Shown piece after piece: positions 1 to 64,000 of a stretch of 64,000 nucleotides of DNA. The notes below the pieces were generated by a model. That model made no database searches, was not told where the DNA came from, and saw only the letters and a list, made by a program, of their open reading frames with translations. How positions within the stretch are numbered: position 1 is the stretch's first letter; each line of letters opens with the position of its first letter. This DNA is from Cohnella algarum. Its GTDB lineage: Bacteria; Bacillota; Bacilli; Paenibacillales; Paenibacillaceae. The stretch spans positions 5,389,001 to 5,453,000 of the forward strand of contig NZ_JAFHKM010000002.1 of the NCBI RefSeq assembly GCF_016937515.1. Reading direction: 5' to 3'. The position numbers were made by a program, and so were the translations under genes.

Positions 1-144
1 AATCGGCTTTTCCGGCTTTACGAGGGAGGAAAAGGTCCGCAGGACCTTCCCCGCCTCGTCGATCACCACGATGCCGGCCTGGATGATTTCGTCTTTATCG
101 GATGAAGTTCCCGTCGTTTCAAAATCGAGAACGGCAAAGTTCAT
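1..144 (-). CDS. dinG: DinG N-terminus, exonuclease domain (partial at window edge)
   Basis: The first 48 codons of a gene running off the left edge, starting at ATG 144 with the ribosome site AAAGGAAG just upstream. The visible peptide begins MNFAVLDFETTGTSSDKDE, the ExoI motif of DEDD 3'-5' exonucleases (D7 and E9). Gram-positive DinG proteins carry this proofreading-type exonuclease domain in front of an XPD/DinG helicase domain, which would lie outside the window. Location next to panDCB matches dinG of B. subtilis. Seen: exonuclease motif and position. Inferred: the helicase part. A lone epsilon-like exonuclease is the alternative. Confidence 0.8.
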   Translation of the reverse strand, partial: MNFAVLDFETTGTSSDKDEIIQAGIVVIDEAGKVLRTFSSLVKPEKPI

Positions 145-199
145 GCCTGACTTCCTTTCGGTGGCTTTAAGCCGATTCGCAAAACAACTCGCCCGGTTT

Positions 200-835
200 T
201 CAAGCCTGAACGAGGGCGTGCAATTCCCCGCAGCCGAATTGAAGCTCCAGTTGACCCGAATGGCTTTGGCACGATTCCAGATTGCGGCGCGGCTCTTCGA
301 ACGAAGGGTCCGACTCCACCGCTTTGGCAAAATAAAGCTGCGCCTGCTGCAAATTCGCATGGACGGCCTGAACGCAGCCGAGCGCATTATAGGCGACGGC
401 CCTCAGCTTCGCATTGTCGGCAATGGCCGCCACGAGCTGAAAATGGCGCTGCGCTTCGTTGAACTGCTGCAAGTACATGCGGCACATCGCCAGCAGCACC
501 CGCGCGCCGATCAGCTCGGGACGCAGGATCAGCGTTTCCTCGAAGCAGCTTGCGCCTTTGTCGTACATCTGCAGCTTGAAATAACCTTGCCCCATGACGA
601 AGGGCTCGCAAATGTCCGCGTGGGCGGCCGAAGCCGCGGCCTGTTCCTTCAGTTCCCGGTAAACCGCCATTTTGTCCTCGAATTGCAGCCATGATTCAAT
701 CATATCATCACTGAGCGACTTTAACACGTCCCATTGCTGATCCAGGCTTTTCTTTTCGGCGACGGAAGCTTGCGGATAACGGCGAATAAGTTCGTCAAGC
801 GTTTCGTTCAAGGCTTCAAACCATTGTCGAATCAT
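200..835 (-). CDS. TPR-repeat protein
   Basis: A 211-residue soluble protein. I chose ATG 835 because CAGGAGGGGACGAAA sits directly in front of it; the frame is open further upstream, but those extra codons overlap this site. The N-terminal third is helical and charged. The rest contains tetratricopeptide-like repeats, for example around FMGQGYFKLQMYDKGASCF and YNALGCVQAVHANLQQAQLY, a scaffold for protein-protein contacts. No signal peptide or membrane segment is visible. It lies between panD and dinG in the same direction. The partner and process are unknown; only the fold class is supported. Confidence 0.8.
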   Translation of the reverse strand: MIRQWFEALNETLDELIRRYPQASVAEKKSLDQQWDVLKSLSDDMIESWLQFEDKMAVYRELKEQAAASAAHADICEPFVMGQGYFKLQMYDKGASCFEETLILRPELIGARVLLAMCRMYLQQFNEAQRHFQLVAAIADNAKLRAVAYNALGCVQAVHANLQQAQLYFAKAVESDPSFEEPRRNLESCQSHSGQLELQFGCGELHALVQA

Positions 836-903
836 TTTCGTCCCCTCCTGCCGCAATCGGGTTTCACCCTCATTCTGCGTTCCGGAGGGGGGTTTCATAC
901 GCG

Positions 904-1287
904 TTACAGGACGGTCGAATGAGGTTCTTCCCCCATCATTCGGACCAGGCGATTGTTCTCGTCCACGAGGGCCACCTTCGGTTCGTGGCGCTTCGCCTCT
1001 TCGTCGGTCATGTAGCCGTAGGCGATGATGATGACCGTATCGCCGGGCTGGACGAGGCGGGCGGCGGCCCCGTTCAGGCAGACGACTCCCGAGCCGCGGG
1101 GACCGGATATCGCGTACGTTTCGAAGCGCGCTCCGTTATGGTTGTTGACGATCTGGACCTTCTCGTCCGGCAAAATGTCGACGGCATCCATCAAGTCCCG
1201 GTCGATCGTAATGCTGCCGACATAATTCAAGTTCGCTTCCGTAACGGTCGCGCGGTGGATTTTGGACTTCATCATTTGCCGCAGCAT
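904..1287 (-). CDS. panD: Aspartate 1-decarboxylase (pyruvoyl enzyme)
   Basis: Converts L-aspartate to beta-alanine, the second half of pantothenate. 127 residues, the usual length. The proenzyme self-cleavage site is visible as Gly24-Ser25 in [10 protein letters not shown], so Ser25 should become the pyruvoyl cofactor. The start is fixed by context: the panC stop TGA (1290-1288) is followed immediately by this ATG, so translation is probably coupled. Last gene of a panB-panC-panD operon. The C-terminal tail (about residues 115-127) extends beyond the conserved core and looks free. Confidence 0.96.
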
Positions 1288-2199
1288 TCAGGACCGCTCC
1301 TTTCGTGGTCGTTCGAGTAAAACGTTGTCGATGAGCCGCGTTTTGCCGAACCGCACGGCGAGGGCGACGAGAATCCGCTCTTCCGCCCGGTTCAAAGGCA
1401 AATCTTCGGAAAAAGGCTCCAGGTCCGGGTAGGATACGGCTTCGACGTAATCGATATCCGCCAGCGGCTGCGTCCCCAGCCGGCGCTTGATGCGGTCGAC
1501 CAGCTCGGGAGCCGTGGCTCCGCTTTCGGCCCATTCCGGAACCAGCTTCAACGTTTGCGATAAAATAAGGGCTTGACGCCGTTCCTCTTCGTTTAAGTAT
1601 ACGTTGCGCGAGCTCAGCGCCAGGCCGTCCGGCGCGCGGACGATCGGGCAAGGCACGATTTCGGCGGCAAGGTTCAAATCTTCCGCCATTCGGGAAACGA
1701 CCGCCACCTGCTGGGCGTCCTTCAATCCGAAATAAGCGCGGTCGGGCGCGACGATGTTCAGCAGCTTGGCGACGACCGCGGCCACGCCGTCGAAATGCCC
1801 CGGCCGGCTTGCGCCGCACAGGCGCTCCGTTACGCCGCGAACCGAAACGGCCGTTCGCATCGGCCGGGGATACATCTCCTCGACCGAAGGCATAAAGATC
1901 ACGTTCGCGCCCGCTTCCGCCGCGACGGTTCTGTCCCGCTCTTCGTCGCGGGGGTACCGTTCGAAATCCTCGTTCGGCCCGAATTGCAGCGGGTTGACGA
2001 AAATGCTGATCACGGTCAGCCCGTTTTCTTCCGCGGACCTTCGGATCAGGCTCGCATGCCCTTCGTGCAAATAGCCCATCGTCGGCACGAAGCCGACGGT
2101 TCCGGGCTCGCCCGCACGGCCGCGGTATTCGGCGATTTTCCGCTTCAGTTCGGCGATCGTGCGAACGACCTCCGGCGATGCCGCAACGGCATGGTTCAT
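1288..2199 (-). CDS. panC: Pantothenate synthetase (pantoate-beta-alanine ligase)
   Basis: ATP-dependent condensation of pantoate with beta-alanine to pantothenate. 303 residues from ATG 2199, whose ATG overlaps the panB stop (ATGA). The nucleotidyltransferase signature is present: [12 protein letters not shown] (HIGH-like) near residue 45 and LSSRNVYL (KMSKS-like region) near residue 190. Length is slightly above the usual 280-285 because of an extended C-terminus ending in RPRKERS. Middle gene of panBCD; regulation is shared through the panB leader. Confidence 0.96.
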
Positions 2200-3059
2200 T
2201 GCGAATTCCCCCCGTACAACGAATTGGTCAGCGGCTGTGCCGTTTGCGGGCCGGGTTGAAAGGCGTGACCCTCTTCGGGGAACCGCTCGCCCTTCACGTC
2301 GCCGACATAGTCCGCGATCGCCGCGCGAATCGTTTCGCCGACGTCGGCATACGTTTTGACGAAGCGTTTGTCGCGAATATTCGAACCGTAGCGGATCAGA
2401 TCGTGATACACGAGCACCTGTCCGTCGCATCCGCGTCCCGCGCCGATGCCGATGATCGGAATGTCGAGCGAGCGGGAAATTTCGGAGGCGAGCGGCTCGG
2501 TGACCAGCTCCAGCACGATGCCGAAAACGCCCGCGTCCCGGAGCGCCCTGGCGTCGGCCTTCAGCTTTTCGGCTTCTTCCGCTCCCTTGCCCTGGACCTT
2601 GTAACCGCCGATTTGCAGGACGGATTGGGGGGTCAAGCCCAGATGTCCCAGCACCGGGATGCCGGCTGCGACGAGCGTGCGCACTTCGTCCGCCAGATCC
2701 GCTCCGCCTTCGATTTTGACGGCGTGGGCCCCGCCTTCCTGCATGATCCGGGCGGCGTTGCGAAGCGTCGCTGCGCTTCCGAGACGGTACGTCGCAAACG
2801 GCATGTCGGTAACGATCATCGTATTCGGCGCGCCGCGAACGACCGCGCGCGTATGATAAATCATATCTTCAAGCGTGACGGGCACCGTCGTTTCATAGCC
2901 GAGCACGACGTTGCCGAGCGAATCGCCGACGAGAATCATATCGACTCCGGCTTCTTCGGCGAGCCGGGCGGAAGGATAGTCGTAAGCGGTCAGCATCGCG
3001 ACCTTCGTTCCTTCTCTTTTCATTGTTCGCAAACGAGGCAAAGTTAATGGCTGTTTCAT
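2196..3059 (-). CDS. panB: 3-methyl-2-oxobutanoate hydroxymethyltransferase
   Basis: First committed step of pantothenate synthesis: transfers a hydroxymethyl group from methylene-tetrahydrofolate to ketoisovalerate. 287 residues from ATG 3059, preferred over an upstream in-frame start because AGGAGG lies 11 bases before it. Family motifs seen: [39 protein letters not shown] and AVKIEGG. The product is a cytosolic metal-dependent TIM barrel. First gene of panBCD, preceded by a promoter, a candidate pan RNA motif and a terminator-type hairpin. Confidence 0.96.
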
Positions 3060-3094
3060 CGCGTGAAGCGCCTCCTCTTTTGGCCCGGACAAAC

Positions 3095-3132
3095 AAAAAA
3101 ACCTTCATTTGCCCGTGAGCAAAGAAAGGTTT
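3095..3132 (-). terminator. Terminator hairpin in the panB leader (candidate attenuator)
   Basis: On the minus strand the arms AAACCTTTCTTTGC and GCAAATGAAGGTTT face each other across a 6-base loop and run into a T tract. It lies between the panB promoter (3284-3312) and the panB ribosome site, so it can act as an attenuator rather than only ending birA transcription. Seen: hairpin and T tract. Inferred: the regulatory role. Confidence 0.7.
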
Positions 3133-3162
3133 CCATTCAGCAGGAACGCGCGCTTCACGTCC

Positions 3163-3194
3163 TTCTGTCTCGGTCCTTTCGGCTCAGAGCAGAA
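3163..3194 (-). promoter_or_regulatory. Candidate pan RNA motif hairpin in the panBCD leader
   Basis: Minus-strand hairpin: outer arms TTCTG/CAGAA, then CTC/GAG, a G-C-rich upper stem and a GAAA loop. Read with single bulged adenosines on both sides of the upper stem, it resembles the published pan motif, which occurs in 5' leaders of panBCD operons and is built of hairpins with opposing bulged A residues. Only one such hairpin is obvious; many pan motifs are tandem pairs. It sits in the leader, upstream of the terminator hairpin. A covariance-model search would decide. Confidence 0.5.
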
Positions 3195-3283
3195 TCCGCC
3201 GCGAAATGATCACGGTTATTCGTTTGTCCTTGAAAGCCTTGCGCAAGTGCGATTCGCGAACGGCGATAACGCCTTGCCGCTTC

Positions 3284-3312
3284 ATTATAACAGACCGTTC
3301 TTCCGGCGTCCA
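3284..3312 (-). promoter_or_regulatory. SigA-type promoter for panBCD
   Basis: Minus strand: -35 TGGACG (3312-3307), 17-base spacer, -10 TATAAT (3289-3284). Transcription would start near 3277, giving a leader of about 220 bases before panB. Lies in the birA-panB gap. Confidence 0.65.
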
Positions 3313-3360
3313 CGTTTTCCCGTCCGCCTCTTGTCGCGCAAGTCCGGCGGGCGGGACATA

Positions 3361-4344
3361 TTAGCCTTCCCGCCAAGGATTGATTTCCGCCGAATAGACC
3401 GTTTCGATCGAGCCGTCGGGCAATTCCACCCGAAGCCCTCCCATGTCGCTCAAGCCGCGCGGAACGCCTTCGATGACGCCCTTGGGCGTATGCAGGACGG
3501 CGGGGCGGTTCAAATTGACCGAACGCGCTTCCCACAGCGCGCGAATCGGTTCGAACCCTTCCTGCAAGTACAGCTCGTACAGGTTTTCGAATTCTTGGAG
3601 AGTGCAGGCGATCAGCTCCGCCCGGTCGACCGGGCGGCCGGCGGCCATTTTGAGCGAAACGGCTTTGCCCGCGACCTCCTCGGGATAATCCTCCCGTTCC
3701 AGGTTGACCGAAACCCCGATCCCGACGACGATATACCGAACGCGTTCGTCTTCGGTCGCCGACTCCAGCAAAATCCCGCTGATCTTCCGCCCGTCCACGA
3801 GCAAATCGTTCGGCCATTTGATGCCGATCGAAAGCGGCACGACGGCGGAGATCGCCCGGCTGAGCGCGACCGCCGCCAGCAGCGTCAGCTGCGGGGTCGC
3901 CTGCATCGGAAGCCGCGGCCGGAGCAGCAAGCTCATCCAGATGCCCTTGCCCGCCGGCGACACCCAGGAGCGGCCCATTCGTCCCCGGCCCGCCGTTTGC
4001 TGCTCGGCAATGACGAGGGTCCCTTCGGGAGCGCCTTCTTCCGCGAGCTTGCGCATGACATCCTGCGTCGAGTGCACGCTCTCCAGCAAGTGGAGGACCC
4101 GGCCGAACGAACGCGTCTTCATTCGCCCGGCGAGCTCCGCCTGCGACAGCCTTTCCGGCCGTCCCGCAAGCCGGTAGCCGAGCCGGGGCACCGCCTCGAT
4201 CCGGAACCCTTCCGCTTCCAGCTTGCGGACCTGCTTCCAGACGGCGGTGCGGCTGACGCCGAGGCGGCGGCTGATTTCTTCGCCCGAAACATAGGCGTTC
4301 GGTTCGGCCGATTCCAGCAAAGCTAACAAAGACGTTGGTTTCAT
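3361..4344 (-). CDS. birA: Bifunctional biotin ligase / biotin repressor
   Basis: Attaches biotin to biotin-dependent carboxylases and, as biotinyl-AMP complex, represses biotin genes. 327 residues. N-terminal winged helix (about 1-60, including VSRTAVWKQVRKLEAEGF) for DNA binding, then the catalytic domain with the adenylate loop GRGRMGRSWVS and KWPNDLLV, and a C-terminal SH3-like cap. Both halves are present, so it should be able to regulate as well as ligate. ATG 4344 overlaps the cca stop (ATGA), as in B. subtilis. Confidence 0.95.
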   Translation of the reverse strand: MKPTSLLALLESAEPNAYVSGEEISRRLGVSRTAVWKQVRKLEAEGFRIEAVPRLGYRLAGRPERLSQAELAGRMKTRSFGRVLHLLESVHSTQDVMRKLAEEGAPEGTLVIAEQQTAGRGRMGRSWVSPAGKGIWMSLLLRPRLPMQATPQLTLLAAVALSRAISAVVPLSIGIKWPNDLLVDGRKISGILLESATEDERVRYIVVGIGVSVNLEREDYPEEVAGKAVSLKMAAGRPVDRAELIACTLQEFENLYELYLQEGFEPIRALWEARSVNLNRPAVLHTPKGVIEGVPRGLSDMGGLRVELPDGSIETVYSAEINPWREG

Positions 4345-5708
4345 TTCGTTCCTTCTTTCGAATCCCGATTTCCGCCGATATCCCCTTCGACGGCGGCGGC
4401 CTCCGCAAGCAGCGCGTCCCGCTCGTTCGGCAGCCGGCCAAGCGCGACGGCCTCAAGCAGCCGCCGCAGCGTCTTCGCGACCCAGGGGCCCGGTTTTTTG
4501 CCGACGGCCTCCGCCACTTCGTCGCCTCTGACGGCGAGCCCTCCGATCGCGGTCGCGGCCATTCGGCCCAGCCAATCCCGGGCCCGTTCGGCAAACCCGG
4601 GTTCAAGCGATCCGAGCGCCGCTTCGGGACAGGCCGCCGCCAGCGCGAGCCAATCTTCCGCGGCGGGACGGCCGAATTCGAGCACCGCCAGCGTCCAGCT
4701 CCGGCGCAGCTGCTCCCGGACCGGCCCATTAACGTCCGTTCTTTCCGTCTCCCCAAGCTCGTCCGTCCGGGAAGGGGCGGTCTTCGCCGCGTTCGCGTCC
4801 GCCGCAAGCCTCCGGCTCAGGCCGACGACAGCCGCGACCCGGGCGCCCCGCTTGACGCCGAGACATAGCGAGCGAAAAACCGCTTCCGCTTCGTCCGGCG
4901 CGGCCCCGCCGCCAAGAAGCAGCGCGCACCATCGAAGATCGGGGTCCGCCAGCCGCTTCAGGCCGGAGGCCCCGCCGCCGGTTCCGCCCGTCGGCAGCGC
5001 TGCCGACGGCGGCAGCGGCTCGCGGGCGAACCGGAGAAGCCCGCTTTCGGCCAGCAGCGCGAACGCGCGGTCGGGATCACTTCCGGCCATCATTTTGTCC
5101 AGTTCCGTTCCGACCCGCTCCATTGCAATATGCCGAAGCCGTTCCCGCTGTCCGAGCAGTCCGTCCCACGTCTTGGGCGCGAACTCGAATCCGAATTCCG
5201 CCGCGAACCGGATGCCGCGCAGCAGCCGGAGCGCGTCTTCGGAGAACCGTTCCGCCGCCTCGCCGACCGTGCGGACGATTCCACGCCGCAAATCCGCGGC
5301 GCCCCCGAACGGGTCGACCGTCGCGCCGTCTCTTCCCCATGCGATGGCGTTAATCGTGAAGTCCCGGCGCGCCAGGTCCTCCTCGACATTTCCGACGAAC
5401 GACACCTCGTCGGGCCGGCGGGAATCGGTGTATTTGCCTTCCCGCCGGTACGTCGTCACTTCGAACGAGCGCCCCTCGTCCCGTACCGTTACCGTGCCGT
5501 GGGCGAGTCCGGTCGGAATCGCGTTCGGGAACATCGCGATAACCTGCTCCGGCGTCGCCGAGGTGGCGATATCGATGTCGTGCAGCTTGCGGCCGAGCAG
5601 CCGGTCGCGCACGCAGCCGCCCACCAGATAGGCGGTATGGCCGGCCGATTCGAAGCGGGCGAGCAGTCTCAACGCCGCGGCCCAGGCAATAGGATCCGTA
5701 TCGGTCAA
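4341..5708 (-). CDS. cca: CCA tRNA nucleotidyltransferase
   Basis: Adds or repairs the 3' CCA end of tRNAs. 455 residues, longer than the usual roughly 400. Head domain: YLVGGCVRDRLLGRKLHDID with the metal-binding DID pair, then RRDFTINAIAWG; neck: LLRGIRFAAEFGF. The C-terminal body is enlarged and alanine-rich (about residues 230-440), including a low-complexity segment near 245-255. Upstream gene bshA ends 17 bases away and birA overlaps downstream, so it is likely part of one transcript. Confidence 0.94.
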   Translation of the reverse strand: MTDTDPIAWAAALRLLARFESAGHTAYLVGGCVRDRLLGRKLHDIDIATSATPEQVIAMFPNAIPTGLAHGTVTVRDEGRSFEVTTYRREGKYTDSRRPDEVSFVGNVEEDLARRDFTINAIAWGRDGATVDPFGGAADLRRGIVRTVGEAAERFSEDALRLLRGIRFAAEFGFEFAPKTWDGLLGQRERLRHIAMERVGTELDKMMAGSDPDRAFALLAESGLLRFAREPLPPSAALPTGGTGGGASGLKRLADPDLRWCALLLGGGAAPDEAEAVFRSLCLGVKRGARVAAVVGLSRRLAADANAAKTAPSRTDELGETERTDVNGPVREQLRRSWTLAVLEFGRPAAEDWLALAAACPEAALGSLEPGFAERARDWLGRMAATAIGGLAVRGDEVAEAVGKKPGPWVAKTLRRLLEAVALGRLPNERDALLAEAAAVEGDIGGNRDSKEGTK

Positions 5709-5724
5709 GCTGCCGCCCTCCCCG

Positions 5725-6891
5725 TCAAGGCGCCAAGCAAACCGGAAGCTCGAGCTCCTTGGGAATGCCTAAAACCTTGTAATAAATATTTTCGTATTGG
5801 GCGGTGATTTTATCGTTGCAAAATTCCGTTCTGGCCCGCGTCAGGCAAGCTTCCCTGAATTCGGCGTACAGCTTTTCGTCGGTCAACAGCCGCAAGGCGT
5901 TCTCCGCCATTTCCGCGGTGTTGCCGATAGCGGACAGAAATCCCGTCTTCCCGTTTAACACCAGCTCCGGGATGCCGCCCGCCGCCGAGCCGATCGTCGG
6001 AACGCCGCAAGCCATCGCCTCCAGCGCCACGAGCCCGAAGCTTTCTTTTTCCGAAGGGAGCAGCATCAGATCGGCAAGCGAAATAACTTGCGCGACGTCG
6101 TCCTGCTTGCCCAGGTAGCAAACCCGATGGCTCAAGCCCATCGCGTCGATTTTCGCCTGAATTTTCGGCAAATCCGGACCTTCGCCGACAAGCAGCAGCT
6201 TCGCCTTCGTTTTCTCGTTCACCCTGGCGAAAATGTCCACGACGTCGCAGGCCCGCTTTACCGGCCGGAAATTGGAAATGTGCATTAAAATTTTTTCGCC
6301 GGGCTCCGCATAATCCGCCCTCATGTCCGAAACGTCCCGCGGGTAATACACCCGTTTGTCCACGAAATTGTACGTCAGCTCGATCGGCCTTGCGATGTCG
6401 AGAAGCTCGCGCGTTTCCCGAATCAAATCCCCGCTGACCGCCGTGACCGCATCGCTGTTTTGAATGCCGAACCGGATCAGATCCTTGAGCGACTCGTCCT
6501 GGGCCAGCACCGTAATGTCCGTTCCGTGAAGCGTGGTGACGACCTTGAGCCGGTCGCCGGACATTTGCTTCGCCAAATAAGCGCACAAAGCATGAGGAAC
6601 GGCATAATGAACGTGAAGCAGGTCAAGCTGCTGAAGCTGCGCGACCTGGTGCATTTTGCTGGCCAGCGAAAGGTCGTAGGGAGGATAGCGAAACACGTAA
6701 TAATCGGTAACTTCCACTTCATGATAATAAATGTTGCGCTGGAACTTGCCCAAGCGGAATGGCACGCTGTGCGTAATGAAATGAATTTCGTGGCCCTTCT
6801 CCGCGAGCAGCTTGCCGAGTTCGGTCGCCACGACGCCGGAACCCCCGAGCGATGGATAACAGGTGATGCCGATTTTGAGCGGCCGATCCAT
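5725..6891 (-). CDS. bshA: N-acetyl-alpha-D-glucosaminyl L-malate synthase (bacillithiol step 1)
   Basis: GT4 glycosyltransferase that joins UDP-GlcNAc and L-malate in bacillithiol synthesis. 388 residues. Seen: N-terminal ITCYPSLGGSGVVATELG, the loop HVHYAVPHALCAYLA, and the GT4 donor-site signature PSEKESFGLVALEAMACGVP near residues 285-305. Followed by cca and preceded by bshB1, the same order as in B. subtilis. Start ATG 6891 follows a purine-rich stretch (GGAGAGGG). Confidence 0.95.
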   Translation of the reverse strand: MDRPLKIGITCYPSLGGSGVVATELGKLLAEKGHEIHFITHSVPFRLGKFQRNIYYHEVEVTDYYVFRYPPYDLSLASKMHQVAQLQQLDLLHVHYAVPHALCAYLAKQMSGDRLKVVTTLHGTDITVLAQDESLKDLIRFGIQNSDAVTAVSGDLIRETRELLDIARPIELTYNFVDKRVYYPRDVSDMRADYAEPGEKILMHISNFRPVKRACDVVDIFARVNEKTKAKLLLVGEGPDLPKIQAKIDAMGLSHRVCYLGKQDDVAQVISLADLMLLPSEKESFGLVALEAMACGVPTIGSAAGGIPELVLNGKTGFLSAIGNTAEMAENALRLLTDEKLYAEFREACLTRARTEFCNDKITAQYENIYYKVLGIPKELELPVCLAP

Positions 6892-6965
6892 TCCCTCTCC
6901 TCCTTTCTACATCCTATTCCCCGAATGCTTGCTTTCTTGACACAAACGAATCCGCTGCCGCGGCG

Positions 6966-7679
6966 TCAAAAACGATCCAGGCTTATCGGCCCTTTCGCGA
7001 TGAAGCCTTCCGCAAAAACGAATTTGCGGGCTTGTCCGAACAGCTTGTCCCGCGCCGCCACGTTGTCGAGGTACCCCATCGTCAGCGGAGTCGGCACCCA
7101 GTCGCGCAAATCTCCGGCAGGCTCGAATTGCGAACGGTACGCCCGCAGCGCCTCCATTTTGCGTTCGTGCACGTCGGTGACGTCGACGACGAATTGGGGA
7201 GCATGCATATCGTTGATAAAATAATAATACAGCATGTCCACCGTCCACGCGGCTTGCTCCGGCATGTAGCGGCGCAGCTTGGCGTTGAACGCCGCTTCCT
7301 CCACCATACGGCTGCACATGACGTGGTCCGGATGGCGGTCCGCGAAATAGGGCGCGAAGACGACGCGCGGACGATACCGGCGAATGGCCGCCACGATTTT
7401 GCCGACTTGCGAGGAATCGCTTGCCGAAAGCCCGCGATCGGGCAGCTCGAGATTGTCCCGGACGGCGAGGCCGAGAACGGCCGTCGCGGCATCCGCCTCC
7501 CGCTTGCGGGTCGCTACGTCGCCGTTCGAGCTCATTTCGGCTCGCGTCAAATCGACGATGCCCGTTCTCTGCCCGCTTGCCGCCGCTTTGATCAGCGTGC
7601 CGCCCATTCCGATTTCGACATCGTCGGGGTGCGCGCCGAACGCCAGCAAATCAAGGCCGAATTCCGTACGTTCGCTCAT
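6966..7679 (-). CDS. bshB1: Bacillithiol deacetylase BshB1
   Basis: PIG-L/LmbE-type zinc deacetylase removing the acetyl group of GlcNAc-malate. 237 residues from ATG 7679, whose ATG overlaps the mgsA stop (ATGA); a longer in-frame reading exists but is the shadow of mgsA. Zinc-site motif [14 protein letters not shown] at about residue 13 and the conserved RHPDH region near 115. Works directly before bshA in the chain; bshC is not in the window. Confidence 0.94.
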
Positions 7680-8098
7680 TCTTCCAGTCCCGGCTTGTAT
7701 TTGTGCACAAGCTCGCGCCACGCGAAGTCGCCGCGCTCCAGCGATTTGACGAGCAGCTCGGCCGTCGCGACGTTCGTCGCGACCGGAATGCCCTGCACGT
7801 CGCACAGGCGAAGCAGCGCTATAATGTCCGGCTCGTGCGGCTGGGCCATCAGCGGATCCCGCAAAAAGATGATGAGATCCATCTCGTTTTGCGCCACCAG
7901 CGCTCCGATTTGCTGGTCGCCGCCGAGCGGACCGGACATGAACCGGTGCACGTTAAGCGACGTGTTTTCCATAATGCGGGTGCCCGTCGTTCCGGTCGCA
8001 TACAGCTTGTGCGGCTTGAGCACATGCTCGTAGGCGATCGTGAAGTTGACCATTTCGTCTTTTTTTCGGTCGTGGGCTATCAATGCGATTTGCATCAT
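7676..8098 (-). CDS. mgsA: Methylglyoxal synthase
   Basis: Converts dihydroxyacetone phosphate to methylglyoxal and phosphate, a bypass that relieves sugar-phosphate stress. 140 residues, typical. Motifs: [10 protein letters not shown] at the N-terminus, ATGTTG, and [11 protein letters not shown] with the catalytic aspartate. Two adjacent ATGs begin the frame; GGAGGGG is placed 8 bases before the first. Order dapB-mgsA-bshB1-bshA is as in B. subtilis. Confidence 0.95.
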
Positions 8099-8143
8099 CG
8101 TCCGTTCCCCTCCACGTTCGATCGGTTTAAATTACTCTATAAA

Positions 8144-8947
8144 TTAGTCGAGAAAATGCTCGAAGCCGTACACGAGTCCGGTTACGGTCATCACTTTTTT
8201 GATCGCGGCGTTGACGCCGGGCATGTACCCGGACCGCTCGTACGAGTCATGGCGGATTTTCAGCGTTTGGCCGTGGCCGCCGAAGATGACCTCCTGCTGG
8301 GCGAATACGCCCGGAAGACGGACGCTATGTATTCGAAACCCGTTGTAATAACCGCCTCTTGCGCCTTCGATCGTTTCCTCCTCGTTCGGATTGCCCTGGC
8401 GAAGCTCCTGCCTCGTCTGCGCGATCCATTCCGCCGTCTTGATCGAAGTGCCGGAAGGCGCGTCCAGCTTCTGATCGCCATGGTATTCGATAATTTCCAC
8501 GTGAGGCATATATTTGGCCGCCATCGCGGAAAATTTCATCATGAGAATCGCTCCGATGGAGAAATTGGGCGCGATCAGTCCGCCAATGCCCTTCTCCGCG
8601 CACAGCTTGTCCAACTGTTCGATTTGCTCGGGCGTGAACCCGGTCGTCCCCACGACGGGACGAACGCCGTGCCTGATGCAAGCCTCGGTATGGGGAACCG
8701 CCGATTTCGGGTTCGTAAAGTCGACCAGAACGTCGGGCTTGGCCGCCTCCAGCGCTTCGTCCAGCCGGTCCGTCACGAAGACGCCGGTGTCGGGCTTGCC
8801 GACCAGCGCACCGGCGTCAACCCCCGCGGAAGACCTGCTTATCGCCGCCACCAGCTGCAGTTCCTGATCTTCAAGCACCATTTTGACGACTTCCCGGCCC
8901 ATCCGGCCGGCGCTTCCTGCTACCGCTACTTTAATCCGTTGCGACAT
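8144..8947 (-). CDS. dapB: 4-hydroxy-tetrahydrodipicolinate reductase
   Basis: NAD(P)H-dependent step to tetrahydrodipicolinate in the lysine and diaminopimelate pathway; also supplies the precursor line of spore dipicolinate. Rossmann motif AVAGSAGRMGREVV at the N-terminus, and the active-site segment EYHGDQKLDAPSGTS with the conserved His and Lys. I chose ATG 8947 because AGGTGA precedes it; GTG 8956, overlapping the upstream stop as GTGA, is the alternative. 267 residues. Confidence 0.95.
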   Translation of the reverse strand: MSQRIKVAVAGSAGRMGREVVKMVLEDQELQLVAAISRSSAGVDAGALVGKPDTGVFVTDRLDEALEAAKPDVLVDFTNPKSAVPHTEACIRHGVRPVVGTTGFTPEQIEQLDKLCAEKGIGGLIAPNFSIGAILMMKFSAMAAKYMPHVEIIEYHGDQKLDAPSGTSIKTAEWIAQTRQELRQGNPNEEETIEGARGGYYNGFRIHSVRLPGVFAQQEVIFGGHGQTLKIRHDSYERSGYMPGVNAAIKKVMTVTGLVYGFEHFLD

Positions 8948-8952
8948 TCCGT

Positions 8953-9501
8953 TCACCTGTCCCTTTTCCTATGATTGCGAAAGTACGTTAGCTTCAAATT
9001 GCGGCGGCGTTCCGCCTTGACGAGGTCAAGCCATTTTTTCGCCTCTTCGTGCTGCGGGTGAAGCTGGAGCGTTTCTTGCAGCGCTTGGAGCGAACGTTCC
9101 AAATCGCCTTGCAAACGGTAGGCGATGCCGAGCAGAAGAAACGATTCCGCATCCAAAGGATCGAGCCTCGTTGCGTCGTTCAGCAGCCCGATCGCAAGCT
9201 CCGTCGCCGGAGGCTGCCGCTCGAGCAGCGCTTTGGCCTCGCTCGTCAGTTGTCTTGCTTCCAGCGTTTGCACATAATAAAGATAAACCGTCGCTTCAGG
9301 GTCCAACTCCGCCGCCCGCTTCGCATGGCGGATGGCGACATCGAGCTTTCCGCTTCTCGACAGCGTGACCGAAGCTTTATAATGATAGGATGCATTGTCC
9401 GGCTCCAGTTCAACCGCGCGAAGAAACCAGGCTGCGGCGGCTTCGAAGTCTCCGCGAAGTATCGCCTCGTACGCCTGCCCGACGCAACTTTCCCCATTCA
9501 T
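8953..9501 (-). CDS. TPR-repeat protein
   Basis: 182 residues, soluble, made of about four tetratricopeptide repeats (for example AAAWFLRAVELEPDNASYHY, then SGKLDVAIRHAKRAAELDPE and QGDLERSLQALQETLQLHPQ) and a basic C-terminus. Start ATG 9501 has AGGAGGG ten bases upstream. Its stop overlaps a possible dapB start, so the two are probably co-translated. TPR proteins are scaffolds; no specific role can be read. Not part of the B. subtilis arrangement, where ypjD and dapB are adjacent. Confidence 0.8.
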   Translation of the reverse strand: MNGESCVGQAYEAILRGDFEAAAAWFLRAVELEPDNASYHYKASVTLSRSGKLDVAIRHAKRAAELDPEATVYLYYVQTLEARQLTSEAKALLERQPPATELAIGLLNDATRLDPLDAESFLLLGIAYRLQGDLERSLQALQETLQLHPQHEEAKKWLDLVKAERRRNLKLTYFRNHRKRDR

Positions 9502-9552
9502 GGCCGATCATCCCTCCTCATCTCGGAAAGGGGATGATACAGCATATGAAGC

Positions 9553-9921
9553 TTACGGAGCGTCGGTGTCCTTCTTTGTCCAGCGGTCGGCATCGCGGGT
9601 ATTGAATTTATGCATGACCTTGTCGTGCGCTTCCGTCAGGTCGATGCCGAGCGAATTGGCGAAGCAGAGCACGATGAACAGGACGTCGGCGAGCTCCATC
9701 TCGATGGAATTTTCCGCCTCGTCCGGTTTTTTGGGCTTTTCTCCGTAAAGATGGTTCACTTCCCGCGCAAGCTCTCCGGCCTCCTCCGTCAAACGGGCGA
9801 GCAAGGCGAGCGGGGAAAAATAGCCTTCTTTAAACTGCGAAATATAGGCGTCCACTTCGCGCTGGATATCGGCGAGGGTCTTTTGGGCCAGCGGCTTGCC
9901 GGCGATGCGCGATTCTCCCAT
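9553..9921 (-). CDS. ypjD: MazG-like nucleotide pyrophosphohydrolase, YpjD type
   Basis: 122 residues from ATG 9921 (AAAGGA upstream). The all-alpha NTP pyrophosphatase fold is supported by the metal motif LTEEAGELAREVNHLYGE followed by MELADVLFIVLCFANSLGID (the ExxE...ExxD arrangement). Family members hydrolyse non-canonical or excess dNTPs; the substrate here is unknown. Position next to dapB matches ypjD of B. subtilis. Confidence 0.88.
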   Translation of the reverse strand: MGESRIAGKPLAQKTLADIQREVDAYISQFKEGYFSPLALLARLTEEAGELAREVNHLYGEKPKKPDEAENSIEMELADVLFIVLCFANSLGIDLTEAHDKVMHKFNTRDADRWTKKDTDAP

Positions 9922-10073
9922 AAAACCGGTTCCTTTCCGTCGCAAGCTTCGGCTTGCTTGTCATTATGGACTGCTGCTCGAAAAAAGTCGAGGAAACGAA
10001 TCCTTCGACTTATCCCTATGTTAGCTTAAGACGGATTCAAAAACAAACCAAATTTTTGGCGGAGGGACGGCTT

Positions 10074-10955
10074 GTGAACAACAAACGCTTGGAAGATTCG
10101 GTCCGATCCTGGCTCGTTCTGATTGCGGGAACGGCCATTTACGCCTTCGGGCTGGAGTACTTCATTTTGCCCAACCGGCTGATGGAAGGCGGCGTGACGG
10201 GAATCGCGGTGCTGCTGCACTATGCGGCAGGTTGGCCGACCGGGCTGTCCACCCTGCTCATCAACCTGCCGCTGTTCCTCATCGGCTGGCGTCAGCTCGG
10301 CAAAAGCGCGATGGTCTTCACGGTCGGCGGCACCGTGCTCCTGTCCTTGTTTTTATGGATATGGGAGCGCGTCATCGCGCTCGGGTGGATTCGGCCGTTC
10401 GCGACGGAGTACGACTTTTTTCTCGTCGCGCTGTATGCCGGGGTTACGCTCGGAGCCGGGCTCGGCCTCGTCTTCCGGTCGGGGGGCACGACCGGCGGGG
10501 TCGATATCATCGCCCGGATCGTGCAGCGGTGGCGGGGATTCAGCATCGGGCAAATCATTTTGGCGATGGATATCGTCATCATCGGCGCCTCGTTGTTTTT
10601 CATTCCGAAGGAGCGGGTTCTCTATACGCTCGTCAGCGTTTTTATCGCCTCCAAGGTGATCGACTTTATCCAGGAAGGGGCGTATTCGGCCAAGGCGTTC
10701 ACCGTGCTGTGCAAATCGCCGGAGCAGCTCGCCAAGACGATCGCCAGGGAACTGGACCGGGGCGTCACGCTCATGCCCGCCGTCGGCGGCTATTCGGGCG
10801 AGCCGAAAACGATGCTGTACTGCGTCGTCAGCCGCTTCGAAATCCGCAAATTAAAAAGCCTCGTCCGCCAGCATGACAGACAGGCTTTTATCGTGATCAG
10901 CGACGTGCATGACGTGCTCGGCGAAGGCTTCCGGGAAGGCGAAGAAGCGACTTGA
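10074..10955 (+). CDS. YitT-family membrane protein with C-terminal DUF2179 domain
   Basis: The only clear plus-strand protein gene. I place the start at GTG 10074 because GGAGGG lies 7 bases before it; the frame is open about 40 codons further. 293 residues: five or six hydrophobic segments in residues 12-175, with the family motif GGTTGGVDIIARI, then a soluble C-terminal domain (about 200-285; TVLCKSPEQLAKTIARELDR...) typical of YitT/YpjC proteins. Function is unknown. The 3' end overlaps the end of ypjB on the other strand by 59 bases. Confidence 0.88.
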   Translation: MNNKRLEDSVRSWLVLIAGTAIYAFGLEYFILPNRLMEGGVTGIAVLLHYAAGWPTGLSTLLINLPLFLIGWRQLGKSAMVFTVGGTVLLSLFLWIWERVIALGWIRPFATEYDFFLVALYAGVTLGAGLGLVFRSGGTTGGVDIIARIVQRWRGFSIGQIILAMDIVIIGASLFFIPKERVLYTLVSVFIASKVIDFIQEGAYSAKAFTVLCKSPEQLAKTIARELDRGVTLMPAVGGYSGEPKTMLYCVVSRFEIRKLKSLVRQHDRQAFIVISDVHDVLGEGFREGEEAT

Positions 10956-11940
10956 ACCAACGGTCGGCCGCGTCCTTGCGCTCCCGGTCCGAACCGTAAT
11001 TCGGATGCGAGCGGTCGAAACGGAACCGCCTCCATCCGGCCCAGGTCAAGATCGCCACGATGATCGAGCCCAGCGTCGCGCTGAACCCCCAGGGAGGAGG
11101 CACCACCGCCGGGACGGTCGCGGGCCGCTCCCCTTCGGGCGGGAACAATCCCTCCATCGCTTCCCGCAAAGGCGGGATCAGCTCCCCGAGCAGCTTCGGG
11201 TCGGGCGTCTCCGACCGCAACAGCCGGTCCGCGTAGCGAATGACCGCATCCCCCCGCTCGACGACGTAAGGCTCTCTTTGCAGCGCGACCGCCGTCCGAA
11301 TGAGCCGGTAATGATCCGCCAGGCCGTTCCATGCCGCTTGCGCTTCCTTCGTTACGCGCCCCGGGCTTGCGCCAAGCTCTCGTTCCAATACGCTTACGTC
11401 TTCCCGCAGCACCGGACGATATTGAAGCCACAGCGGCTTTCGCGGCTCGGCAAGGGCATCCGCCGCAAGCCGCAATTCCGCCGCAGATGTCTGAATCCGT
11501 TTGGCGTCTTGCGAGACGGCGGCCATCGCCCGCTTCATCTTGGCGACGCTGTCGGCGAGCGCCTGGATCCCCTCCGCCGTGGCGATCGCCGTCATCGGCA
11601 ATTTTCGCAGCCGAAGTTCCGCTTCCTGCAGCGAACGGGCGGCGGCAAGCCTGTCCCCTTCGCCTACCGCTTTGTACAGCGCTTCGGCCGCGTTTCGGAA
11701 CGCCCTCACCGCCTGATCGTCGGCGGCCTGAGCGGTCGAAGAAGCGTCCGCGCCGGCGGACCGTTCGGGAGCGTCGCCTGCGGCTTTCGCGCCGGCGGCC
11801 GCCGAAAAGAGCAGTACGGCCGCCAGCGCCAGCAGCGGCATGAGCCGAAGCCCGCACATATGAAGGAATCGGGACCATCTGCCGTTTCGTCTTTGACGGC
11901 GGCGGTTCCGATTTGTCGATAACGAATCAGCGCAAACCAT
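10897..11940 (-). CDS. ypjB: Sporulation protein YpjB family
   Basis: 347 residues. ATG 11940 is preferred: the ribosome site GGAGGGGG abuts an earlier ATG but is correctly spaced from this one. N-terminal signal/anchor segment (LMPLLALAAVLLFSAAAGAK), a long alpha-helical extracytoplasmic region of about 220 residues, and a C-terminal membrane segment near residues 285-305 (WGFSATLGSIIVAILTWAGW), then a basic tail. This layout and the position next to ypjA and qcrC match YpjB, a sporulation-associated protein of unknown mechanism. Confidence 0.8.
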   Translation of the reverse strand: MVCADSLSTNRNRRRQRRNGRWSRFLHMCGLRLMPLLALAAVLLFSAAAGAKAAGDAPERSAGADASSTAQAADDQAVRAFRNAAEALYKAVGEGDRLAAARSLQEAELRLRKLPMTAIATAEGIQALADSVAKMKRAMAAVSQDAKRIQTSAAELRLAADALAEPRKPLWLQYRPVLREDVSVLERELGASPGRVTKEAQAAWNGLADHYRLIRTAVALQREPYVVERGDAVIRYADRLLRSETPDPKLLGELIPPLREAMEGLFPPEGERPATVPAVVPPPWGFSATLGSIIVAILTWAGWRRFRFDRSHPNYGSDRERKDAADRWFKSLLRLPGSLRRARHARR

Positions 11941-11983
11941 GGACATCCCCCTCCTGCCTTACCTTATGAGGGGATGTCCACGC

Positions 11984-12655
11984 TTAGAACCGGTTCGAAT
12001 CCGCCGAAGCCGGGATGCCGCGAATCGTATCGAGATAGCGAAACAGGCCGCCGGCCATGACGCTGAAGGCGGTCAACAGGAACGTAAACAGGGCGACTTC
12101 CTGCAAATAAGCGGGATCGAGCTGCCTCGGCAAATAAGGGTAAACGCCGTACCCGTAGTCGACGGTGTCGTTCAAAAACGTCCAGAACGCCGCCGCGCCG
12201 AGCGCCCATCCGCCGAACCGGAAAAACCGGGCGTACGCGCATGCGCAGACGGCCATCGCGGTATGGGACGCGACGAGCATCCAGTCTTGCCAGACGAGCT
12301 GGTCGCCGAGCGCCGCTCCCGCGAAAATGACGGCCGTCGCCCAAATGCCGTATTTGATCGACGTGACGACCGCCAGCGCTTCGACGATGGCGCGAACGCC
12401 GCCCCAAAATCCGCCGCCCGTCGGTTTCGGCCGCAGCCAAAGCCACAAAACGGCGATCGCGAAAAACAGCGACGCCGTCGGGCTGTCCGGCACGAACGGA
12501 AGCTGCCACAACGGATGCGTTTCCCACGTGTCCTGGAGCTGTCCCCCGTACCAGATATAACCGTAAACCGTGCCGGGAACGTAAAAAATCATCAGCAGCG
12601 TCAGCGTCGTCGGGTGCAGCAAACATCCCCGGGACAAAAACCATTTCCAGCTCAT
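11984..12655 (-). CDS. ypjA: YpjA-type DUF1405 membrane protein
   Basis: 223 residues from ATG 12655 (AGGAGA upstream). About six hydrophobic segments, for example TTLTLLMIFYVPGTVYGYIW and ALFTFLLTAFSVMAGGLFRY, with the polar signature WYGGQLQDTWETHPLWQLPF after the first. Integral membrane protein, no enzymatic motif. It lies between the qcr operon, from which a terminator separates it, and ypjB, as in B. subtilis. Function unknown. Confidence 0.85.
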   Translation of the reverse strand: MSWKWFLSRGCLLHPTTLTLLMIFYVPGTVYGYIWYGGQLQDTWETHPLWQLPFVPDSPTASLFFAIAVLWLWLRPKPTGGGFWGGVRAIVEALAVVTSIKYGIWATAVIFAGAALGDQLVWQDWMLVASHTAMAVCACAYARFFRFGGWALGAAAFWTFLNDTVDYGYGVYPYLPRQLDPAYLQEVALFTFLLTAFSVMAGGLFRYLDTIRGIPASADSNRF

Positions 12656-12707
12656 GCCTTGTCTCCTCTCGATTGAAACGACGCGCCGAAACGCTTCGAA
12701 TCGTTGC

Positions 12708-12735
12708 AAAAGACCTGACCGTTTCCGGTCAGGTC
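12708..12735 (-). terminator. Terminator of the qcr operon
   Basis: Ten-base perfect arms GACCTGACCG/CGGTCAGGTC around a 4-base loop, followed on the minus strand by TTTT. Placed 17 bases after the qcrC stop. Confidence 0.85.
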
Positions 12736-12751
12736 TGCTCGTGGTTCGTCT

Positions 12752-13648
12752 TTATTCCGCCGCTTCGGCCTTCTGCGTCGAAAGCCAGGTGGCGATTTGG
12801 TCGATTTGCTCGTTCGTCAGTTCGGCAGGTCCGCCTTTACCCTCTCCGAACGCCGGCATCGCGCCTTCGCCCGCGCCGTTCGTGATGATGTCGACGAGCT
12901 CTTCCTTCGACATCGTGTCGCCGATGCCGCGAAGCGACGGCGCGCCTCCGCCTTCGAGCTCCGCGCCGTGGCAGGCGATGCATTGCGCTTCCTGCATGAT
13001 GCTGAACGCGGGATCGTCGGGGTTGACGAGCGCCACGACGTTCTCCTTGCCGGCGATAAATCGCCCCTTGCCCTGTTCGATCGATTCGCGCGATCTCTCC
13101 TCGCGTTCGATATGCTCGGGGACGACGCCGTTTTTCTCGAGTTCATGCTGGTAGTGATCCCAGGATACCCAGGTCAGGTATACGCAGGCGACCAGCGAAA
13201 CGATCATCAGCGAGGAAGCGATCGGACGGCGGTAGAAGCGGCGCTCCTTGCCGGTATCGAGAAACGGCGCGAGGAGCAGAGCTCCGAACGCGATCCCCGG
13301 AATCCCGATCGTGCCGAGCACGATGTAGCTTTCGGATGCGTAATGATACTTGAGCAGCTGGTAAATAAACAGAAAGTACCAGTCCGGCATCGGGATGAAC
13401 GATCCGTTCATCGGATCCGCCGGGTAACCGAGCGGAGCCGGATGAGCGATCGTCAGAACGAGAAAGCCGACCAGAACGACGACGCCGGCCATCCATTCCT
13501 TGAGCAGGAAGTTCGGGATGAACGCTTCGGACTTTCCGGGGAAAGCCGTATAGTCCGGAGGCGTCTGAAAGCCCTTGCCCTTGCGAATGCGGGAATCGCC
13601 GATATAAACGACTTTTTCATCGGATTTGGATCCGTGTCCGTGTGCCAT
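12752..13648 (-). CDS. qcrC: Menaquinol:cytochrome c reductase, subunit-IV/cytochrome c fusion
   Basis: 298 residues. The N-terminal half is the C-terminal part of cytochrome b (subunit IV, three membrane segments; contains the quinol-site region PMPDWYFLFIYQLLKYH). The C-terminal half is a c-type cytochrome with heme site CIACH at 223-227 and a likely axial Met near 264 (GAMPAFGEG). Together with QcrA and QcrB it passes electrons from menaquinol to cytochrome c and pumps protons. The b/c fusion is characteristic of Bacillus-type complexes. Last gene of qcrABC. Confidence 0.96.
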   Translation of the reverse strand: MAHGHGSKSDEKVVYIGDSRIRKGKGFQTPPDYTAFPGKSEAFIPNFLLKEWMAGVVVLVGFLVLTIAHPAPLGYPADPMNGSFIPMPDWYFLFIYQLLKYHYASESYIVLGTIGIPGIAFGALLLAPFLDTGKERRFYRRPIASSLMIVSLVACVYLTWVSWDHYQHELEKNGVVPEHIEREERSRESIEQGKGRFIAGKENVVALVNPDDPAFSIMQEAQCIACHGAELEGGGAPSLRGIGDTMSKEELVDIITNGAGEGAMPAFGEGKGGPAELTNEQIDQIATWLSTQKAEAAE

Positions 13649-13670
13649 AAGCTTGCCACTCCCCTCTTTC

Positions 13671-14342
13671 TTACAGCGGCCCGGAGATGCCCTGTTTTCG
13701 AATCATGAAGAAGTGCGCAGCTAGCAGCGTAAGCAGCAGGCCCGGCAGGAAGAAGACGTGGATCGCGAAGAAACGCGTGAGCGTTTGCGCGCCGACGATC
13801 GTGCCCCCAGCCAGCAACTCCTTGATGTACCCGCCGATCCAAGGAACCGAACCGGCGATTTCCATGCCGACCTTGGTCGCGAAGTACGCCTTGTTGTCCC
13901 ACGGCAGCAAATAGCCCGTGAAGCCAAGGCCCAGCATGACGAAGAAAATGAGCATTCCGACGACCCAGTTCATTTCGCGCGGCGCTTTGTAAGAACCGGT
14001 GAAAAATACGCGAAGGGTATGTAGGAACATCATAACGATAACCAGACTCGCTCCCCAGTGGTGCATGCCCCGGACGATCGCGCCGAAGGCTACCTGATGC
14101 TGGAGGTAATCGACGCTGTAGTAAGCGTTGATAATGTCCGGCACATAATACATGGTCAGAAACATCCCCGAAAGGATTTGGATGACGGTAATGAAGAACG
14201 TCAATCCGCCGAAGCAATAGACGAATGCGGAGAAGTGATGCGCCGGGTTGACGTGCTCCGGCACCTCGTGGTCCGCGATATCGCGCCACAACGGCGTAAC
14301 GTCGAGACGCTCGTCAATCCAGTTATACATGCTTTTAAACAT
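13671..14342 (-). CDS. qcrB: Menaquinol:cytochrome c reductase, cytochrome b6 subunit
   Basis: 223 residues, four membrane segments. Histidine ligands for the two b hemes appear in the GMHHWGASLVIVMMFLHTLR and FFAIHVFFLPG segments. Cys43 (FVYCFGG) is the cysteine that in B. subtilis QcrB binds an additional covalent heme, so this complex should carry heme c_i. Middle gene of qcrABC in the cytoplasmic membrane. Confidence 0.96.
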   Translation of the reverse strand: MFKSMYNWIDERLDVTPLWRDIADHEVPEHVNPAHHFSAFVYCFGGLTFFITVIQILSGMFLTMYYVPDIINAYYSVDYLQHQVAFGAIVRGMHHWGASLVIVMMFLHTLRVFFTGSYKAPREMNWVVGMLIFFVMLGLGFTGYLLPWDNKAYFATKVGMEIAGSVPWIGGYIKELLAGGTIVGAQTLTRFFAIHVFFLPGLLLTLLAAHFFMIRKQGISGPL

Positions 14343-14361
14343 GGGACGAAACGCCCTCCTT

Positions 14362-14892
14362 CTACGTGCGCGTATTCGATACTAGCGGTCCGAGGTACAC
14401 CCACCCGTTTTCGATCTTGACCTCGTACTCGTCGAGCGCCTTGGGCGCTACCGCCAGATTTTTGCCGTCTTTCGTATACCGTGCCCCGTGACAAGGACAG
14501 TGATATTCGTCCGGCTTCTCCGTGCCCCAGCTGATCGTGCACCCCAAGTGCTTGCACACCGGCGACAGCGCAAAGATCTTGTTGTCGTTGCCTTTCGCGA
14601 TGTACGCTTCCAACTGCGGATCGCTCTCGTACCATCCGTCCACCTGATGGATCTTGAACGAAATCTTTTGCGGATCCTGCGTCACCTTGGCTTCTTCGAC
14701 GACCTTCACGAAGCCGGTTTCCGTTTTCTTCTGGAGAAGCGGATCGACGGCGAAACGAAGCATCGGAAGGATGGCGCCGCCGGCCATAAATGCGGTCGCG
14801 CCGCCCAGCGTATAGGACAGAAATTGACGTCTTGTCATTTCCTGGCGTTTGATCGGCTTATGCGCGGCCTCGTGCTGCTCGTTATGTTCCAT
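14362..14892 (-). CDS. qcrA: Menaquinol:cytochrome c reductase, Rieske iron-sulfur subunit
   Basis: 176 residues from ATG 14892 (AAGGGGGT upstream). Twin-arginine-type anchor (TRRQFLSYTLGG, then a hydrophobic segment). The [2Fe-2S] ligands are Cys113/His115 in CKHLGC and Cys132/His135 in CPCHG, with Cys118 and Cys134 able to form the stabilising disulfide. First gene of qcrABC behind a strong promoter. Takes the first electron from menaquinol on the outer face of the membrane. Confidence 0.95.
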   Translation of the reverse strand: MEHNEQHEAAHKPIKRQEMTRRQFLSYTLGGATAFMAGGAILPMLRFAVDPLLQKKTETGFVKVVEEAKVTQDPQKISFKIHQVDGWYESDPQLEAYIAKGNDNKIFALSPVCKHLGCTISWGTEKPDEYHCPCHGARYTKDGKNLAVAPKALDEYEVKIENGWVYLGPLVSNTRT

Positions 14893-14965
14893 TGTTCTAC
14901 CCCCTTTGCCCACCAATGTCGCTGTCCACCATGGACATTGCCTTACTGTTCACAAGACATAATTT

Positions 14966-14994
14966 ATAATAGTACACGCATATGGGGGCGTCAA
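14966..14994 (-). promoter_or_regulatory. SigA-type promoter for qcrABC
   Basis: Minus strand: -35 TTGACG (14994-14989), 17-base spacer, -10 TATTAT (14971-14966), about 75 bases before qcrA. The surrounding gap (14893-15109) is AT-richer than its neighbours and holds nothing else that I can assign. Confidence 0.75.
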
Positions 14995-15109
14995 CAATTG
15001 CCAAGACGAATAACCGGCTTGTGTGAAAACGCAGGTCAAAAATGTTTCAAATTTGTCACATTTGTCGGACTTGTGGAGACGGTAATTGGTATTCCCCAAA
15101 CGTGGAAAA

Positions 15110-15532
15110 TTATGCGTCTTTCCACAGGGCTGCGACCGGCCTGCAGATCGCTTCCGCATCGGGCCTCTCTTCCGGACGGGCGGGCTGAACGAGCAAATCG
15201 GCCGAGGCCGGCAATGCCTTCAGCAAGCCCGCCGTTCCGGAAACGACCACGACGAAGCGGAAGCCGGCGGCCTTAAGCGCATCGCAGCGCCGCTCCAGAA
15301 GCTCCCCGTCGGCCGACGCTTCCGCGTCGAAATAATGATACGCGGGCAGCGTGACGGCCCGGCCTTTGAACGCCGTTTCGAGCGGGGACAGCCAGTCCCC
15401 GACGGCCGCCGCCTTGTCCGTCATTTCCGCCGGCGTCTCCCTTCCGGTAAGGCCGGTTACCGGGAGCAGGCATGTATCGAAGTACATTTGCAGCCCCGGC
15501 CAGGTAAGCGAATCGAATTCACTGAATTTCAT
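15110..15532 (-). CDS. ypiF: YpiF-type protein (DUF2487)
   Basis: 140 residues from ATG 15532, with AAGGAAG ten bases upstream. Soluble; begins MKFSEFDSLTWPGLQMYFDT and has a central stretch FRFVVVVSGTAGLLKAL that looks like a core strand. No catalytic motif is recognised. The position immediately upstream of qcrA corresponds to ypiF in B. subtilis. Function unknown. Confidence 0.75.
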   Translation of the reverse strand: MKFSEFDSLTWPGLQMYFDTCLLPVTGLTGRETPAEMTDKAAAVGDWLSPLETAFKGRAVTLPAYHYFDAEASADGELLERRCDALKAAGFRFVVVVSGTAGLLKALPASADLLVQPARPEERPDAEAICRPVAALWKDA

Positions 15533-15560
15533 GCCGTGCATTCTTCCTTTGCATAACGTT

Positions 15561-16523
15561 TTAGAGCAGCGAGCCGAAAAAGGTCATGATCTTTTCGTCG
15601 ATTCCCGGCAGGCCCTCGTGCCCGAAATCCGGATAGACCGCCAGCTGCTTGGGGGCCGTAATTTTGTTGTAGGCCGCGAATTGAGTCGAAGGCGGCGTAA
15701 TCGAATCCATCAGCCCGACCGCCATCAGCACGTCCCCGCGGATCCGCGAAGCGAGATGCTGGACGTCGATGTAGCCGAGCCGCTCGAAAAATTCGTTCTC
15801 CCGCTCATGCAGCGGATCGAACAGACGGAAATACGTTTTGAGCTCTTCGTAGGCGTCCTTGGCCAGGTCCATCTCCCAAACGCGCCGATAATCGCTCAAA
15901 AACGGATAGATCGGCGCGAGCTTGGCGATCCGCGGCTCCAGCGCCGCGCACGCGAGCGTCAGCCCTCCGCCTTGGGACGCTCCCATCGCGGCGACGCGGC
16001 CGCCGTCCACTTCCGGCAATTCCATGACGATGCCGGCAAGCTGCGCCGCATCCAGAAAAACATGACGGAACAGCAGGTTGTCCGGATCGTCGTCGACCCC
16101 GCGGATAATATGGCCCCGCAGCGTATTTCCCTTGACGCCTCCCGCATCCTCGGACTGCCCGCCCTGGCCGCGCACGTCCATCGCCGCGACGGAAAAGCCC
16201 AACGCGGCGTAGCCGAGCTTGGAAACCCAATCTCCGGCATGTCCCGAATAGCCGTGGAATTGAACGACGGCGGGGTGCGGCGAGGGCGCGTTTTTCGGCC
16301 TTGCGTACTTGGCATGGATTCGGGCACCGCGAACGCCCGTAAAGTAAAGATCGAAGCATTCGGCAAAAGGCACTTGAAAGCGGGCCGGGACCAGCTTCAA
16401 TTGAGGGTCCGTCGCGCGCATTTCGGCGAGCGCCCGGTCCCAATAGGCGTCAAAATCGGAAGGCTTCGGATTTCTCCCTTCGTACGCCTGCAATTGGCTT
16501 AGCGGCATGTCGAGCAGCGGCAA
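15561..16523 (-). CDS. CE7-family acetyl xylan esterase / cephalosporin-C deacetylase
   Basis: Alpha/beta hydrolase of 320 residues that removes acetyl groups from acetylated xylo-oligosaccharides and related esters. All CE7 signatures are present: RGQGGQS near residue 122, the nucleophile elbow GASQGG near 180, the catalytic Asp in the LMDSITPPSTQ region, and HE in DFGHEGLPG near 300. No signal peptide, so it is cytosolic and probably acts on imported oligosaccharides. The likely start is TTG 16523 behind GGAAGG; an in-frame ATG lies five codons in. It is inserted between ypiF and the IDEAL gene, a break from the B. subtilis order. Confidence 0.9.
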   Translation of the reverse strand: MPLLDMPLSQLQAYEGRNPKPSDFDAYWDRALAEMRATDPQLKLVPARFQVPFAECFDLYFTGVRGARIHAKYARPKNAPSPHPAVVQFHGYSGHAGDWVSKLGYAALGFSVAAMDVRGQGGQSEDAGGVKGNTLRGHIIRGVDDDPDNLLFRHVFLDAAQLAGIVMELPEVDGGRVAAMGASQGGGLTLACAALEPRIAKLAPIYPFLSDYRRVWEMDLAKDAYEELKTYFRLFDPLHERENEFFERLGYIDVQHLASRIRGDVLMAVGLMDSITPPSTQFAAYNKITAPKQLAVYPDFGHEGLPGIDEKIMTFFGSLL

Positions 16524-16615
16524 GTTCGTTCATTCCTTCCTCTTATTTAACGGTAAAATCCTCCTTTCTTCATCCTACTGCAAATTCCGTCCGCAGAAAA
16601 GCGTTTTCTTTTTCG

Positions 16616-16662
16616 AAACAAACAACCTCCCGATCCGCCGCGCGTGGCGGCGGCCGGGAGGT
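16616..16662 (-). terminator. Terminator after the IDEAL-domain gene
   Basis: Arms ACCTCCCG/CGGGAGGT with an inner GCCGC/GCGGC pair, followed on the minus strand by TTGTTTGTTT. Separates the IDEAL gene from the esterase gene. Confidence 0.75.
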
Positions 16663-16702
16663 CGGGCCGTATCGGGAAAGCTGGAAGGATCGTCCGTCGG
16701 CA

Positions 16703-16882
16703 TTACGGTTGAATTGCCTTCAATTCGTCAGTCAGGCGCCGAAACGATTCGGCATCCCCTTGGACAAGCGCCGCGTCAATTGCCTCGTAGATTTTTGCCA
16801 TCCGGTATTTTCGCAGCGCTTCGTCAAGGACCATCTCCGCCTCCAACCCGAGCATTGTCTCATAGGCGATTTTCATGTCCAT
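16703..16882 (-). CDS. Small IDEAL-domain protein
   Basis: 59 residues from ATG 16882, with GGAGGT seven bases upstream. The C-terminal half fits the IDEAL domain (YEAIDAALVQGDAESFRRLT), a short helical module found at the end of YpiB and in ComK-linked proteins. In B. subtilis the corresponding locus holds ypiB, a longer protein with the same C-terminal domain, so this may be a reduced form. No other motif. Role unknown, probably protein-protein contact. Confidence 0.75.
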   Translation of the reverse strand: MDMKIAYETMLGLEAEMVLDEALRKYRMAKIYEAIDAALVQGDAESFRRLTDELKAIQP

Positions 16883-17003
16883 CGGTTGCACCTCCAAAAT
16901 CCGGCGATAGGGCTCTATCTGTCGGCTCCCCTTAAAGCATATTCATCGCTGCCGTCTCCGTTCAGGTCAATAGCCCCTTGCCGATCCTCGATATTGGTTA
17001 AAT

Positions 17004-18206
17004 CTAAACCTTTTCTTTCATCGCGCTTTTTCCGATAGGCGTCAGCCGAACGAGCGGCACCCCGTCGTTCGTCTCTCCCCACCGCAGCAGGCCCAGATGC
17101 ATCATCATTTTCAAAATCCGCAAGTGCAGCACGTCTTCCGCCGTATCGTAATAGTAGGGACGAACGAGCGGAAGCAGCACGGACGCGAGCGATGCCGTCG
17201 TCGTCCAATCCGCCGCCAGACGCATCGTCCATTGGGCCAAAGGCAGCACGTTCGGAATCGGCCCCCGGTAGCTCCGCAGCCAGAAACGATACATCTCCGC
17301 CGGTTCGATCGGCCGTCCGCCGCCCGCCGCGAGCAGCCCCGCCTCCGTTAATTCCAGTCTCTCCCCGCTTTCCCTTACCCAATTTTCCTGGCAGCAAAAA
17401 TCGTAGAGAAGCGAGAATCGCTCGGGATATTCCCGAAAACGGCGCCCGTACCCGAATCGCCAAGCGGTTTTTCCCGGCAAAGCTTCCGTTACGGACAAAG
17501 ACTCGAGCAGCTGTCCGAGCTGCCTTTTGTACAGATAGCCTTCCGAGGTCAGCAAAATGTCGTGATCGCGCACGTAGCGCAAAAACAGAACGGCATCCTC
17601 GCATAGCAGGTTCCGCTCGTCCCGGTAGACGCCGGGCTCTTCGCGGACGTCCAGCCGATTGCGAAACCGCTCGTCCAGAACGTCGGCAAGCCGGCTTTTG
17701 ACGTCTTCCGGCACCTGTAACATGTAACGGGTATGCTGCGTAAAACCGTTGAACAGCCATCCGAACCGCTTGAACCTGGCGATTGCCTGCCGGGCCGAAT
17801 GATCGGGTACGGGAGGCGCCTCGCTCGCCGCTTTCCCTTTTCGGCGGCCGCTTCCGGATTTCGAAGCGCGCCCTTTCGGCGCCGGAGCCGTCTTGACAGC
17901 CGCGGGTTCCGCCGCCGGCACGGACGCCCGGGCATTCGTATCGGATGCCGTCCACAAAGCCCTGGCCGTCAAATCTTCCAGGCTGTACAGCTCCCTGGGC
18001 TCGAACAGAAGCGAATTCAGAAGCCGCAAGTCTTCCTCGCTCATTCCGTCCACCCTTTGCGCGATTGCCTCCCGTCTTTGCACCGTCGACAAAATCGATT
18101 GGATCAACTCGTGCTTCGAGTGGCTGCTCGTTTCGCAGCCATACGTTTCGGCAATGCGCGTCAATTGCTCGATGTCGGCATAGGTGAGCATATCCGCTAA
18201 ATTCAT
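17004..18206 (-). CDS. Unassigned 400-aa protein with winged-helix-like segments
   Basis: 400 residues from ATG 18206 (GGGGA upstream). Residues 1-60 are helical (LTYADIEQLTRIAETYGCE). A basic, Ala/Pro/Lys-rich linker spans about 90-135. The C-terminal two thirds contain repeated compact alpha/beta segments ending in winged-helix-like stretches such as HLRILKMMMHLGLLRWGE. The overall pattern reminds me of the helicase-associated XPB/Ssl2 N-terminal type domains, but no ATPase motif is present. Soluble, no signal. I do not recognise the gene with confidence. Confidence 0.7.
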   Translation of the reverse strand: MNLADMLTYADIEQLTRIAETYGCETSSHSKHELIQSILSTVQRREAIAQRVDGMSEEDLRLLNSLLFEPRELYSLEDLTARALWTASDTNARASVPAAEPAAVKTAPAPKGRASKSGSGRRKGKAASEAPPVPDHSARQAIARFKRFGWLFNGFTQHTRYMLQVPEDVKSRLADVLDERFRNRLDVREEPGVYRDERNLLCEDAVLFLRYVRDHDILLTSEGYLYKRQLGQLLESLSVTEALPGKTAWRFGYGRRFREYPERFSLLYDFCCQENWVRESGERLELTEAGLLAAGGGRPIEPAEMYRFWLRSYRGPIPNVLPLAQWTMRLAADWTTTASLASVLLPLVRPYYYDTAEDVLHLRILKMMMHLGLLRWGETNDGVPLVRLTPIGKSAMKEKV

Positions 18207-18277
18207 CGGCATTCCCCGTTTCCGGAGGATTTATATGCCATTATCGGTGGATTTCGCGCCGTTTAAACGTCCGGCCA

Positions 18278-18309
18278 ACAAAAAACGAGCGGCAGCCCGA
18301 AAGCCGCTC
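18278..18309 (-). terminator. Terminator of the sigma/anti-sigma/phosphatase operon
   Basis: Arms GAGCGGC/GCCGCTC and a minus-strand run GTTTTTTG, directly after the phosphatase stop. Confidence 0.8.
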
Positions 18310-18314
18310 GCTCG

Positions 18315-18914
18315 TTATTCATGGAAATCGTCGCGCAAATGAGCCGTACAATTGTGAAGCAGGGGAATCCATCCGTCCTCCCGCCTCTCCAGAACGGTCA
18401 AGGACAAATTCGCGATATGGCCGTCGCCGGCGTCCGCGATCAGCGCTTGCAGCATTTGCGCCAAAAAGCTGCCGTGCGTCACGACCAACCAATTCTCGCC
18501 CGGGTGGCTCGCGGTAAACTGCTCGACGAACGCAAGGCCGCGTTCGCGGACGCTGCCGTCCGTCTCCTGATCGGGAACGCGCCTGCGCCAGTCGGGCCCC
18601 CAGCGTTCGATCCGTTCGGCCTCCGTCGTGCCTTCGGCTTGGCCGAAGCTTCTTTCCTTCAGGCGAGGGTCGGTCAAAAAGGGAATGCCAAGCCGGTCGG
18701 ACAAAATCTGCCCGGTTTTGGCGGCGCGTTTCAAATCGCTGCTGACGACGCCGTTCCACAAGCCTTTCTCCCGGAGCAGCCGGTCCGCCAGCCTTTGGGC
18801 TTGCATCTCTCCGACGGCGCTAAGCGGAATGTCCGTCGTGCCTTGAATTTTCCCGGCCTTGTTCCAGGCGGTAAGCCCGTGCCGTACCCAACCCATCCGC
18901 ATGCAGGCGTTCAT
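18315..18914 (-). CDS. Histidine phosphatase family protein (phosphoglycerate-mutase-like)
   Basis: 199 residues. The catalytic RHG motif is at WVRHGLTAWN near residue 10, the second histidine at VVTHGSFLAQML near 145, and the acid at KERSFGQAEG. Cytosolic phosphohydrolase or mutase; the substrate cannot be told from sequence. The chosen ATG 18914 overlaps the stop of the anti-sigma gene (ATGA), which ties it to the sigma operon; shorter starts at MRMG exist. Third gene of the operon. Confidence 0.85.
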   Translation of the reverse strand: MNACMRMGWVRHGLTAWNKAGKIQGTTDIPLSAVGEMQAQRLADRLLREKGLWNGVVSSDLKRAAKTGQILSDRLGIPFLTDPRLKERSFGQAEGTTEAERIERWGPDWRRRVPDQETDGSVRERGLAFVEQFTASHPGENWLVVTHGSFLAQMLQALIADAGDGHIANLSLTVLERREDGWIPLLHNCTAHLRDDFHE

Positions 18915-19525
18915 GTCCGCACCCTCGTGAACCAGTTCAGCACCAGAAGCGTCATGACGACGCCGAGCAGCGACAGAGCGATCCAATATTCGGGATAGGC
19001 GGGCGATGCGTGAAGCACGATCGGGTCGCTCAAGCTTGCCACCGGCACGTCGACGGACAAGCGGGAACCCGAGCTGGCGACGGAAAACGCGGAGGCCGTT
19101 TCCATGACGCCCGTCCTGCCGGTATCGGAAGACATCATGCGATCCGCGAGCACGTACAGAAACCCGCAGGCGAACACGGCCAGCAGGGAGGCAAGCAATC
19201 CGGCGACCCGGATGCGGAACGCCCTTCCGAATGCGTAAGAGCGCTGCACGGCGGGCATGAACCAATTTTGCTCGGCGTAAATCCGGTTCATGACGTTGCG
19301 GTTCATTTCCTCGAGGTTAACCGATTTTTCCAAATAATTCTCGAATTCCTCGTCCATCGGCAGCGACCGGATCAGGCTGGCGCTTTCCTCCCAGAGTCGA
19401 TATTCCTCGAAGCAGCAGGCGCAAGAGCTTAAATGCTCCTCGACCTGGCGCCGCTCCGATTCGGAGGCGGATCCTTCGCAGTAATCGCTGAATTTCAATC
19501 GTATCAGATCGCACCCGGTCTTCAT
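18911..19525 (-). CDS. Anti-sigma factor with zinc-finger (ZAS-type) domain
   Basis: 204 residues. The N-terminus carries the HxxxCxxC zinc motif (EEHLSSCACCFEEY) of anti-sigma domains. Two membrane segments: about 108-128 (VAGLLASLLAVFACGFLYVL) and near the C-terminus (YWIALSLLGVVMTLLVLNWF), with an outside loop of about 50 residues between them. The ATG overlaps the stop of the ECF sigma gene. It should hold that sigma factor at the membrane until an envelope signal arrives; the signal is unknown. Confidence 0.88.
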   Translation of the reverse strand: MKTGCDLIRLKFSDYCEGSASESERRQVEEHLSSCACCFEEYRLWEESASLIRSLPMDEEFENYLEKSVNLEEMNRNVMNRIYAEQNWFMPAVQRSYAFGRAFRIRVAGLLASLLAVFACGFLYVLADRMMSSDTGRTGVMETASAFSVASSGSRLSVDVPVASLSDPIVLHASPAYPEYWIALSLLGVVMTLLVLNWFTRVRT

Positions 19526-20118
19526 CGCGATTTCATCTCCTCAATATCCTTCAGCAGAACCGGCTCGCTAAAATAAGATTCCATTTGCGTCTTGACGCTG
19601 GCCCTGGCCCGAAAGAGCAACGATTTGACGGCGCTCACCGTCTGTCCCAATATGCCCGCGATTTCTTGATAGTCCATGCCTTCGTACTCGCGTAGAATGA
19701 GAGCGGAACGCTGCTTCTCCGGCAAATTGTTGATCGCTTCCCGCACCTTCAACACTTTCTCGTTTCGCAAAAGAGCCATTTCCGGGGTCGCCTCCGGAGG
19801 AGCGGCGGGTATGTATGCGGAGTCGTCCAGCGACATGTGGGCGGCCTTCTGCTTCCGAAGCTCGCTCAGAACGGTGTTTCGCGCGATCGTATACAGCCAG
19901 GTCGCGAACGAAGCGTCCACTTCCCGAAACGAGTGCAAGCTGCGGTACGCTTTGTAAAACGTTTCGGAGCACAAGTCTTCCGCGAGCAGCTCCAGCTTGG
20001 CGCTGCGCAGCATATGGTATATAAATGAAAGAATCTTCTTCTGGTAACGCGTCATTAATTCCGAATAAAGTTCAACGTTTCCGTCCTTGATTTCCCGAAT
20101 CAGTTGCGAATCGGTCAT
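19522..20118 (-). CDS. ECF-type RNA polymerase sigma factor
   Basis: 198 residues with sigma region 2 (about 20-90; AEDLCSETFYKAYRSLHSF and FATWLYTIARNTVLSELRK) and region 4 (about 125-175; LPEKQRSALILREYEGMDYQ, then the helix-turn-helix EIAGILGQTVSAVKSLLFRA). No region 1.1 or 3, as expected for ECF factors. First gene of a tightly overlapped sigma / anti-sigma / phosphatase operon. The leader at 20190-20215 has a hairpin with a T tract on the minus strand that could limit read-in. The regulon is unknown. Confidence 0.92.
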   Translation of the reverse strand: MTDSQLIREIKDGNVELYSELMTRYQKKILSFIYHMLRSAKLELLAEDLCSETFYKAYRSLHSFREVDASFATWLYTIARNTVLSELRKQKAAHMSLDDSAYIPAAPPEATPEMALLRNEKVLKVREAINNLPEKQRSALILREYEGMDYQEIAGILGQTVSAVKSLLFRARASVKTQMESYFSEPVLLKDIEEMKSR

Positions 20119-20380
20119 CGACCCTGCGAGCCTCCCCTCTTGTGCAGGGATTCGCTTGCAGCCGGCTTATACCAATATACCGGCCATAAACGAAAAAGTT
20201 GCGCGAAGCGCGCATCTTCCACACAACCCCATTATTTTACATAGGCTATTTGCTATTGTAACACACCGCGAAGAGCGCAAAGCTTAAAAAATTCTAAAAA
20301 TGCTTTTTTGGCGAATGGAACCGATTCGAGGTCCTTGAAGCGAATGTCGCAATAAAAATTTCGAAAACGCTTCAAAAATA

Positions 20381-20395
20381 ATGAAAACGCTTATT
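20381..20395 (+). promoter_or_regulatory. cre-like site upstream of the small-RNA promoter
   Basis: ATGAAAACGCTTATT matches the CcpA operator pattern WTGNAANCGNWNNCW at all but one position. A weaker relative (GAAAACGCTT) lies 20 bases further upstream at 20363-20372. Both share GAAAACG with the perfect site at 20402, giving three copies at 20- and 21-base steps. Confidence 0.45.
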
Positions 20396-20422
20396 GACAA
20401 AATGAAAACGGATACATATAAT
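20394..20422 (+). promoter_or_regulatory. Consensus SigA promoter of the candidate small RNA
   Basis: TTGACA (20394-20399), exactly 17 bases, TATAAT (20417-20422): full consensus at both hexamers. Predicted start near 20429. It points away from the sigma-factor operon into a gap with no credible protein gene. Confidence 0.85.
20402..20416 (+). promoter_or_regulatory. Perfect cre (CcpA operator) in the promoter spacer
   Basis: ATGAAAACGGATACA fits WTGNAANCGNWNNCW at every position and fills the spacer between -35 and -10, where bound CcpA would block RNA polymerase. Seen: the match and its placement. Inferred: repression by preferred sugars. Confidence 0.7.
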
Positions 20423-20428
20423 AAAAGT

Positions 20429-20509
20429 ACAGTATGGTTTCTCTCCACTCCTATCCAATATCTGAGCGTTCGACGTAACGCTCGCGCCACTCCTTGAGTG
20501 GCGTTTTTT
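20429..20509 (+). ncRNA. Candidate CcpA-regulated small RNA
   Basis: About 80 bases between a consensus promoter and an intrinsic terminator. The 5' third is unpaired and pyrimidine-rich (CTCTCCACTCCTATCC, near 20442-20457), able to pair with Shine-Dalgarno sequences. Then comes a 7-base-pair hairpin GAGCGTT/AACGCTC (20464-20483) and the terminator hairpin. A 14-codon frame (from the ATG in AGTATGG) has no ribosome site. No open frame with a start signal follows, so I read it as a trans-acting RNA rather than an mRNA leader. I do not recognise a known family. Confidence 0.65.
20485..20509 (+). terminator. Terminator of the candidate small RNA
   Basis: CGCCACTC, loop CTT, GAGTGGCG, then six T: a perfect 8-base-pair intrinsic terminator on the plus strand. 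Confidence 0.88.
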
Positions 20510-20943
20510 GTTTGTGATCCAATGGGCGGCCTTATGACGCATGCCGTGATTCCGAATATCCCGGGTAATGCGGGAAGCGCAATAGAAAAGTTATTCCTTA
20601 ACCATAAAACGTTCGCAAGCCTTGATTTGTTGCACGATTTTTTTCGTTGGCAATTGGATCTTCTCGACGGTATGATTTCACACCCTGTAATGGGATGGAA
20701 CGCGACCGAAGTCTCGAATACGTCGGGCTTGCGTCACGATTATGCGTTATTCGCGTTCAGACTTCCTCCGCTCGCGAACGGGGATTACGGGCAATTGTAC
20801 GAGAGAAGGCAGCGACTGGCACTTGGCCGTATTCCTGGCGAGGATTCGAACGAGGGTAATGCAGGAATGGGCAGGAGTATGCGGGATTGGACGGAGGATG
20901 CAGGATTGGCCGGGGATGACGCAAATGGGTTCGCCTAAGCTTG
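20510..20943. other. Gap with no credible gene
   Basis: Open frames here (the longest on the plus strand would begin inside the terminator of the small RNA) lack ribosome sites and family resemblance. GC content falls in the first half and rises again after 20800. I see no RNA gene or repeat other than loose GGATTGG/GGATGCAGGATTGG fragments near 20882-20910 that resemble the units of the repeat module that follows. Confidence 0.5.
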
Positions 20944-21124
20944 GTTGGATTTTATCCAACCTAATTCGGCTTTTTTGAGATACATTTCGGCTTCGTTGGA
21001 TTTTGTCCAATCTGGCGAGGCCTTATTAGCGTTTTTGTCCAAATTCCGAGTCCCTCATTGGATATAATCCACTCTAGGCAACGATTTCCTCGTTTTCCGC
21101 TCCCTTGATTGGACGAAATCCAAC
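20944..21124. repeat. Four-unit palindromic repeat module, copy A
   Basis: Four 17-base near-palindromes of the form RTTGGAYWWWRTCCAAY at 20944, 20995, 21057 and 21108 (GTTGGATTTTATCCAAC; GTTGGATTTTGTCCAAT; ATTGGATATAATCCACT; ATTGGACGAAATCCAAC). Start-to-start steps are 51, 62 and 51 bases. Copy B at 45567 has the same four units in the same order with steps 51, 63 and 51, and related sequence between the units. No protein frame fits convincingly, though frames across it give repeated LDKIQ-like peptides. Confidence 0.85.
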
Positions 21125-21272
21125 ATAGGCCTCCCTCCGCTTGGATGCTCCTTCCTTCGCTTGGACGGTCCCCCTCCGAATCCCTCCGCTTGAACGCCCC
21201 CTCCGCCTTCCCTTAAGGCTCCCGCATACGCCTCTTAAGGACGCGAAGGACTTAAACTTATCCCATACGACA

Positions 21273-21320
21273 GAAAAAGCGGCCCGCCCGAATCTCCCCG
21301 ATCCGGAGGCGGCGCCGCTT
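21273..21320 (-). terminator. Terminator after tyrA
   Basis: Outer arms AAGCGGC/GCCGCTT with a GC-rich interior, followed by TTTCTG on the minus strand; just after the tyrA stop. Confidence 0.6.
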
Positions 21321-21324
21321 ATTT

Positions 21325-22470
21325 TCAGAAAAACACTTCATGCCCAAGCGATCGAAGCAGTCCGACCGCTCGGTCGAGATCGTCCTGCTGCCGGAACGAC
21401 AGGCGCAATACGCCGGGAACGTCCTCGCGGCTCTCGATGATATGCAGATTGCTCAGATTGATTTTCTCCTGGCCGAGCTCGGTCGCGATTTTGCCGATGA
21501 TTCCCGGCTGGTCGGGAACGTTGACATAGCATTCGTGCAGCGAAGAAATCATGCCCTTGCGCCGTTCGGGAAGCTGGTTGCGAAACGCCCCGGCGCTGCG
21601 GAACTGTTCCGCTACTCCGTCTCCGTCCCCGGCTTCGAGCAGCGCCGCGAACTTGTCGATGCCGAGCCGCCAATCGTCCAGCAGCTTCAACAGCACTTCC
21701 TTGTTGTTGAGCAAAATATCGCGCCAGATCGTCGGATCGCTCGAAGCGATGCGGGTAATGTCGCGGAAGCCGCCCGCCGCCAGGCTGCGGTACAGATCGT
21801 TCGAATCGTTGTAGGCGGCGATCTGGTTCACGAGCGCAACCGCAATAATATGCGGCAAATGGCTGATGGCGCCGACAATGTCGTCGTGCATCTTGGAGTC
21901 CGTTTTCACGATTTTCGCCCGGGTCCAGCGCAGCAGCTCCTCCAGCCGTTCCAGCGCCCCGCTCGGCGTCCGATCCGTTGGCGTCAACACGTAGTAGGCG
22001 TTCTCGAACAGGTCGGGCGACGCCGCCTCGACGCCGCTGCGCTCCGATCCGGCCATCGGATGGCCGCCGATGAAAGCCGCGCCGCCAAGCTCAAGCCGCT
22101 CGGCGAACGCGACGACGGACGCCTTCGTGCTGCCGACGTCGGTGATGACGCAGCCGGGCTTCAGCGGCAGCTTCGCCAACTGTTCGATATAATCGTTCAG
22201 GCGTCCGACCGGCACGCACAGAAAAATAAAGTCCGCATCCGCAGCCGCTTCGGCGATCGACGTCGTGCCGACGTCGACCACTCCGAGCCGCTCGTATTTT
22301 CGAACCGAAGCCGGGTTGATCGAATGTCCGACGATTTCATACCCCGGCTTTCCCTTCCAGCACAGCGCAAGCGAGCCCCCGATCAGTCCGACGCCGAAAA
22401 CGGCGATGCGGATTTTCGGCGGGGCGGTTGTTTCCCCTTGTTGGATAAAGCCGTCGAGATCCGCCGCCAT
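21325..22470 (-). CDS. tyrA: Prephenate dehydrogenase with C-terminal ACT domain
   Basis: Oxidative decarboxylation of prephenate to 4-hydroxyphenylpyruvate for tyrosine. 381 residues. NAD-binding GVGLIGGSLAL near residue 27, catalytic GGHPMAGSERSGVEAA near 135, the C-terminal dimerisation part, and an ACT domain from about 310 (CYVNVPDQPGIIGKIATELG), the usual tyrosine-feedback module. Starts 3 bases after the hisC stop; HisC likely transaminates its product, the classic Bacillus arrangement. In B. subtilis the EPSP synthase gene follows tyrA; here the repeat-bearing gap follows instead. Confidence 0.95.
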   Translation of the reverse strand: MAADLDGFIQQGETTAPPKIRIAVFGVGLIGGSLALCWKGKPGYEIVGHSINPASVRKYERLGVVDVGTTSIAEAAADADFIFLCVPVGRLNDYIEQLAKLPLKPGCVITDVGSTKASVVAFAERLELGGAAFIGGHPMAGSERSGVEAASPDLFENAYYVLTPTDRTPSGALERLEELLRWTRAKIVKTDSKMHDDIVGAISHLPHIIAVALVNQIAAYNDSNDLYRSLAAGGFRDITRIASSDPTIWRDILLNNKEVLLKLLDDWRLGIDKFAALLEAGDGDGVAEQFRSAGAFRNQLPERRKGMISSLHECYVNVPDQPGIIGKIATELGQEKINLSNLHIIESREDVPGVLRLSFRQQDDLDRAVGLLRSLGHEVFF

Positions 22471-22473
22471 TCG

Positions 22474-23571
22474 CTACACCCGCGCCCCGAATTGTTGGAG
22501 AACGGTTTCCAGCGCGGCGACGACTTTCGCGTTTTGCTCGGCGCTGCCTACGGTTATGCGCAGGTGCGTCGGATATTTCTTGTGGCCGGCGCGAACGATA
22601 ATCCCTTTGCGCAGCAGCGCGTCGAACACCTCGCCTGCCGGGTGCCCCACATCGACCATAATAAAGTTGCCGTAAGCGGGAAACGCGGACAGACCCAGCC
22701 GGTCGAATTCCGACCGCAGGTAAGCGAGCCCTTCCTTGTTGGCCTTCCGGCAGCCGTCGATGAACGCTTGGTCCTGCAGCGCCGCGAGCGCGGCGGCTTG
22801 CCCGAATCGCGACGTGTTGAACGGTTCGCGCACCTGGTTGATCGAACGGATCACCTCCGCGCGTCCGATGCCGTATCCGATGCGAAGCGAAGCCAGCCCG
22901 TAAATTTTCGAGAACGTGCGAAGCAGCACGAGGTTGGGATACTTTTTCAGCAGGGCGAGGCCGTCCGGGAATTCCGGATCGTCGATATATTCGCAGTACG
23001 CTTCGTCCAGCACGACCATGACGCTTTGCGGCACTTTGGACAAAAACCATTCGACTTCGTCCTGGGTGACGATCGTTCCGGTCGGGTTGTTCGGGTTGCA
23101 GATCCAGACGATTTTCGTCTTGTCGTTCACTTTGTCGAGCATCGCTTTCAGATCGTGCGTGCCTTCGCGAAGCGGGACCTCGACGAACACGCCGTTTTCG
23201 ATCTCGACGTTGTGCTTGTATTGCGGGAACGTCTGATCGGCCGCGATCGTCTCGTCCCCCGGAAGCAGAAACGCGCGGGCGATCATCAGAATCACTTCGT
23301 CCGAACCGCAGCCGAGAATGATTTGATCCGGGTCGACGTTCAAATATTGGGCCAGGGCGGCGGTCAGCTCCACGGCTGCCCCGTCCGGATAAATGCTGAT
23401 GTTGCCCAGCTCGTTTTTAATCGCTTCGAGCGCCGCCGGCGAGCTGCCGAACGGGTTTTCGTTGGAAGCGAGCTTGATGACTTCGGTCAGTCCAAGCTCG
23501 CGCTTGACTTCTTCGACAGGCTTGCCGGGCTGGTAAACCGGCAAATGGACGATATTCGGTTTGGGTTGCAT
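22474..23571 (-). CDS. hisC: Histidinol-phosphate / aromatic aminotransferase
   Basis: Class-II PLP aminotransferase, 365 residues from ATG 23571 (AGGAGG seven bases upstream). PLP lysine at 222 in RTFSKIYGLASLRIGYG; other signatures are SNENPFGSSP and CNPNNPTGT. In bacilli with this trp-hisC-tyrA order one enzyme serves both histidinol phosphate and the aromatic keto acids; dual use here is inferred from position. Separated from trpA by two terminator-like hairpins, so it may have its own expression. Confidence 0.93.
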   Translation of the reverse strand: MQPKPNIVHLPVYQPGKPVEEVKRELGLTEVIKLASNENPFGSSPAALEAIKNELGNISIYPDGAAVELTAALAQYLNVDPDQIILGCGSDEVILMIARAFLLPGDETIAADQTFPQYKHNVEIENGVFVEVPLREGTHDLKAMLDKVNDKTKIVWICNPNNPTGTIVTQDEVEWFLSKVPQSVMVVLDEAYCEYIDDPEFPDGLALLKKYPNLVLLRTFSKIYGLASLRIGYGIGRAEVIRSINQVREPFNTSRFGQAAALAALQDQAFIDGCRKANKEGLAYLRSEFDRLGLSAFPAYGNFIMVDVGHPAGEVFDALLRKGIIVRAGHKKYPTHLRITVGSAEQNAKVVAALETVLQQFGARV

Positions 23572-23605
23572 CGGGGTTCCTCCTGATTTCCGCTTTTGTG
23601 ACATT

Positions 23606-23626
23606 GAAAAAGAGCGCTGCGCGCTC
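23606..23626 (-). terminator. Terminator-like hairpin in the hisC leader
   Basis: GAGCGC, loop GCA, GCGCTC, then TTTTTC on the minus strand, 35 bases before hisC. With the trpA terminator further upstream, this second hairpin may control entry into hisC-tyrA. Confidence 0.6.
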
Positions 23627-23721
23627 CGACGTGCGATATGCTTCTATTTTGACACATTGCGCAACCCCTGTACAGATGCCAAGGGGGGAATCGGCCGCTC
23701 CGAAATTCGGCCGGCCGGATC

Positions 23722-23756
23722 GAAAATCGGGCCTGCGCCGACTGCGCAAGCCCGAT
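23722..23756 (-). terminator. Terminator of the trp operon
   Basis: Arms ATCGGGC/GCCCGAT and inner GCGC/GCGC, followed by TTTTC on the minus strand, 28 bases after the trpA stop. Confidence 0.75.
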
Positions 23757-23783
23757 TCGTTTCTTCTATTTCCGCAGCGAGAC

Positions 23784-24617
23784 TCAGCTCCGCGGCTTCA
23801 AGCCGGCGATGAACGCCTGCACGGCTTCCAGTCCTTCGCGGCGCTTGCCGGCTTCCGTAGCCGTCAGCAGCGGCAGCGCTTCTTCCACTTTGCGGACGAT
23901 GGCGCTGCCGACAATGACGCCGTCGCACGACGACGACAGCTGCTCCACCTGCTCGCGGGACGAGATGCCGAAGCCGACGCAGATCGGCACGTTTGCCGCG
24001 CCCCGCACCGTCGCCAGAAACTTGTCGATCCCCGAATAAAATTCCGACCGGACGCCGGTAACGCCGAGCGAGGAAACGCAGTAGACGAAGCCGCGAGCCC
24101 GCGCCGCAATGCGCTCGACCCGGGCGTCCGACGTCGGCGCGACGAGCGGAATGAGATGAATGCCGGCCGCCTCCGCCTTTTGCCTCGTTTCCTCGTCCTC
24201 TTCGAGCGGCAAATCCGGAATGATGACGCCGCTGAAATCGTTCGCCTTCAACTGCTCGAAGAAGCGGTCGAGGCCGAATTGCAGCACCGGGTTGAAATAA
24301 GTAAACAGAATGAAGGGCATGCCGACGCCGCGTTCGCGCGCCTTCGCCGCGACGGACATGCAGTCGGCGAGGGAAACGCTGTGCCTCAGGGCCCGCTCCG
24401 AAGCCCGCTGGATGACCGGACCGTCGGCCAGCGGATCGGAGTACGGGACGCCGAGCTCGATCATATGCGCGCCGGCCGCTTCCGCCGCCTGGACGAGGGA
24501 GACGGACGTTTCGAGGTCCGGATCTCCCATCGTCAGAAACGGAATGATCGCCGTCTCGCCTTTCGCCTTCAGTTCGGCGAACACAGCGTCGATGGCGTTC
24601 GTCGTCGCTACGCTCAC
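23784..24617 (-). CDS. trpA: Tryptophan synthase alpha subunit
   Basis: Cleaves indole-3-glycerol phosphate to indole, which is passed to TrpB. 277 residues from GTG 24617, with GGGAGGT eight bases upstream and its first bases overlapping the trpB stop (GTGA). Signatures: [32 protein letters not shown] and the loop VAPTSDARV; the catalytic pair corresponds to Glu in IELGVPYSD and Asp in IIPDLPLEE. Last gene of the trp operon. Intact. Confidence 0.96.
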
Positions 24618-25816
24618 GATTCGGCACCTCCCAGGTACTGCATGATCGATTCTACGTCTTTGTCTCCCCGTCCGGATAGGCTGACGACGATCGTTTCGTC
24701 CTTGCCCATCGTCGGAGCCAGCTTCAGCGTATGCGCGACTGCATGCGCGGATTCCAGCGCCGGAATGATGCCTTCCAGCCTGGACAGCAGCTGGAGCGCT
24801 TCGAGCGCCTCGGCGTCGGTAATCGGCACGTATTCGGCGCGGTTCGTATCCTTCAGGTACGAATGCTCCGGCCCGATGCCGGGATAGTCCAGCCCCGCCG
24901 AAATCGAGTGCGCGGGCAGCACCTGGCCGCCTTCGTCCTGCAGCACGTAGCTCATCGAGCCTTGGAAAACGCCCGGCCGCCCCTTGGTCATCGTCGCCGC
25001 GTGTTCCTCGGTGTCGACCCCGCGCCCGGCCGCCTCGACCCCGATCAGGCGAACGGACGCATCGTCCACGAACGGGTGGAAGATGCCCATCGCGTTGCTG
25101 CCGCCGCCGACCGCCGCCACGATCGCGTCGGGCAGACGGCCCTCGGTTTCGAGCATCTGGTCCTTCGTTTCCAGCCCGATGACGCGCTGAAAATCGCGCA
25201 CCATCATCGGATACGGGTGCGGTCCCGTCACGGATCCGAGAATGTAATACGTATCGTCCACATGGCTGACCCAATAGCGCAGCGTTTCGTTGCACGCGTC
25301 CTTGAGCGTCCGCGTTCCGCTTGTGACGGGGACGACTTCCGAACCGAGCAACTGCATCCGGAATACGTTGAGCTGCTGGCGCTTCGTGTCTTCCTCGCCC
25401 ATGAACACCTTGCACTCGAGACCGAGCAGCGCCGCGACGGTCGCAGAAGCGACTCCGTGCTGGCCGGCTCCGGTTTCGGCGATGATTTTTTTCTTGCCCA
25501 TCCGTTTGGCCAGCAGCGCCTGTCCGATCGTATTGTTGATCTTATGGGCTCCGGTGTGGTTCAAATCCTCGCGTTTCAAATACACCTTCGCTCCGCCGAG
25601 ATGCTGCGTCAGCCGTTCCGCATAATAGAGCGGGGTCGGGCGCCCGGAATACTGCTTCAGCAAATACCGAAGCTCCTCGAGAAACTCCGGATCGTCCTTG
25701 TAGCGATGATAGGCCTCTTCAAGCTCGAACAGCGCGTTCATCAGCGTTTCCGGCACGTAGCGTCCGCCGAACGAACCGAAACGTCCGGCGCTGTCCGGCA
25801 CCTGCGTTTGCGTCAT
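24614..25816 (-). CDS. trpB: Tryptophan synthase beta subunit
   Basis: PLP enzyme joining indole and serine. 400 residues. PLP lysine is Lys92 in [16 protein letters not shown]; the phosphate loop VGGGSNAMG is near 235; the N-terminal [16 protein letters not shown] is typical of the TrpA-partnered form (TrpB1). Three bases separate it from trpF. Intact, unlike trpF and trpD. Confidence 0.96.
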
Positions 25817-25819
25817 GAT

Positions 25820-26601
25820 CTAAAGTTTCACCCTTTCCGCGAATGCGGCGATTTTGTCGTTGTCCTTCGCGCCGTCCGTCTCCACGCCGCTGGAAATATC
25901 CACGCCGTCGGGCAGACCGGCCGCAAGCAAATTCTTCACGTTATCGGGCGTGAGTCCGCCCGCGACAAACAGCTTCAGGCCGTTATCGGCCGCCTTCTTC
26001 CGATAGGCGGGAATAAGATCCCAACGGAACGGCCGCCCCGTGCCTCCTCCCGCCGTGTCGAGCAATACCGCGGATACGGCTCCGCGATAGGCGTCGAGCC
26101 GGTCCGGCCCCGCCGGCTCCGCGCCGCCGCGCCAGGCCTCGCCGGAGGCGGGAGCGGGAGCTCGGGCCGAGGCGCTTTCCTGGCCGCCGCCGGCACCCGC
26201 TTCCGCGCCGTCGCCCGGCTCGTCGACCGGGAGCGCGCGCCACACCTCGACGCCGAACCGCTCCGCCACCTCGCGGCACAGCTCGGGCGACTCCGAGCCG
26301 TGCAGCTGCACGACGTCGAGCCGCACTTCCGCCATGACGGCCGCGATTTCCTCCGGCGACGGATCGACGAACACGCCGGCGATTCGCGGCGGTTGACCTC
26401 CGGCCATGCGCGTGCGGCGGGCTTCCGCGGCGAGGCGCGCCGCCTGCGCGGCGGTCACCCGCCGCCGGCTCGGGCGAAGACGAACCCGATGTAATCGACG
26501 GGAAGTCCGTTCATCCCGCGCAGCGTCGCTTCTTCCCGGATGCCGCATATTTTGACGAGGGGCGCCGCCGCGGAAACGTCTTCGCGAACCGGGCCGCTCA
26601 C
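25820..26601 (-). pseudogene. trpF: Phosphoribosylanthranilate isomerase, disrupted by an apparent 1-base deletion
   Basis: Start GTG 26601 overlaps the trpC stop (GTGA). The first 43 codons read LVKICGIREEATLRGMNG...YIGFVFA and then hit a stop within a few codons; the continuation PSRRRVTAAQAARLAAE is found in another frame. One missing C in the run at 26472-26474 (GCCCGAGCC where GCCCCGAGCC would restore the frame) explains it. The rest keeps family motifs (VDVVQLHG-type segment, LFVAGGLTPDNV, DGVDISSGVE). A roughly 40-residue Gly/Ala/Pro-rich insertion lies between WRALPVD and LDAYRGA. Either a real lesion or a sequencing error. Confidence 0.85.
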
Positions 26602-27410
26602 TTGGCCGCGCCCCCGTTCGTCACGGGTCCCAGCAAGGCGAGCACGCCTTCGCCCGGATCTTCCTGCCTCATGAAATGCTCGCCGACAAGCACGGCCTGG
26701 GCGCCCGCCCCGCGAACGAACGCGATATCGTCCGGCGTTGAAATGGCGCTTTCGCTAACCGCGACGACGTTCGGCGGGAGCAGCGCGATGAGCCTCTCCG
26801 TCACGGCAAGATCCGTCTTGAACGTGCGCAAATCGCGGTTGTTCACGCCGATGAGCGTCGCCTTGCCGATGTCCAGCACCGTCTCCAGCTCTTCCCGGTC
26901 GTGCACTTCCACGAGCACGTCCAACCCGAGAGCGCGGGCGAGGTCGTGAAAATCGGCAAGCTGGCGTTTCGTCAATATTGCCGCGATCAGCAAAATCGCG
27001 TCGGCGCCAACGAGGCGCGCTTCGTATATTTGCCTCTCGTCGATCGTAAAGTCCTTGCGCAGCAGCGGCACGCTTACCGCTTCGCGCACCTGCGCCAAAT
27101 AATCGTTCGAGCCTTGAAAATACTCGACGTCGGTAAGCACGGAGATGCAATCCGTCCCGGCCGTCTCGTACATGCGGGCCAGCTTCGCCGGATCGAAATC
27201 GGGGCGAATGAGCCCTTTGGAAGGACTTGCCTTCTTTACCTCGGCAATGAGGCCGACGGAACGGCGCCGATTCTCCGATCTTAACGCTTTTTCAAAGCCG
27301 CGGCAAGCGGGAAGTTCCGAAATGGCGCGTTCCGCGTCCGCCAGCGCGAGCGTTTCGCGCAGCCGTTCGACCTCGTTTTTTTTCGTTTCGACTATTCGAT
27401 CAAGAAACAT
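26598..27410 (-). CDS. trpC: Indole-3-glycerol phosphate synthase
   Basis: Ring closure of carboxyphenylamino-deoxyribulose phosphate to indole-3-glycerol phosphate. 270 residues; the signature LIAEVKKASPSKG carries the catalytic Glu and Lys, and LLRKDFTIDERQIYEA, GVNNRDLRTF and VSESAIS follow in order. TIM barrel with an N-terminal helical extension. The ATG overlaps the trpD end by 11 bases and the stop overlaps the trpF start. Intact. Confidence 0.96.
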   Translation of the reverse strand: MFLDRIVETKKNEVERLRETLALADAERAISELPACRGFEKALRSENRRRSVGLIAEVKKASPSKGLIRPDFDPAKLARMYETAGTDCISVLTDVEYFQGSNDYLAQVREAVSVPLLRKDFTIDERQIYEARLVGADAILLIAAILTKRQLADFHDLARALGLDVLVEVHDREELETVLDIGKATLIGVNNRDLRTFKTDLAVTERLIALLPPNVVAVSESAISTPDDIAFVRGAGAQAVLVGEHFMRQEDPGEGVLALLGPVTNGGAAK

Positions 27411-28448
27411 GGCTCACTTCTCCCGTCGTCGCAATCCATTGCTCCAGTTTCGCTTGGGCTTTGCCCGAATCGATCGTTTCCGCCGCCGCCCGAACGCCGT
27501 CCGCAAGCGTATCGGCGCGCCCCGCCACATAGATGCAGGCCCCCGCGTTGAGCAGCACGACATCGCGGTAGGCGCTTCGTTCCCCGCCGAGCACCCGGCG
27601 GATGATCGCGGCGTTTTCCCTCGCGTCTCCGCCCTTCACTTCGCTGAGCGGCACCGTCTTCAGACCCAGCTGCTCGGGGTAATATCGTACGTGGTCACGG
27701 TTCCGTCCTTCAGCTCGGATACTTGCGTCGGCGCCGAAATGCTGATTTCGTCGAGTCCGTCATGGCTTCCGACGACGAGCGCCCGAACGAGTCCGAGACG
27801 CTCCAGCACGCGGGCGACCGTTTCCGTGCGCGAGCGGTCGTACAAGCCCATCAGCTGCCGGTCCGCGCCGGCCGGATTGGCCAGCGGGCCGAGCATGTTG
27901 AAAATCGTCCGCACGCCCAGCTCCTTTCGCGGAACCGCGGCATGCTTGAGCGCCGGGTGGAACGCCTGCGCGAACATAAAGCAAATCCCCGTCCGTTCGA
28001 GGCACTCGGCGGCCTGCTCCGGCGTCAATCCGATCTGAACGCCGAGCGCCTCCAGCACGTCGGCGCTGCCGGCTTTGCCGGACATGGCGCGGTTGCCGTG
28101 CTTCGCCACGCGGACGCCGGCCGCCGCCGCAATGACGGCGGACGACGTGGAAATGTTGAATTTATGAATGCCGGAACCTCCCGTTCCGCACGTATCGAGC
28201 AAATCGCGGCTTTCCGCGCGGACCCGGCTGGCGAATGTGCGCATCGCTTCGGCAAAACCGGTAATTTCGTCGACCGTTTCGCCTTTCATCCTCAGCGCGA
28301 CGACCAGACCGGCGATTTGAGCCGGCGTCGCTTCGCCTTTCATGATGAGGCTCATCACCTCGCGCGCTTCGCCAAGCGCCAAATCCCCGCCGCCCACGAC
28401 CCGGGCGAGCGCGAGCGGCATCGAAATCGCTTGCGTGTTCGTCTCCAT
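27400..28448 (-). pseudogene. trpD: Anthranilate phosphoribosyltransferase, disrupted by an apparent 1-base deletion
   Basis: Start ATG 28448 (GGAGGG seven bases upstream). The first 262 codons read normally, including LLDTCGTGGSGIHKFNISTS and the metal-site region, then TYDITPSSWV and a stop. The missing C-terminal part (MPLSEVKGGDARENAAI...) continues in another frame. Adding one G at about 27675 (ACCCCGAGCAG to ACCCCGGAGCAG) restores DITPEQLGLKTVPLSEVKGG and a full-length protein of 349 residues. A second one-base loss in the same operon as trpF. Without repair the protein lacks its last quarter. Confidence 0.87.
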
Positions 28449-28466
28449 CTTTTCGCCCTCCAAGAT

Positions 28467-30038
28467 TCAATCGTAGTCGAGATTGGTGCGGCGGTCGTAC
28501 GCCGCGGCAGCCAGCTTCCGGGCCGGAGCCGGCGCGAACACCGCCTCCGCCGCGCGAATCGCCTTGAGCATGCCTTTCGCCTTGTTGACCGTCTCTTCGT
28601 ATTCCTTCTCCGGCACGGAATCCCACACGATGCCCGCCCCGGCTTGGACGTAAGCTTTGCCATGCTTGAAAATGATCGTCCGGATCGTGATGCAGGTGTC
28701 GAGATTGCCCGAAAAGCCCAGGTAGCCGATCGCGCCGGCATAGGCTCCTCGCGCCTCGTTTTCCAGTTCGGCGATAATTTCCATCGCCCTCAGCTTCGGG
28801 GCGCCGGATACGGTACCGGCCGGCAGGCACGACAGGAAGGCGTCGAAAAAATCTTTATCCTTGGCAAGCTTGCCGGTCACGTTGGACACGATGTGCATGA
28901 CATGGGAGTATCGCTCGATTTCCATGTAGGCGTCGCATTTGACGCTGCCGAATTCGGATACGCGGCCCAAATCGTTGCGGCCCAGATCGACGAGCATGAC
29001 GTGTTCGGCCCGCTCCTTCTCGTCCGCGAGAAGCTCCCGCTCCAGCGCCTCGTCTTCCTCCGGCGTTTTGCCCCGCGGTCTCGTTCCGGCGATCGGGCGC
29101 GTCTCCACGCGGCCGCCGTCGACTTTGACGAGCAGCTCCGGCGACGTGCCGACGATGACCTCTTCGCCCAGCTTCAGCACGTACATGTACGGAGAAGGGT
29201 TCATCGTCCGCAGCATCCGGTATACCTGGAGCGGATCGACCACGGTTTCGATATGGAACCGCTGGGAGAGCACCGTCTGGAAAATATCGCCCGCGCGGAT
29301 GTATTCCTTCGCTTTCTCGACGTTTGCGATAAACTGCTCCCGGGTCAAATTGGAGCGGATGTCGCCAAGCTCCGGATCGGACGGAGGCGTCCCGGTCGGG
29401 GCCGGCGACGAAAGCGCCGGCTGCCTTAAACGAGCGATCATCTCGTCGAGTCCCGCGCAAGCGTCGTCGTAAGCCGCCTCGATTTGCGCATCCGACGCCC
29501 CTTGGGGAACATGCACGTTGCCGATGACGAGCACCTGCTGCTTGAAATGATCGAACACGACGATCCGGTCGCAGAACATGAAGTGCATGTCGTCCATCTC
29601 CAGGTCGTCCACGCGATGCGAAGGCAGCCTGCGTTCGTAATACTGCAGCAAATCGTAGCCGAAGAAGCCGATCGCGCCTCCCGTAAACGGAGGCAGTTCG
29701 GGCAGCGCGGGAGAGCGGTACGCCCGCAGTCTCTCTCGCAGCAGCTGCAGCGGGTTATCGGTCGCAAACGATTCGGTCCGGCCGCCCTCCTCCAACGTAA
29801 CCTTGTTTTTTTTCAGCTTCAGCGTCAAAAAAGGATCGGTTCCGATAAACGAATACCTCGCCCATTTAATGCCGCCCTCCACGCTTTCGAGCAAAAAAGC
29901 TCTGCGGTCCCGGCTCAATTGCTGAAAAACGCGAATCGGCGTTTCGGTATCGGCCAACAGGCGTCTGGCGACCGGAATGACGTTGTACTCGCTTGCGAGG
30001 CGAATGACCTGCTTCAGTTCCTGCGCGCGCTGCTCCAT
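28467..30038 (-). CDS. trpE: Anthranilate synthase component I
   Basis: Converts chorismate to anthranilate with glutamine-derived ammonia from TrpG, which is not in the window (in bacilli it is usually the shared PabA in the folate operon). 523 residues. The N-terminal feedback region LLESVEGGIKWARYSFIG holds the LLES-type tryptophan site; catalytic domain motifs are PIAGTRPRG and SGAPKLRAMEII. First gene of trpEDCFBA, behind a long leader with TRAP-type features. Confidence 0.96.
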   Translation of the reverse strand: MEQRAQELKQVIRLASEYNVIPVARRLLADTETPIRVFQQLSRDRRAFLLESVEGGIKWARYSFIGTDPFLTLKLKKNKVTLEEGGRTESFATDNPLQLLRERLRAYRSPALPELPPFTGGAIGFFGYDLLQYYERRLPSHRVDDLEMDDMHFMFCDRIVVFDHFKQQVLVIGNVHVPQGASDAQIEAAYDDACAGLDEMIARLRQPALSSPAPTGTPPSDPELGDIRSNLTREQFIANVEKAKEYIRAGDIFQTVLSQRFHIETVVDPLQVYRMLRTMNPSPYMYVLKLGEEVIVGTSPELLVKVDGGRVETRPIAGTRPRGKTPEEDEALERELLADEKERAEHVMLVDLGRNDLGRVSEFGSVKCDAYMEIERYSHVMHIVSNVTGKLAKDKDFFDAFLSCLPAGTVSGAPKLRAMEIIAELENEARGAYAGAIGYLGFSGNLDTCITIRTIIFKHGKAYVQAGAGIVWDSVPEKEYEETVNKAKGMLKAIRAAEAVFAPAPARKLAAAAYDRRTNLDYD

Positions 30039-30117
30039 TTCTTTTCTCCCCTTTCCAAGCTTTCGTCCGGCAAAGCCGGCCGAAGCTCGCTAATGGCCGT
30101 TCGTCAAAGCGAGCATG

Positions 30118-30146
30118 AAAAAAGCATCTCCGCTTCGCAGAGATGC
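30118..30146 (-). terminator. trp leader attenuator (intrinsic terminator)
   Basis: Minus strand GCATCTC / GAGATGC arms with a GC inner pair, then TTTTTT, 80 bases before trpE. Its 5' arm contains TCTCTGC (complement of 30137-30143), which can instead pair with GCAGAGA inside the GAG-repeat region (30283-30277); CATCTC can likewise pair with GAGATG there. These are the two mutually exclusive structures of TRAP-type attenuation. Confidence 0.8.
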
Positions 30147-30262
30147 ATCCGTAGACAAGGGTATATGAGGGCTTAAAATCCGCCATGCCCGGTTCCGGAC
30201 ATACGGCCGCCGCTCCTTGCCGACTACGAAGCGAAAATCGTTCGATTCCCGTTCGCCGGCAA

Positions 30263-30285
30263 CTCCGCTCATCTCGTCTCTGCTC
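30263..30285 (-). promoter_or_regulatory. TRAP-binding GAG repeats in the trp leader
   Basis: Five GAG triplets on the minus strand at exact 5-base steps (30285, 30280, 30275, 30270, 30265), i.e. GAG with 2-base spacers, the pattern bound by the TRAP ring. The B. subtilis trp leader has eleven (G/U)AG triplets; I find only these five in register. The TRAP gene (mtrB) is present at 40408-40635. Confidence 0.8.
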
Positions 30286-30353
30286 GTCGTTCATGGACTT
30301 TCGCGTAAGTTTTCGTCCCTGCGGCCGAAGGTTCCGCGCCAAGTCATACCATC

Positions 30354-30382
30354 ACTATAGCATTGCGCGCCGCTTGCGTCAA
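30354..30382 (-). promoter_or_regulatory. SigA-type promoter of the trp operon
   Basis: Minus strand: -35 TTGACG (30382-30377), 17-base spacer, -10 TATAGT (30359-30354). It begins five bases after the aroH stop and gives a leader of about 310 bases before trpE; the leader holds the GAG repeats and attenuator and nothing else that I can assign. Confidence 0.8.
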
Positions 30383-30386
30383 CGGA

Positions 30387-30761
30387 TCAGCCCTTCGATT
30401 CGGCCAGATCCGGCCTGAGCGCCTGCGCCCTTCCCAAATAAACATGATGAATTTCCGACTGCGGAACGTCCGTATTGACGTGAACCATCAGCCGGATGCA
30501 TTTTTCCAGGCCGCCCTTGACCGGAATTTCCACCGAGCACATGAGCGGAACGTATTCCCAGCCTTCCAGCATGCGGATCGCCTTCGCCGGAAACGCCGTA
30601 TCCAAATCCTGCGTCACGGTGACGAAAATGCTGCAAATATCCTCGGGAGCCGTCCCGTTCGCCTCGACGATCGCTCTCAGCAGCTCAAGCGTGGCGTCCA
30701 AAATCGGCTGCGTTTCGTTCGTTTCGACCGTAATCGCGCCTCTGATTCCCCTTACGCTCAT
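30387..30761 (-). CDS. aroH: Chorismate mutase, AroH type
   Basis: Rearranges chorismate to prephenate. 124 residues, the small trimeric mono-functional form: VRGIRGAITVETNE at the N-terminus with the active-site Arg, and GWEYVPLMCSVEIPV in the core. The start ATG overlaps the aroB stop (ATGA). End of an aroC-aroB-aroH operon; the trp promoter follows its stop at once. It feeds TyrA downstream. Confidence 0.95.
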   Translation of the reverse strand: MSVRGIRGAITVETNETQPILDATLELLRAIVEANGTAPEDICSIFVTVTQDLDTAFPAKAIRMLEGWEYVPLMCSVEIPVKGGLEKCIRLMVHVNTDVPQSEIHHVYLGRAQALRPDLAESKG

Positions 30762-31876
30762 CTTCGTACGGATTCTCCTTTCAAGCTTTCCACGATTTCG
30801 CGGACCCAGACGGCCGGGACGTCGTTGCGGATTTCGACCGTTCCGATCGCCGTCGGCACGACGAACACCATGTTTCCTTCGCTGAACTTTTTGTCGTGCA
30901 TCATCGCCGCCATGATCGCGTCGGTGTCGTAAGCTTCCGGAATCCGCACCGGCAGGCCGAACTTGCGCATGAGCGATTCCGTCTCCGTCTCGATGCTCGC
31001 CTCATATCCGAACTTTGCGGCAAGGCGGGCGGAACCGACCATGCCGATCGCGATCGCCTCGCCGTGCAGCAGCTCGCCATAACCCGCTACCGCTTCGAGC
31101 GCATGGCCGATCGTATGGCCGAGATTGAGAATGGCGCGCAAATCGTTTTCCCGCTCGTCCTTCGACACGACAATCGATTTGACGCGGCAGCCTTCGTAAA
31201 GCGCGCGTCCGAGCGCGTCCGGCTCCAGCCTCATCAAACGCTCGGCGTTGTCGCCGCACCAGCGCGCGAACTCCGCGTCCCAGATCAGCCCGTGCTTGAC
31301 GACTTCCGCATAGCCGGCGCTCACTTCCCGCGCCGGAAGGCTGACGAGCGTGTCCAGATCGTACAGGACGAAATCCGGCTGATGGAAGGCTCCGATAATA
31401 TTTTTCGCCAGGCGGTGATTGACCGCCACTTTTCCGCCGACGCTGCTGTCGTGCGCCAGAATCGTCGTCGGCATTTGCACGAAGCGGACCCCTCTCATAT
31501 ACGAGGCCGCAACGAACCCGGCAAGATCGCCGACGACCCCGCCCCCGAGCGCGACGACCGTCGACTTGCGGTCGAGTCCCGCTTCGAGAGCCGCCGTAAT
31601 CAGATCGTCGAAAGCCGTCAGCGATTTGGACTTCTCGCCCGAAGGCACGACGGCTCTAGCGACCGCATACCCCGACTCGCGCAGCGATTGTTCCACCGTG
31701 CCGGCGTACAAATGTTCCACCGCGGCGTCGGTCACGAGCAAAATCGGCGATTTCGCCGGAAAGCCCCGCTCCTTGAACAACGTTCCGCATTGCCGGAGAA
31801 GCCCGCTTCCGATCAGGATCGGATACGATCTGTCGCCAAGCTCCACCTTCAGCTCCCGAATTCCCGTCTCCGCCAT
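30758..31876 (-). CDS. aroB: 3-dehydroquinate synthase
   Basis: Second shikimate-pathway step, NAD- and zinc-dependent. 372 residues. Motifs: VVALGGGVVGDLAGFVAASY near residue 105, DSSVGGKVAVNH, EVVKHGLIWD and the zinc histidines in NLGHTIGHALEAV. The start overlaps the aroC stop by one base (TGATG). Confidence 0.96.
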   Translation of the reverse strand: MAETGIRELKVELGDRSYPILIGSGLLRQCGTLFKERGFPAKSPILLVTDAAVEHLYAGTVEQSLRESGYAVARAVVPSGEKSKSLTAFDDLITAALEAGLDRKSTVVALGGGVVGDLAGFVAASYMRGVRFVQMPTTILAHDSSVGGKVAVNHRLAKNIIGAFHQPDFVLYDLDTLVSLPAREVSAGYAEVVKHGLIWDAEFARWCGDNAERLMRLEPDALGRALYEGCRVKSIVVSKDERENDLRAILNLGHTIGHALEAVAGYGELLHGEAIAIGMVGSARLAAKFGYEASIETETESLMRKFGLPVRIPEAYDTDAIMAAMMHDKKFSEGNMVFVVPTAIGTVEIRNDVPAVWVREIVESLKGESVRR

Positions 31877-33045
31877 CAGTACTCCGCCACCTGTTCCAAG
31901 TAGCGGTCGTAATTCGCCCGGATTTCATCCATTGAATCGCCGCCGAATTTCTCGAGGAACGCTTTGGCGACTTCCCAGGCGACGACGCTTTCCATGACGA
32001 CGCTCGCCGCCGGAACCGCGCACGCGTCCGAACGCTCGACCTGGGCCGTAAACGGTTCCTTCGTGTCGATATCGACGCTTTGCAGCGGCTTGTACAGCGT
32101 CGGAATCGGCTTCATGACGCCGCGCACGACGATCGGCTCCCCGTTCGTCATCCCGCCCTCGAAGCCGCCGAGCCGGTTGGAAGCCCGGTAATAGCCGCGC
32201 TCCGGCGAATACATGATTTCATCGTGCACCTGCGAGCCCGGAAGATTGGCTGCTTCGAAGCCGATGCCGAACTCCACGCCCTTGAACGCGTTGATGGAGA
32301 CGACCGCTTGCGCGATCCGCCCGTCCAGCTTGCGGTCCCATTGCACGTGGCTGCCCAGGCCGACCGGAAGTCCCGCCACGATGCATTCGACGACGCCGCC
32401 GATCGAATCGCCGTCGGCCTTCGTTTTGTCGATAAGCTCGATCATCCGCTGCTCGGAATCCGCGTCCGCGACGCGAACCGGCGATTGCTCCGTCCGCTCG
32501 ATCAGCTCGTCGATCGGCATTTCCGGCAGCGGGGCGCGGATGCCGCCGATGGAAACGACGCGGCCGGCGACCTTGATGCCGAATTGCGCGAGCAGCTGGC
32601 GCGCCACCGCGCCGACCGCGACGCGGGCCGCCGTCTCGCGCGCACTGGACCGCTCCAGCACGTTGCGCAGGTCTTTCAGATTGTATTTCAAACCGCCGTT
32701 CAAATCCGCATGCCCCGGACGCGGACGGTGAACCCGGCGCTTCGTTTCGTCGCTGCCTTCGATCGGCTCGATGTTCATGACAGCCGTCCAATGCTTCCAG
32801 TCGTTGTTCGCAACGACAAGCGCGACCGGCGCTCCGGTCGTTTTGCCGTGGCGGACGCCTCCTACGATTTGAGCTTCGTCCTTTTCGATTTGCATTCTCC
32901 GCCCGCGGCCGTGGCCCTTCTGCCGGCGCTGCAGTTGAAAATTAAGCGCTTCGAAATCCAGTTCCAAATTGCTGGGCAATCCTTCGATAATGGCGGTAAG
33001 CTGCGGACCGTGCGTTTCCCCCGCGGTCAAATAACGTAAACTCAA
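31876..33045 (-). CDS. aroC: Chorismate synthase
   Basis: Last shikimate step, FMN-dependent, EPSP to chorismate. 389 residues. The start is TTG 33045 with AGGAGGT eight bases upstream, giving the conserved [15 protein letters not shown]; upstream in-frame ATG codons lie before the ribosome site and are not used. Signatures [23 protein letters not shown] and DPAACAVPAA-type C-terminal region ([14 protein letters not shown]). Called aroF in B. subtilis. First gene of aroC-aroB-aroH. Confidence 0.95.
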
Positions 33046-33140
33046 CTGTAGTGACCTCCTAAAATTCAATCGAGCCGCACCCCGGTTCCTTGCACCGCCG
33101 GCAATCGCTCGTCAATGGCGTCCTGTAAACGTCTTTGCTC

Positions 33141-33170
33141 ATTATAGTACAGCCCCGAAGAATTTGACAA
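33141..33170 (-). promoter_or_regulatory. SigA-type promoter for aroC-aroB-aroH
   Basis: Minus strand: -35 TTGTCA (33170-33165), 18-base spacer, -10 TATAAT (33146-33141), about 95 bases before aroC. Lies directly behind the terminator of the small upstream gene. Confidence 0.7.
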
Positions 33171-33199
33171 GAAAACAGCCCGTCACGTGCGGACGGGCT
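33171..33199 (-). terminator. Terminator overlapping the end of the 53-aa gene
   Basis: AGCCCGTC/GACGGGCT arms followed by GTTTTCTT on the minus strand; the 5' arm lies inside the last codons of the gene. Confidence 0.75.
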
Positions 33200-33344
33200 G
33201 CTGCTTGGCGATATCGGGACGGCTCTGCGGCGTCTCGCGCAAAAAACCGATCAATGCCACGTTGTCGAGGCCGAGAATTTGCGCGCATTCCTGCGAAGAT
33301 ATCAAGCGGCGGCGATAAGCTTCGATCACTTTGCGCTTGTCCAT
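33183..33344 (-). CDS. Small 53-aa helix-turn-helix-like protein
   Basis: ATG 33344 with GGAGGG just upstream; the frame ends at TGA 33183. The peptide begins MDKRKVIEAYRRRLISSQEC and continues AQILGLDNVALIGFLRE, which looks like a single helix-turn-helix of the UPF0175/sigma-like type, followed by a short polar tail. It has its own terminator and stands between cheR and aroC. No relative is recognised with certainty; DNA-binding is an inference from the helix pattern. Confidence 0.65.
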   Translation of the reverse strand: MDKRKVIEAYRRRLISSQECAQILGLDNVALIGFLRETPQSRPDIAKQQPVRT

Positions 33345-33396
33345 GAATCCCTCCGGGACGTTAGGTTATCCATAGTATCGCGCGCCGCCCCCAAGC

Positions 33397-34212
33397 TCAT
33401 ACGGAACGGCGGTAGAAAAACGTCTCCGACGTTTCGAGCCCGTACTGCCCCGGGGAAAAAATTTGCTCGGTGCTCCCGACGAACAGCAGTCCTCCGGGCT
33501 TGAGCGCCTGAGCGAACCTCCTGTACAAATCCTGCTTCGCCTCTTCCGTAAAATAAATCATGACGTTGCGGCAGACGATCAGATCGTAATTGTCGCCGAA
33601 CCGGTCGAGCAGCAGGTTCTGCTTCTGAAAGCGGACCGCCTTTTTCAGGCGGTCGCTCACGTGATAAGCCCCGTCCGCCTCCCGGAAATAGTTCCGGACG
33701 AATTCCGGAGGCACGTCCCTTAGCGACCGTTCCAAATAAACGCCGGCCTTCGCCTTCGCCAGCACCCCGTCGTCGATGTCCGTCGCCAGCACGCTGGACG
33801 CATCCAGCGCGCGAAGCGAATCGAGAATCATGGCGATCGTATACGGCTCTTCGCCGGTCGAACAAGCCGCGCTCCAAATACTCAAACGGGGATTGTTCTT
33901 CAGTATGGCCGGCAAAAACTTGTCCTTCAGCACCTGCCAGCGATTCGGATTGCGCCAAAACTCGGAAACGTTGATCGTCATCCGGTCCAAAAACTCGTTG
34001 TGAAGCCTGTTGTCGCTCATGAGCGCCTTGAAATAGGAAGCGAAGTCAAGAAAGCCGTGCTTGAGCCGCAGCGTCGTCAATCTCCTGCGCATTTGCGTCT
34101 CTTTGTATTGAGACAAATCGATCGATGTCGCTTTCCGGATGTCGGCCACAAAGCGGGCAAAATCTTCGTCCTCCGCAGACCGAGGCGCCTTGCTTGTCCC
34201 CCATTCAGTCAT
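33397..34212 (-). CDS. cheR: Chemotaxis protein methyltransferase CheR
   Basis: Methylates glutamates of chemoreceptors with S-adenosylmethionine. 271 residues: N-terminal helical domain (about 15-85, LTTLRLKHGFLDFASYFKAL), then the SAM domain with SAACSTGEEPYTIAM and DLIVCRNVMIYFTEE. Orphan among biosynthesis genes exactly as in B. subtilis, where cheR lies between ndk and aroF. Ends about 50 bases before the small gene. Confidence 0.95.
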   Translation of the reverse strand: MTEWGTSKAPRSAEDEDFARFVADIRKATSIDLSQYKETQMRRRLTTLRLKHGFLDFASYFKALMSDNRLHNEFLDRMTINVSEFWRNPNRWQVLKDKFLPAILKNNPRLSIWSAACSTGEEPYTIAMILDSLRALDASSVLATDIDDGVLAKAKAGVYLERSLRDVPPEFVRNYFREADGAYHVSDRLKKAVRFQKQNLLLDRFGDNYDLIVCRNVMIYFTEEAKQDLYRRFAQALKPGGLLFVGSTEQIFSPGQYGLETSETFFYRRSV

Positions 34213-34243
34213 GCCCGTTTATACTCTCCCCGCGTGGATGCCG

Positions 34244-34687
34244 TCAAATCCAGATTTGAACGGCTTTCTCGTATGTAGCAAGCTCGCTTTCGGCGAAAAA
34301 AATGCCGATTTCCCGTTCCGCGCTCGCAACCGAATCGGAGCCGTGAACGAGATTGTAATTCGTATGTAAGGCAAAGTCCCCCCGAATCGTCCCCGGGGCC
34401 GCTTCCAGCCCGTTCGTCTTGCCGATCAGCTGCCTGGCGGCCGATACCGCCTGATCGCCTTCCCATACCATGGCGAACACCGGTCCCGAGGTGATAAACT
34501 CGATAAGCCGCGCGTAAAAATCTTTGCCCACGTGCTCCGCGTAATGGCGGGCCGCCAGCTCCGGCGTCACCTGCATCAGCTTGGCTCCGACGAGCTTCAA
34601 TCCCTTTCTCTCCAAACGTCCGACGATTTCGCCGATGAGTCCTCGCTGCACGCCGTCGGGCTTGACCATCACATATGTCCGTTCCAT
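34244..34687 (-). CDS. ndk: Nucleoside diphosphate kinase
   Basis: Transfers the gamma phosphate between nucleoside triphosphates. 147 residues; catalytic His115 in [11 protein letters not shown]-terminal [20 protein letters not shown]. Between hepT and cheR as in B. subtilis. Confidence 0.97.
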
Positions 34688-34737
34688 GACGCTATTTCCC
34701 TCCCCGGAATCCGTCTTGAAAAGAGTTTACCATATTT

Positions 34738-35712
34738 TCAATATTTTCGCTCGGCCGCGAACTTCGCGATATCGGCCAGATTTTTTTTGGCCGGGATGTC
34801 CGGAATCGCCTCCAGCGCTTTTAACGCTTTGGCGATAAAGCGATCCGCAAGCCGCTCCGCTTCCCGGATGCCGCCGCTTGCGCGGACGAGCTTCACCGCT
34901 TGCTTCGAGTCGGCTTCGTTCTCGCTTTGCCGGATCCGTTCGATTTCCCGAAGCAAGGCCGGGCGGATGTCCGGTTCCTGCAGCGCGTACATGACCGGCA
35001 GCGTGATGTTTCCCTGACGCAAATCGCTTCCCGGCGGCTTGCCGATCGTTTTTTCCGTACCGCACAAATCCAGCAAATCGTCCGTAATCTGGTAAGCCAT
35101 CCCCACCTGGTACCCGAAACGGTACAGGGCGCCGCTCACTTCCTTCGAAGCGCCCGCCGCGATCGCCCCCAACTGGCAGCTGATCGCGATGAGCAGCGCC
35201 GTCTTGCGGCGAATGCGGAGCAAGTAGTTGCGGACGGTTTGCTCCGTGTTGAAAAAATCGCGGATTTGCTCCATTTCCCCGATGCACATCTGCACGATCG
35301 CCGAAGATAAAATCTGGTGAATCCGCGGGTCGTTCAATTCGCTTGCCACGACGAGCGCCTTGCCGTTAATGTAATCGCCCGTGTACATCGCGATCCGGTT
35401 GTCCCATTTCGCTTTGACGGTCGGCTGCCCCCGCCTTGTCTCGGCGTCGTCGATGACATCGTCGTGCACGAGCGACGCCATATGGATCAATTCCAGCGAA
35501 GCCGCCACGTATTTCAGCCGGTCTAGCGAATAGTCGCCGAACTTCCCCCCGAGCAGGACGAAAACCGGACGCAGCCGCTTGCCGCCGGCCTTCAGCAGAT
35601 GCTGGGCCGATTCGTTCAGAAGCGGCATCTCCGAGGCGACGCTTTGGGCGAGCGTGTCTTCGATCGCGTTCAGGTCTTTTCTCATCGCTGCGTACAGCTG
35701 CATTAATTTCAT
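34738..35712 (-). CDS. hepT: Heptaprenyl diphosphate synthase component 2
   Basis: Catalytic subunit that extends farnesyl diphosphate to the menaquinone side chain. 324 residues; first aspartate-rich motif HDDVIDDAETRRG near residue 85 and second YQITDDLLDLCG near 213, KAGGKRLRPV near 43. Works as a heterodimer with HepS (38808-39683); here mqnA, ubiX, ubiA and menG stand between the two subunits. The actual chain length cannot be read. Confidence 0.94.
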   Translation of the reverse strand: MKLMQLYAAMRKDLNAIEDTLAQSVASEMPLLNESAQHLLKAGGKRLRPVFVLLGGKFGDYSLDRLKYVAASLELIHMASLVHDDVIDDAETRRGQPTVKAKWDNRIAMYTGDYINGKALVVASELNDPRIHQILSSAIVQMCIGEMEQIRDFFNTEQTVRNYLLRIRRKTALLIAISCQLGAIAAGASKEVSGALYRFGYQVGMAYQITDDLLDLCGTEKTIGKPPGSDLRQGNITLPVMYALQEPDIRPALLREIERIRQSENEADSKQAVKLVRASGGIREAERLADRFIAKALKALEAIPDIPAKKNLADIAKFAAERKY

Positions 35713-35716
35713 AAAT

Positions 35717-36595
35717 TCACCCTTGGTATCGGATACCGGCCGCGTCGGCCGAAACGGATTCGGACCATTCGGACAGCGTCACCGCCTTGTCCATCAGGCC
35801 GAGCTCCTTCGCGTAACGAAAATAGAGCTGAAGTCCCGCCCGCTGCGAAGCGGAGAAATCATGGCTCAATCCGTCGAAATAACCTTTCCAGTACGTTTCG
35901 TCTCCGCCGATGCGGCGGACGGCCTCTGCGATCAGCGGCTCCGGCCGCCGCGCCGCGAGCTCCTTCGCACGAACGAATTCGCGGTAGATATCGCGAACGG
36001 CTTCCGGGTTGGCCGCCGCGGCATCCCGGCGGACCGCCCAAACCGCATACGTCATCCAATGGCCGGTCCGCTCCCGCCACTTTTCCCCCAAATCCATGAC
36101 CTGGTAGCCATGGTTCTGCCACGAGGCGCGGATCGCGTGATCGCCGATGAGCAGCGCGGCGTCCGCCTTTTTCATCATTTCCTCAAGCGAAGGCTCCGCC
36201 GTTTCGTATGTCGGTCGGCCTCCGTAAAATTTCTCGACGATGATTTTCAACAAATTTACGGTCGTCGCCGAAGTCGTCGTCAGCGCGATCCTTCCGTTCA
36301 GCGCCTGGGCGAGAGGTTTCTTCAGGAACAACAGCAGCGATTGCACCCGGCCCAGGGAACTGACGGACAGATCGGGCAGCAGCCAGTAATCGTCGGCGGA
36401 CAAGCCGAACGCGAACGAGGAAACGGCGGAAATATCGATCTCGCCCTCGCGCAGCTTCCGGTTCAGCTCCGCCGGCATGGCGCGCACCGTTTCGATTTCG
36501 CCATTCAGCCGCGCCGGATCGAAATAATGAAACACGGGCCACACGTTGGCGTAATCGATGCGGCCTACGCGAAGCGGGCGGCGGGCGTTATTCAT
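35717..36595 (-). CDS. mqnA: Chorismate dehydratase MqnA (futalosine menaquinone pathway)
   Basis: Dehydrates chorismate to 3-enolpyruvyl-benzoate, entry to the futalosine route. 292 residues from ATG 36595, overlapping the ubiX end by 8 bases. Periplasmic-binding-protein-like fold with RVGRIDYANVWPVFHYFDP at the N-terminus and LLIGDHAIRA near 170, both typical of MqnA rather than MqnD. Its presence in an operon with ubiX, ubiA and menG implies that this organism makes menaquinone by futalosine, not by the B. subtilis men genes. Confidence 0.88.
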   Translation of the reverse strand: MNNARRPLRVGRIDYANVWPVFHYFDPARLNGEIETVRAMPAELNRKLREGEIDISAVSSFAFGLSADDYWLLPDLSVSSLGRVQSLLLFLKKPLAQALNGRIALTTTSATTVNLLKIIVEKFYGGRPTYETAEPSLEEMMKKADAALLIGDHAIRASWQNHGYQVMDLGEKWRERTGHWMTYAVWAVRRDAAAANPEAVRDIYREFVRAKELAARRPEPLIAEAVRRIGGDETYWKGYFDGLSHDFSASQRAGLQLYFRYAKELGLMDKAVTLSEWSESVSADAAGIRYQG

Positions 36596-37217
36596 CGGCC
36601 TCTCCCCACCTTTTGAACAGATGGTGCGGAATCCCCATGCCGTCCAGCACCTTGCCCACCATGAACCTGACCGCGTCCTCGAGCGTTTGCGGCCCGTAAT
36701 AGAACGCCGGCATCGCCGGCACGATCCGCACCCCGAGACGCGCAAGCTTCAGCATGTTTTCCAGATGGATCGCGTGCAAAGGCGTCTCGCGGGGCACCAG
36801 GTGAAGCGGCCGCCCTTCCTTGAGCATGACGTCGGCGGCGCGAGCCAGCAAATTGTCCGACGACCCGTGCGCGATCGCCGACAGCGTCCCCATCGAGCAC
36901 GGCACGACGACCATGCCTTCGACGCGGAACGAGCCGCTTGCGATCGAAGCCCCGATATCGGACGGGGGATGGAACGTCAGCCGCGGGTCGCCTTCTTCGA
37001 CTCCGAGTCCCCGATATAGCGATTCTTTGCGCTTCGTCGCGTTCCAGCCGAGCTCTTCCTTGAGCACCCGCCACCCCGCCTCGGAAATGACGACGTGCAA
37101 ATGATAGCCCGAAGCGAGAAGCTCGCGGCAAAGCGTCACCGCGTAAATCGCCCCGCTCGCTCCGGTAATCCCGACGACCCAGCGACGCGCGCCTTCCCCG
37201 CGTTCGGCCCTTACCAT
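36588..37217 (-). CDS. ubiX: UbiX-family flavin prenyltransferase
   Basis: Makes prenylated FMN, the cofactor for UbiD-type decarboxylases. 209 residues; GITGASGAIYAVTLCRELL near residue 15 and PCSMGTLSAIAHGSSDNLLA near 107 are the family signatures. In the futalosine pathway a UbiX/UbiD pair can decarboxylate the naphthoate; no ubiD is in the window. Overlaps ubiA upstream by 7 bases and mqnA downstream by 8. Confidence 0.93.
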   Translation of the reverse strand: MVRAERGEGARRWVVGITGASGAIYAVTLCRELLASGYHLHVVISEAGWRVLKEELGWNATKRKESLYRGLGVEEGDPRLTFHPPSDIGASIASGSFRVEGMVVVPCSMGTLSAIAHGSSDNLLARAADVMLKEGRPLHLVPRETPLHAIHLENMLKLARLGVRIVPAMPAFYYGPQTLEDAVRFMVGKVLDGMGIPHHLFKRWGEADE

Positions 37218-38086
37218 GCGCGCACCAATACGAGATCGACGAAGGTAAAGGCGAACATCACCATGCTGAGGACGCTGTTCATCGTGAAGAACGCCTTGTT
37301 AAGCTTGCTCAGGTCGTTCGGGCTGACGATGCGGTGCTCGTAGACGAGCAGCGCGCCGGCGACGACGATTCCGGCCAAGTACCACCAGCTCAAATCCGTC
37401 AGCGCGATCAGCGCCGCGAAGCCCGCGAACGTCAGAAGATGCAAAAAACGCGCGAACCGCAGCCCGCCGGCGATGCCGAAACGGGCGGGAATGGAGTGGA
37501 GCTTTTCCTTGCGGTCGAACTCCATGTCCTGGCAGGCGTAAATGATATCGAACCCCGCCGTCCAGCACGCCACGGACAAATACAGCACGATAGCCGGCAG
37601 CGAAATCGTTCCGGTCACCGCCACCCATCCGCCGAGCGGAGCCAGGCCGAGCGTCAAGCCGAGAAATAAATGGCAAGCCCAGGTGAATCGCTTCGTATAG
37701 GAGTAAAAAACGGTCATGAAGACGGCGATCGGCATAAGCTTGACCGCGAGGCTGTTGAGCTGGGAAGCGGCCCAGAACAGCAAGACGAACGAAATGACGA
37801 TGAAAACGAGGACTTCGGCCGATTTCAGCAAGCCGGCCGGAATCGCCCGATTGGCCGTTCGCGGATTGCGCGCGTCGATCGCTTTGTCGATGACGCGGTT
37901 CAGCCCCATGGCGGCCGAACGAGCCCCCACCATCGCGAGCAGTATCCATCCGCATTGGGCCCACGTCGGCAGCGCGCCGTTTTCGGTGACGGCGCCGAGA
38001 ATCGTTCCGATGTAAGCGAACGGAAGCACGAACAGCGTATGCTCGATTTTGATCATTTCAAGGAAGATGCGAATTTTGCGGATCAT
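37211..38086 (-). CDS. UbiA-family prenyltransferase (menaquinone, MqnP-like)
   Basis: 291 residues from ATG 38086, which overlaps the menG stop (ATGA); a much longer in-frame reading is the menG shadow. Integral membrane enzyme with about eight segments. First aspartate motif [18 protein letters not shown] near residue 65 and second [19 protein letters not shown] near 180. It should attach the heptaprenyl chain to the naphthoquinone precursor. Assignment to the futalosine pathway follows from the neighbours mqnA and ubiX. Confidence 0.88.
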
Positions 38087-38802
38087 GGATGGTCGTTCCC
38101 TTTCGTGCCGATATGAAGCGCCGCGATGCCGAAGGTCAGCGGGTAAACGCGCACGTTGCGCGTGCCGGCTTCGCGGAACATCTCGGCAAGCGCCTGCATA
38201 TCGGGAAATGTCGCGAGCGACTCGGGCAGCCAACGGTACTGCTCGTAGCGTTTCGCGATCCACTTGCCAAGCAGCGGAAGCAGCTTTTCGAAGTAGAAAA
38301 AATAAATGCCTTTGAACGGTTGCTTTTCGGGCTTCGACAGCTCCAGGCAGACGATTTTCCCGCCCGGCTTCACGACCCGCCTCATCTCTTTCAGGACTTG
38401 CATGTAATCGGGCACGTTCCGGAGGCCGAAGCCGATTGTCACGTAATCGAACGAATCGTCGGGAAAAGGAAGCGACATCGCGTTGCCCTGGATCAGCTCG
38501 ATCTGCTTGTCCAGCCCGAGCTTCTTCACCTTCGCCCGCCCGATTTCCAGCATGTTGTTGCTGAAGTCGAGCCCGACGGTGCGGCCGGTGCCGCTCGCTT
38601 GCGCCAGCGCGATCGTCCAGTCGCACGTGCCGCAGCACAGATCGAGCGACGTCTCGCCGGGCTTCAGCGCGAGTTTGCGCATCGTGAACTTGCGCCACGA
38701 TTTGTGCCTGCGGAAGCTCAATATATCGTTCATTCTATCGTACTGAGGCGCGATGCTCTCGAATACGGAATGGACATGGTTTTGTTTGGACTCGGCATCC
38801 AT
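38083..38802 (-). CDS. menG: Demethylmenaquinone methyltransferase
   Basis: Final SAM-dependent methylation to menaquinone. ATG 38802 is preferred because GGGGTGA precedes it; GTG 38811 overlaps the hepS stop and is the alternative. 239 residues; [15 protein letters not shown] is the SAM loop, and [20 protein letters not shown] is the UbiE/MenG signature. Called ubiE/menH in related genomes. Part of hepS-menG-ubiA-ubiX-mqnA-hepT. Confidence 0.95.
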
Positions 38803-38807
38803 TCGGT

Positions 38808-39683
38808 TCACCCCAATTCGGTAGCTGCTGCGGATACGGGCGCCGCCGCCCGGAAAAACGGGGCGACCAGCGGAGCCAATTCCTGCGCGAGTTTGTCGGA
38901 AGGCATCCGCGCCAGCAGGCTCTGCAATTGCATCGCCGTTTGATGCAGCATGCCGGAAAGCTTTTCGGATACCGAATATTTGACCATGAGCTGGCGGAGA
39001 AGGCCGGCGTCCTCCCGCTTCTCCTCGAGCGCCCGTCTATCCTCGTCGGCGCCTTCCTCCAGCACGTGCCAAAACCCCCAGCTGCCGCTCAGGTCGGTCG
39101 GTTTCTCCAGCTTGCCAAGCTCCTGCAGAAGCAGCTCGCAGCGGCTGAACCGGTCCATGATTTCCGGCCACAGCCGTTCGTACAGGCCGGTCATCAGATG
39201 GTTAAACGACAAAAACAAGCCGGATTTCAATTCCGCCCCGTGAGTCAAATACTCTTCCGCGTTCAGCTTCATCTGTCTCATCTTCGCGTAGAACCCGATT
39301 TTGATCCGGTTCAGCTCGCAAATCGCATCCCCGATCCGGCGAATCATATCGACCTGGCCGGCCTGGGCGAGCAAATGGTAAAAGCGGCCGCTGAAATAAT
39401 CGCCCGCAAGCACCTTAAGCTGCCTCGCGCGCATAACAAGCAATCCGCCGCGTTCCGCGGCGGATTCGTTCTCCACCAGATCGTGCGTGTCGAGTCCCAT
39501 CTGCGCGAGCGAGGTGACGATCGCGAGCAGTTCCCTGTGCTGCGCGCTCTCCGCTTGGTACGCAAGCATCGCATGGAGCAAACGGATCCGCGCTTCCGGA
39601 AATTCCGGCAGCTCGGTATGGATCTGGATCATATCGTATTCCATATATTTCCCGGCCATTTGTGCCAATCGGTTACGTGTCAT
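38808..39683 (-). CDS. hepS: Heptaprenyl diphosphate synthase component 1
   Basis: Non-catalytic regulatory subunit that sets the chain length together with HepT. 291 residues, all helical, no aspartate-rich motif, as expected. Recognisable segments: [20 protein letters not shown] and [20 protein letters not shown]. First gene of the menaquinone cluster. Confidence 0.88.
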
Positions 39684-39782
39684 CGTTTATGCCTCCGAGC
39701 ATCCGCAGCAAACCATTCGTTCTCTTAAATTTCATCTATTATAACATACCTGCCGTTCCCCCGCATAACTGCATGGCAGGTT

Positions 39783-40334
39783 TCATTCATTTGTAATATT
39801 TCCAGCCCAGCGTTTTCCATCCGTCGTCCAGGAAAGCCTCAGCTTCTCCGTCCAGGCGGGCGCGCGTTCCCCTGCCGCCTCGCGGTCCAGCCCGGCAAGA
39901 TCCGAAGCGGTCCAGTCGCCGGCGCGCGAATCGGCGGATACGAGCAGCGTTCGGCCGCGTTCGTCTTCCCGGAAAAACCGGAGCAGCACCTGGCGAACAT
40001 TCGGCATGCGCTCGAAAGACAAGCCGACGATTTGCCGGACGTCGTTCCACAGCCGCTCCGGCCGATCCGACTCCGGCGAAAGCGTCAAATCGACGGAAAG
40101 GATGCCGTTCTCCCAGATGACCCGAGTCAAACGGTTGGCAAACGGAAGCTTGATAAACGCATCCACGATCGTATCGTCCGACATTTTCGAGACGCGAATC
40201 GGCGTAAACACGGCCGCGCTTTCCCCGGCGTCCCGGGCCAAAGGCTCCCGCGCCGCGAATTGTCCAAGCGCGACCGCCAAAACGAATCCAAACGCGGCAA
40301 GTCCAAGCCACGCTCGCAGAAAGCTCAACGCCAT
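39783..40334 (-). CDS. Unassigned protein with N-terminal membrane anchor
   Basis: 183 residues. The N-terminus (FLRAWLGLAAFGFVLAVALG) is a signal anchor; the rest is extracytoplasmic and shows two alpha/beta stretches (for example SLSVDLTLSPE-like and NVRQVLLRFFREDERG), which weakly recalls GerMN-type domains. The purine-rich ribosome site AAGGGGAGGG abuts the ATG, so TTG 40328 two codons on may be the true start. It lies between mtrB and hepS. No function recognised. Confidence 0.6.
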   Translation of the reverse strand: MALSFLRAWLGLAAFGFVLAVALGQFAAREPLARDAGESAAVFTPIRVSKMSDDTIVDAFIKLPFANRLTRVIWENGILSVDLTLSPESDRPERLWNDVRQIVGLSFERMPNVRQVLLRFFREDERGRTLLVSADSRAGDWTASDLAGLDREAAGERAPAWTEKLRLSWTTDGKRWAGNITNE

Positions 40335-40407
40335 CCCTCCCCTTGCCGCGATGTTGTCCCATTCTCATTGTACATCGCGAAAGGAGAAGCTATGACAGAG
40401 AGATCTG

Positions 40408-40635
40408 TCAAACGTCGGTTTCGACCACTCCGTACTTGGTCATGACCGTCGCTTTGCCGCGAATTTTGATCGCGGACGTATGATCGGTAAATTGCGCGAT
40501 CAGCACTTCGCCGCGGTCCAGCTTTTCCGTATGATGGAACCGGGTATCCTGGCCTCGGGTAAGGCCGATCACGTTGACGCCGTTTTCCTTGGCTTTGACT
40601 ACGATGTATTCTCCTTGAGCGGGAACAGACTCCAT
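40408..40635 (-). CDS. mtrB: trp RNA-binding attenuation protein (TRAP)
   Basis: 75 residues, very close to B. subtilis TRAP ([20 protein letters not shown] and [15 protein letters not shown]). The RNA-contact residues correspond to Lys38, Lys57 and Arg59 here. It forms an 11-subunit ring that binds GAG/UAG repeats when loaded with tryptophan and so favours the trp leader terminator. The target is in this window at 30263-30285. The usual partner folE (mtrA) is not next to it. Confidence 0.96.
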
Positions 40636-40678
40636 CTTCCCTTCCCCTCCCTCTTCTTTAGCTATTCTTTATCTTTCT

Positions 40679-40717
40679 ATCATGTCCCATGATGAGGGAT
40701 GCGTTTCTCTCTGTCAA
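40679..40717 (-). promoter_or_regulatory. mtrB promoter with a 15-base dyad operator
   Basis: Minus strand: -35 TTGACA (40717-40712), 17-base spacer, -10-like CATCAT (40694-40689). A perfect palindrome ATCATG-TCC-CATGAT (40679-40693) overlaps the -10 and start region, a typical repressor site. The -35 directly follows the T tract of the tRNA terminator. Confidence 0.5.
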
Positions 40718-40718
40718 A

Positions 40719-40757
40719 CAAAAACTGCCTTTCCGCGAAGCCCGCGAAAAAGCAGTT
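40719..40757 (-). terminator. Terminator of the tRNA-Pro gene
   Basis: Minus strand AACTGC ... CGCG loop CGCG ... GCAGTT followed by TTTTGTTT, 17 bases after the tRNA. Confidence 0.85.
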
Positions 40758-40773
40758 CTGTGTAAGTATGTCA

Positions 40774-40850
40774 TGGTCGGAGTAGCGGGATTTGAACCCA
40801 CGACCTCACCCACCCCAAGGGTGCGCGCTACCAGTCTGCGCTATACCCCG
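40774..40850 (-). tRNA. tRNA-Pro (anticodon GGG)
   Basis: 77 bases on the minus strand including an encoded CCA. Acceptor arm CGGGGTA/TACTCCG (one G-T pair), D arm GCGC/GCGC, anticodon arm CACCC/GGGTG with loop TTGGGGT, so the anticodon is GGG (reads CCC and CCT), T arm GTGGG/CCCGC with loop TTCAAAT. It has its own promoter and terminator and lies between hbs and mtrB. Confidence 0.96.
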
Positions 40851-40866
40851 AAAGAATACGAGAGTG

Positions 40867-40896
40867 ATTATAGCACAGGACATCGGCTTTTCGCAA
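40867..40896 (-). promoter_or_regulatory. Promoter of tRNA-Pro
   Basis: Minus strand: -35 TTGCGA (40896-40891), 18-base spacer, -10 TATAAT (40872-40867); start about 10 bases before the mature tRNA. Confidence 0.75.
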
Positions 40897-40934
40897 CCCT
40901 GAAACCATCACAAAACTAAGCAAAAGCCGAATTT

Positions 40935-41207
40935 TTATTTGATGCCTTCTTTGAGCGCTTTCCCCGGCTTGAATGCGGGAATTTTTCCTGCCGGAATTTC
41001 GATTTCTACGCCGGTCTGCGGATTGCGCCCCTTGCGGGCGGAACGTTCGCGCACCTCAAAATTGCCAAAGCCGACGAGCTGGACCTTGTCTCCCTTTTGG
41101 AGCGCTTCCGAGATGACATCGAATACGGCGTCAACCGCTTGGGTTGCATCCTTCTTGGACAGATCGGCCAGTTCGGATACTTTGGCGATCAGTTCGGTTT
41201 TGTTCAT
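40935..41207 (-). CDS. hbs: DNA-binding protein HU
   Basis: 90-residue nucleoid protein. The N-terminal helices ([20 protein letters not shown]) and the DNA-gripping arm ([19 protein letters not shown]) with the conserved Pro are intact; ends [11 protein letters not shown]. Strong ribosome site GGGGAGGTG. Binds and bends DNA without sequence preference. In B. subtilis hbs lies next to spoIVA; here a sugar transporter operon separates them. Confidence 0.97.
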
Positions 41208-41264
41208 GCTTTCACCTCCCCGGGCGGATACTGGCCTGTTAACTGTTTATCCGTTTCATCAGAA

Positions 41265-41294
41265 ATTATACACACAACGGCGGCGAAGTTTCAA
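41265..41294 (-). promoter_or_regulatory. SigA-type promoter of hbs
   Basis: Minus strand: -35 TTGAAA (41294-41289), 18-base spacer, -10 TATAAT (41270-41265), about 57 bases before hbs. Confidence 0.7.
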
Positions 41295-41342
41295 GCGGGA
41301 CGCGAAGTTCGGCGTTCGGCGGCGTCGCGCCCCTTGCGCGGA

Positions 41343-42335
41343 TCAGGATTTTCGCCGGGTCAGGTGAATGAAGGTGACGGCAAGCGCCAGCACGAGCACG
41401 CCGCCCTTGACGATGTCCGTCGCGTAATATTGCACGTTCAGCATCGTCAGGCCGTTGATCAAAATGCCGGTCAGCACCGCCCCGACAAACGTGCCGATGA
41501 TATTGGGCCGGCCCGCGCCGAAAACGGAATAACCGACGAACACGGCGGCGACCGCCTCCATCAGCAGCGGGGCTCCGGCGTCGATCTGGCCGCTGCCGAC
41601 GCGGGAGGCGAACAGGATGCCGCCGATCGCGGCGAACACGCCGGAGGCGACGTATGCCCACATCCGCACGCGTTTCACCTTGAGGCCGGACAGGCGCGCC
41701 GCCTCTTCGTTTCCGCCCGTCATGATCAGCTGCCTGCCCCAGCGGGTATATTTGAAAAACAGGTGCGCCGCCGCGACGGCAACGATCATGAGAATGACCG
41801 GAAACGGGACGCCGAGCAGCTTGCCTTGCCCGATCCACAAAAACGAGTCGTACATTTTGCCCGGGGCTTTCGAGCCGTCGGTCAACTGCATGTTGTTGTA
41901 AATGGAGTAGCCCTTCGTATACGTCCGGTGAAGACCGCTGATGATGTACATGACCGCGAGCGTCGCAAGCAAATCCGGAATCCGGATTTTGACGATGAGC
42001 AGCGAATTGAGCAGACCGACGGCCGCGCCGACGAGCAGCGGAATCACGATGACGAGCACGAGCGGCATTTCGTACCAGATCATGAGCGTGGCGGTGACGA
42101 CCGTAGAAAGCGACACCGTCGAACCGACGGACAGGTCGAAGCCGTCCACCATAAGCGAAATCGTCACCCCGATGGCGACGAACGTGACGATCGAGATCGA
42201 CCGGAGAATGTCGGTCAAATTCGAATAGGTGAAGAAATATTGATTGTAAAGCGAGAAAAACAGCAAAATGACGCCGATGAAAATAAGCGCCCCGTATTTG
42301 AACGAAAAATCCAGCACCTTGTTTTTCACTTTCAT
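41343..42335 (-). CDS. Sugar ABC transporter permease (RbsC/YtfT type)
   Basis: 330 residues from ATG 42335, which overlaps the ATPase stop (ATGA) and has AGGAGG in front. About nine or ten membrane segments. The family signature ISLMVDGFDLSVGSTVSLST and the EAA-like cytoplasmic loop GGNEEAARLSGLKVKRVR, which docks on the ATPase, are present. A longer in-frame reading upstream is the shadow of the ATPase. It forms the homodimeric pore of the import system with the two proteins encoded upstream. Confidence 0.94.
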   Translation of the reverse strand: MKVKNKVLDFSFKYGALIFIGVILLFFSLYNQYFFTYSNLTDILRSISIVTFVAIGVTISLMVDGFDLSVGSTVSLSTVVTATLMIWYEMPLVLVIVIPLLVGAAVGLLNSLLIVKIRIPDLLATLAVMYIISGLHRTYTKGYSIYNNMQLTDGSKAPGKMYDSFLWIGQGKLLGVPFPVILMIVAVAAAHLFFKYTRWGRQLIMTGGNEEAARLSGLKVKRVRMWAYVASGVFAAIGGILFASRVGSGQIDAGAPLLMEAVAAVFVGYSVFGAGRPNIIGTFVGAVLTGILINGLTMLNVQYYATDIVKGGVLVLALAVTFIHLTRRKS

Positions 42336-43840
42336 TCCTCCTGGCCGCCGCTGGCATAATAAAGCAAGTCTTCCTGAGTCGCCTCTCCGCGGGCGAATTG
42401 TTTCGCGATGCGCCCGTCGCACATGACGAGTATGCGGTCGGCAAGGCCGAGCGCTTCGGCAAATTCGCAGGTCAAGTACAGCACCCCTTTGCCCTGAAGA
42501 GCCAAATCGCCGATGATATTGAAAATGTCCCGCTTCGCGCCGACGTCCACCCCTTTCGTCGGCTCGTCCAGCACGAACAGCTCGGCATCGGTTTGAAGCC
42601 ATTTGCCGATGACGACTTTTTGCTGATTGCCGCCGCTGAGCGTGCCCGTCAATTGGGACGGAGAGCTCGCCTTGATGCCGAGCCGTCCGATCAGGCCGTC
42701 GGCATAGTTCCGTTCGACCGCCGGGGAAAGGACGCCCAGACGGCTGATCGTACGCAGCACCGGAAGGCTCAGGTTGCGCAGCACCGACTCTTTCACGAGA
42801 ATGCCTTCCTTGCGCCGCTCCTCCGGAACGAGAACGATGCCGTCCCGAAAGGCCGCGGCGGGCGAAGACAAGTCCACCGGCTTGCCGTTCATTTCGACGC
42901 GGCCTTCGTCGGCCGGATCGGCGCCGAACAGCAGGCGCGACAGTTCCGTCTTTCCGGCCCCGACGAGCCCGACGATCGCGACGATTTCGCCCCTGCGGAC
43001 GTCGAAGTTCACGCCGCGCACCCTTCGCCCGGCCGCAAGCCCCTTGACCTCGAGCAGCCTTTCGCCGATGGCGGCTTCGCGCTTCGGATATTCCTCTTCG
43101 AAGCTTCGGCCGAGCATCGCCCGGATGACGTCGGGAGGCGCAAGCTTGTCCGTCTTCTCGGTGACGATCATCCGGCCGTCCCGCATGACCGAAATGCGGT
43201 CGCACATGCGGAACACTTCGGGCAGCCGGTGCGAAATGAAAATGACCGCGATCCCCGCGGACTTGAGCCGGTTCATGATGACGAACAGCCGCTCGGCCTC
43301 TTCGATGCTCAGCGGAGCGGTAGGCTCGTCCAAAATGACGACCTTCGCCTCCTCCACCAGCACCCGCGCGATCAGGACGAGTTGCTTCTCGGCGAGGCTG
43401 AGCTCGCCGGCCCGCTTGCGCGCGGGAATATCCAGCCCCAGCTGGCGCATCGTGCTCTCGGCAGCGTCGAACATGCCGCTCCATTTGACGAACGCTCCGC
43501 CGCGCGAGGAAGCCAGCCTGTCCAGGTAAATGTTTTCGGCCACCGTCATATGGGCAACGAGGGACGTATCGACCTCTTGGTAAACGCAGTGAATGCCCGC
43601 CGCTTTCGCATCGGCGGGGGATCCGACCGAAAGCTTCTCTCCGTTCAGCTCGATGCTGCCGTCATCCGCTTCGTACGCGCCGGACAGCACCTTCATCAGC
43701 GTGCTTTTGCCCGCGCCGTTCGCGCCGAGCAGCGCGTGAATTTCGCCGCCTTGCACGCTGAAATCGACCGATGCCAGCGCCGGAACGCCGGAAAACGATT
43801 TGGAGATGCGTTTCATTTCAAGCCCGCTTCGCTTAGACAC
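42332..43840 (-). CDS. Sugar ABC transporter ATP-binding protein (RbsA/MglA type, tandem)
   Basis: 502 residues with two ATPase halves. First half: Walker A GANGAGKST near residue 40, LSLAEKQLVLIARVLV signature, VVILDEPTAPL. Second half: degenerate P-loop VGLVGAGKTELSRLLF near 292, signature LSGGNQQKVVIGKWL, FVLDEPTKGVDVGAKRD. This tandem layout is typical of ribose/galactose/xylose importers. Sugar specificity cannot be read. Confidence 0.95.
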   Translation of the reverse strand: MSKRSGLEMKRISKSFSGVPALASVDFSVQGGEIHALLGANGAGKSTLMKVLSGAYEADDGSIELNGEKLSVGSPADAKAAGIHCVYQEVDTSLVAHMTVAENIYLDRLASSRGGAFVKWSGMFDAAESTMRQLGLDIPARKRAGELSLAEKQLVLIARVLVEEAKVVILDEPTAPLSIEEAERLFVIMNRLKSAGIAVIFISHRLPEVFRMCDRISVMRDGRMIVTEKTDKLAPPDVIRAMLGRSFEEEYPKREAAIGERLLEVKGLAAGRRVRGVNFDVRRGEIVAIVGLVGAGKTELSRLLFGADPADEGRVEMNGKPVDLSSPAAAFRDGIVLVPEERRKEGILVKESVLRNLSLPVLRTISRLGVLSPAVERNYADGLIGRLGIKASSPSQLTGTLSGGNQQKVVIGKWLQTDAELFVLDEPTKGVDVGAKRDIFNIIGDLALQGKGVLYLTCEFAEALGLADRILVMCDGRIAKQFARGEATQEDLLYYASGGQEE

Positions 43841-43880
43841 TCGTAATTCCCCTCCTTCTCATGGTCCGGACAGCAGGAAA

Positions 43881-43903
43881 CGGCGCGGAAAAATTCCGCG
43901 CCG
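43881..43903 (-). other. Strong hairpin between the binding-protein and ATPase genes
   Basis: Perfect 10-base arms CGGCGCGGAA/TTCCGCGCCG with a 3-base loop, and no T tract after it. Such intercistronic hairpins usually protect the upstream binding-protein message from 3' decay and so raise its level over ATPase and permease. Confidence 0.7.
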
Positions 43904-43927
43904 GCTCCGAATGAGCAACTTCTGCAA

Positions 43928-45076
43928 TTATGCGCCTACGGATTGCTCGAGCTGCTTCAGGTAATCCGTGTTCCCGGTTTCGGTTTGGCCCCATTCCGGG
44001 ATATACTCGGAAAGCTCCGCCGTCGTCACCTGCTTGTCCTTCGGCAGCGCGTCGCGGCTCACGTATACCGGCTCCAGCTCGACGCGGGCATCGGTCGTGT
44101 CGCCGTGCAGCTTTTGATACAAGTAGCGGACTTGCACGACGCCGATCGAGCTCGGATCGACCGCCGCGCTGCCGACCCAAGCGCCGTCCTGGTCTTGGAT
44201 CAGGGCCAGGTCCTCGTCCGTCAGGTCGATGCCGTACAGCTTGATTTCCGTGCGTCCCGCTTGCTTGATCGCCGTAGCCGCGCCCTTGGCGAATTCGTCC
44301 CAAGCGGCCCAGACGGCGGTGATGCTGCCTTTTTCCGGATTTTGCTTCAATACCGCTTCCATTTGCGTTTGCGCGTTCAATTGGGCGTTTTCGAATTGGC
44401 CGAAGCCGGAAATTTCCTTGATGTCCGGATTGGCGGCCAAAAATTCCGCGTATGCGGACTGACGGCGTTCCATCGGCGCGAAGCCGGCCACCCAAATTTT
44501 GACGATGTTGCCCTTGCCGCCCGCGTCCTTGGCGAGCTGTTCCAACGTTTTTTGCGCGAGCAGCTTGTCGTTCTGCGCGACGCTGGTGACGCCTTCGACT
44601 TCCAGGCCGGCGTCGAACTCCACGACCGGAATGCCTGCCGCAACCGCCTTCTGCACGCCGGCGCCGAGCGCCTCCGCATTGCCGTGGTCGATCAGGATGC
44701 CGTCGAACTTCTGGTTCACCGCGTTGTCCAGGTTGGAAGCCATGACGTTCAGATCGCCGTTTGCGTTGAATACGGTCAATTCGCCGCCGTATTTCGCGAC
44801 TTGGCTTTTGACGCCGTCGACGTATTGAGCGGAAAACGTGCCTTGCATAAATTGCATGACGAGCGCGATTTTTTTGCCTTTCAGCGCTTCGACGTCGGCG
44901 GGCAGCGCTTCGGCCGAGCCGGACGGCGATGCGGATTCGGAAGGCGATGCCGCGGGCGAAGATGCCGAAGGGCTGGCGCCTCCGTTCGAGTTGCCTTGGC
45001 TGCCGCAAGCGGTCAGCGCCAGCACGAGCGCCATGGCCAGCGCAATCCATGCGCTATAACGAGTTTTGGTTTTCAT
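43928..45076 (-). CDS. Sugar-binding lipoprotein of the ABC transporter
   Basis: 382 residues. Signal peptide with lipobox LTACGS (lipid-bearing Cys24), a Ser/Ala/Pro-rich tether to about residue 60, then a type-I periplasmic-binding domain (KKIALVMQFMQGTFSAQYVDG, FDGILIDHGNAEALGAGVQK, AVWAAWDEFAKGAATAIKQ). Captures the sugar outside the membrane and delivers it to the permease. Best relatives are ribose/xylose/inositol-type binding proteins. First gene of the operon; no regulator or sugar kinase is adjacent. Confidence 0.93.
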   Translation of the reverse strand: MKTKTRYSAWIALAMALVLALTACGSQGNSNGGASPSASSPAASPSESASPSGSAEALPADVEALKGKKIALVMQFMQGTFSAQYVDGVKSQVAKYGGELTVFNANGDLNVMASNLDNAVNQKFDGILIDHGNAEALGAGVQKAVAAGIPVVEFDAGLEVEGVTSVAQNDKLLAQKTLEQLAKDAGGKGNIVKIWVAGFAPMERRQSAYAEFLAANPDIKEISGFGQFENAQLNAQTQMEAVLKQNPEKGSITAVWAAWDEFAKGAATAIKQAGRTEIKLYGIDLTDEDLALIQDQDGAWVGSAAVDPSSIGVVQVRYLYQKLHGDTTDARVELEPVYVSRDALPKDKQVTTAELSEYIPEWGQTETGNTDYLKQLEQSVGA

Positions 45077-45127
45077 TTCGTTTGTTCCTCCCCCAAGAAA
45101 GTCCGAGTACTCTAGTTTGCAATAGTT

Positions 45128-45156
45128 ACTATATCCTCTATTACCAACTATGTCAA
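45128..45156 (-). promoter_or_regulatory. SigA-type promoter of the sugar transporter operon
   Basis: Minus strand: -35 TTGACA (45156-45151), 17-base spacer, -10 TATAGT (45133-45128). An inverted pair ATAGTT ... AACTAT spans the promoter (about 45123-45152) and could be an operator. No cre site is evident. Confidence 0.75.
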
Positions 45157-45566
45157 TCGGTTTTATATAAATTATCGAATGACAACTAACAATATCCGAT
45201 TTTATGAGAATTTTGTCGAAGTTTCAATAGTTTTGTCTAAAATCGCGAATTGCGCGGCTATCGGGGCGGCTGCCTTTCGCCCGTGATCGTCACCTTCAAC
45301 TGCCTTCGCATTTTTCCCGTCCTCGCCACCTTCTTCTCGTGCCCCCTTCAACAGCCGTACTCGCCACCTTCTCCCGTCCCCGCCTTCCTCTTCCCCCGCC
45401 CGTAGATGAGCTCGATACGGCGTTCCCGGCACAGGGCACGCTTTTGCAATACTCTGCTATTAGACCCGCTCGAACCGAAACAACGGCTCTGCTGTCCGCA
45501 AGATTCCCGAAATGCCGCCTTCGCAATGCCCCCACTGCCTTGATTTATCCAGCTCAGGGTGCCTAC

Positions 45567-45748
45567 AGTGGATTTTATCCAATCAAAACCGGCTTTTTCG
45601 TGAAACGTTTTGTCTACGTTGGATTTCGTCCAATCGGGGGAGCCGATTTCATTCATTTCCGGTCGAAATGGTCGTTTCTCGTTGGATAAAATCCACTGTA
45701 GATCGAATATACTTCGTTATTCGCTTCGCCGATTGGACAAAATCCAAC
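45567..45748. repeat. Four-unit palindromic repeat module, copy B
   Basis: Units at 45567, 45618, 45681 and 45732: AGTGGATTTTATCCAAT, GTTGGATTTCGTCCAAT, GTTGGATAAAATCCACT, ATTGGACAAAATCCAAC. Steps are 51, 63 and 51 bases, against 51, 62 and 51 in copy A. Matching units keep their private features: unit 3 ends ATCCACT followed by TAG two bases on, unit 4 is GATTGGACRAAATCCAACATAGG-like in both. The linkers between units 1 and 2 also align (CGGCTTTTT at the same place). The flanks 45190-45566 hold no gene. Confidence 0.85.
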
Positions 45749-45869
45749 ATAGGTTTCAACGCGCAAGTTTCAACCGGCTTAATGGTTCCTGGTTTTCCGC
45801 TCCAGCGGCTTTCCATCCTTCGGCCGAGCGGAACCGGCGCGGCAAGCAAACCGTGTAATTTAAATGCGG

Positions 45870-46117
45870 TGAATTTGGCATAGACCGTTAGGATTACAGC
45901 GGCGTTCGTACGGAGGGCGGAGAGGAGTCATTTTGACTCAAGTACGTAAAGCCGGTTGCGGTTGGCGGGGCAAGTTGTGTCACCATGCCTCAACCGGGCC
46001 GCGGTAGGCAGGGCTGACTCCCGAAGCGGATGGGGGTGTTGCCGGAGAACGTTCCCGCAGCGCGAGCGGCGCGCGCCTGTGCCCGCAAGCTTGCCCGGGC
46101 GCTATCGCACGGTTGAG
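45870..46117. other. GC-rich structured gap of unknown role
   Basis: No protein frame of note. CTCAACCG (45989-45996) and CGGTTGAG (46110-46117) form a perfect 8-base closing stem around a 113-base GC-rich interior that contains GCCCG/CGGGC and other hairpins; further left GAGTCATTTTGACTC (near 45932) forms its own hairpin. On the minus strand GGGAGTCAGCCCTGCCTACC loosely recalls the 3' core of cobalamin riboswitches, but the other conserved blocks are not convincing. It might be a structured RNA or a relic. Confidence 0.4.
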
Positions 46118-46126
46118 AATTGAATC

Positions 46127-46160
46127 AAAAAACCGCGCAAAGGTCTCCCTCCGCGCGGTT
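46127..46160 (-). terminator. Terminator of spoIVA
   Basis: ACCGCGCG/GCGCGGT arms, then TTTTTTG on the minus strand, 24 bases after the stop. Confidence 0.85.
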
Positions 46161-46183
46161 CAAAACATCGTATGGGGTTCGGT

Positions 46184-47662
46184 TTACAGAATAATGGCGA
46201 TCAGGCCGCCCGAGCCTTCGTTGATGATCCTGCCGAGCGTCTCCTGCAGCTTGTAGCGCGCGTTGTCCGGCATCATCGCGATTTTGCCCTGAATGCCTTC
46301 GCGCACGATCGAGTGCAAGGAACGTCCGAACATGTCCGATTCCCATATTTTGATCGGATCCTTTTCGAAATCCTGAATGAGGTAGCGGACCAGCTCCTCG
46401 CTCTGCTTCTCGGTGCCGATGATCGGCGCGAATTCGGATTCGACGTCGACGCGGATCATGTGAATCGACGGCGCCGTCGCCTTCAGCCGGACGCCGAAGC
46501 GGGAGCCCTGGCGGATAAGCTCTGGCTCGTCGAGCGCCATTTCCGCCAGCGAAGGAGCCGCGATGCCGTAGCCGGTCGTCTTGACCATCTCGAGCGCTTC
46601 CGCGAAGCGGTCGTACTCCCGTTTGGCGTGCGCGAAGCTCATCATCAGCTGCAGCAAATGGTCTTTGCCGCGAATTTCGACGCCGACGACCTCCTGCAAA
46701 ATTTTATCGTACAGCTCGTCGGGGGCGAACAGGTCGATCTCGGCTACCCCTTGGCCCATATTGATGCCGCTGAGCCCCGCCCGGCCGATAAAATCGTATT
46801 CCATAAACTGCGAGACGACGCGGTCGACGTCCCTCAGCCGGCGAATGTCCTTGACCGTCTCCCGAACGGAATTTTCGTAGCTGGCGCGCAGCCAGTGCTT
46901 CTCGTTCAGCACCATGACCCAGCTCGGCAGGTTGACGTTCACTTCGTGCACCGGGAATTCGTACAGCACTTCCCTCAGCACGCTCATGACCTCTTCCTCG
47001 CCCATCGTGGCGGCGCTGAGCGCGATGACCGGAATGTCGTATTTGATCGACAGCTCGCTGCGAAGGGACTGCACTTCCTCGCTGCGCGGCCGGGTCGAGT
47101 TGACCACCATGACGAATGGCTTGCCGACTTCCTTGAGCTCCTGGACGACCCGTTCCTCCGCTTCGATATAGGCGCTGCGGGGAATTTCCGCGACCGTTCC
47201 GTCGGTCGTCAGGACGACGCCGAGCGTGGAATGCTCCTGGATGACCTTGCGCGTCCCGATTTCGGCCGCTTCCTGAAACGGTATCGCGTCCTCGAACCAG
47301 GGCGTCGTAATCATCCGCGGGCCGTTTTCGTCTTCGAAGCCTTTCGCCCCTTCGACGGTATAGCCGACGCAATCCACGAGCCGGACGTTGACCTCCAGCC
47401 CTTCCGCCACTTTGATCTGAACGGCATTGTTCGGAACGAATTTCGGTTCCGTCGTCATAATCGTACGGCCCGCCGCGCTTTGCGGAAGCTCGTCGATCGC
47501 GCGGACGCGATCCGCTTCGTGCGTAATGTTAGGCAGCACCACGGTTTCCACAAACCGCTTGATGAAGGTCGATTTGCCTGTCCGGACGGCGCCGACGACC
47601 CCGAGGTAGATATCTCCGCCCGTGCGTTCGGCGATATCCTTGAAAATGTCCACTTTTTCCAC
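46184..47662 (-). CDS. spoIVA: Stage IV sporulation protein A
   Basis: 492 residues, the full family length. ATPase that polymerises on the forespore surface and forms the base of the spore coat; also needed for cortex formation. Walker A GAVRTGKSTF at residues 24-33, then NSTRPRSEEVQSLRSELSIK and the conserved C-terminus ending EGSGGLIAIIL, the part that anchors it through SpoVM in B. subtilis. Preceded by a SigE-type promoter, consistent with mother-cell expression. Confidence 0.97.
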   Translation of the reverse strand: MEKVDIFKDIAERTGGDIYLGVVGAVRTGKSTFIKRFVETVVLPNITHEADRVRAIDELPQSAAGRTIMTTEPKFVPNNAVQIKVAEGLEVNVRLVDCVGYTVEGAKGFEDENGPRMITTPWFEDAIPFQEAAEIGTRKVIQEHSTLGVVLTTDGTVAEIPRSAYIEAEERVVQELKEVGKPFVMVVNSTRPRSEEVQSLRSELSIKYDIPVIALSAATMGEEEVMSVLREVLYEFPVHEVNVNLPSWVMVLNEKHWLRASYENSVRETVKDIRRLRDVDRVVSQFMEYDFIGRAGLSGINMGQGVAEIDLFAPDELYDKILQEVVGVEIRGKDHLLQLMMSFAHAKREYDRFAEALEMVKTTGYGIAAPSLAEMALDEPELIRQGSRFGVRLKATAPSIHMIRVDVESEFAPIIGTEKQSEELVRYLIQDFEKDPIKIWESDMFGRSLHSIVREGIQGKIAMMPDNARYKLQETLGRIINEGSGGLIAIIL

Positions 47663-47746
47663 TTCGATTCCCTCCCCTGCTTAATCGCGAAGCCTGCGTG
47701 AATCCGTCAGCGCGACGGAACTCGTACACGAACTTGGACTAGTAAA

Positions 47747-47774
47747 ATAGTATGTGGGAAAATTCCGTTTATGA
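47747..47774 (-). promoter_or_regulatory. SigE-type promoter of spoIVA
   Basis: Minus strand: -35 TCATAAA (47774-47768), 13-base spacer, -10 CATACTAT (47754-47747), close to the mother-cell sigma-E pattern, 85 bases before spoIVA. Confidence 0.6.
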
Positions 47775-47872
47775 CGGCTGAACAAAAAATTCGTGCGCAA
47801 CGCAAACTCCTTAAGTCGCGCTCGTTCCCCCATGATTGTATGTATTCCGGGCAACGCGTATGTCGCCGTACG

Positions 47873-47904
47873 CAAAAAAACGCCCTCCGAAAAATCGGAG
47901 AGCG
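47873..47904 (-). terminator. Terminator of the YphF-like gene
   Basis: CTCTCCGA/TCGGAGGG-type arms extended by CGC/GCG, then seven T on the minus strand, just after the stop. Confidence 0.85.
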
Positions 47905-47919
47905 GCAAGCTTCGTTTTG

Positions 47920-48675
47920 CTAGACTTGTTCGCGCGTCGCCTGAGGCGCGCCTTCCACCCATTTGTAGACGGGGGATTTGACCGGGACGTAATAAGAGGC
48001 TTCCGCCAGCAAGCGGCGAAGATCGTCGTACGTACCGGGATCGGTTTCCGATTTGGCGGCGGCGGTCGCGATGTCGGCTCCGTAGTCGAGGTACACCGTC
48101 CCTTGTTCGTCCGTCAGGAAGGCGAGGCTTTGCCCGGAAAACATGCTGCGAATATCCGGCTCGCCGGTCCCGAGCTTGGCAAAATCCAGCACGTAAAACC
48201 CGGGATACAGCTGTTCGCCCAGCGGGACCTCTCCGCCGCGCTTGCTGACGTATTCGTCTACTTTTTTCTGTACGTCCGACGCGCTCTGGTAAACGGTCAA
48301 ATCGAGCAGCTTGACGGTCGGATCGGTTTCTTCGTCGATAAGGAGAAACTGGTCCTTGCCGCCGTTTTCGAAGGCGACCCGAGGAATGCTTCCCAAATAG
48401 TCCATTCGCTGCAGCTTGGCCAAATCCACTTTGTATTTCTCGTAGATCGGCACCGTCTCGTCCGCCGTCACGATCGGCAGCAGGCCGGTCGAAGCCTGAT
48501 ACCGGTCCACCGCGTCCTGCACCGCATTCACCGCTTCGCGGGCCGAAGCGCTGCCGCCAGGCGTGTGGTCGTCCGGATACAAACATCCCCCGAGCGACAG
48601 CAGAACAAGGGCTGCCAATCCGCAGGCTGCCGCGCGCCGCAAGAGCCCGATCCGTTTCCCAAACGAAATCCTCAT
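47920..48675 (-). CDS. yphF: YphF-like lipoprotein
   Basis: 251 residues from ATG 48675 (AGGGGGAA upstream). Signal peptide with lipobox SLGGC (Cys31). The mature part is soluble, with segments such as YKVDLAKLQRMDYLGSIPRV and FSGQSLAFLTDEQGTVYLDYG. Position directly upstream of spoIVA corresponds to yphF in B. subtilis, an uncharacterised lipoprotein. I see no catalytic motif. Symbol rests on position plus layout. Confidence 0.7.
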   Translation of the reverse strand: MRISFGKRIGLLRRAAACGLAALVLLSLGGCLYPDDHTPGGSASAREAVNAVQDAVDRYQASTGLLPIVTADETVPIYEKYKVDLAKLQRMDYLGSIPRVAFENGGKDQFLLIDEETDPTVKLLDLTVYQSASDVQKKVDEYVSKRGGEVPLGEQLYPGFYVLDFAKLGTGEPDIRSMFSGQSLAFLTDEQGTVYLDYGADIATAAAKSETDPGTYDDLRRLLAEASYYVPVKSPVYKWVEGAPQATREQV

Positions 48676-48692
48676 CGTCTTCCCCCTACGTT

Positions 48693-49052
48693 TCACCACA
48701 AATCTTCCTCCGCCTGTTCGGCCAATTTTTTGCGTACGGCCGCCTTGAGCGGATCCTCGGGCACCTGCACGACGGCATCCCGGAGCAGTCTGGCCTGGCA
48801 GGCCAAACGCGTTCCCTGCTCTGCAAGCGGTCCCAATTTCCGCAGCTCCGCCGCCGTCGGCTCGCTCAAACCGGACCGGTTCGCTTCGTCGACGGAAACC
48901 TTGCACATCAAACAGCCGGCCACGCCGCCGCAGCGGGTCCGAACGTTCGCCCGCGCCTTGCGCGCCGCTTCCAGGACCGTCGTGCCGGCACGGACTTTGA
49001 CCGATTGGCCGTCGGGCAGAAACACGGCGTTAACGAATTCGCGGCGCGTCAT
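48693..49052 (-). CDS. [2Fe-2S] ferredoxin
   Basis: 119 residues from ATG 49052 (AAGGGGGA upstream). Plant-type ferredoxin core: RTRCGGVAGCLMCKV supplies three cluster cysteines and LACQARL the fourth. A C-terminal extension of about 30 charged residues (AAVRKKLAEQAEEDLW end) is unusual. Overlaps the nucleotidyltransferase gene by 23 bases. A second ferredoxin is two genes upstream. Redox partner unknown. Confidence 0.88.
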   Translation of the reverse strand: MTRREFVNAVFLPDGQSVKVRAGTTVLEAARKARANVRTRCGGVAGCLMCKVSVDEANRSGLSEPTAAELRKLGPLAEQGTRLACQARLLRDAVVQVPEDPLKAAVRKKLAEQAEEDLW

Positions 49053-49647
49053 CGGCGCGATCCCCCTTCTCGCCGATTCCGGCCAATCGCCGCGCTTCCT
49101 CGGCGACGTCGGAGGCCAACCGGTTGCGTTCGAGCAAACGGCGAAGCCCCGCGAGATGCGCCTCCGGATTCGCGCGGATAAGCCCCGCGACCGTCTCCAC
49201 CCGATCGTAGCGCTCCCGCAGCAAATTAAAGAGCAGCTCGTGCCCGAGCGGAGCGAGCGCCAGTTCTCCCGCCGCAAGCCGCACCCGATCGCTCATCGGA
49301 TACAAAATGGCGGCGACTTCCGTATTGTAAACCGAGTTTCTCGAGCCGACGCGAAACGCTCCGACCAGCTCCACCGTCGTTCCCATCAGATCGTAATGGG
49401 ACAGGACGGAACGGTAGCGGCCCGTCCGATCCTCGGTCGGACGGTCGAGCGCCGCCTCGCTCAGACGGCGATGCAAAACGGGAATATCCTGCGCGTCCGC
49501 GTAAATATCCAAATCTCTCGGCGGACGTCCCAATTCCGCCCCGCGCATCGCAAGCGCCGCGCTGCCGCCCACAATCCAGCGTACGCCGCAGTCTCTCGTC
49601 AATTCGGCCAACCGTTCCGCGGCGAATTCCAGATTCGGCGTTAGCAA
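49030..49647 (-). CDS. Nucleotidyltransferase-fold protein
   Basis: 205 residues, probable start TTG 49647 with AAGGGA before it. VRWIVGGSAALAMRGAELGR followed by PRDLDIYAD is the GS...DxD core of the nucleotidyltransferase superfamily (MNT/AbiEii-like minimal form); the C-terminal half is helical. Substrate unknown. It lies between two ferredoxin genes and overlaps the downstream one. It could be a housekeeping transferase or one half of a toxin/antitoxin pair, but no partner is evident. Confidence 0.72.
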   Translation of the reverse strand: MLTPNLEFAAERLAELTRDCGVRWIVGGSAALAMRGAELGRPPRDLDIYADAQDIPVLHRRLSEAALDRPTEDRTGRYRSVLSHYDLMGTTVELVGAFRVGSRNSVYNTEVAAILYPMSDRVRLAAGELALAPLGHELLFNLLRERYDRVETVAGLIRANPEAHLAGLRRLLERNRLASDVAEEARRLAGIGEKGDRADDAPRIR

Positions 49648-49675
49648 GGCATTCCCTTCTTTCCGGATGCGAAAT

Positions 49676-49969
49676 TCAAAAATAAGTCCGATTCACCGCC
49701 GCGATCGTGCCGGCGCGTTCGATGACGGCCTGGCACCCGAGGCGGTAGCCTTCCTCCAGCTCTTCCGGATCCAAACGGTTCCATTCCGCGTCGTTCGGCT
49801 CGGCAAGCAACTCCCGGCCTTCCTTGACGAGACAGCGGCAGCGCGCGCACGTTCCTCGCGAACAATTGAATTGCCAATCGACGCCGAGCTTGACGGCGGC
49901 TTCGAGCAGCGTCGAGCCGACCGGCGGCTCGGCCGTTCGGGTGAGGGTTCGTCCGGTTAACGTCAGCAT
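49676..49969 (-). CDS. [2Fe-2S] ferredoxin
   Basis: 97 residues from ATG 49969, with GGAGGG six bases upstream. Cluster ligands in FNCSRGTCARCRC and, further on, LGCQAVI. Compact form without extension. Its terminal codons and the nucleotidyltransferase start are 28 bases apart. The pair of ferredoxins is absent from the B. subtilis arrangement between yphF and yphE. Confidence 0.88.
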   Translation of the reverse strand: MLTLTGRTLTRTAEPPVGSTLLEAAVKLGVDWQFNCSRGTCARCRCLVKEGRELLAEPNDAEWNRLDPEELEEGYRLGCQAVIERAGTIAAVNRTYF

Positions 49970-49998
49970 GCATGACCCTCCAATTCTCAAAAAACATT

Positions 49999-50178
49999 TT
50001 AAATGATGGAAAAGAGTCCGAAAATCATCCCCAGCATCAACACCGCGAAGGAAACAAGAGACAGGACGAAACGGATAATGCCCTTCGTTTTGGCGCGGGC
50101 GAACATAATGAGAATGGCCGAGACGATCATCAGGCCGATTCCGACAAACGATACCCACATTTTCGTCATTGGATCCAT
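49999..50178 (-). CDS. DUF2768 membrane protein (YphE-like)
   Basis: 59 residues from ATG 50178 (AAAGGA upstream). Two hydrophobic segments: MWVSFVGIGLMIVSAILIMF and IRFVLSLVSFAVLMLGMIFG, joined by a basic loop ARAKTKG. Size, topology and the place near gpsA and spoIVA match YphE of B. subtilis (DUF2768). Role unknown. Confidence 0.8.
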   Translation of the reverse strand: MDPMTKMWVSFVGIGLMIVSAILIMFARAKTKGIIRFVLSLVSFAVLMLGMIFGLFSII

Positions 50179-50264
50179 GTGCGCCGTTCCTTTCCGATTA
50201 ACCCTACAAAACGGTAAATATTATAACATTTTAACGAGGAAAAATAAAACCGGGCCTTAGCACG

Positions 50265-50300
50265 AAAAAAGCCAACCGGATCGGAAACCCGACCGGCTGG
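50265..50300 (-). terminator. Terminator of the nitroreductase gene
   Basis: CCAGCCGG...CCGGTTGG imperfect arms with CGG/CCG, then six T on the minus strand. Confidence 0.8.
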
Positions 50301-50322
50301 CCCGTTCATTCGCGGACGATCG

Positions 50323-50940
50323 TCACTTGAACACTTTCACGCGCTGCTCGAGCGGCTGGAATTCTTTTTCCCCGGGGGCTGCCAGCGGCTTCCCGAACGG
50401 CATTTGCGCAATGAGCTTCCAGCTGTCCGGAAGGTTCCACGTCCGTTTCACTTCGTCGTCGATAATCGGGTTGTAGTGCTGCAAAGACGCCCCGAGCCCT
50501 TCGGCTTCCAGGCTTGTCCAAACGACAAACTGGTGCATCGCGGAAGCGTGCTCGGACCAAACCGGAAAATTGTCCTTGTACAGGGCAAATTGCTGCTGAA
50601 GCTGCCTGACGACCTCCTGGTCCTCGAAAAACAGCACCGTTCCGTGTCCGTTGCGAAAAGAGTCCATCTTTTCCTTCGTCGACTGGAATTTGCTCTCGTC
50701 GCCGACGATGCCCCGCAAGACGTTCTCCGTCATGTCCCACAATTTGTCATGCTGCGCCCCGAGCAGCAGCACGATCCGGGTGCTCTGGGAGTTGAATGCC
50801 GAAGGCGTATGCTTGACCGCTTCTTCGATCAGCTGATGGATCCGCTCGTCGGAAACGGGCGATTCCTTGCCGATCGCGTAATAGGAGCGCCTCGCCTTGA
50901 CGGCCGTCAAAAAATCGGCTGCCGTTGCCGTATGGGACAT
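50323..50940 (-). CDS. Nitroreductase family protein
   Basis: 205 residues, FMN-dependent oxidoreductase fold. VKARRSYYAIGKESPVSD at the N-terminus (FMN phosphate contact) and TPSAFNSQSTRIVLLLG are signatures of the YdgI/Frm2-like subgroup. Substrate unknown; relatives reduce nitro groups or fatty-acid-derived compounds. Single gene with its own terminator. Confidence 0.87.
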   Translation of the reverse strand: MSHTATAADFLTAVKARRSYYAIGKESPVSDERIHQLIEEAVKHTPSAFNSQSTRIVLLLGAQHDKLWDMTENVLRGIVGDESKFQSTKEKMDSFRNGHGTVLFFEDQEVVRQLQQQFALYKDNFPVWSEHASAMHQFVVWTSLEAEGLGASLQHYNPIIDDEVKRTWNLPDSWKLIAQMPFGKPLAAPGEKEFQPLEQRVKVFK

Positions 50941-51041
50941 AAGATCCGCTACCTCCTGTCGGTTGAATGACCGTCATCGGCCCGCGATCCGTTCCCGGGC
51001 CGATCGATTTCATTTTTCCCGCCGATGCGGGCGCTATTCGG

Positions 51042-51080
51042 AAAAAAAAGAACCTCGTTCTTCCAAGGAAGAGGAGGTTC
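51042..51080 (-). terminator. Terminator of the SpoVIF-like gene
   Basis: GAACCTC...GAGGTTC with inner TCTTCC/GGAAGA, then eight T on the minus strand. Confidence 0.88.
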
Positions 51081-51097
51081 CCGCAGCGGCCGGGCGA

Positions 51098-51373
51098 CTA
51101 CTTTTTCATCATCATTTTCATGAGGCTTTCCAGATTATCCAATTTCATTCCGCTTTTTTTGACGGCGGAAATAATTTCGCGGGTCGTTTCTTCCGAAACC
51201 GGCACGCCGGCCATCGCCGAAACCTGCTTGACGAGCTGCCGGATCTGCGCCTCGCTTTGCAGCGTATTCGGCGTTACGTGGCTTGCGATTTTTTTGATCG
51301 ACGATTCGGAAATCGCTTTGCCGGTTTTTTTGTTGACAGTATTCAAAATATCTTTGGAAATTTTCTTGTCCAT
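51098..51373 (-). CDS. Stage VI sporulation protein F family
   Basis: 91 residues from ATG 51373 (GGAGGAGGG upstream). ILNTVNKKTGKAISESSIKK, LVKQVSAMAGVPVSEET and the Met/Lys-rich end (SLMKMMMKK) match the SpoVIF (YjcC) family, a late spore-coat assembly factor. Helical, soluble, lysine-rich. Stands alone between nitroreductase and gpsA with its own terminator. Confidence 0.82.
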   Translation of the reverse strand: MDKKISKDILNTVNKKTGKAISESSIKKIASHVTPNTLQSEAQIRQLVKQVSAMAGVPVSEETTREIISAVKKSGMKLDNLESLMKMMMKK

Positions 51374-51463
51374 CGTTTCCCTCCTCCGGATCTTCTGCAA
51401 TGTATCCTATGAGGAGAGGAGGAAAACGGTGAGGGCTTGGGGCGCCAGCCTTCTATGCATCCG

Positions 51464-52516
51464 CTAATTGCGTTGTTCGTCCCCTTCGGATGCCGACAGG
51501 GCGCCCGGCTCGATTTCGTGCGTGCGGACCCGGCCCATCAAGGCGCCGACAGCCTCTTCGGGCGCCTTCCCCTCGAACAGCACCTTGTACAGTTCGCGCG
51601 TAATCGGCATCTCCACGCCGTAACGCTGCGCCAGCCGGAATGCCGCCTTCGTCGTTCGCACGCCTTCGACGACCATTCCCATGCGCTCCAGCACCTCTTC
51701 CAGCCGAAGGCCTTGCGCGAGCATCGAACCGGCCCGCCAATTGCGGCTGTGCTTGCTCGTGCAGGTGACGATCAAATCGCCGACGCCGGCCAGGCCGGCA
51801 AACGTGAGCGCCTTTGCGCCCATCGCCTCGCCGAGCCGGCCGATTTCGGCGAGTCCGCGGGTAATGAGCGCCGCCTTGGCGTTGTCGCCGAAGCCGAGTC
51901 CGTCGGAAAGCCCCGCCCCGAGCGCGATGATGTTTTTGATGGCGCCGGCCGTCTCCACGCCGACGATATCCGGATTCGTATAGACGCGGAAATAGTTGTC
52001 GTTCATGAACAAATCCTGGGCTTGCTCCGCGCGCTCCTTCGAGCGGGAGGCGACGACCACCGTCGTCGGATGGCGCTCGATCACTTCCTCCGCGTGGCTC
52101 GGTCCCGACAGCACGACGATTTGTTCCTCCGGACGGCCAAGCTCTTCGGCGATGACGGTCGACATGCGCTTGAGCGTTTCCCCTTCGAAGCCCTTCGTCG
52201 CATGGACGACAAGCGCGTCCGGTCGAATATGTAAAGCGGCATCGGCCGCTACCTGGCGCATCGCGGCCGAGGGCGCGACGAACAAAACCGCTTCCGCGTC
52301 CTTCAGCGCTATCGCCATGTCCGAGGTTGCCGTCATCGATTCGGGCAGCTGCGCCTCCGGCAAATACTTGCGGTTGCGGTGCGATTCGCGAATTTCGGCG
52401 GCTTGCTCCTCGCTCCTCGTCCATAGCGTAACGGAGCGGCCGTTGTCGGCCAGCACGCGGGCCAGCGCCGTCCCCCAACTGCCGGCAACCAGCACGGCAA
52501 CCGATTTAGGCGCCAT
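51464..52516 (-). CDS. gpsA: Glycerol-3-phosphate dehydrogenase [NAD(P)+]
   Basis: Makes sn-glycerol-3-phosphate for phospholipids. 350 residues. Nucleotide-binding loop AVLVAGSWGTALARVLADNG; the first glycine of the usual GAGSWGT is Val here. Others intact: VVLSGPSHAEEV, the catalytic-Lys segment GAIKNIIALGAGLSDGLGFG, and NAKAALITRGLAEI. Overlaps the plsY end by 11 bases; PlsY uses its product. Confidence 0.95.
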   Translation of the reverse strand: MAPKSVAVLVAGSWGTALARVLADNGRSVTLWTRSEEQAAEIRESHRNRKYLPEAQLPESMTATSDMAIALKDAEAVLFVAPSAAMRQVAADAALHIRPDALVVHATKGFEGETLKRMSTVIAEELGRPEEQIVVLSGPSHAEEVIERHPTTVVVASRSKERAEQAQDLFMNDNYFRVYTNPDIVGVETAGAIKNIIALGAGLSDGLGFGDNAKAALITRGLAEIGRLGEAMGAKALTFAGLAGVGDLIVTCTSKHSRNWRAGSMLAQGLRLEEVLERMGMVVEGVRTTKAAFRLAQRYGVEMPITRELYKVLFEGKAPEEAVGALMGRVRTHEIEPGALSASEGDEQRN

Positions 52517-53123
52517 GGGGCTCCTCCTTTTTGCTTCCGAGCTTGTTTTCCGTGCCGTTCAGCAGCTTGACGATGTTTTTGCGGTGGCGGAAGATCGCCA
52601 GCACCGCCACGATGACCGCCCCCCAGACGACGGACCGGTCGAATCCGCCGATCGCGGCGATGATCGGCAGCAACGCCGCGAACAGCATCGAGCCAAGCGA
52701 GACGTAGCGAGTGGCGGCGATCACGGCGATCGCGACCGCTCCCGCGATCAGCGACGGCACGAGGGCGAGCGTCGCCATCGCGCCGATCGTCGTCGCGATT
52801 CCTTTGCCGCCTTTGAACTTGAAAAACACGGGCCAATTGTGACCGGCAATGGCGGCCAGGCCGCTCGCGACCGGCAGCCAGCCGTACTCGTCCCCCATCA
52901 GCGCGCGGCCGATGAACACGGCGGCGACGCCCTTGGCGATATCGAGAACGAACACCGCGATGCCGGGTCCTTTGCCGAGAACCCGCAGCGTATTGGTGGC
53001 GCCGGCATTGCCGCTTCCGTGGTCGCGGATATCGATTTTGCGCAGCCATTTCGCCACGAGAATGCTGAACGAAATCGATCCTAACAAGTAACTGACGACT
53101 ATCGCTGCGATTACACCCGACAC
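52506..53123 (-). CDS. plsY: Acyl-phosphate:glycerol-3-phosphate acyltransferase
   Basis: First acylation in phospholipid synthesis. 205 residues, five or six membrane segments, with the three PlsY motifs: GSGNAGATNTLRV near 36, AGHNWPVFFKFKGGKGIATT near 95, and the C-terminal HRKN region. Paired with gpsA and, further on, a PlsC-type enzyme at 57777, so the window encodes the path to phosphatidic acid. Confidence 0.95.
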   Translation of the reverse strand: MSGVIAAIVVSYLLGSISFSILVAKWLRKIDIRDHGSGNAGATNTLRVLGKGPGIAVFVLDIAKGVAAVFIGRALMGDEYGWLPVASGLAAIAGHNWPVFFKFKGGKGIATTIGAMATLALVPSLIAGAVAIAVIAATRYVSLGSMLFAALLPIIAAIGGFDRSVVWGAVIVAVLAIFRHRKNIVKLLNGTENKLGSKKEEPHGA

Positions 53124-53134
53124 TTCCGTCTCCC

Positions 53135-54457
53135 CTATTCCTGATCGGACTTGCGGCGAGTGTAGATCCTAAGCGGGGTCCCCTCGAACTCGAATGCAGC
53201 CCGAATTTTGTTTTCCAAATACCGCTCGTAAGAAAAATGCATCAATTCCGGATCGTTCACGAACACGAGCAGCGTCGGCGGCTTGACCGACACCTGCGTC
53301 GCATAGTTGACGCGAAGGCGGCGGCCCTTGTCGGTCGGCGGCGGCGTTACCGCGACGGCATCCGCGACGATGTCGTTCAAGACGTGCGTCGGAATCCGCA
53401 TCGCATGCTGTTCGGCGACGCGGTCGATGACCGGAAACAGGCGATGCAAGCGCTGCTTGGTAAGCGCCGACAAAAAGACGATCGGCGCGTAATGCATGAA
53501 AAGAAAATGATCGCGCAGCGCGTTCGTGAACTGCTGCATCGTTTTGTCGTCTTTTTCCACCGCGTCCCACTTGTTGACGACGAACACGGAGGCTTTGCCG
53601 AGTTCGTGCGCATATCCTGCGATATGCTTGTCCTGCTCGATGATGCCTTCCTCGGCATTGATGACGATAAGCGCGACGTCCGCCCGCTCGATCGCCTTCA
53701 TCGAGCGCATGACGCTGTATTTCTCCGTCGTTTCGTACACTTTGCCGCGCTTGCGCATGCCGGCGGTGTCGATCAGGACGTACTTCTGGCCGTCCTTCTC
53801 GAACGGCGTATCGATCGCGTCCCGGGTCGTTCCCGCCACGTCGCTGACGATGACTCTTTCTTCTCCCAAAATCGCGTTGACGAGCGACGACTTGCCTACG
53901 TTCGGCCGTCCGATCAGCGCGACCTTGATGACGTCGTCGTCGTAATGCTCGTCCTCCTTCGCCGGCAGCTTGGACACCGCCGCATCGAGCAAATCGCCGA
54001 TGCCGATGCCGTGAGCGCCGGATACCGCCACCGGATCTCCGAAGCCTAGCGCGTAAAATTCGTATATATCGTCCATGCGCTGAAAATTGTCCACTTTGTT
54101 AACCGCGATCACGACGGGCTTGCCCGATCGAAACAGCATTTGGGCCACATCTTCGTCGGCATTGGTCAGCCCGGACTTGGCATCGACCATAAAGACGATC
54201 ACGTCGGCTTCTTCGATCGCAAGTTCCGCCTGCATGCGGATCAGCCTCAGCAGGCCGTCTTCGCCGTCGATTTCGATACCGCCCGTATCGATGACGCTGA
54301 AAGCGACGCCGTTCCATTCGGCCGTTCCGTATATCCGGTCGCGCGTTACTCCCGGTTTGTCTTCCACTATTGCCAGCCGGTCGCCGATTATCCGGTTGAA
54401 AATCGTCGATTTGCCTACGTTCGGCCGACCCACGATGGCGATGACGGGTCTTGCCAT
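53135..54457 (-). CDS. der: Ribosome-assembly GTPase Der (EngA)
   Basis: 440 residues with two GTPase domains in tandem: [15 protein letters not shown] at residues 8-22 with DTGGIE, and [14 protein letters not shown] near 182 with DTAGMRKRG, then the KH-like C-terminal domain. Needed for 50S subunit maturation. Full family length. Confidence 0.97.
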
Positions 54458-54555
54458 TCAAGTTCACTCCTCAAAATTGGTAACCTCGATACACTCAGCC
54501 TACATCATAACAAAAATATTTCGCCTTGGCTAACGGTTATTCCGCGCCAAGCCCG

Positions 54556-54735
54556 TCAATTTCGGTCCACGATAATGATCAAATCCTCATGAAGCTGATG
54601 GGCCGCGCAATCGAGCACCTTTTCGAGCAAATTGGCCAGTGTCTGCAGCTTCTCGCGGTCCGGCGTCCAGAAGATCGGAGCGCCTCCCGCCGTTTCCTCC
54701 TTCCGCGTCGTGACGATCGCGCTGATTCTAGCCAT
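54556..54735 (-). CDS. Small capping subunit partner of the YIEGIA protein
   Basis: 59 residues from ATG 54735, ending at TGA 54556. MARISAIVTTRKEETAGGAP followed by IFWTPDREKLQTLANLLEK resembles the short proteins annotated as capping-complex subunit for YIEGIA. It overlaps the next gene upstream by 8 bases. Assignment rests on length, sequence style and neighbours. Confidence 0.7.
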   Translation of the reverse strand: MARISAIVTTRKEETAGGAPIFWTPDREKLQTLANLLEKVLDCAAHQLHEDLIIIVDRN

Positions 54736-55084
54736 GCTGCACGCTCCCTTTTCGGCGATTCGCTTCCGTCGGCATCCGGACGGCCGCTTCGAGCAGCGGC
54801 ACTCCGGTCACGGCCTTCATCGCTTTCTCCGGATCGCGCTCCCTCGGCAAAACGAGGAGTCCGAGCTGGCCCGTCGGCAGCCTGAGCTTCGCGAGCGGCA
54901 GCAAAGCCGGATCCCCGTCGTCCCTGTAGACGCCGAGCCGGGTCGACACATCGTGCAAAATCGCCTGCCGCTGTCCCAAATTCGCGAGCGTCACCTTCGC
55001 ATCGTCCGATTTCGGCGATATGAGAAAGCCGATGCCTTGCTCCGCGATAATCCGGCGATTGTCCTCAAGGCCGACGTTCATCAT
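54728..55084 (-). CDS. Unassigned protein of the YIEGIA cluster
   Basis: 118 residues; ATG 55084 (or the next ATG) overlaps the stop of the YIEGIA gene. Soluble alpha/beta protein: NRRIIAEQGIGFLISPKSDD, then DVSTRLGVYRDDGDPALLPL. No motif recognised. Sandwiched by overlaps between the capping subunit and the YIEGIA protein, so probably of one complex. Confidence 0.72.
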   Translation of the reverse strand: MMNVGLEDNRRIIAEQGIGFLISPKSDDAKVTLANLGQRQAILHDVSTRLGVYRDDGDPALLPLAKLRLPTGQLGLLVLPRERDPEKAMKAVTGVPLLEAAVRMPTEANRRKGSVQHG

Positions 55085-55641
55085 ATACACTTCCCCACAT
55101 ACAGGTTCGGTCCGTCCAGCTTGATGTCGGCAAGCTCGATGTCGGCGACATCCTTGAGCGTCTTCCCGTTCCGAAACCGGAGCATGAGCGCCAAATAGAG
55201 CAAACCGACGATAATGCCGGTCCACCATGCCGCAACGTTTACCGCCAAACTCGTCAAAAAAGCGGCCAAAATCGACAAATAGTTTCTTCCTTCGAACACG
55301 ACGGCTATGCCTTCGATATAAGCCGCGCCCCGGGGCACGAGCTCCAGCTCGTCAATCGCCGTCAGCGTGTTCCGCTCCATATTCCGCACTTCCCGGAACT
55401 GCTGGGCGGCAAGCGCCAAAAACGTTATCGCGGTATAGTCTTTGTCGAGCAGGGCCGGCACCGCGACCGCTCCCAGCGCGCCGGCAATAAGTCCGAGCGC
55501 CGAATGAATGATGCGTCCGTGCGGGTAGGCCGGATATTGGCGGTAATCGCTTCGGAGCATAACAAACCGGGACAACACGCCGAACAAGGTGCCCAAACCG
55601 ACTCCGAACAACGCGATATTATCGCGGATCCAATGCAACAT
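55081..55641 (-). CDS. YIEGIA-family membrane protein (SeaA/YphB-like)
   Basis: 186 residues from ATG 55641 (AGGAGGAG upstream). It contains the family-naming motif in RGAAYIEGIAVVFEGRNYLS. Four hydrophobic segments and a polar C-terminus (ADIELADIKLDGPNLYVG). B. subtilis YphB at the same place is linked to spore-envelope assembly; that role is inferred here. Its ATG overlaps the YphA stop by one base. Confidence 0.82.
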   Translation of the reverse strand: MLHWIRDNIALFGVGLGTLFGVLSRFVMLRSDYRQYPAYPHGRIIHSALGLIAGALGAVAVPALLDKDYTAITFLALAAQQFREVRNMERNTLTAIDELELVPRGAAYIEGIAVVFEGRNYLSILAAFLTSLAVNVAAWWTGIIVGLLYLALMLRFRNGKTLKDVADIELADIKLDGPNLYVGKCI

Positions 55642-56270
55642 CAAACCTTTTCTCCTCCTTCGTCCCAACCGTCCGGGTTTTCCCGCCCGCCGAAGCGGTT
55701 CGATAAAAACCTTAAAACGAGCGAGAGCGATCTTGCCGCAAAAACGGATAGCCACCACGGGTGAATCCCGACCGATCCGGCCGCGTCCGAATGCTGAAAC
55801 CACGTTTGCCCGAACAAACCCGACATGGCGAGCGAAGCGGCCAGGCAGCCCAGGAATACCGCCGCAAGCTGCTCGACGGCGGTACCGAGCATCGTCGCGG
55901 CGACAATCCCGGCGGCGACGGCCGCAAGCGAAAACGCGTCGAATTTCTCCCCCTTCGACATCGACGCCAAGCTGAAGAGAAACAGCACGGCCGCCGCGAT
56001 AAACATCGCCGCCGCAAGGCTCATCCACCTCTGATCCGCATCCATCAGGCCAAATAAAGCGAGCGCAAACATGACCGTCCACCCAAACGAGCCGTTCAAC
56101 GAAAATCCGTCAGGGACCATCCATGCCGCCGCGCAGGCGAACGGCCAGCCGGCCAAATACAGGCCGGCCCAGCGGCCGGGCACCCCTTCCGCCAATTCGT
56201 TCCGCCAGCCGCTCCACCATAAAACCGATGCGATGAGCCAGCCGATTCCCGCCGCAAACCAAACAGGCAT
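55641..56270 (-). CDS. YphA-like polytopic membrane protein
   Basis: 209 residues, about six hydrophobic segments (for example WLIASVLWWSGW and FALALFGLMDADQRWMSLAA), charged C-terminus. Ribosome site AAGGAG eight bases before ATG 56270. Size and place between the S1-like gene and the YIEGIA gene correspond to YphA of B. subtilis. Function unknown. Confidence 0.72.
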   Translation of the reverse strand: MPVWFAAGIGWLIASVLWWSGWRNELAEGVPGRWAGLYLAGWPFACAAAWMVPDGFSLNGSFGWTVMFALALFGLMDADQRWMSLAAAMFIAAAVLFLFSLASMSKGEKFDAFSLAAVAAGIVAATMLGTAVEQLAAVFLGCLAASLAMSGLFGQTWFQHSDAAGSVGIHPWWLSVFAARSLSLVLRFLSNRFGGRENPDGWDEGGEKV

Positions 56271-56352
56271 ATGGAAAACTCCTTCCCCCTTTTCCTGCCG
56301 TTAGTATGCTCTGAAAATAACGGCGAGCCTTCGCCTTTCGGACCCGAAAGAC

Positions 56353-56392
56353 AAAAAACCGCCCCGAGGCAGTTTCCTGCTTCGGGACGGTT
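56353..56392 (-). terminator. Terminator of the S1-like gene
   Basis: AACCG...CGGTT with CCCGA/TCGGG and GCAG/CTGC around a GAAA loop, then TTTTTT on the minus strand. Confidence 0.88.
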
Positions 56393-56411
56393 ATGGATTG
56401 GGGACAACTTC

Positions 56412-57617
56412 TTATTTGAATTTGCTCAGCTTGTCGCCGAACTTCTCGCCGAGCGTAAAGCTCATGCTTTCCGGAGCCGGGAGGTTCGACTCTTGCTTCG
56501 GAGCGCGGGGAGCGCGCTCTTCGCGAGGCGGCGCTTCTTCCGTTTCCTTGATGGAAAGGGAGACGCGTTTCTCGGCAGGGTTGAAGTCCAGCACTTTCGC
56601 TTGCACTTCCTGGCCTTCTTTCAGCACTTCGAACGGAGTCGCGATATGGCGGTGCGCGATTTGCGAGATGTGCACGAGGCCTTCGACTCCCGGCGCGATT
56701 TCGACGAACGCGCCGAAGCTGACAAGGCGCTTGACGACGCCGGTTACGATGTCGCCGGTGTTGAATTTGCCGGCGGCGCTTTCCCACGGACCCGGTTGGG
56801 CGGCCTTGATGCTCAGGCTGATTTTGCCGATCGACGGATCGACTTTAAGCACTTTGACTTTGACCGATTGGCCTTCGGAAACGACGTCGGCCGGATGGGC
56901 GACGTGCGTCCAGGCGATCTCGGATACGTGAACGAGGCCGTCGATGCCGCCGATATCCACGAACGCGCCGAACGGCGTCAGGCGTTGAACGGTTCCTTCG
57001 ATCACTTGGCCCGGTTCGAGGGAAGCCATGATTTGCTGCTTCTTTTCCTCGTATTCCGCTTCCAGAACGTCCTTCTGGGACAAGATGACCTTGTTGTTTT
57101 CGCGGTCCAGCTCCTTCACTTTGACGCGAAGGGCGCGGCCTTTGTATCCGCTGAAATCTTCGACGAAGTGACGCTCGACCATCGAAGCCGGGATGAAGCC
57201 GCGAACGCCCACGTCGGCGACAAGGCCGCCCTTGACGACGTCGGCGACCGTCACTTCGAACGCTTCGCCGCTATCGAATTTGGCTTGCAGTTCGTCCCAT
57301 GCGCGGGCGCTGTCGATTTGGCGTTTGGAGAGGACCAGCTTCTCCTTGTCGTCGTCGATGCTGACGACTTTCGCCTCGACTTCCTGGCCGATTTGCACGG
57401 CGTCGGATGCGTTATCCAATTGAACGGAAGACAGTTCCCGCAGCGGAATGACTCCGTCGTATTTATATCCAAGGCTTACGAAAGCTTGGTTATCATCGAT
57501 TTTAACGACGGTTCCTTTCACGGTATCGCCTTTTTTCAAGGATACGATGTTCTCAAGCGCATCCTGGCTGACCGTTTCGGCGGCCGCCGTTTCCTGGACA
57601 TTCAGTTCTTCAGACAT
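56412..57617 (-). CDS. ypfD: 30S ribosomal protein S1 homolog (four S1 domains)
   Basis: 401 residues with four S1 RNA-binding domains (about 27-99, 113-181, 199-268 and 284-354), the last two best conserved (LTPFGAFVDIGGIDGLVHVS, LVSFGAFVEIAPGVEGLVHI). The C-terminal 45 residues are acidic/proline-rich and disordered. Gram-positive version of S1 without the full six domains; helps in mRNA binding but is not essential in B. subtilis. Sits beside plsC and cmk. Confidence 0.93.
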   Translation of the reverse strand: MSEELNVQETAAAETVSQDALENIVSLKKGDTVKGTVVKIDDNQAFVSLGYKYDGVIPLRELSSVQLDNASDAVQIGQEVEAKVVSIDDDKEKLVLSKRQIDSARAWDELQAKFDSGEAFEVTVADVVKGGLVADVGVRGFIPASMVERHFVEDFSGYKGRALRVKVKELDRENNKVILSQKDVLEAEYEEKKQQIMASLEPGQVIEGTVQRLTPFGAFVDIGGIDGLVHVSEIAWTHVAHPADVVSEGQSVKVKVLKVDPSIGKISLSIKAAQPGPWESAAGKFNTGDIVTGVVKRLVSFGAFVEIAPGVEGLVHISQIAHRHIATPFEVLKEGQEVQAKVLDFNPAEKRVSLSIKETEEAPPREERAPRAPKQESNLPAPESMSFTLGEKFGDKLSKFK

Positions 57618-57776
57618 GAAAATACCTCCTCAGTTCTACCACAGCTTTATTTAAACCCGCAGGTTTGGCGGTGTTTAAATCGATCCCATCTTTAATCTTA
57701 AACCAAATGACGGCTGTAAAAAAGGGCGTTCGAAAGATAATCGATAGAAGTGCCGGCAAATCGTCTTGCTTGCCCG

Positions 57777-58355
57777 TTATCGCGGCCGTCCGGTCGAAGC
57801 CATTTCGCGGATTCGCGACATCATGTCCTCCGTGGCGGCTTCCATGTCCACGCCCGCTGCCGCCGACGCTTTCAAGTCGATCGGAGTCCCGTAGACGGCG
57901 ATCATCTTCCGGAACAGGCGATAATTGCCGATGAGGGCGACGGGAACGATTTTCGCGTCGGACCGAAGCGCCATTGTCACGGCTCCCCGCTTGCCCATCC
58001 CGATATCTTCGTTGCGGGTTCCTTGCGGGAAAATGGCCATGACCCGGCCGTCCTGCAGCAAATCGATCGCGTTCCGGATCGCTTCCTTGCTCACGCCGCC
58101 GCGTTTGACGGGAAATGCGCCCAGCTTGCGAATGAGCCCTCCGAACAGCGGAATCCCGAACAGCTCCGACTTCGCCATAAAATGGATCTGTCTCGGAACC
58201 GCGATCCCGAGCGCGATCGGATCCATGACGCTCTTGTGGTTGCTCGCCAGAATGACGGGACCTTCGAGCGGAACGTTGCCGATCCCCCGCGCTTCGAAAC
58301 GGTAAAGCGCCGCGAACAGAACTCGAAGCAACGCCCGACTGAACCGGTATAACAT
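57777..58355 (-). CDS. plsC: 1-acyl-sn-glycerol-3-phosphate acyltransferase
   Basis: 192 residues. Catalytic NHKSVMDPIAL (HX4D) near residue 39, phosphate-binding FPQGTRNE near 108 and PVALIGNY. One N-terminal membrane-associating stretch. Makes phosphatidic acid from the product of PlsY. Starts 3 bases after the cmk stop, co-transcribed. Confidence 0.93.
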   Translation of the reverse strand: MLYRFSRALLRVLFAALYRFEARGIGNVPLEGPVILASNHKSVMDPIALGIAVPRQIHFMAKSELFGIPLFGGLIRKLGAFPVKRGGVSKEAIRNAIDLLQDGRVMAIFPQGTRNEDIGMGKRGAVTMALRSDAKIVPVALIGNYRLFRKMIAVYGTPIDLKASAAAGVDMEAATEDMMSRIREMASTGRPR

Positions 58356-58358
58356 CCT

Positions 58359-59063
58359 TTACTTCTCCCCCGCGGAAATGGTTCTTGAAGCCTTAAGCCC
58401 CCATTCGACGATCTCGTCCACGACTTCCTCGATCGATCGCCCGGTGGAATCTATGTACCTGGCGTCGAGCGCCTGAACGAGCGGAGCGAATTCGCGTTCG
58501 CGGTCCATTCGGTCGCGTTCGGAAATTTCATGCTCCAGTTGGTCCAAGGTGACTAGCGGAGCTTCGCCCATCTCGCGGTAACGCCTGATCGCCCGCTCTC
58601 TCGGAGAAGCGGTGAGAAACACTTTAAGCTCCGCATCGGGCAGCACATGCGTGCCGATATCCCTTCCATCCATGACAACGCCTTTGGATTTGGCCATTTG
58701 CCGCTGAAGATCCGCCATTCGAAGCCGGACCGCCTCGATGGCCGAAACCCGCGAAACGTTGCGGTTGACCTCCAGGGAGCGGATTTGCGAGGTGATGTCC
58801 TCTCCGTCGGCCAAAACCCGCTGTCCTTCGTCGTCGGGAAGCAGTACGATATCCAAACGCTCCGCGAGCTCCCCGATCCGCTTCGAATCGTCAGGCGAGA
58901 GCCCCTGTCGCAAGGCGATATAGGTAACCGCTCTGTACATGGCTCCGGTGTCCACATAAATATATCGCATCCGGTCGGCGACCAGCCTGGCAACCGTGCT
59001 CTTGCCGGCGCCGGCGGGACCGTCTATCGCGATGTTGATGGGAAACGTCGAATGTGGATTCAT
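58359..59063 (-). CDS. cmk: Cytidylate kinase
   Basis: Phosphorylates CMP/dCMP. 234 residues; P-loop DGPAGAGKSTVARLVADRM near residue 14, YVDTGAMYRAVTY, MDGRDIGTHVLPDAELKVFL near 130. The ATG used (59063) has its AGGAGG 14 bases away, farther than normal. Preceded by a promoter with an unusual 5'-terminal hairpin. Confidence 0.95.
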   Translation of the reverse strand: MNPHSTFPINIAIDGPAGAGKSTVARLVADRMRYIYVDTGAMYRAVTYIALRQGLSPDDSKRIGELAERLDIVLLPDDEGQRVLADGEDITSQIRSLEVNRNVSRVSAIEAVRLRMADLQRQMAKSKGVVMDGRDIGTHVLPDAELKVFLTASPRERAIRRYREMGEAPLVTLDQLEHEISERDRMDREREFAPLVQALDARYIDSTGRSIEEVVDEIVEWGLKASRTISAGEK

Positions 59064-59101
59064 GGGGTATGAAAGGTCCTCCTACTCAACACAACCGTAA
59101 G

Positions 59102-59130
59102 AAAAAAGCAGCAGGCGCGGCCTGCTTGCA
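59102..59130 (-). terminator. Terminator-type hairpin in the cmk leader
   Basis: AGCAGGC, loop CGC, GCCTGCT, GC, then TTTTTT on the minus strand. It starts only a few bases after the predicted start point of the cmk promoter, so it could end ypfB transcripts and also limit cmk. Confidence 0.75.
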
Positions 59131-59139
59131 TTCGAGAAA

Positions 59140-59168
59140 ATTATACCACACCCCTTTGGCAGATGCAA
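59140..59168 (-). promoter_or_regulatory. SigA-type promoter of cmk
   Basis: Minus strand: -35 TTGCAT (59168-59163), 17-base spacer, -10 TATAAT (59145-59140). Confidence 0.6.
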
Positions 59169-59191
59169 AAAAAGCATGCCGCAAAAAGGCG

Positions 59192-59383
59192 TCAACGGGT
59201 ATGGTAAACGATTCCTTCATACGATTCCGCTCCCGAGAGAAAGTGCCGGACGGAAGGGATTTGCAGCAGGAGCTGGGCGACCAGCAGCGCCGCGGCCAGC
59301 GCGGCCGCCGTCCTCAGCAAGCCCCGCTCGATGCGGCTCGTCCACCGGATAAAAGCCGTTTTTTCGTTCGGGCGTTCGTTCAT
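59192..59383 (-). CDS. ypfB: YpfB-like small membrane protein
   Basis: 63 residues. One hydrophobic segment (LLRTAAALAAALLVAQLLLQ) and the conserved-looking tail IPSVRHFLSGAESYEGIVYH. It follows the PilZ gene by 4 bases. Size and position match YpfB (DUF5359) of B. subtilis; function unknown. Confidence 0.78.
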   Translation of the reverse strand: MNERPNEKTAFIRWTSRIERGLLRTAAALAAALLVAQLLLQIPSVRHFLSGAESYEGIVYHTR

Positions 59384-59387
59384 GAGA

Positions 59388-60044
59388 TCATTCCTTGCGA
59401 AAATCCAGCTGCCTTTCGAAACAGTAGCGGATGATTTTCTGCCGTTCCGAATCCTGGATATCGTTGAATTTGACCATCGCTTTCAGATGGTTCGGCTCCT
59501 CCGGCACGACGCGCACGACTTCGGCTTCGAAGCTGGCGTGCGAAACCGTTCCGGAACGGTACGGGATCAGCAGCCAGCCCGTGAGCTTCATTTCCGGCGT
59601 GAGCGGAAATTTCCGTTCGCAACGAAAGGACAATCCGCCGCCTCCGACGTCTTCCGTCAGCGCGGTGAACCGGATTTTGTCGCCGATGCGGATGGCGGTT
59701 TCCAATTGGGCATCGACCCGGAGAAAGCTTCGGCGCTGATCTTTGGAAATTTCCTGCGGGTCGGGCTTGCGGATCGCGACGAGCATGACGGCGTCCTTGC
59801 GAAAGCCGGTCACCTTCGAAACGAACTGATGCCTGACCCCTTCGGCCGTAAAGTAGAACAGCCGCAGCTCCTCGCCGATTTCCGCCCGGTACAGCTTTCT
59901 CGTCTCTTCCACGAGCGGAATTTCGATAAACAGCGCCCGTTCGTCGGCATCGGCGAGCCGGGAGCGCAGGGTAACGGTTCCGCTTTCGGCGCCTTCGGCC
60001 GACGCAGGATGAATGAATATCGTCTGGTTGATTTTCGGGAGCAC
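59388..60044 (-). CDS. PilZ-domain flagellar brake protein (YpfA/MotI type)
   Basis: 218 residues: N-terminal YcgR-like domain (about 1-95) and PilZ domain (about 98-205). The c-di-GMP motif is present as QRRSFLRVD (Arg105 and Arg109) and DVGGGGLSF; the usual DxSxxG has Gly for Ser at the third position. In B. subtilis the protein at this locus slows the flagellum when c-di-GMP is bound. A -10 box TATAAT lies at 60098-60093 upstream, with a weak -35. Confidence 0.85.
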   Translation of the reverse strand: MLPKINQTIFIHPASAEGAESGTVTLRSRLADADERALFIEIPLVEETRKLYRAEIGEELRLFYFTAEGVRHQFVSKVTGFRKDAVMLVAIRKPDPQEISKDQRRSFLRVDAQLETAIRIGDKIRFTALTEDVGGGGLSFRCERKFPLTPEMKLTGWLLIPYRSGTVSHASFEAEVVRVVPEEPNHLKAMVKFNDIQDSERQKIIRYCFERQLDFRKE

Positions 60045-60132
60045 CCTGACCCCTCCATGGGCGATTTGATGAAAGGCGAAATATACCTTTCGATTATACC
60101 ACGCCGCGGAAGATTAGGTACGCCTCCTCGCG

Positions 60133-60170
60133 AAAAAAGCCGCCTGCCGCGCGCGTCGCGGCAGACAGCT
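60133..60170 (-). terminator. Terminator of ypeB
   Basis: TCTGCCGC/GCGGCAGG core extended by GC pairs, then TTTTTT on the minus strand, 18 bases after the stop. Confidence 0.82.
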
Positions 60171-60187
60171 TCCCGAACCGGAGCCGA

Positions 60188-61555
60188 TTATTTCAAAATC
60201 GCTTTTGCCGAATCGGGCAACATTTCGATTTCCTCTTCGATACCAGTATCGGCATTCATGTAAATCCGATACCTGCTTCCGTTGATTTTGCCCGTAAATT
60301 CGTGGCAGAGCACTTGCTTTTCTTCTTCGTTCTCGATGACGGCCAAATGATGGTCCTGAACCTCGAAGTCCGGGTGAAGCCCTTTTCGCGCTTCCTCCAT
60401 CTTCATCTTCGGCTTGCTCGCGGAGAGCGTCTTGCCGGCGAATACGTGGTCCGCGGCCTGCAACCCTACCGTCTCGCCGTTGTCGAGAGCCACCCGCACC
60501 GTGACCTTGTCCGGGTAGACGCGGACGCCGTCCTTTTCGCCTACGAACGTGAACACCGCCACATGATCGTACTCGTCGTAAGTGACCGGGGTCATGCCTT
60601 CGTAGCCGTGGCTTTCCAAAAACTTGGCGGCCTGCGCCTTGGCCCCGGCCGTGTCGAGATTGCGCTCCTTGACGGTTCGCGTGTTCATGAACCAGAGCAG
60701 CTCGCCGCCCTTGCGGGTATAATCCAGTTCGACGTTACCGCCTTCCGCGGTTTTCATGCGCACCGAATACGTCTGCATATCGGTGTTTTTGCCGTTTTCC
60801 GTAACGGTCATCTCATGCCCGCCCCCCGATTGAACGGTCATTCCGGCAAACTCCAGCGCTTTTTGCCTGATTTGCTCTTCGCTGGCGTCGGGCTTTCCGG
60901 ACAGCGCCGCCATCGTCTTCTTCCGGTCGGCGGACATCGACGACGGTCCCCAGTCGTTTTCCGGGTACGCGGCGATTTTTTTGTCGACCGCCTTGAAGCC
61001 GTCGATAATCGTATTGTCGTGAGGCTCGTCCTTGCTCGCCATCGCGACTTCCACGTCCATCCACCGCAGGCGGTCCGTCAAGACGGCCTCCCTCATTTTG
61101 CCGAGGTCGTTATTGATGTCTTCCGCTTTCGCATAAAGGGACTTCATCGTCTTCATTTCATCGTCGGAAAGCGGCTGCTTGGCCAAATCCCGGACGGCGG
61201 TCCGATAGGCGAAATCGGAAATTCGCGAAAGAAATTGTTCGGCTTTGTTGAACGGCAGCAGCGCGAGCGGAAGCTGATTGATTTCGTTTTGCGCCTCGCT
61301 CGTCAGACGCCAGACGTTCACGAGGCTTTTTCGCTGTATTCCTTGCGATGCGGACGATACGGCCAGCGATTGCCCGAGCTCGTCGTGCAGCTTTCCCATA
61401 TGATTGGTCAAGTCGTGAAACGCGCGTTGGTACTGGTTTTCCGCTTTGATTAAAACCGCGTTTTTTTCCTGATGTTCCTGATATCCCCACAACAGCGCCC
61501 CGACGAACAAAAGCGCGGCGATCGGAAACAGGACGGAGCTAAGTCGAGCATACAT
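60188..61555 (-). CDS. ypeB: Germination protein YpeB
   Basis: 455 residues. N-terminal signal anchor (LFPIAALLFVGALLWGY), a helical region to about 200, then three PepSY-like repeats (around 205-300, 310-375 and 380-450). Spore inner-membrane protein needed to keep the cortex lytic enzyme SleB stable. In B. subtilis sleB lies directly next to it; here sleB is missing from the neighbourhood. Confidence 0.93.
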   Translation of the reverse strand: MYARLSSVLFPIAALLFVGALLWGYQEHQEKNAVLIKAENQYQRAFHDLTNHMGKLHDELGQSLAVSSASQGIQRKSLVNVWRLTSEAQNEINQLPLALLPFNKAEQFLSRISDFAYRTAVRDLAKQPLSDDEMKTMKSLYAKAEDINNDLGKMREAVLTDRLRWMDVEVAMASKDEPHDNTIIDGFKAVDKKIAAYPENDWGPSSMSADRKKTMAALSGKPDASEEQIRQKALEFAGMTVQSGGGHEMTVTENGKNTDMQTYSVRMKTAEGGNVELDYTRKGGELLWFMNTRTVKERNLDTAGAKAQAAKFLESHGYEGMTPVTYDEYDHVAVFTFVGEKDGVRVYPDKVTVRVALDNGETVGLQAADHVFAGKTLSASKPKMKMEEARKGLHPDFEVQDHHLAVIENEEEKQVLCHEFTGKINGSRYRIYMNADTGIEEEIEMLPDSAKAILK

Positions 61556-61660
61556 GCAAAAGCCGACCCCTTTCTTTCCCAGACTACTTAGTGGCGTTAG
61601 TGTGGGACAAAGAGATCGGCTTTATGCACGGAATTTGCTTGCGGGCGCTTAAAGCGCCGC

Positions 61661-61813
61661 CTATTCCTCGGAAATGTCGAAATCGTTCGCGTTGTTGCAT
61701 ATGCATTGCTTGAAGCCGGTATCGACGCGGCCCCGTTCCCTGCGCCCTCTCAGGACGAATTTTTCGCCGCATTGCTTGCAGCGGATGACTACTTTGACCC
61801 GTACCGCCGTCAT
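61661..61813 (-). CDS. Small zinc-ribbon-like protein
   Basis: 50 residues from ATG 61813 to TAG 61661, too short for most gene calls. Two cysteine pairs, CKQCGEKF near residue 12 and QCICNNAND near 37, fit one zinc site; the middle is Arg-rich (LRGRRERGR). Ribosome site is weak (GCGAGG). Between prsW and ypeB in the same direction. Role unknown. Confidence 0.6.
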   Translation of the reverse strand: MTAVRVKVVIRCKQCGEKFVLRGRRERGRVDTGFKQCICNNANDFDISEE

Positions 61814-61844
61814 GAACCTCGCGTCCACTCCTCATCTGATATTG

Positions 61845-62564
61845 TCATTCAGAGTATGGACGGGTCGAGAACGTTTTAACCTCGTCGTCCCGTTTCAGGA
61901 TGCCGAACGGCGAGCGGGCGTTGGCCCGATTGACGCTGCGGATGCCGCCGAACCACAAAATGAACATGAACGGCGCGAAAATCCAGATCCACGAACGGGA
62001 CACGGTCAGCATCAAAAAGTCGTAAAGCCCGTGCAAAAACCAGGGCAGCAAAAACGCCATCCACAGATGAAGCCGGGTTCGGGCCCCGTGGGAAAATTTG
62101 GCTCGGCCGAGCGAATAGCCCATGAACACCCCGAACAAGGCGTGACCGGACACGGGCAGCAGCGCGCGCACGAGCAGCGTGCCGAACGTCACCGGCTCGA
62201 GGAAGGCGTAGAGCACGTTTTCCAGCGTCGCGAAGCCGAGCGACACGGCGGTCGAGTATACGATGCCGTCGTAAGGCTCGTCAAACTCGGTATGATTGTA
62301 AATGATATGGTACAAAACGAACCATTTGAAAAACTCTTCGACGGCCGAAGTGACGATGAAAGAGAACGTAAAAGGCGATTCTCCCAGCCAGATCATGAGC
62401 GCGCGCTGCACGATCATGATCGGCAGCACGATCAGGATGCCGGTCAGAAACAGCTTGAGCACCATCGATAACGGTTCCGAATCGTAGCGGTCTTTCCAGT
62501 AAAAATAGGCAAGCAAAGCGATTCCTGGCGCGACAGCCGCGGCGACCAGCGAGAAAATCGTCAC
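61845..62564 (-). CDS. prsW: PrsW glutamic-type intramembrane protease
   Basis: 239 residues, start GTG 62564 with GGAGGGAGGA before it. Seven to eight membrane segments. The catalytic EExxK is in TSAVEEFFKWFVLYHIIYN near residue 77; the second motif FATLENVLYAF carries the conserved Glu, and further histidines are in PVSGHALFGVFMG and WFLHGLYDF. In B. subtilis PrsW starts cleavage of anti-sigma RsiW. Whether it acts on the anti-sigma at 18911 is only a possibility. Confidence 0.92.
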   Translation of the reverse strand: MTIFSLVAAAVAPGIALLAYFYWKDRYDSEPLSMVLKLFLTGILIVLPIMIVQRALMIWLGESPFTFSFIVTSAVEEFFKWFVLYHIIYNHTEFDEPYDGIVYSTAVSLGFATLENVLYAFLEPVTFGTLLVRALLPVSGHALFGVFMGYSLGRAKFSHGARTRLHLWMAFLLPWFLHGLYDFLMLTVSRSWIWIFAPFMFILWFGGIRSVNRANARSPFGILKRDDEVKTFSTRPYSE

Positions 62565-62763
62565 CTTACGTCCTCCCTCCCTTCGTTGTAACCATTATAC
62601 AACGTCCTTCGGATTCAAGCACCCGCTTGGGAAAAGGTTCCGAAATATTTAATCGAAATTTAAACAAAAAAGGATATTGTCCAAATAACGTAGCCGTCAT
62701 TCGGGCAATATCCGTCATTTTCCGCATGCAACGATTTGCAAAGCAAGACAAGGGACTTCATGT

Positions 62764-63366
62764 TTAGGCAAAATGCTCCGCCAACGTCTTGACCGCTTCG
62801 GAAGCGATGACCAGTTGGCCGTATTCCTCGAGCACCGCCGGCGTAACCGTGGACGCTTCTCCGTATTCAGCCAGCACGGCGATCAAGGCTTGGTAGGCGC
62901 CGTTCTCCCAGCCGGCAGGGTCGAAGCAAAGCACCCAGTCCTTCTGGTAACGGTACATCCGGCCTTCGTCGGTCAGCCGTCCGCTGAGCGTTTTGGCGGC
63001 ATCGATGACGTGCTCGATGTCGCGGAAACGATATATGATGGCTTCGCTCTGTTCGAGCGTCACTTCCATTTCGTAAACGTCTTCGTCCAATTCTTCCTCG
63101 GGGGACGAATCCGCATCCCGATCGAGCTTTCCGCGGGTGACGATGACGACCATGCCTTGAGCCGGCATCGCGAACACTTCGACCGCCAGCGGTCCCGAAG
63201 CGTCGAATCCAAGCTCGTTGTACGCCTGATCCATCATCTCGCTGAATAGTTCGTGCACTTTCGGAATTTCTCGCCACATATCTTCCTTTTGAATTCCGCG
63301 TTCGGTCAAATCGTCAAACGTAAGGAAAATCCTAATCTTGTCTTGGCTTAGCCGCTCCATCCTCAT
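62764..63366 (-). CDS. MecA/YpbH-type ClpC adaptor
   Basis: 200 residues from ATG 63366 (AAGGAGG eight bases upstream); the frame continues upstream but without start signals. N-terminal target-binding part (MRMERLSQDKIRIFLTFDDL), an acidic linker (DADSSPEEELDEDVYEM), and the C-terminal ClpC-binding domain (FRDIEHVIDAAKTL, EYGQLVIASEAVKTLAEHF). Presents substrates such as ComK to ClpCP. In B. subtilis this locus carries ypbH, the mecA paralogue, so YpbH is the more likely counterpart. Confidence 0.9.
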   Translation of the reverse strand: MRMERLSQDKIRIFLTFDDLTERGIQKEDMWREIPKVHELFSEMMDQAYNELGFDASGPLAVEVFAMPAQGMVVIVTRGKLDRDADSSPEEELDEDVYEMEVTLEQSEAIIYRFRDIEHVIDAAKTLSGRLTDEGRMYRYQKDWVLCFDPAGWENGAYQALIAVLAEYGEASTVTPAVLEEYGQLVIASEAVKTLAEHFA

Positions 63367-63499
63367 GACAGGATCCTCCTTCCCCCACCGATGGGTGATA
63401 ACAGCGTATGTTGTGGCATATAATGTGTGCTTGAAATGCGTTTTACAACATGTTATCACTTCTTCACATGAAATGCACTAGGAAAAAGCACCGAAACGC

Positions 63500-63543
63500 A
63501 AAAAAAACGGCGCTTTTCTCCCGCTTCGGAAGAGAAAGCGCCG
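63500..63543 (-). terminator. Terminator of the last operon
   Basis: CGGCGCTTTCTC/GAGAAAAGCGCCG arms then eight T on the minus strand, 20 bases after the stop. Confidence 0.88.
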
Positions 63544-63562
63544 CTCTCGTTTCGAGGTTGCG

Positions 63563-63886
63563 TCAATTGGGATGCTTGGCGTTTTCTTCGAGGATTTTAT
63601 CGACTTGCCGCTTGACCTCCGAGTCTTGGGACGCCAGCTTCGCGACATGGCCGAGACCCTCGTTTTCCCCGCGCTCACGGGATTGGTCTTTGCCGCTCCA
63701 GCCGCGCTCGCCGCCCGTCCCCATCGAAAACAGCCGTCCGAGCGCCTCGCCCTTCATTTCGCCCGCCCTGCGCTTCAGGCTTTCGCCGGCCGTTCCGGCC
63801 ATCGCCATCATGCGTCCGTTGCGCTGCATCAGCATGACGACCGCCGCTCCGGCCAAACCTCCGACAATGAAAGAACCGATTTTCAC
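63563..63886 (-). CDS. Unassigned protein with N-terminal membrane segment
   Basis: 107 residues, start GTG 63886 with CAGGAGGG in front. One glycine-rich hydrophobic segment (IGSFIVGGLAGAAVVMLMQ) and a charged helical remainder (SEVKRQVDKILEENAKHPN). The layout recalls YtxH-type small stress proteins, but no signature is firm. The GTG overlaps the stop of the partial gene upstream (GTGA). Confidence 0.65.
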   Translation of the reverse strand: MKIGSFIVGGLAGAAVVMLMQRNGRMMAMAGTAGESLKRRAGEMKGEALGRLFSMGTGGERGWSGKDQSRERGENEGLGHVAKLASQDSEVKRQVDKILEENAKHPN

Positions 63887-64000
63887 ATTATTCCCTCCTG
63901 ATGCCCTATTTGCTGCCCGTTTATCGGGTATTGACGGGTATAGTGTGGCTCGCGGCGCCCCGGGTCATGCTCCATCAAAATCAGGAAGCGAAAGGCCTCG
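63883..64000 (-). CDS. C-terminal end of an upstream gene (partial at window edge)
   Basis: A frame open from the right edge to TGA 63885-63883, 38 residues, ending in HYTRQYPINGQQIGHQEGIM. The stop overlaps the GTG of the next gene, the same coupling seen throughout the window, which supports it as real. Too short to identify. Confidence 0.4.
   Translation of the reverse strand, partial: EAFRFLILMEHDPGRREPHYTRQYPINGQQIGHQEGIM

Follow-up and report, generated by a model that had tools for sequence, protein, structure and literature searches.

Between an ECF-type sigma factor gene and the prephenate dehydrogenase gene tyrA of Cohnella algarum lies a gap in which an earlier note, made from the letters alone, had placed a small RNA under control of CcpA. 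The locus raises the question of whether the gap holds such a gene, what controls it, and on what its RNA would act. The analysis reported here covered the whole 64,000-nucleotide stretch in which the gap lies (the window), together with related loci from the same order and from class Bacilli. On the evidence assembled, it is likely that the gap carries a free-standing gene for a trans-acting, non-coding small RNA (sRNA) of about 80 nt that is repressed by CcpA and whose core pairs with ribosome-binding sites (RBSs). In the proposed mechanism, CcpA would sit on a cre between the promoter boxes (in relatives, on one at the -35 box or in the terminator DNA) and keep the gene from being transcribed as long as a preferred sugar is available; upon exhaustion of that sugar the sRNA would be made, and its C/U-rich, mostly unpaired core would pair with purine-rich RBSs and lower translation, with target mRNAs that would differ between lineages. 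Such an RNA is probably a little-known arm of the adjustment made when preferred sugars run out.

The locus and its promoter

The features discussed below are, in window coordinates:

19522..20118, minus strand: ECF-type sigma factor gene (Pfam Sigma70_r2/r4), flanking, a synteny marker
20362..20375, plus strand: outer cre-like copy CGAAAACGCTTCAA, 11/13, by eye variably conserved among close relatives
20382..20395, plus strand: second cre-like copy TGAAAACGCTTATT, 12/13, sharing its last bases with the beginning of the -35 box; by eye, most same-genus loci retain it
20394..20399, plus strand: -35 box TTGACA, of a promoter kept in 60/60 near loci
20402..20416, plus strand: cre that occupies the promoter spacer, highly conserved among the 60 near loci, 11/13 of the stricter consensus
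20417..20422, plus strand: -10 box TATAAT, a consensus match
20429..20509, plus strand: predicted sRNA of about 80 nt, its start placed from the promoter and its end from the T run
20430..20466, plus strand: possible weak 5' hairpin that would hold the core in its loop, tentative in the window; flank-flank pairing exceeds that of shuffled flanks
20438..20453, plus strand: near-invariant core TTTCTCTCCACTCCTA, the predicted RBS-pairing segment, kept in other families too
20464..20483, plus strand: middle hairpin GAGCGTT-CGACGT-AACGCTC (helix 1), with compensatory changes
20484..20509, plus strand: intrinsic terminator (helix 2), with compensatory changes; stem 20484-20504, T run 20504-20509
21325..22470, minus strand: tyrA (Pfam PDH_N, PDH_C, ACT), flanking, a synteny marker

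The elements described in the earlier note were found in place. The TTGACA-17-TATAAT promoter spans 20394-20422 with 12 of 12 consensus bases, and only two sites of this pattern with at most one mismatch occur in the 64-kb window, where 0.03 would be expected. The cre reported in its spacer, ATGAAAACGGATACA at 20402-20416, fits WTGNAANCGNWNNCW and is the sole such site in the window; since 0.90 would be expected by chance, the pattern match alone proves nothing, and the case for a cre had to rest on comparison and conservation. The two further copies said to lie upstream at 20- and 21-base steps are represented by GAAAACGCTT, which begins at 20363 and 20383, and a third repeat unit, found at 20404 as GAAAACGGAT, belongs to the spacer cre itself. 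A 7-bp hairpin was likewise found at 20464-20483, and the terminator announced as a perfect 8-bp stem has eight perfect pairs plus one G-U. The statement that the gap holds no credible gene also stood: the frame at 20498-20938 begins inside the terminator and is kept in only one of 224 sRNA loci, the window's own. A protein search with the part of this frame from 20531 gave one match, a 100%-identical 93-residue piece on one contig.

Two arrays of four palindromes TTGGATNNNNTCCAA (at most one mismatch) were noticed at 20945-21123 and 45568-45747. Their spacing is nearly equal (51, 62/63 and 51 bases), an alignment of the two stretches shows 73% identity across 190 bases, and the palindrome has 16 strand-wise matches in the window against 0.85 expected; the arrays are a dispersed repeat, one copy of which lies downstream of the sRNA.

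The predicted gene lies in a conserved position, with tyrA/aroA on one side and the next operon on the other; homologues of tyrA were found in 170, of the sigma factor in 151 and of aroA (one query) in 49 of the 224 sRNA loci. Such constancy would suit a 3' UTR, leader or attenuator belonging to a neighbouring gene. Against this reading, which is highly improbable, the unit has its own intrinsic terminator and a consensus-type promoter retained in all 60 near loci, and its orientation is independent of its neighbours: in the 130 loci having both tyrA and the sigma factor, the RNA runs with them in 103 and against both in 27, the window being among the 27. Because of this inversion the putative sRNA gene is regarded as free-standing, an autonomous unit in a conserved gap.

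Distribution and the conserved core

A 162-base query recovered the locus from 60 of 60 near genomes (the window's own included), representing 17 of 17 genera. A covariance search among relatives, one of the checks proposed in the earlier note, extended this considerably. Model R2 matched 196 of 198 sampled genomes of the window's order and, at E<=0.01, 160 of 299 genomes of class Bacilli, with 8 of the 160 doubtful; the two samples overlap. The covariance model match in the window runs from 20428 to 20510, the window's sequence being itself among those from which the model was built.

Conservation across the 60 near loci is strong from the -35 box through the end of the core. In the core, 14 of 16 columns are invariant and the remaining two reach at least 90%; over AGTATGGTTTCTCTCCACTCCTATCC, 21 of 26 alignment columns are invariant and the others are again at 90% or above. 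The hairpin and terminator vary in both sequence and length in the same alignment. Among the matches listed, carriers of a 20-base core include Paenibacillus, Cohnella, Brevibacillus, Aneurinibacillus, Fictibacillus, Shouchella, Halalkalibacter, Pseudalkalibacillus, Marinococcus, Geomicrobium, Thermoactinomyces and Melghirimyces. The earlier note had staked its proposal on conservation of the promoter, C-rich part and terminator in relatives, and all three are conserved. Comparison thus points to an RNA gene, and the stretch is almost certainly a real one.

A number of weak matches were read individually. Those in families f13, f19 and f36 (8 genomes) are attributed to chance, as the six inspected (L119, L123, L125, L126, L127 and L129) are without the core; the three weak matches read from family f16 (L115, L116 and L124) all hold it. 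Among 30 weak loci listed, the core was present only in L122 and L124. A 27-nt antisense-like match in one genome (L061) falls inside a coding frame similar to a glycoside hydrolase and was also set down to chance. Second, diverged copies of the sRNA occur in two genomes of family f32 (L117, L118) and in one of family f37 (L102/L103), having the same core with other flanks and promoters.

An ATG at 20434 might begin a small peptide, in which case the RNA would be coding or have a dual function, as SR1 encodes SR1P. The segment ATGGTTTCTCTCCACTCCTATCC is indeed open and conserved in nearly all of the 60 aligned loci. A Shine-Dalgarno site, however, would have no space, the frame varies in length from 6 to at least 100 codons and overruns the U run in 51 of the 60 loci, and the ATG is missing from loci of several other families. 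Comparison shows no reading frame kept across the 60 loci, and a coding function is scarcely credible for what is most simply read as a non-coding RNA.

Folding of the RNA

The 83-nt unit folds with z = -4.06, and none of 200 shuffled sequences was equally stable. Both 3' hairpins appear in the window's fold. The structure evaluated for covariation, comprising the middle hairpin and the terminator, was read from the sequences themselves. In alignment A1 (60 sequences, 59 distinct), 94.9% of cells pair, and 62 double-change cells were counted against 16.3 when shuffled, a signal that collapses when the structure is slid along the alignment; weaker measures stood barely above the shuffles (11 pair types against 11.0, and 6 double-change pairs against 4.3). 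RNAalifold, run unaided on A1, predicted eight pairs, in the terminator and in a 5' UGG-CCA helix, and did not predict the middle hairpin. In the class-wide alignment A2 (64 matches), which is biased toward the modelled structure because it was fitted to the model, 97.4% of cells pair and 174 double-change cells were found against 42.4 shuffled. Comparison of the loci shows that both predicted 3' hairpins change in sequence yet keep their pairing.

The 5' part had been described in the earlier note as C/U-rich and single-stranded. Its composition and mostly unpaired state were borne out, but it is only mostly single-stranded, because in the window's fold UGG pairs with CCA inside the core. A third, weak helix may enclose the core, with flanks such as GTATGG and CCATAC, ATATGG and CCATAT, or similar. 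Over 191 distinct sequences, the flanks form 4.1 expected pairs in the order and 4.3 in other families, compared with 2.3 and 1.8 for shuffled flanks, and the core bases are unpaired with a mean probability of 0.82-0.84. The 5' hairpin is the minimum free energy structure in four of six relatives folded (L005, L181, L179 and L110). It is not in the window, L045 or L083, where UGG pairs instead with the core CCA; for this reason the folding supports an exposed core, and its display in a loop is no more than likely.

Probable control by CcpA

The cre consensus used for scoring is TGWAARCGYTWNCW. Sites with at least 12 of 13 matches were sought in 115 bases on the promoter side and 100 bases on the terminator side of 199 distinct loci, and were present on the promoter side in 66%, on the terminator side in 19% and on either side in 82%, figures that overstate independence because most of the 199 loci come from related members of one order. 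The background rates were 0.25% and 0.20% of 3980 single windows from the same loci. Comparison therefore shows candidate cre sites to be enriched at the locus.

A stronger point for a link to CcpA than these bare percentages is that the placement of the predicted site depends on lineage. In the window's order and in Shouchella it occupies the promoter spacer; it overlaps the -35 box in Brevibacillus (11/13), where a site occurs again in the terminator, and in family f16 (12/13); and it is found inside the terminator hairpin in Fictibacillus, Halalkalibacter, some Pseudalkalibacillus and Brevibacillus. With the core and covarying hairpins kept and cre enriched at differing positions, the interpretation in the earlier note of a CcpA-controlled RNA gained support. 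Given that the RNA gene is real, its control by CcpA is very probable. Repression is the expected sign of this control, since the cre lies across the promoter.

The same sites could be used by another regulator of the LacI family, and the free-standing sRNA would then not belong to CcpA. LacI-family operators resemble one another, and two of the 13 positions in the window's spacer site disagree with the stricter consensus; in many lineages, however, the site matches cre at 12-13 of 13 positions, and a different LacI-family protein is accordingly a very unlikely controller overall. In about 18% of the 199 loci neither side has a cre scoring 12/13 or more; these include two Pseudalkalibacillus loci (L163, L196) and the second copies L117 and L118. 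In thermoactinomycete-type loci (L072-L077, L079, L082, L091, L094 and L226) and in Aneurinibacillus (L152, L156) the RNA is kept with no cre above 10/13, which suggests a different regulator in those groups.

The terminator hairpins of L181, L215, L217, L179, L178, L110, L170 and others were observed to hold cre of 12-13/13, so that a single stretch could be operator in the DNA and terminator in the RNA. They are naturally occurring examples of a terminator hairpin that contains an operator-like site. A broader reading of CcpA control, tentative and on balance doubtful, would give carbon catabolite control in class Bacilli an ancestral RNA arm, the present sRNA, whose CcpA site has moved between promoter and terminator. 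The palindrome would then be operator and terminator hairpin together in Fictibacillus, Halalkalibacter and others, with CcpA acting as a roadblock at the RNA's own 3' end, and the RNA would be a functional Gram-positive counterpart of Spot 42.

Predicted targets of the core

Base pairing of the core with RBSs was examined by searching for complements next to start codons. A 10-base complement followed by the start codon (GGAGTGGAGA plus ATG) was searched in the 60 genomes, and 110 loci plus L061 were read among the matches listed. The sites fall on many genes; the largest group among the matches listed has four members, presumed RND-type transporters of two kinds. The window's genome has at least five sites of this 10-base form and none of the 12-base form. 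A 12-base complement plus ATG gave 58 sites in 55 of 392 genomes of the order; every one of them was read, and they form groups of no more than four. These groups are mostly of close relatives, with genes that we take from their sequences to encode a nitroreductase, a flippase and a fructokinase, and a presumed DoxX protein came from two families. When 30 orthologue loci for each, among those listed from the 60 genomes, were compared with background, neither DoxX (p 0.20) nor the nitroreductase (weak, p 0.028) was retained as a general target. When G-U and one mismatch were allowed, 10 genomes gave 89 near-complements of 16 nt, a total that includes 10 RNA genes and compares with 96 when the pattern was reversed. 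Neither the 10- nor the 12-base complement led to a gene that recurs order-wide as a target.

Besides the RNA genes, the sole exact 16-base complement in the 10 genomes is TAGGAGTGGAGAGAAATG, which covers the RBS and start of a gene for a HAD hydrolase in genome G270. The hydrolase was assigned by Pfam PF00702. G270 is taken to be Brevibacillus-type because G353, a genome of the same genus, has an sRNA locus that B. borstelensis shares without any difference. Orthologues of the HAD gene are present in all 24 Brevibacillus-family genomes examined and in G240; at E<=0.001 the gene is absent from G000, G037 and G041, and the window's genome is among those that lack it. Target prediction with the C/U-rich segment, another check put forward in the earlier note, had a divided outcome: one conserved predicted target for RBS pairing, the HAD mRNA of the Brevibacillus family, but none found order-wide and none established in the window's genome.

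These results bear on a further alternative, that the C/U-rich part of a CcpA-controlled RNA binds a protein or the ribosome, as a titrating decoy, and not the RBSs of mRNAs. A seed serving many targets would not need a core as invariant as this one, and the failure to find an mRNA target order-wide fits as well. On the other side, the core is complementary to the GGAG of Shine-Dalgarno sites, and the HAD RBSs of the Brevibacillus family are complementary to it far above background; a decoy is on this account unlikely. Granting the RNA gene and its control by CcpA, it is quite probable that the core acts by pairing with RBSs.

The HAD RBSs (loci L410-L434, where the gene begins 1500 bases into each locus as read along the gene) mostly retain complementarity to the core, often with a 2-nt bulge. 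The background for comparison was 431 Shine-Dalgarno-bearing RBSs from sRNA loci of many families. Among 21 distinct HAD RBSs, one of them from G240, the 1st percentile of this background is passed by 10 and the 5th by 16, giving p = 6e-12, a value uncorrected for descent, the species being related, the first genome having been found by its match and the background having come from many families. None of 200 shuffled RNAs reached the median complementarity to the HAD RBSs.

Relation to known small RNAs

No description of this sRNA was found in the literature searched, and the core sequence itself returned no papers. Two motif surveys, PMC8632094 and PMC6429828, state that their methods tend to miss sRNAs, which may account for this silence.

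By the tests made, the sRNA is a member of none of the RsaI, RosA, SR1, RoxS and FsrA families, while partly alike in working. RsaI of S. aureus, in the relevant excerpts of PMC8216469, is an sRNA with a gene of its own, regulated by CcpA, that binds mRNAs through a C-rich region; it is conserved in Staphylococcus and not in Bacilli, and its G-rich regions bind other sRNAs. The predicted sRNA would share with it (RsaI/RsaOG) the stand-alone gene, the link to CcpA and the C-rich pairing region, but the RsaOG model has 147 positions against about 80 nt here, and the conserved part here has no G-rich regions. RosA of B. subtilis is described in passages of the same paper as stand-alone and CcpA-repressed, with a predicted cre at -1 to +12, and in excerpts of PMC8464778 and PMC8216469 as a G-rich sponge with species of 92 to 225 nt and without equivalent C-rich regions. 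It resembles the present RNA in being a stand-alone sRNA for which CcpA repression is proposed; the conserved part here is C/U-rich, unlike RosA, and has no G-rich sponge regions.

SR1, according to parts of PMC8464778, is produced in gluconeogenic conditions, with CcpN as the stronger and CcpA as the weaker repressor; it is 205 nt long, encodes SR1P and has its cre about 260 bp upstream. The sRNA described here differs in keeping no SR1P-like frame and in the position of its putative cre, which lies by the promoter or the terminator. RoxS/RsaE and FsrA use C-rich regions on mRNAs, RBS pairing having been suggested for FsrA (84 nt) in sections of PMC8464778, and they answer to other regulators, Fur for FsrA and ResD with Rex for RoxS (passages of PMC8464778 and PMC8216469). 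A C-rich region proposed to act on target mRNAs is the likeness to this pair; RoxS differs in having four separate such regions.

From the excerpts of PMC8216469, the CcpA-linked RNAs of Gram-positive bacteria look narrow in distribution, with RsaI in Staphylococcus and RosA in some Bacilli. The predicted sRNA, in contrast, is present in nearly all sampled genomes of its order and also in many further families, and its core has hardly changed. It would offer a model, open to direct test, of how catabolite control acts after transcription in Paenibacillus, Cohnella and Brevibacillus.

Scans of the window and 15 relatives against Rfam gave no family matching the sRNA. RsaOG (RF01775) was not among the matches, nor were the RoxS/RsaE and FsrA models, which the library should include. 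Matches to RMST_8, rli54 and Atu_L6 lay far under their gathering scores and were dismissed as chance. Elsewhere in the window, at 3161-3275 on the minus strand, the Rfam pan motif RF01749 was detected with 38.6 bits, barely exceeding its gathering score of 36.2.
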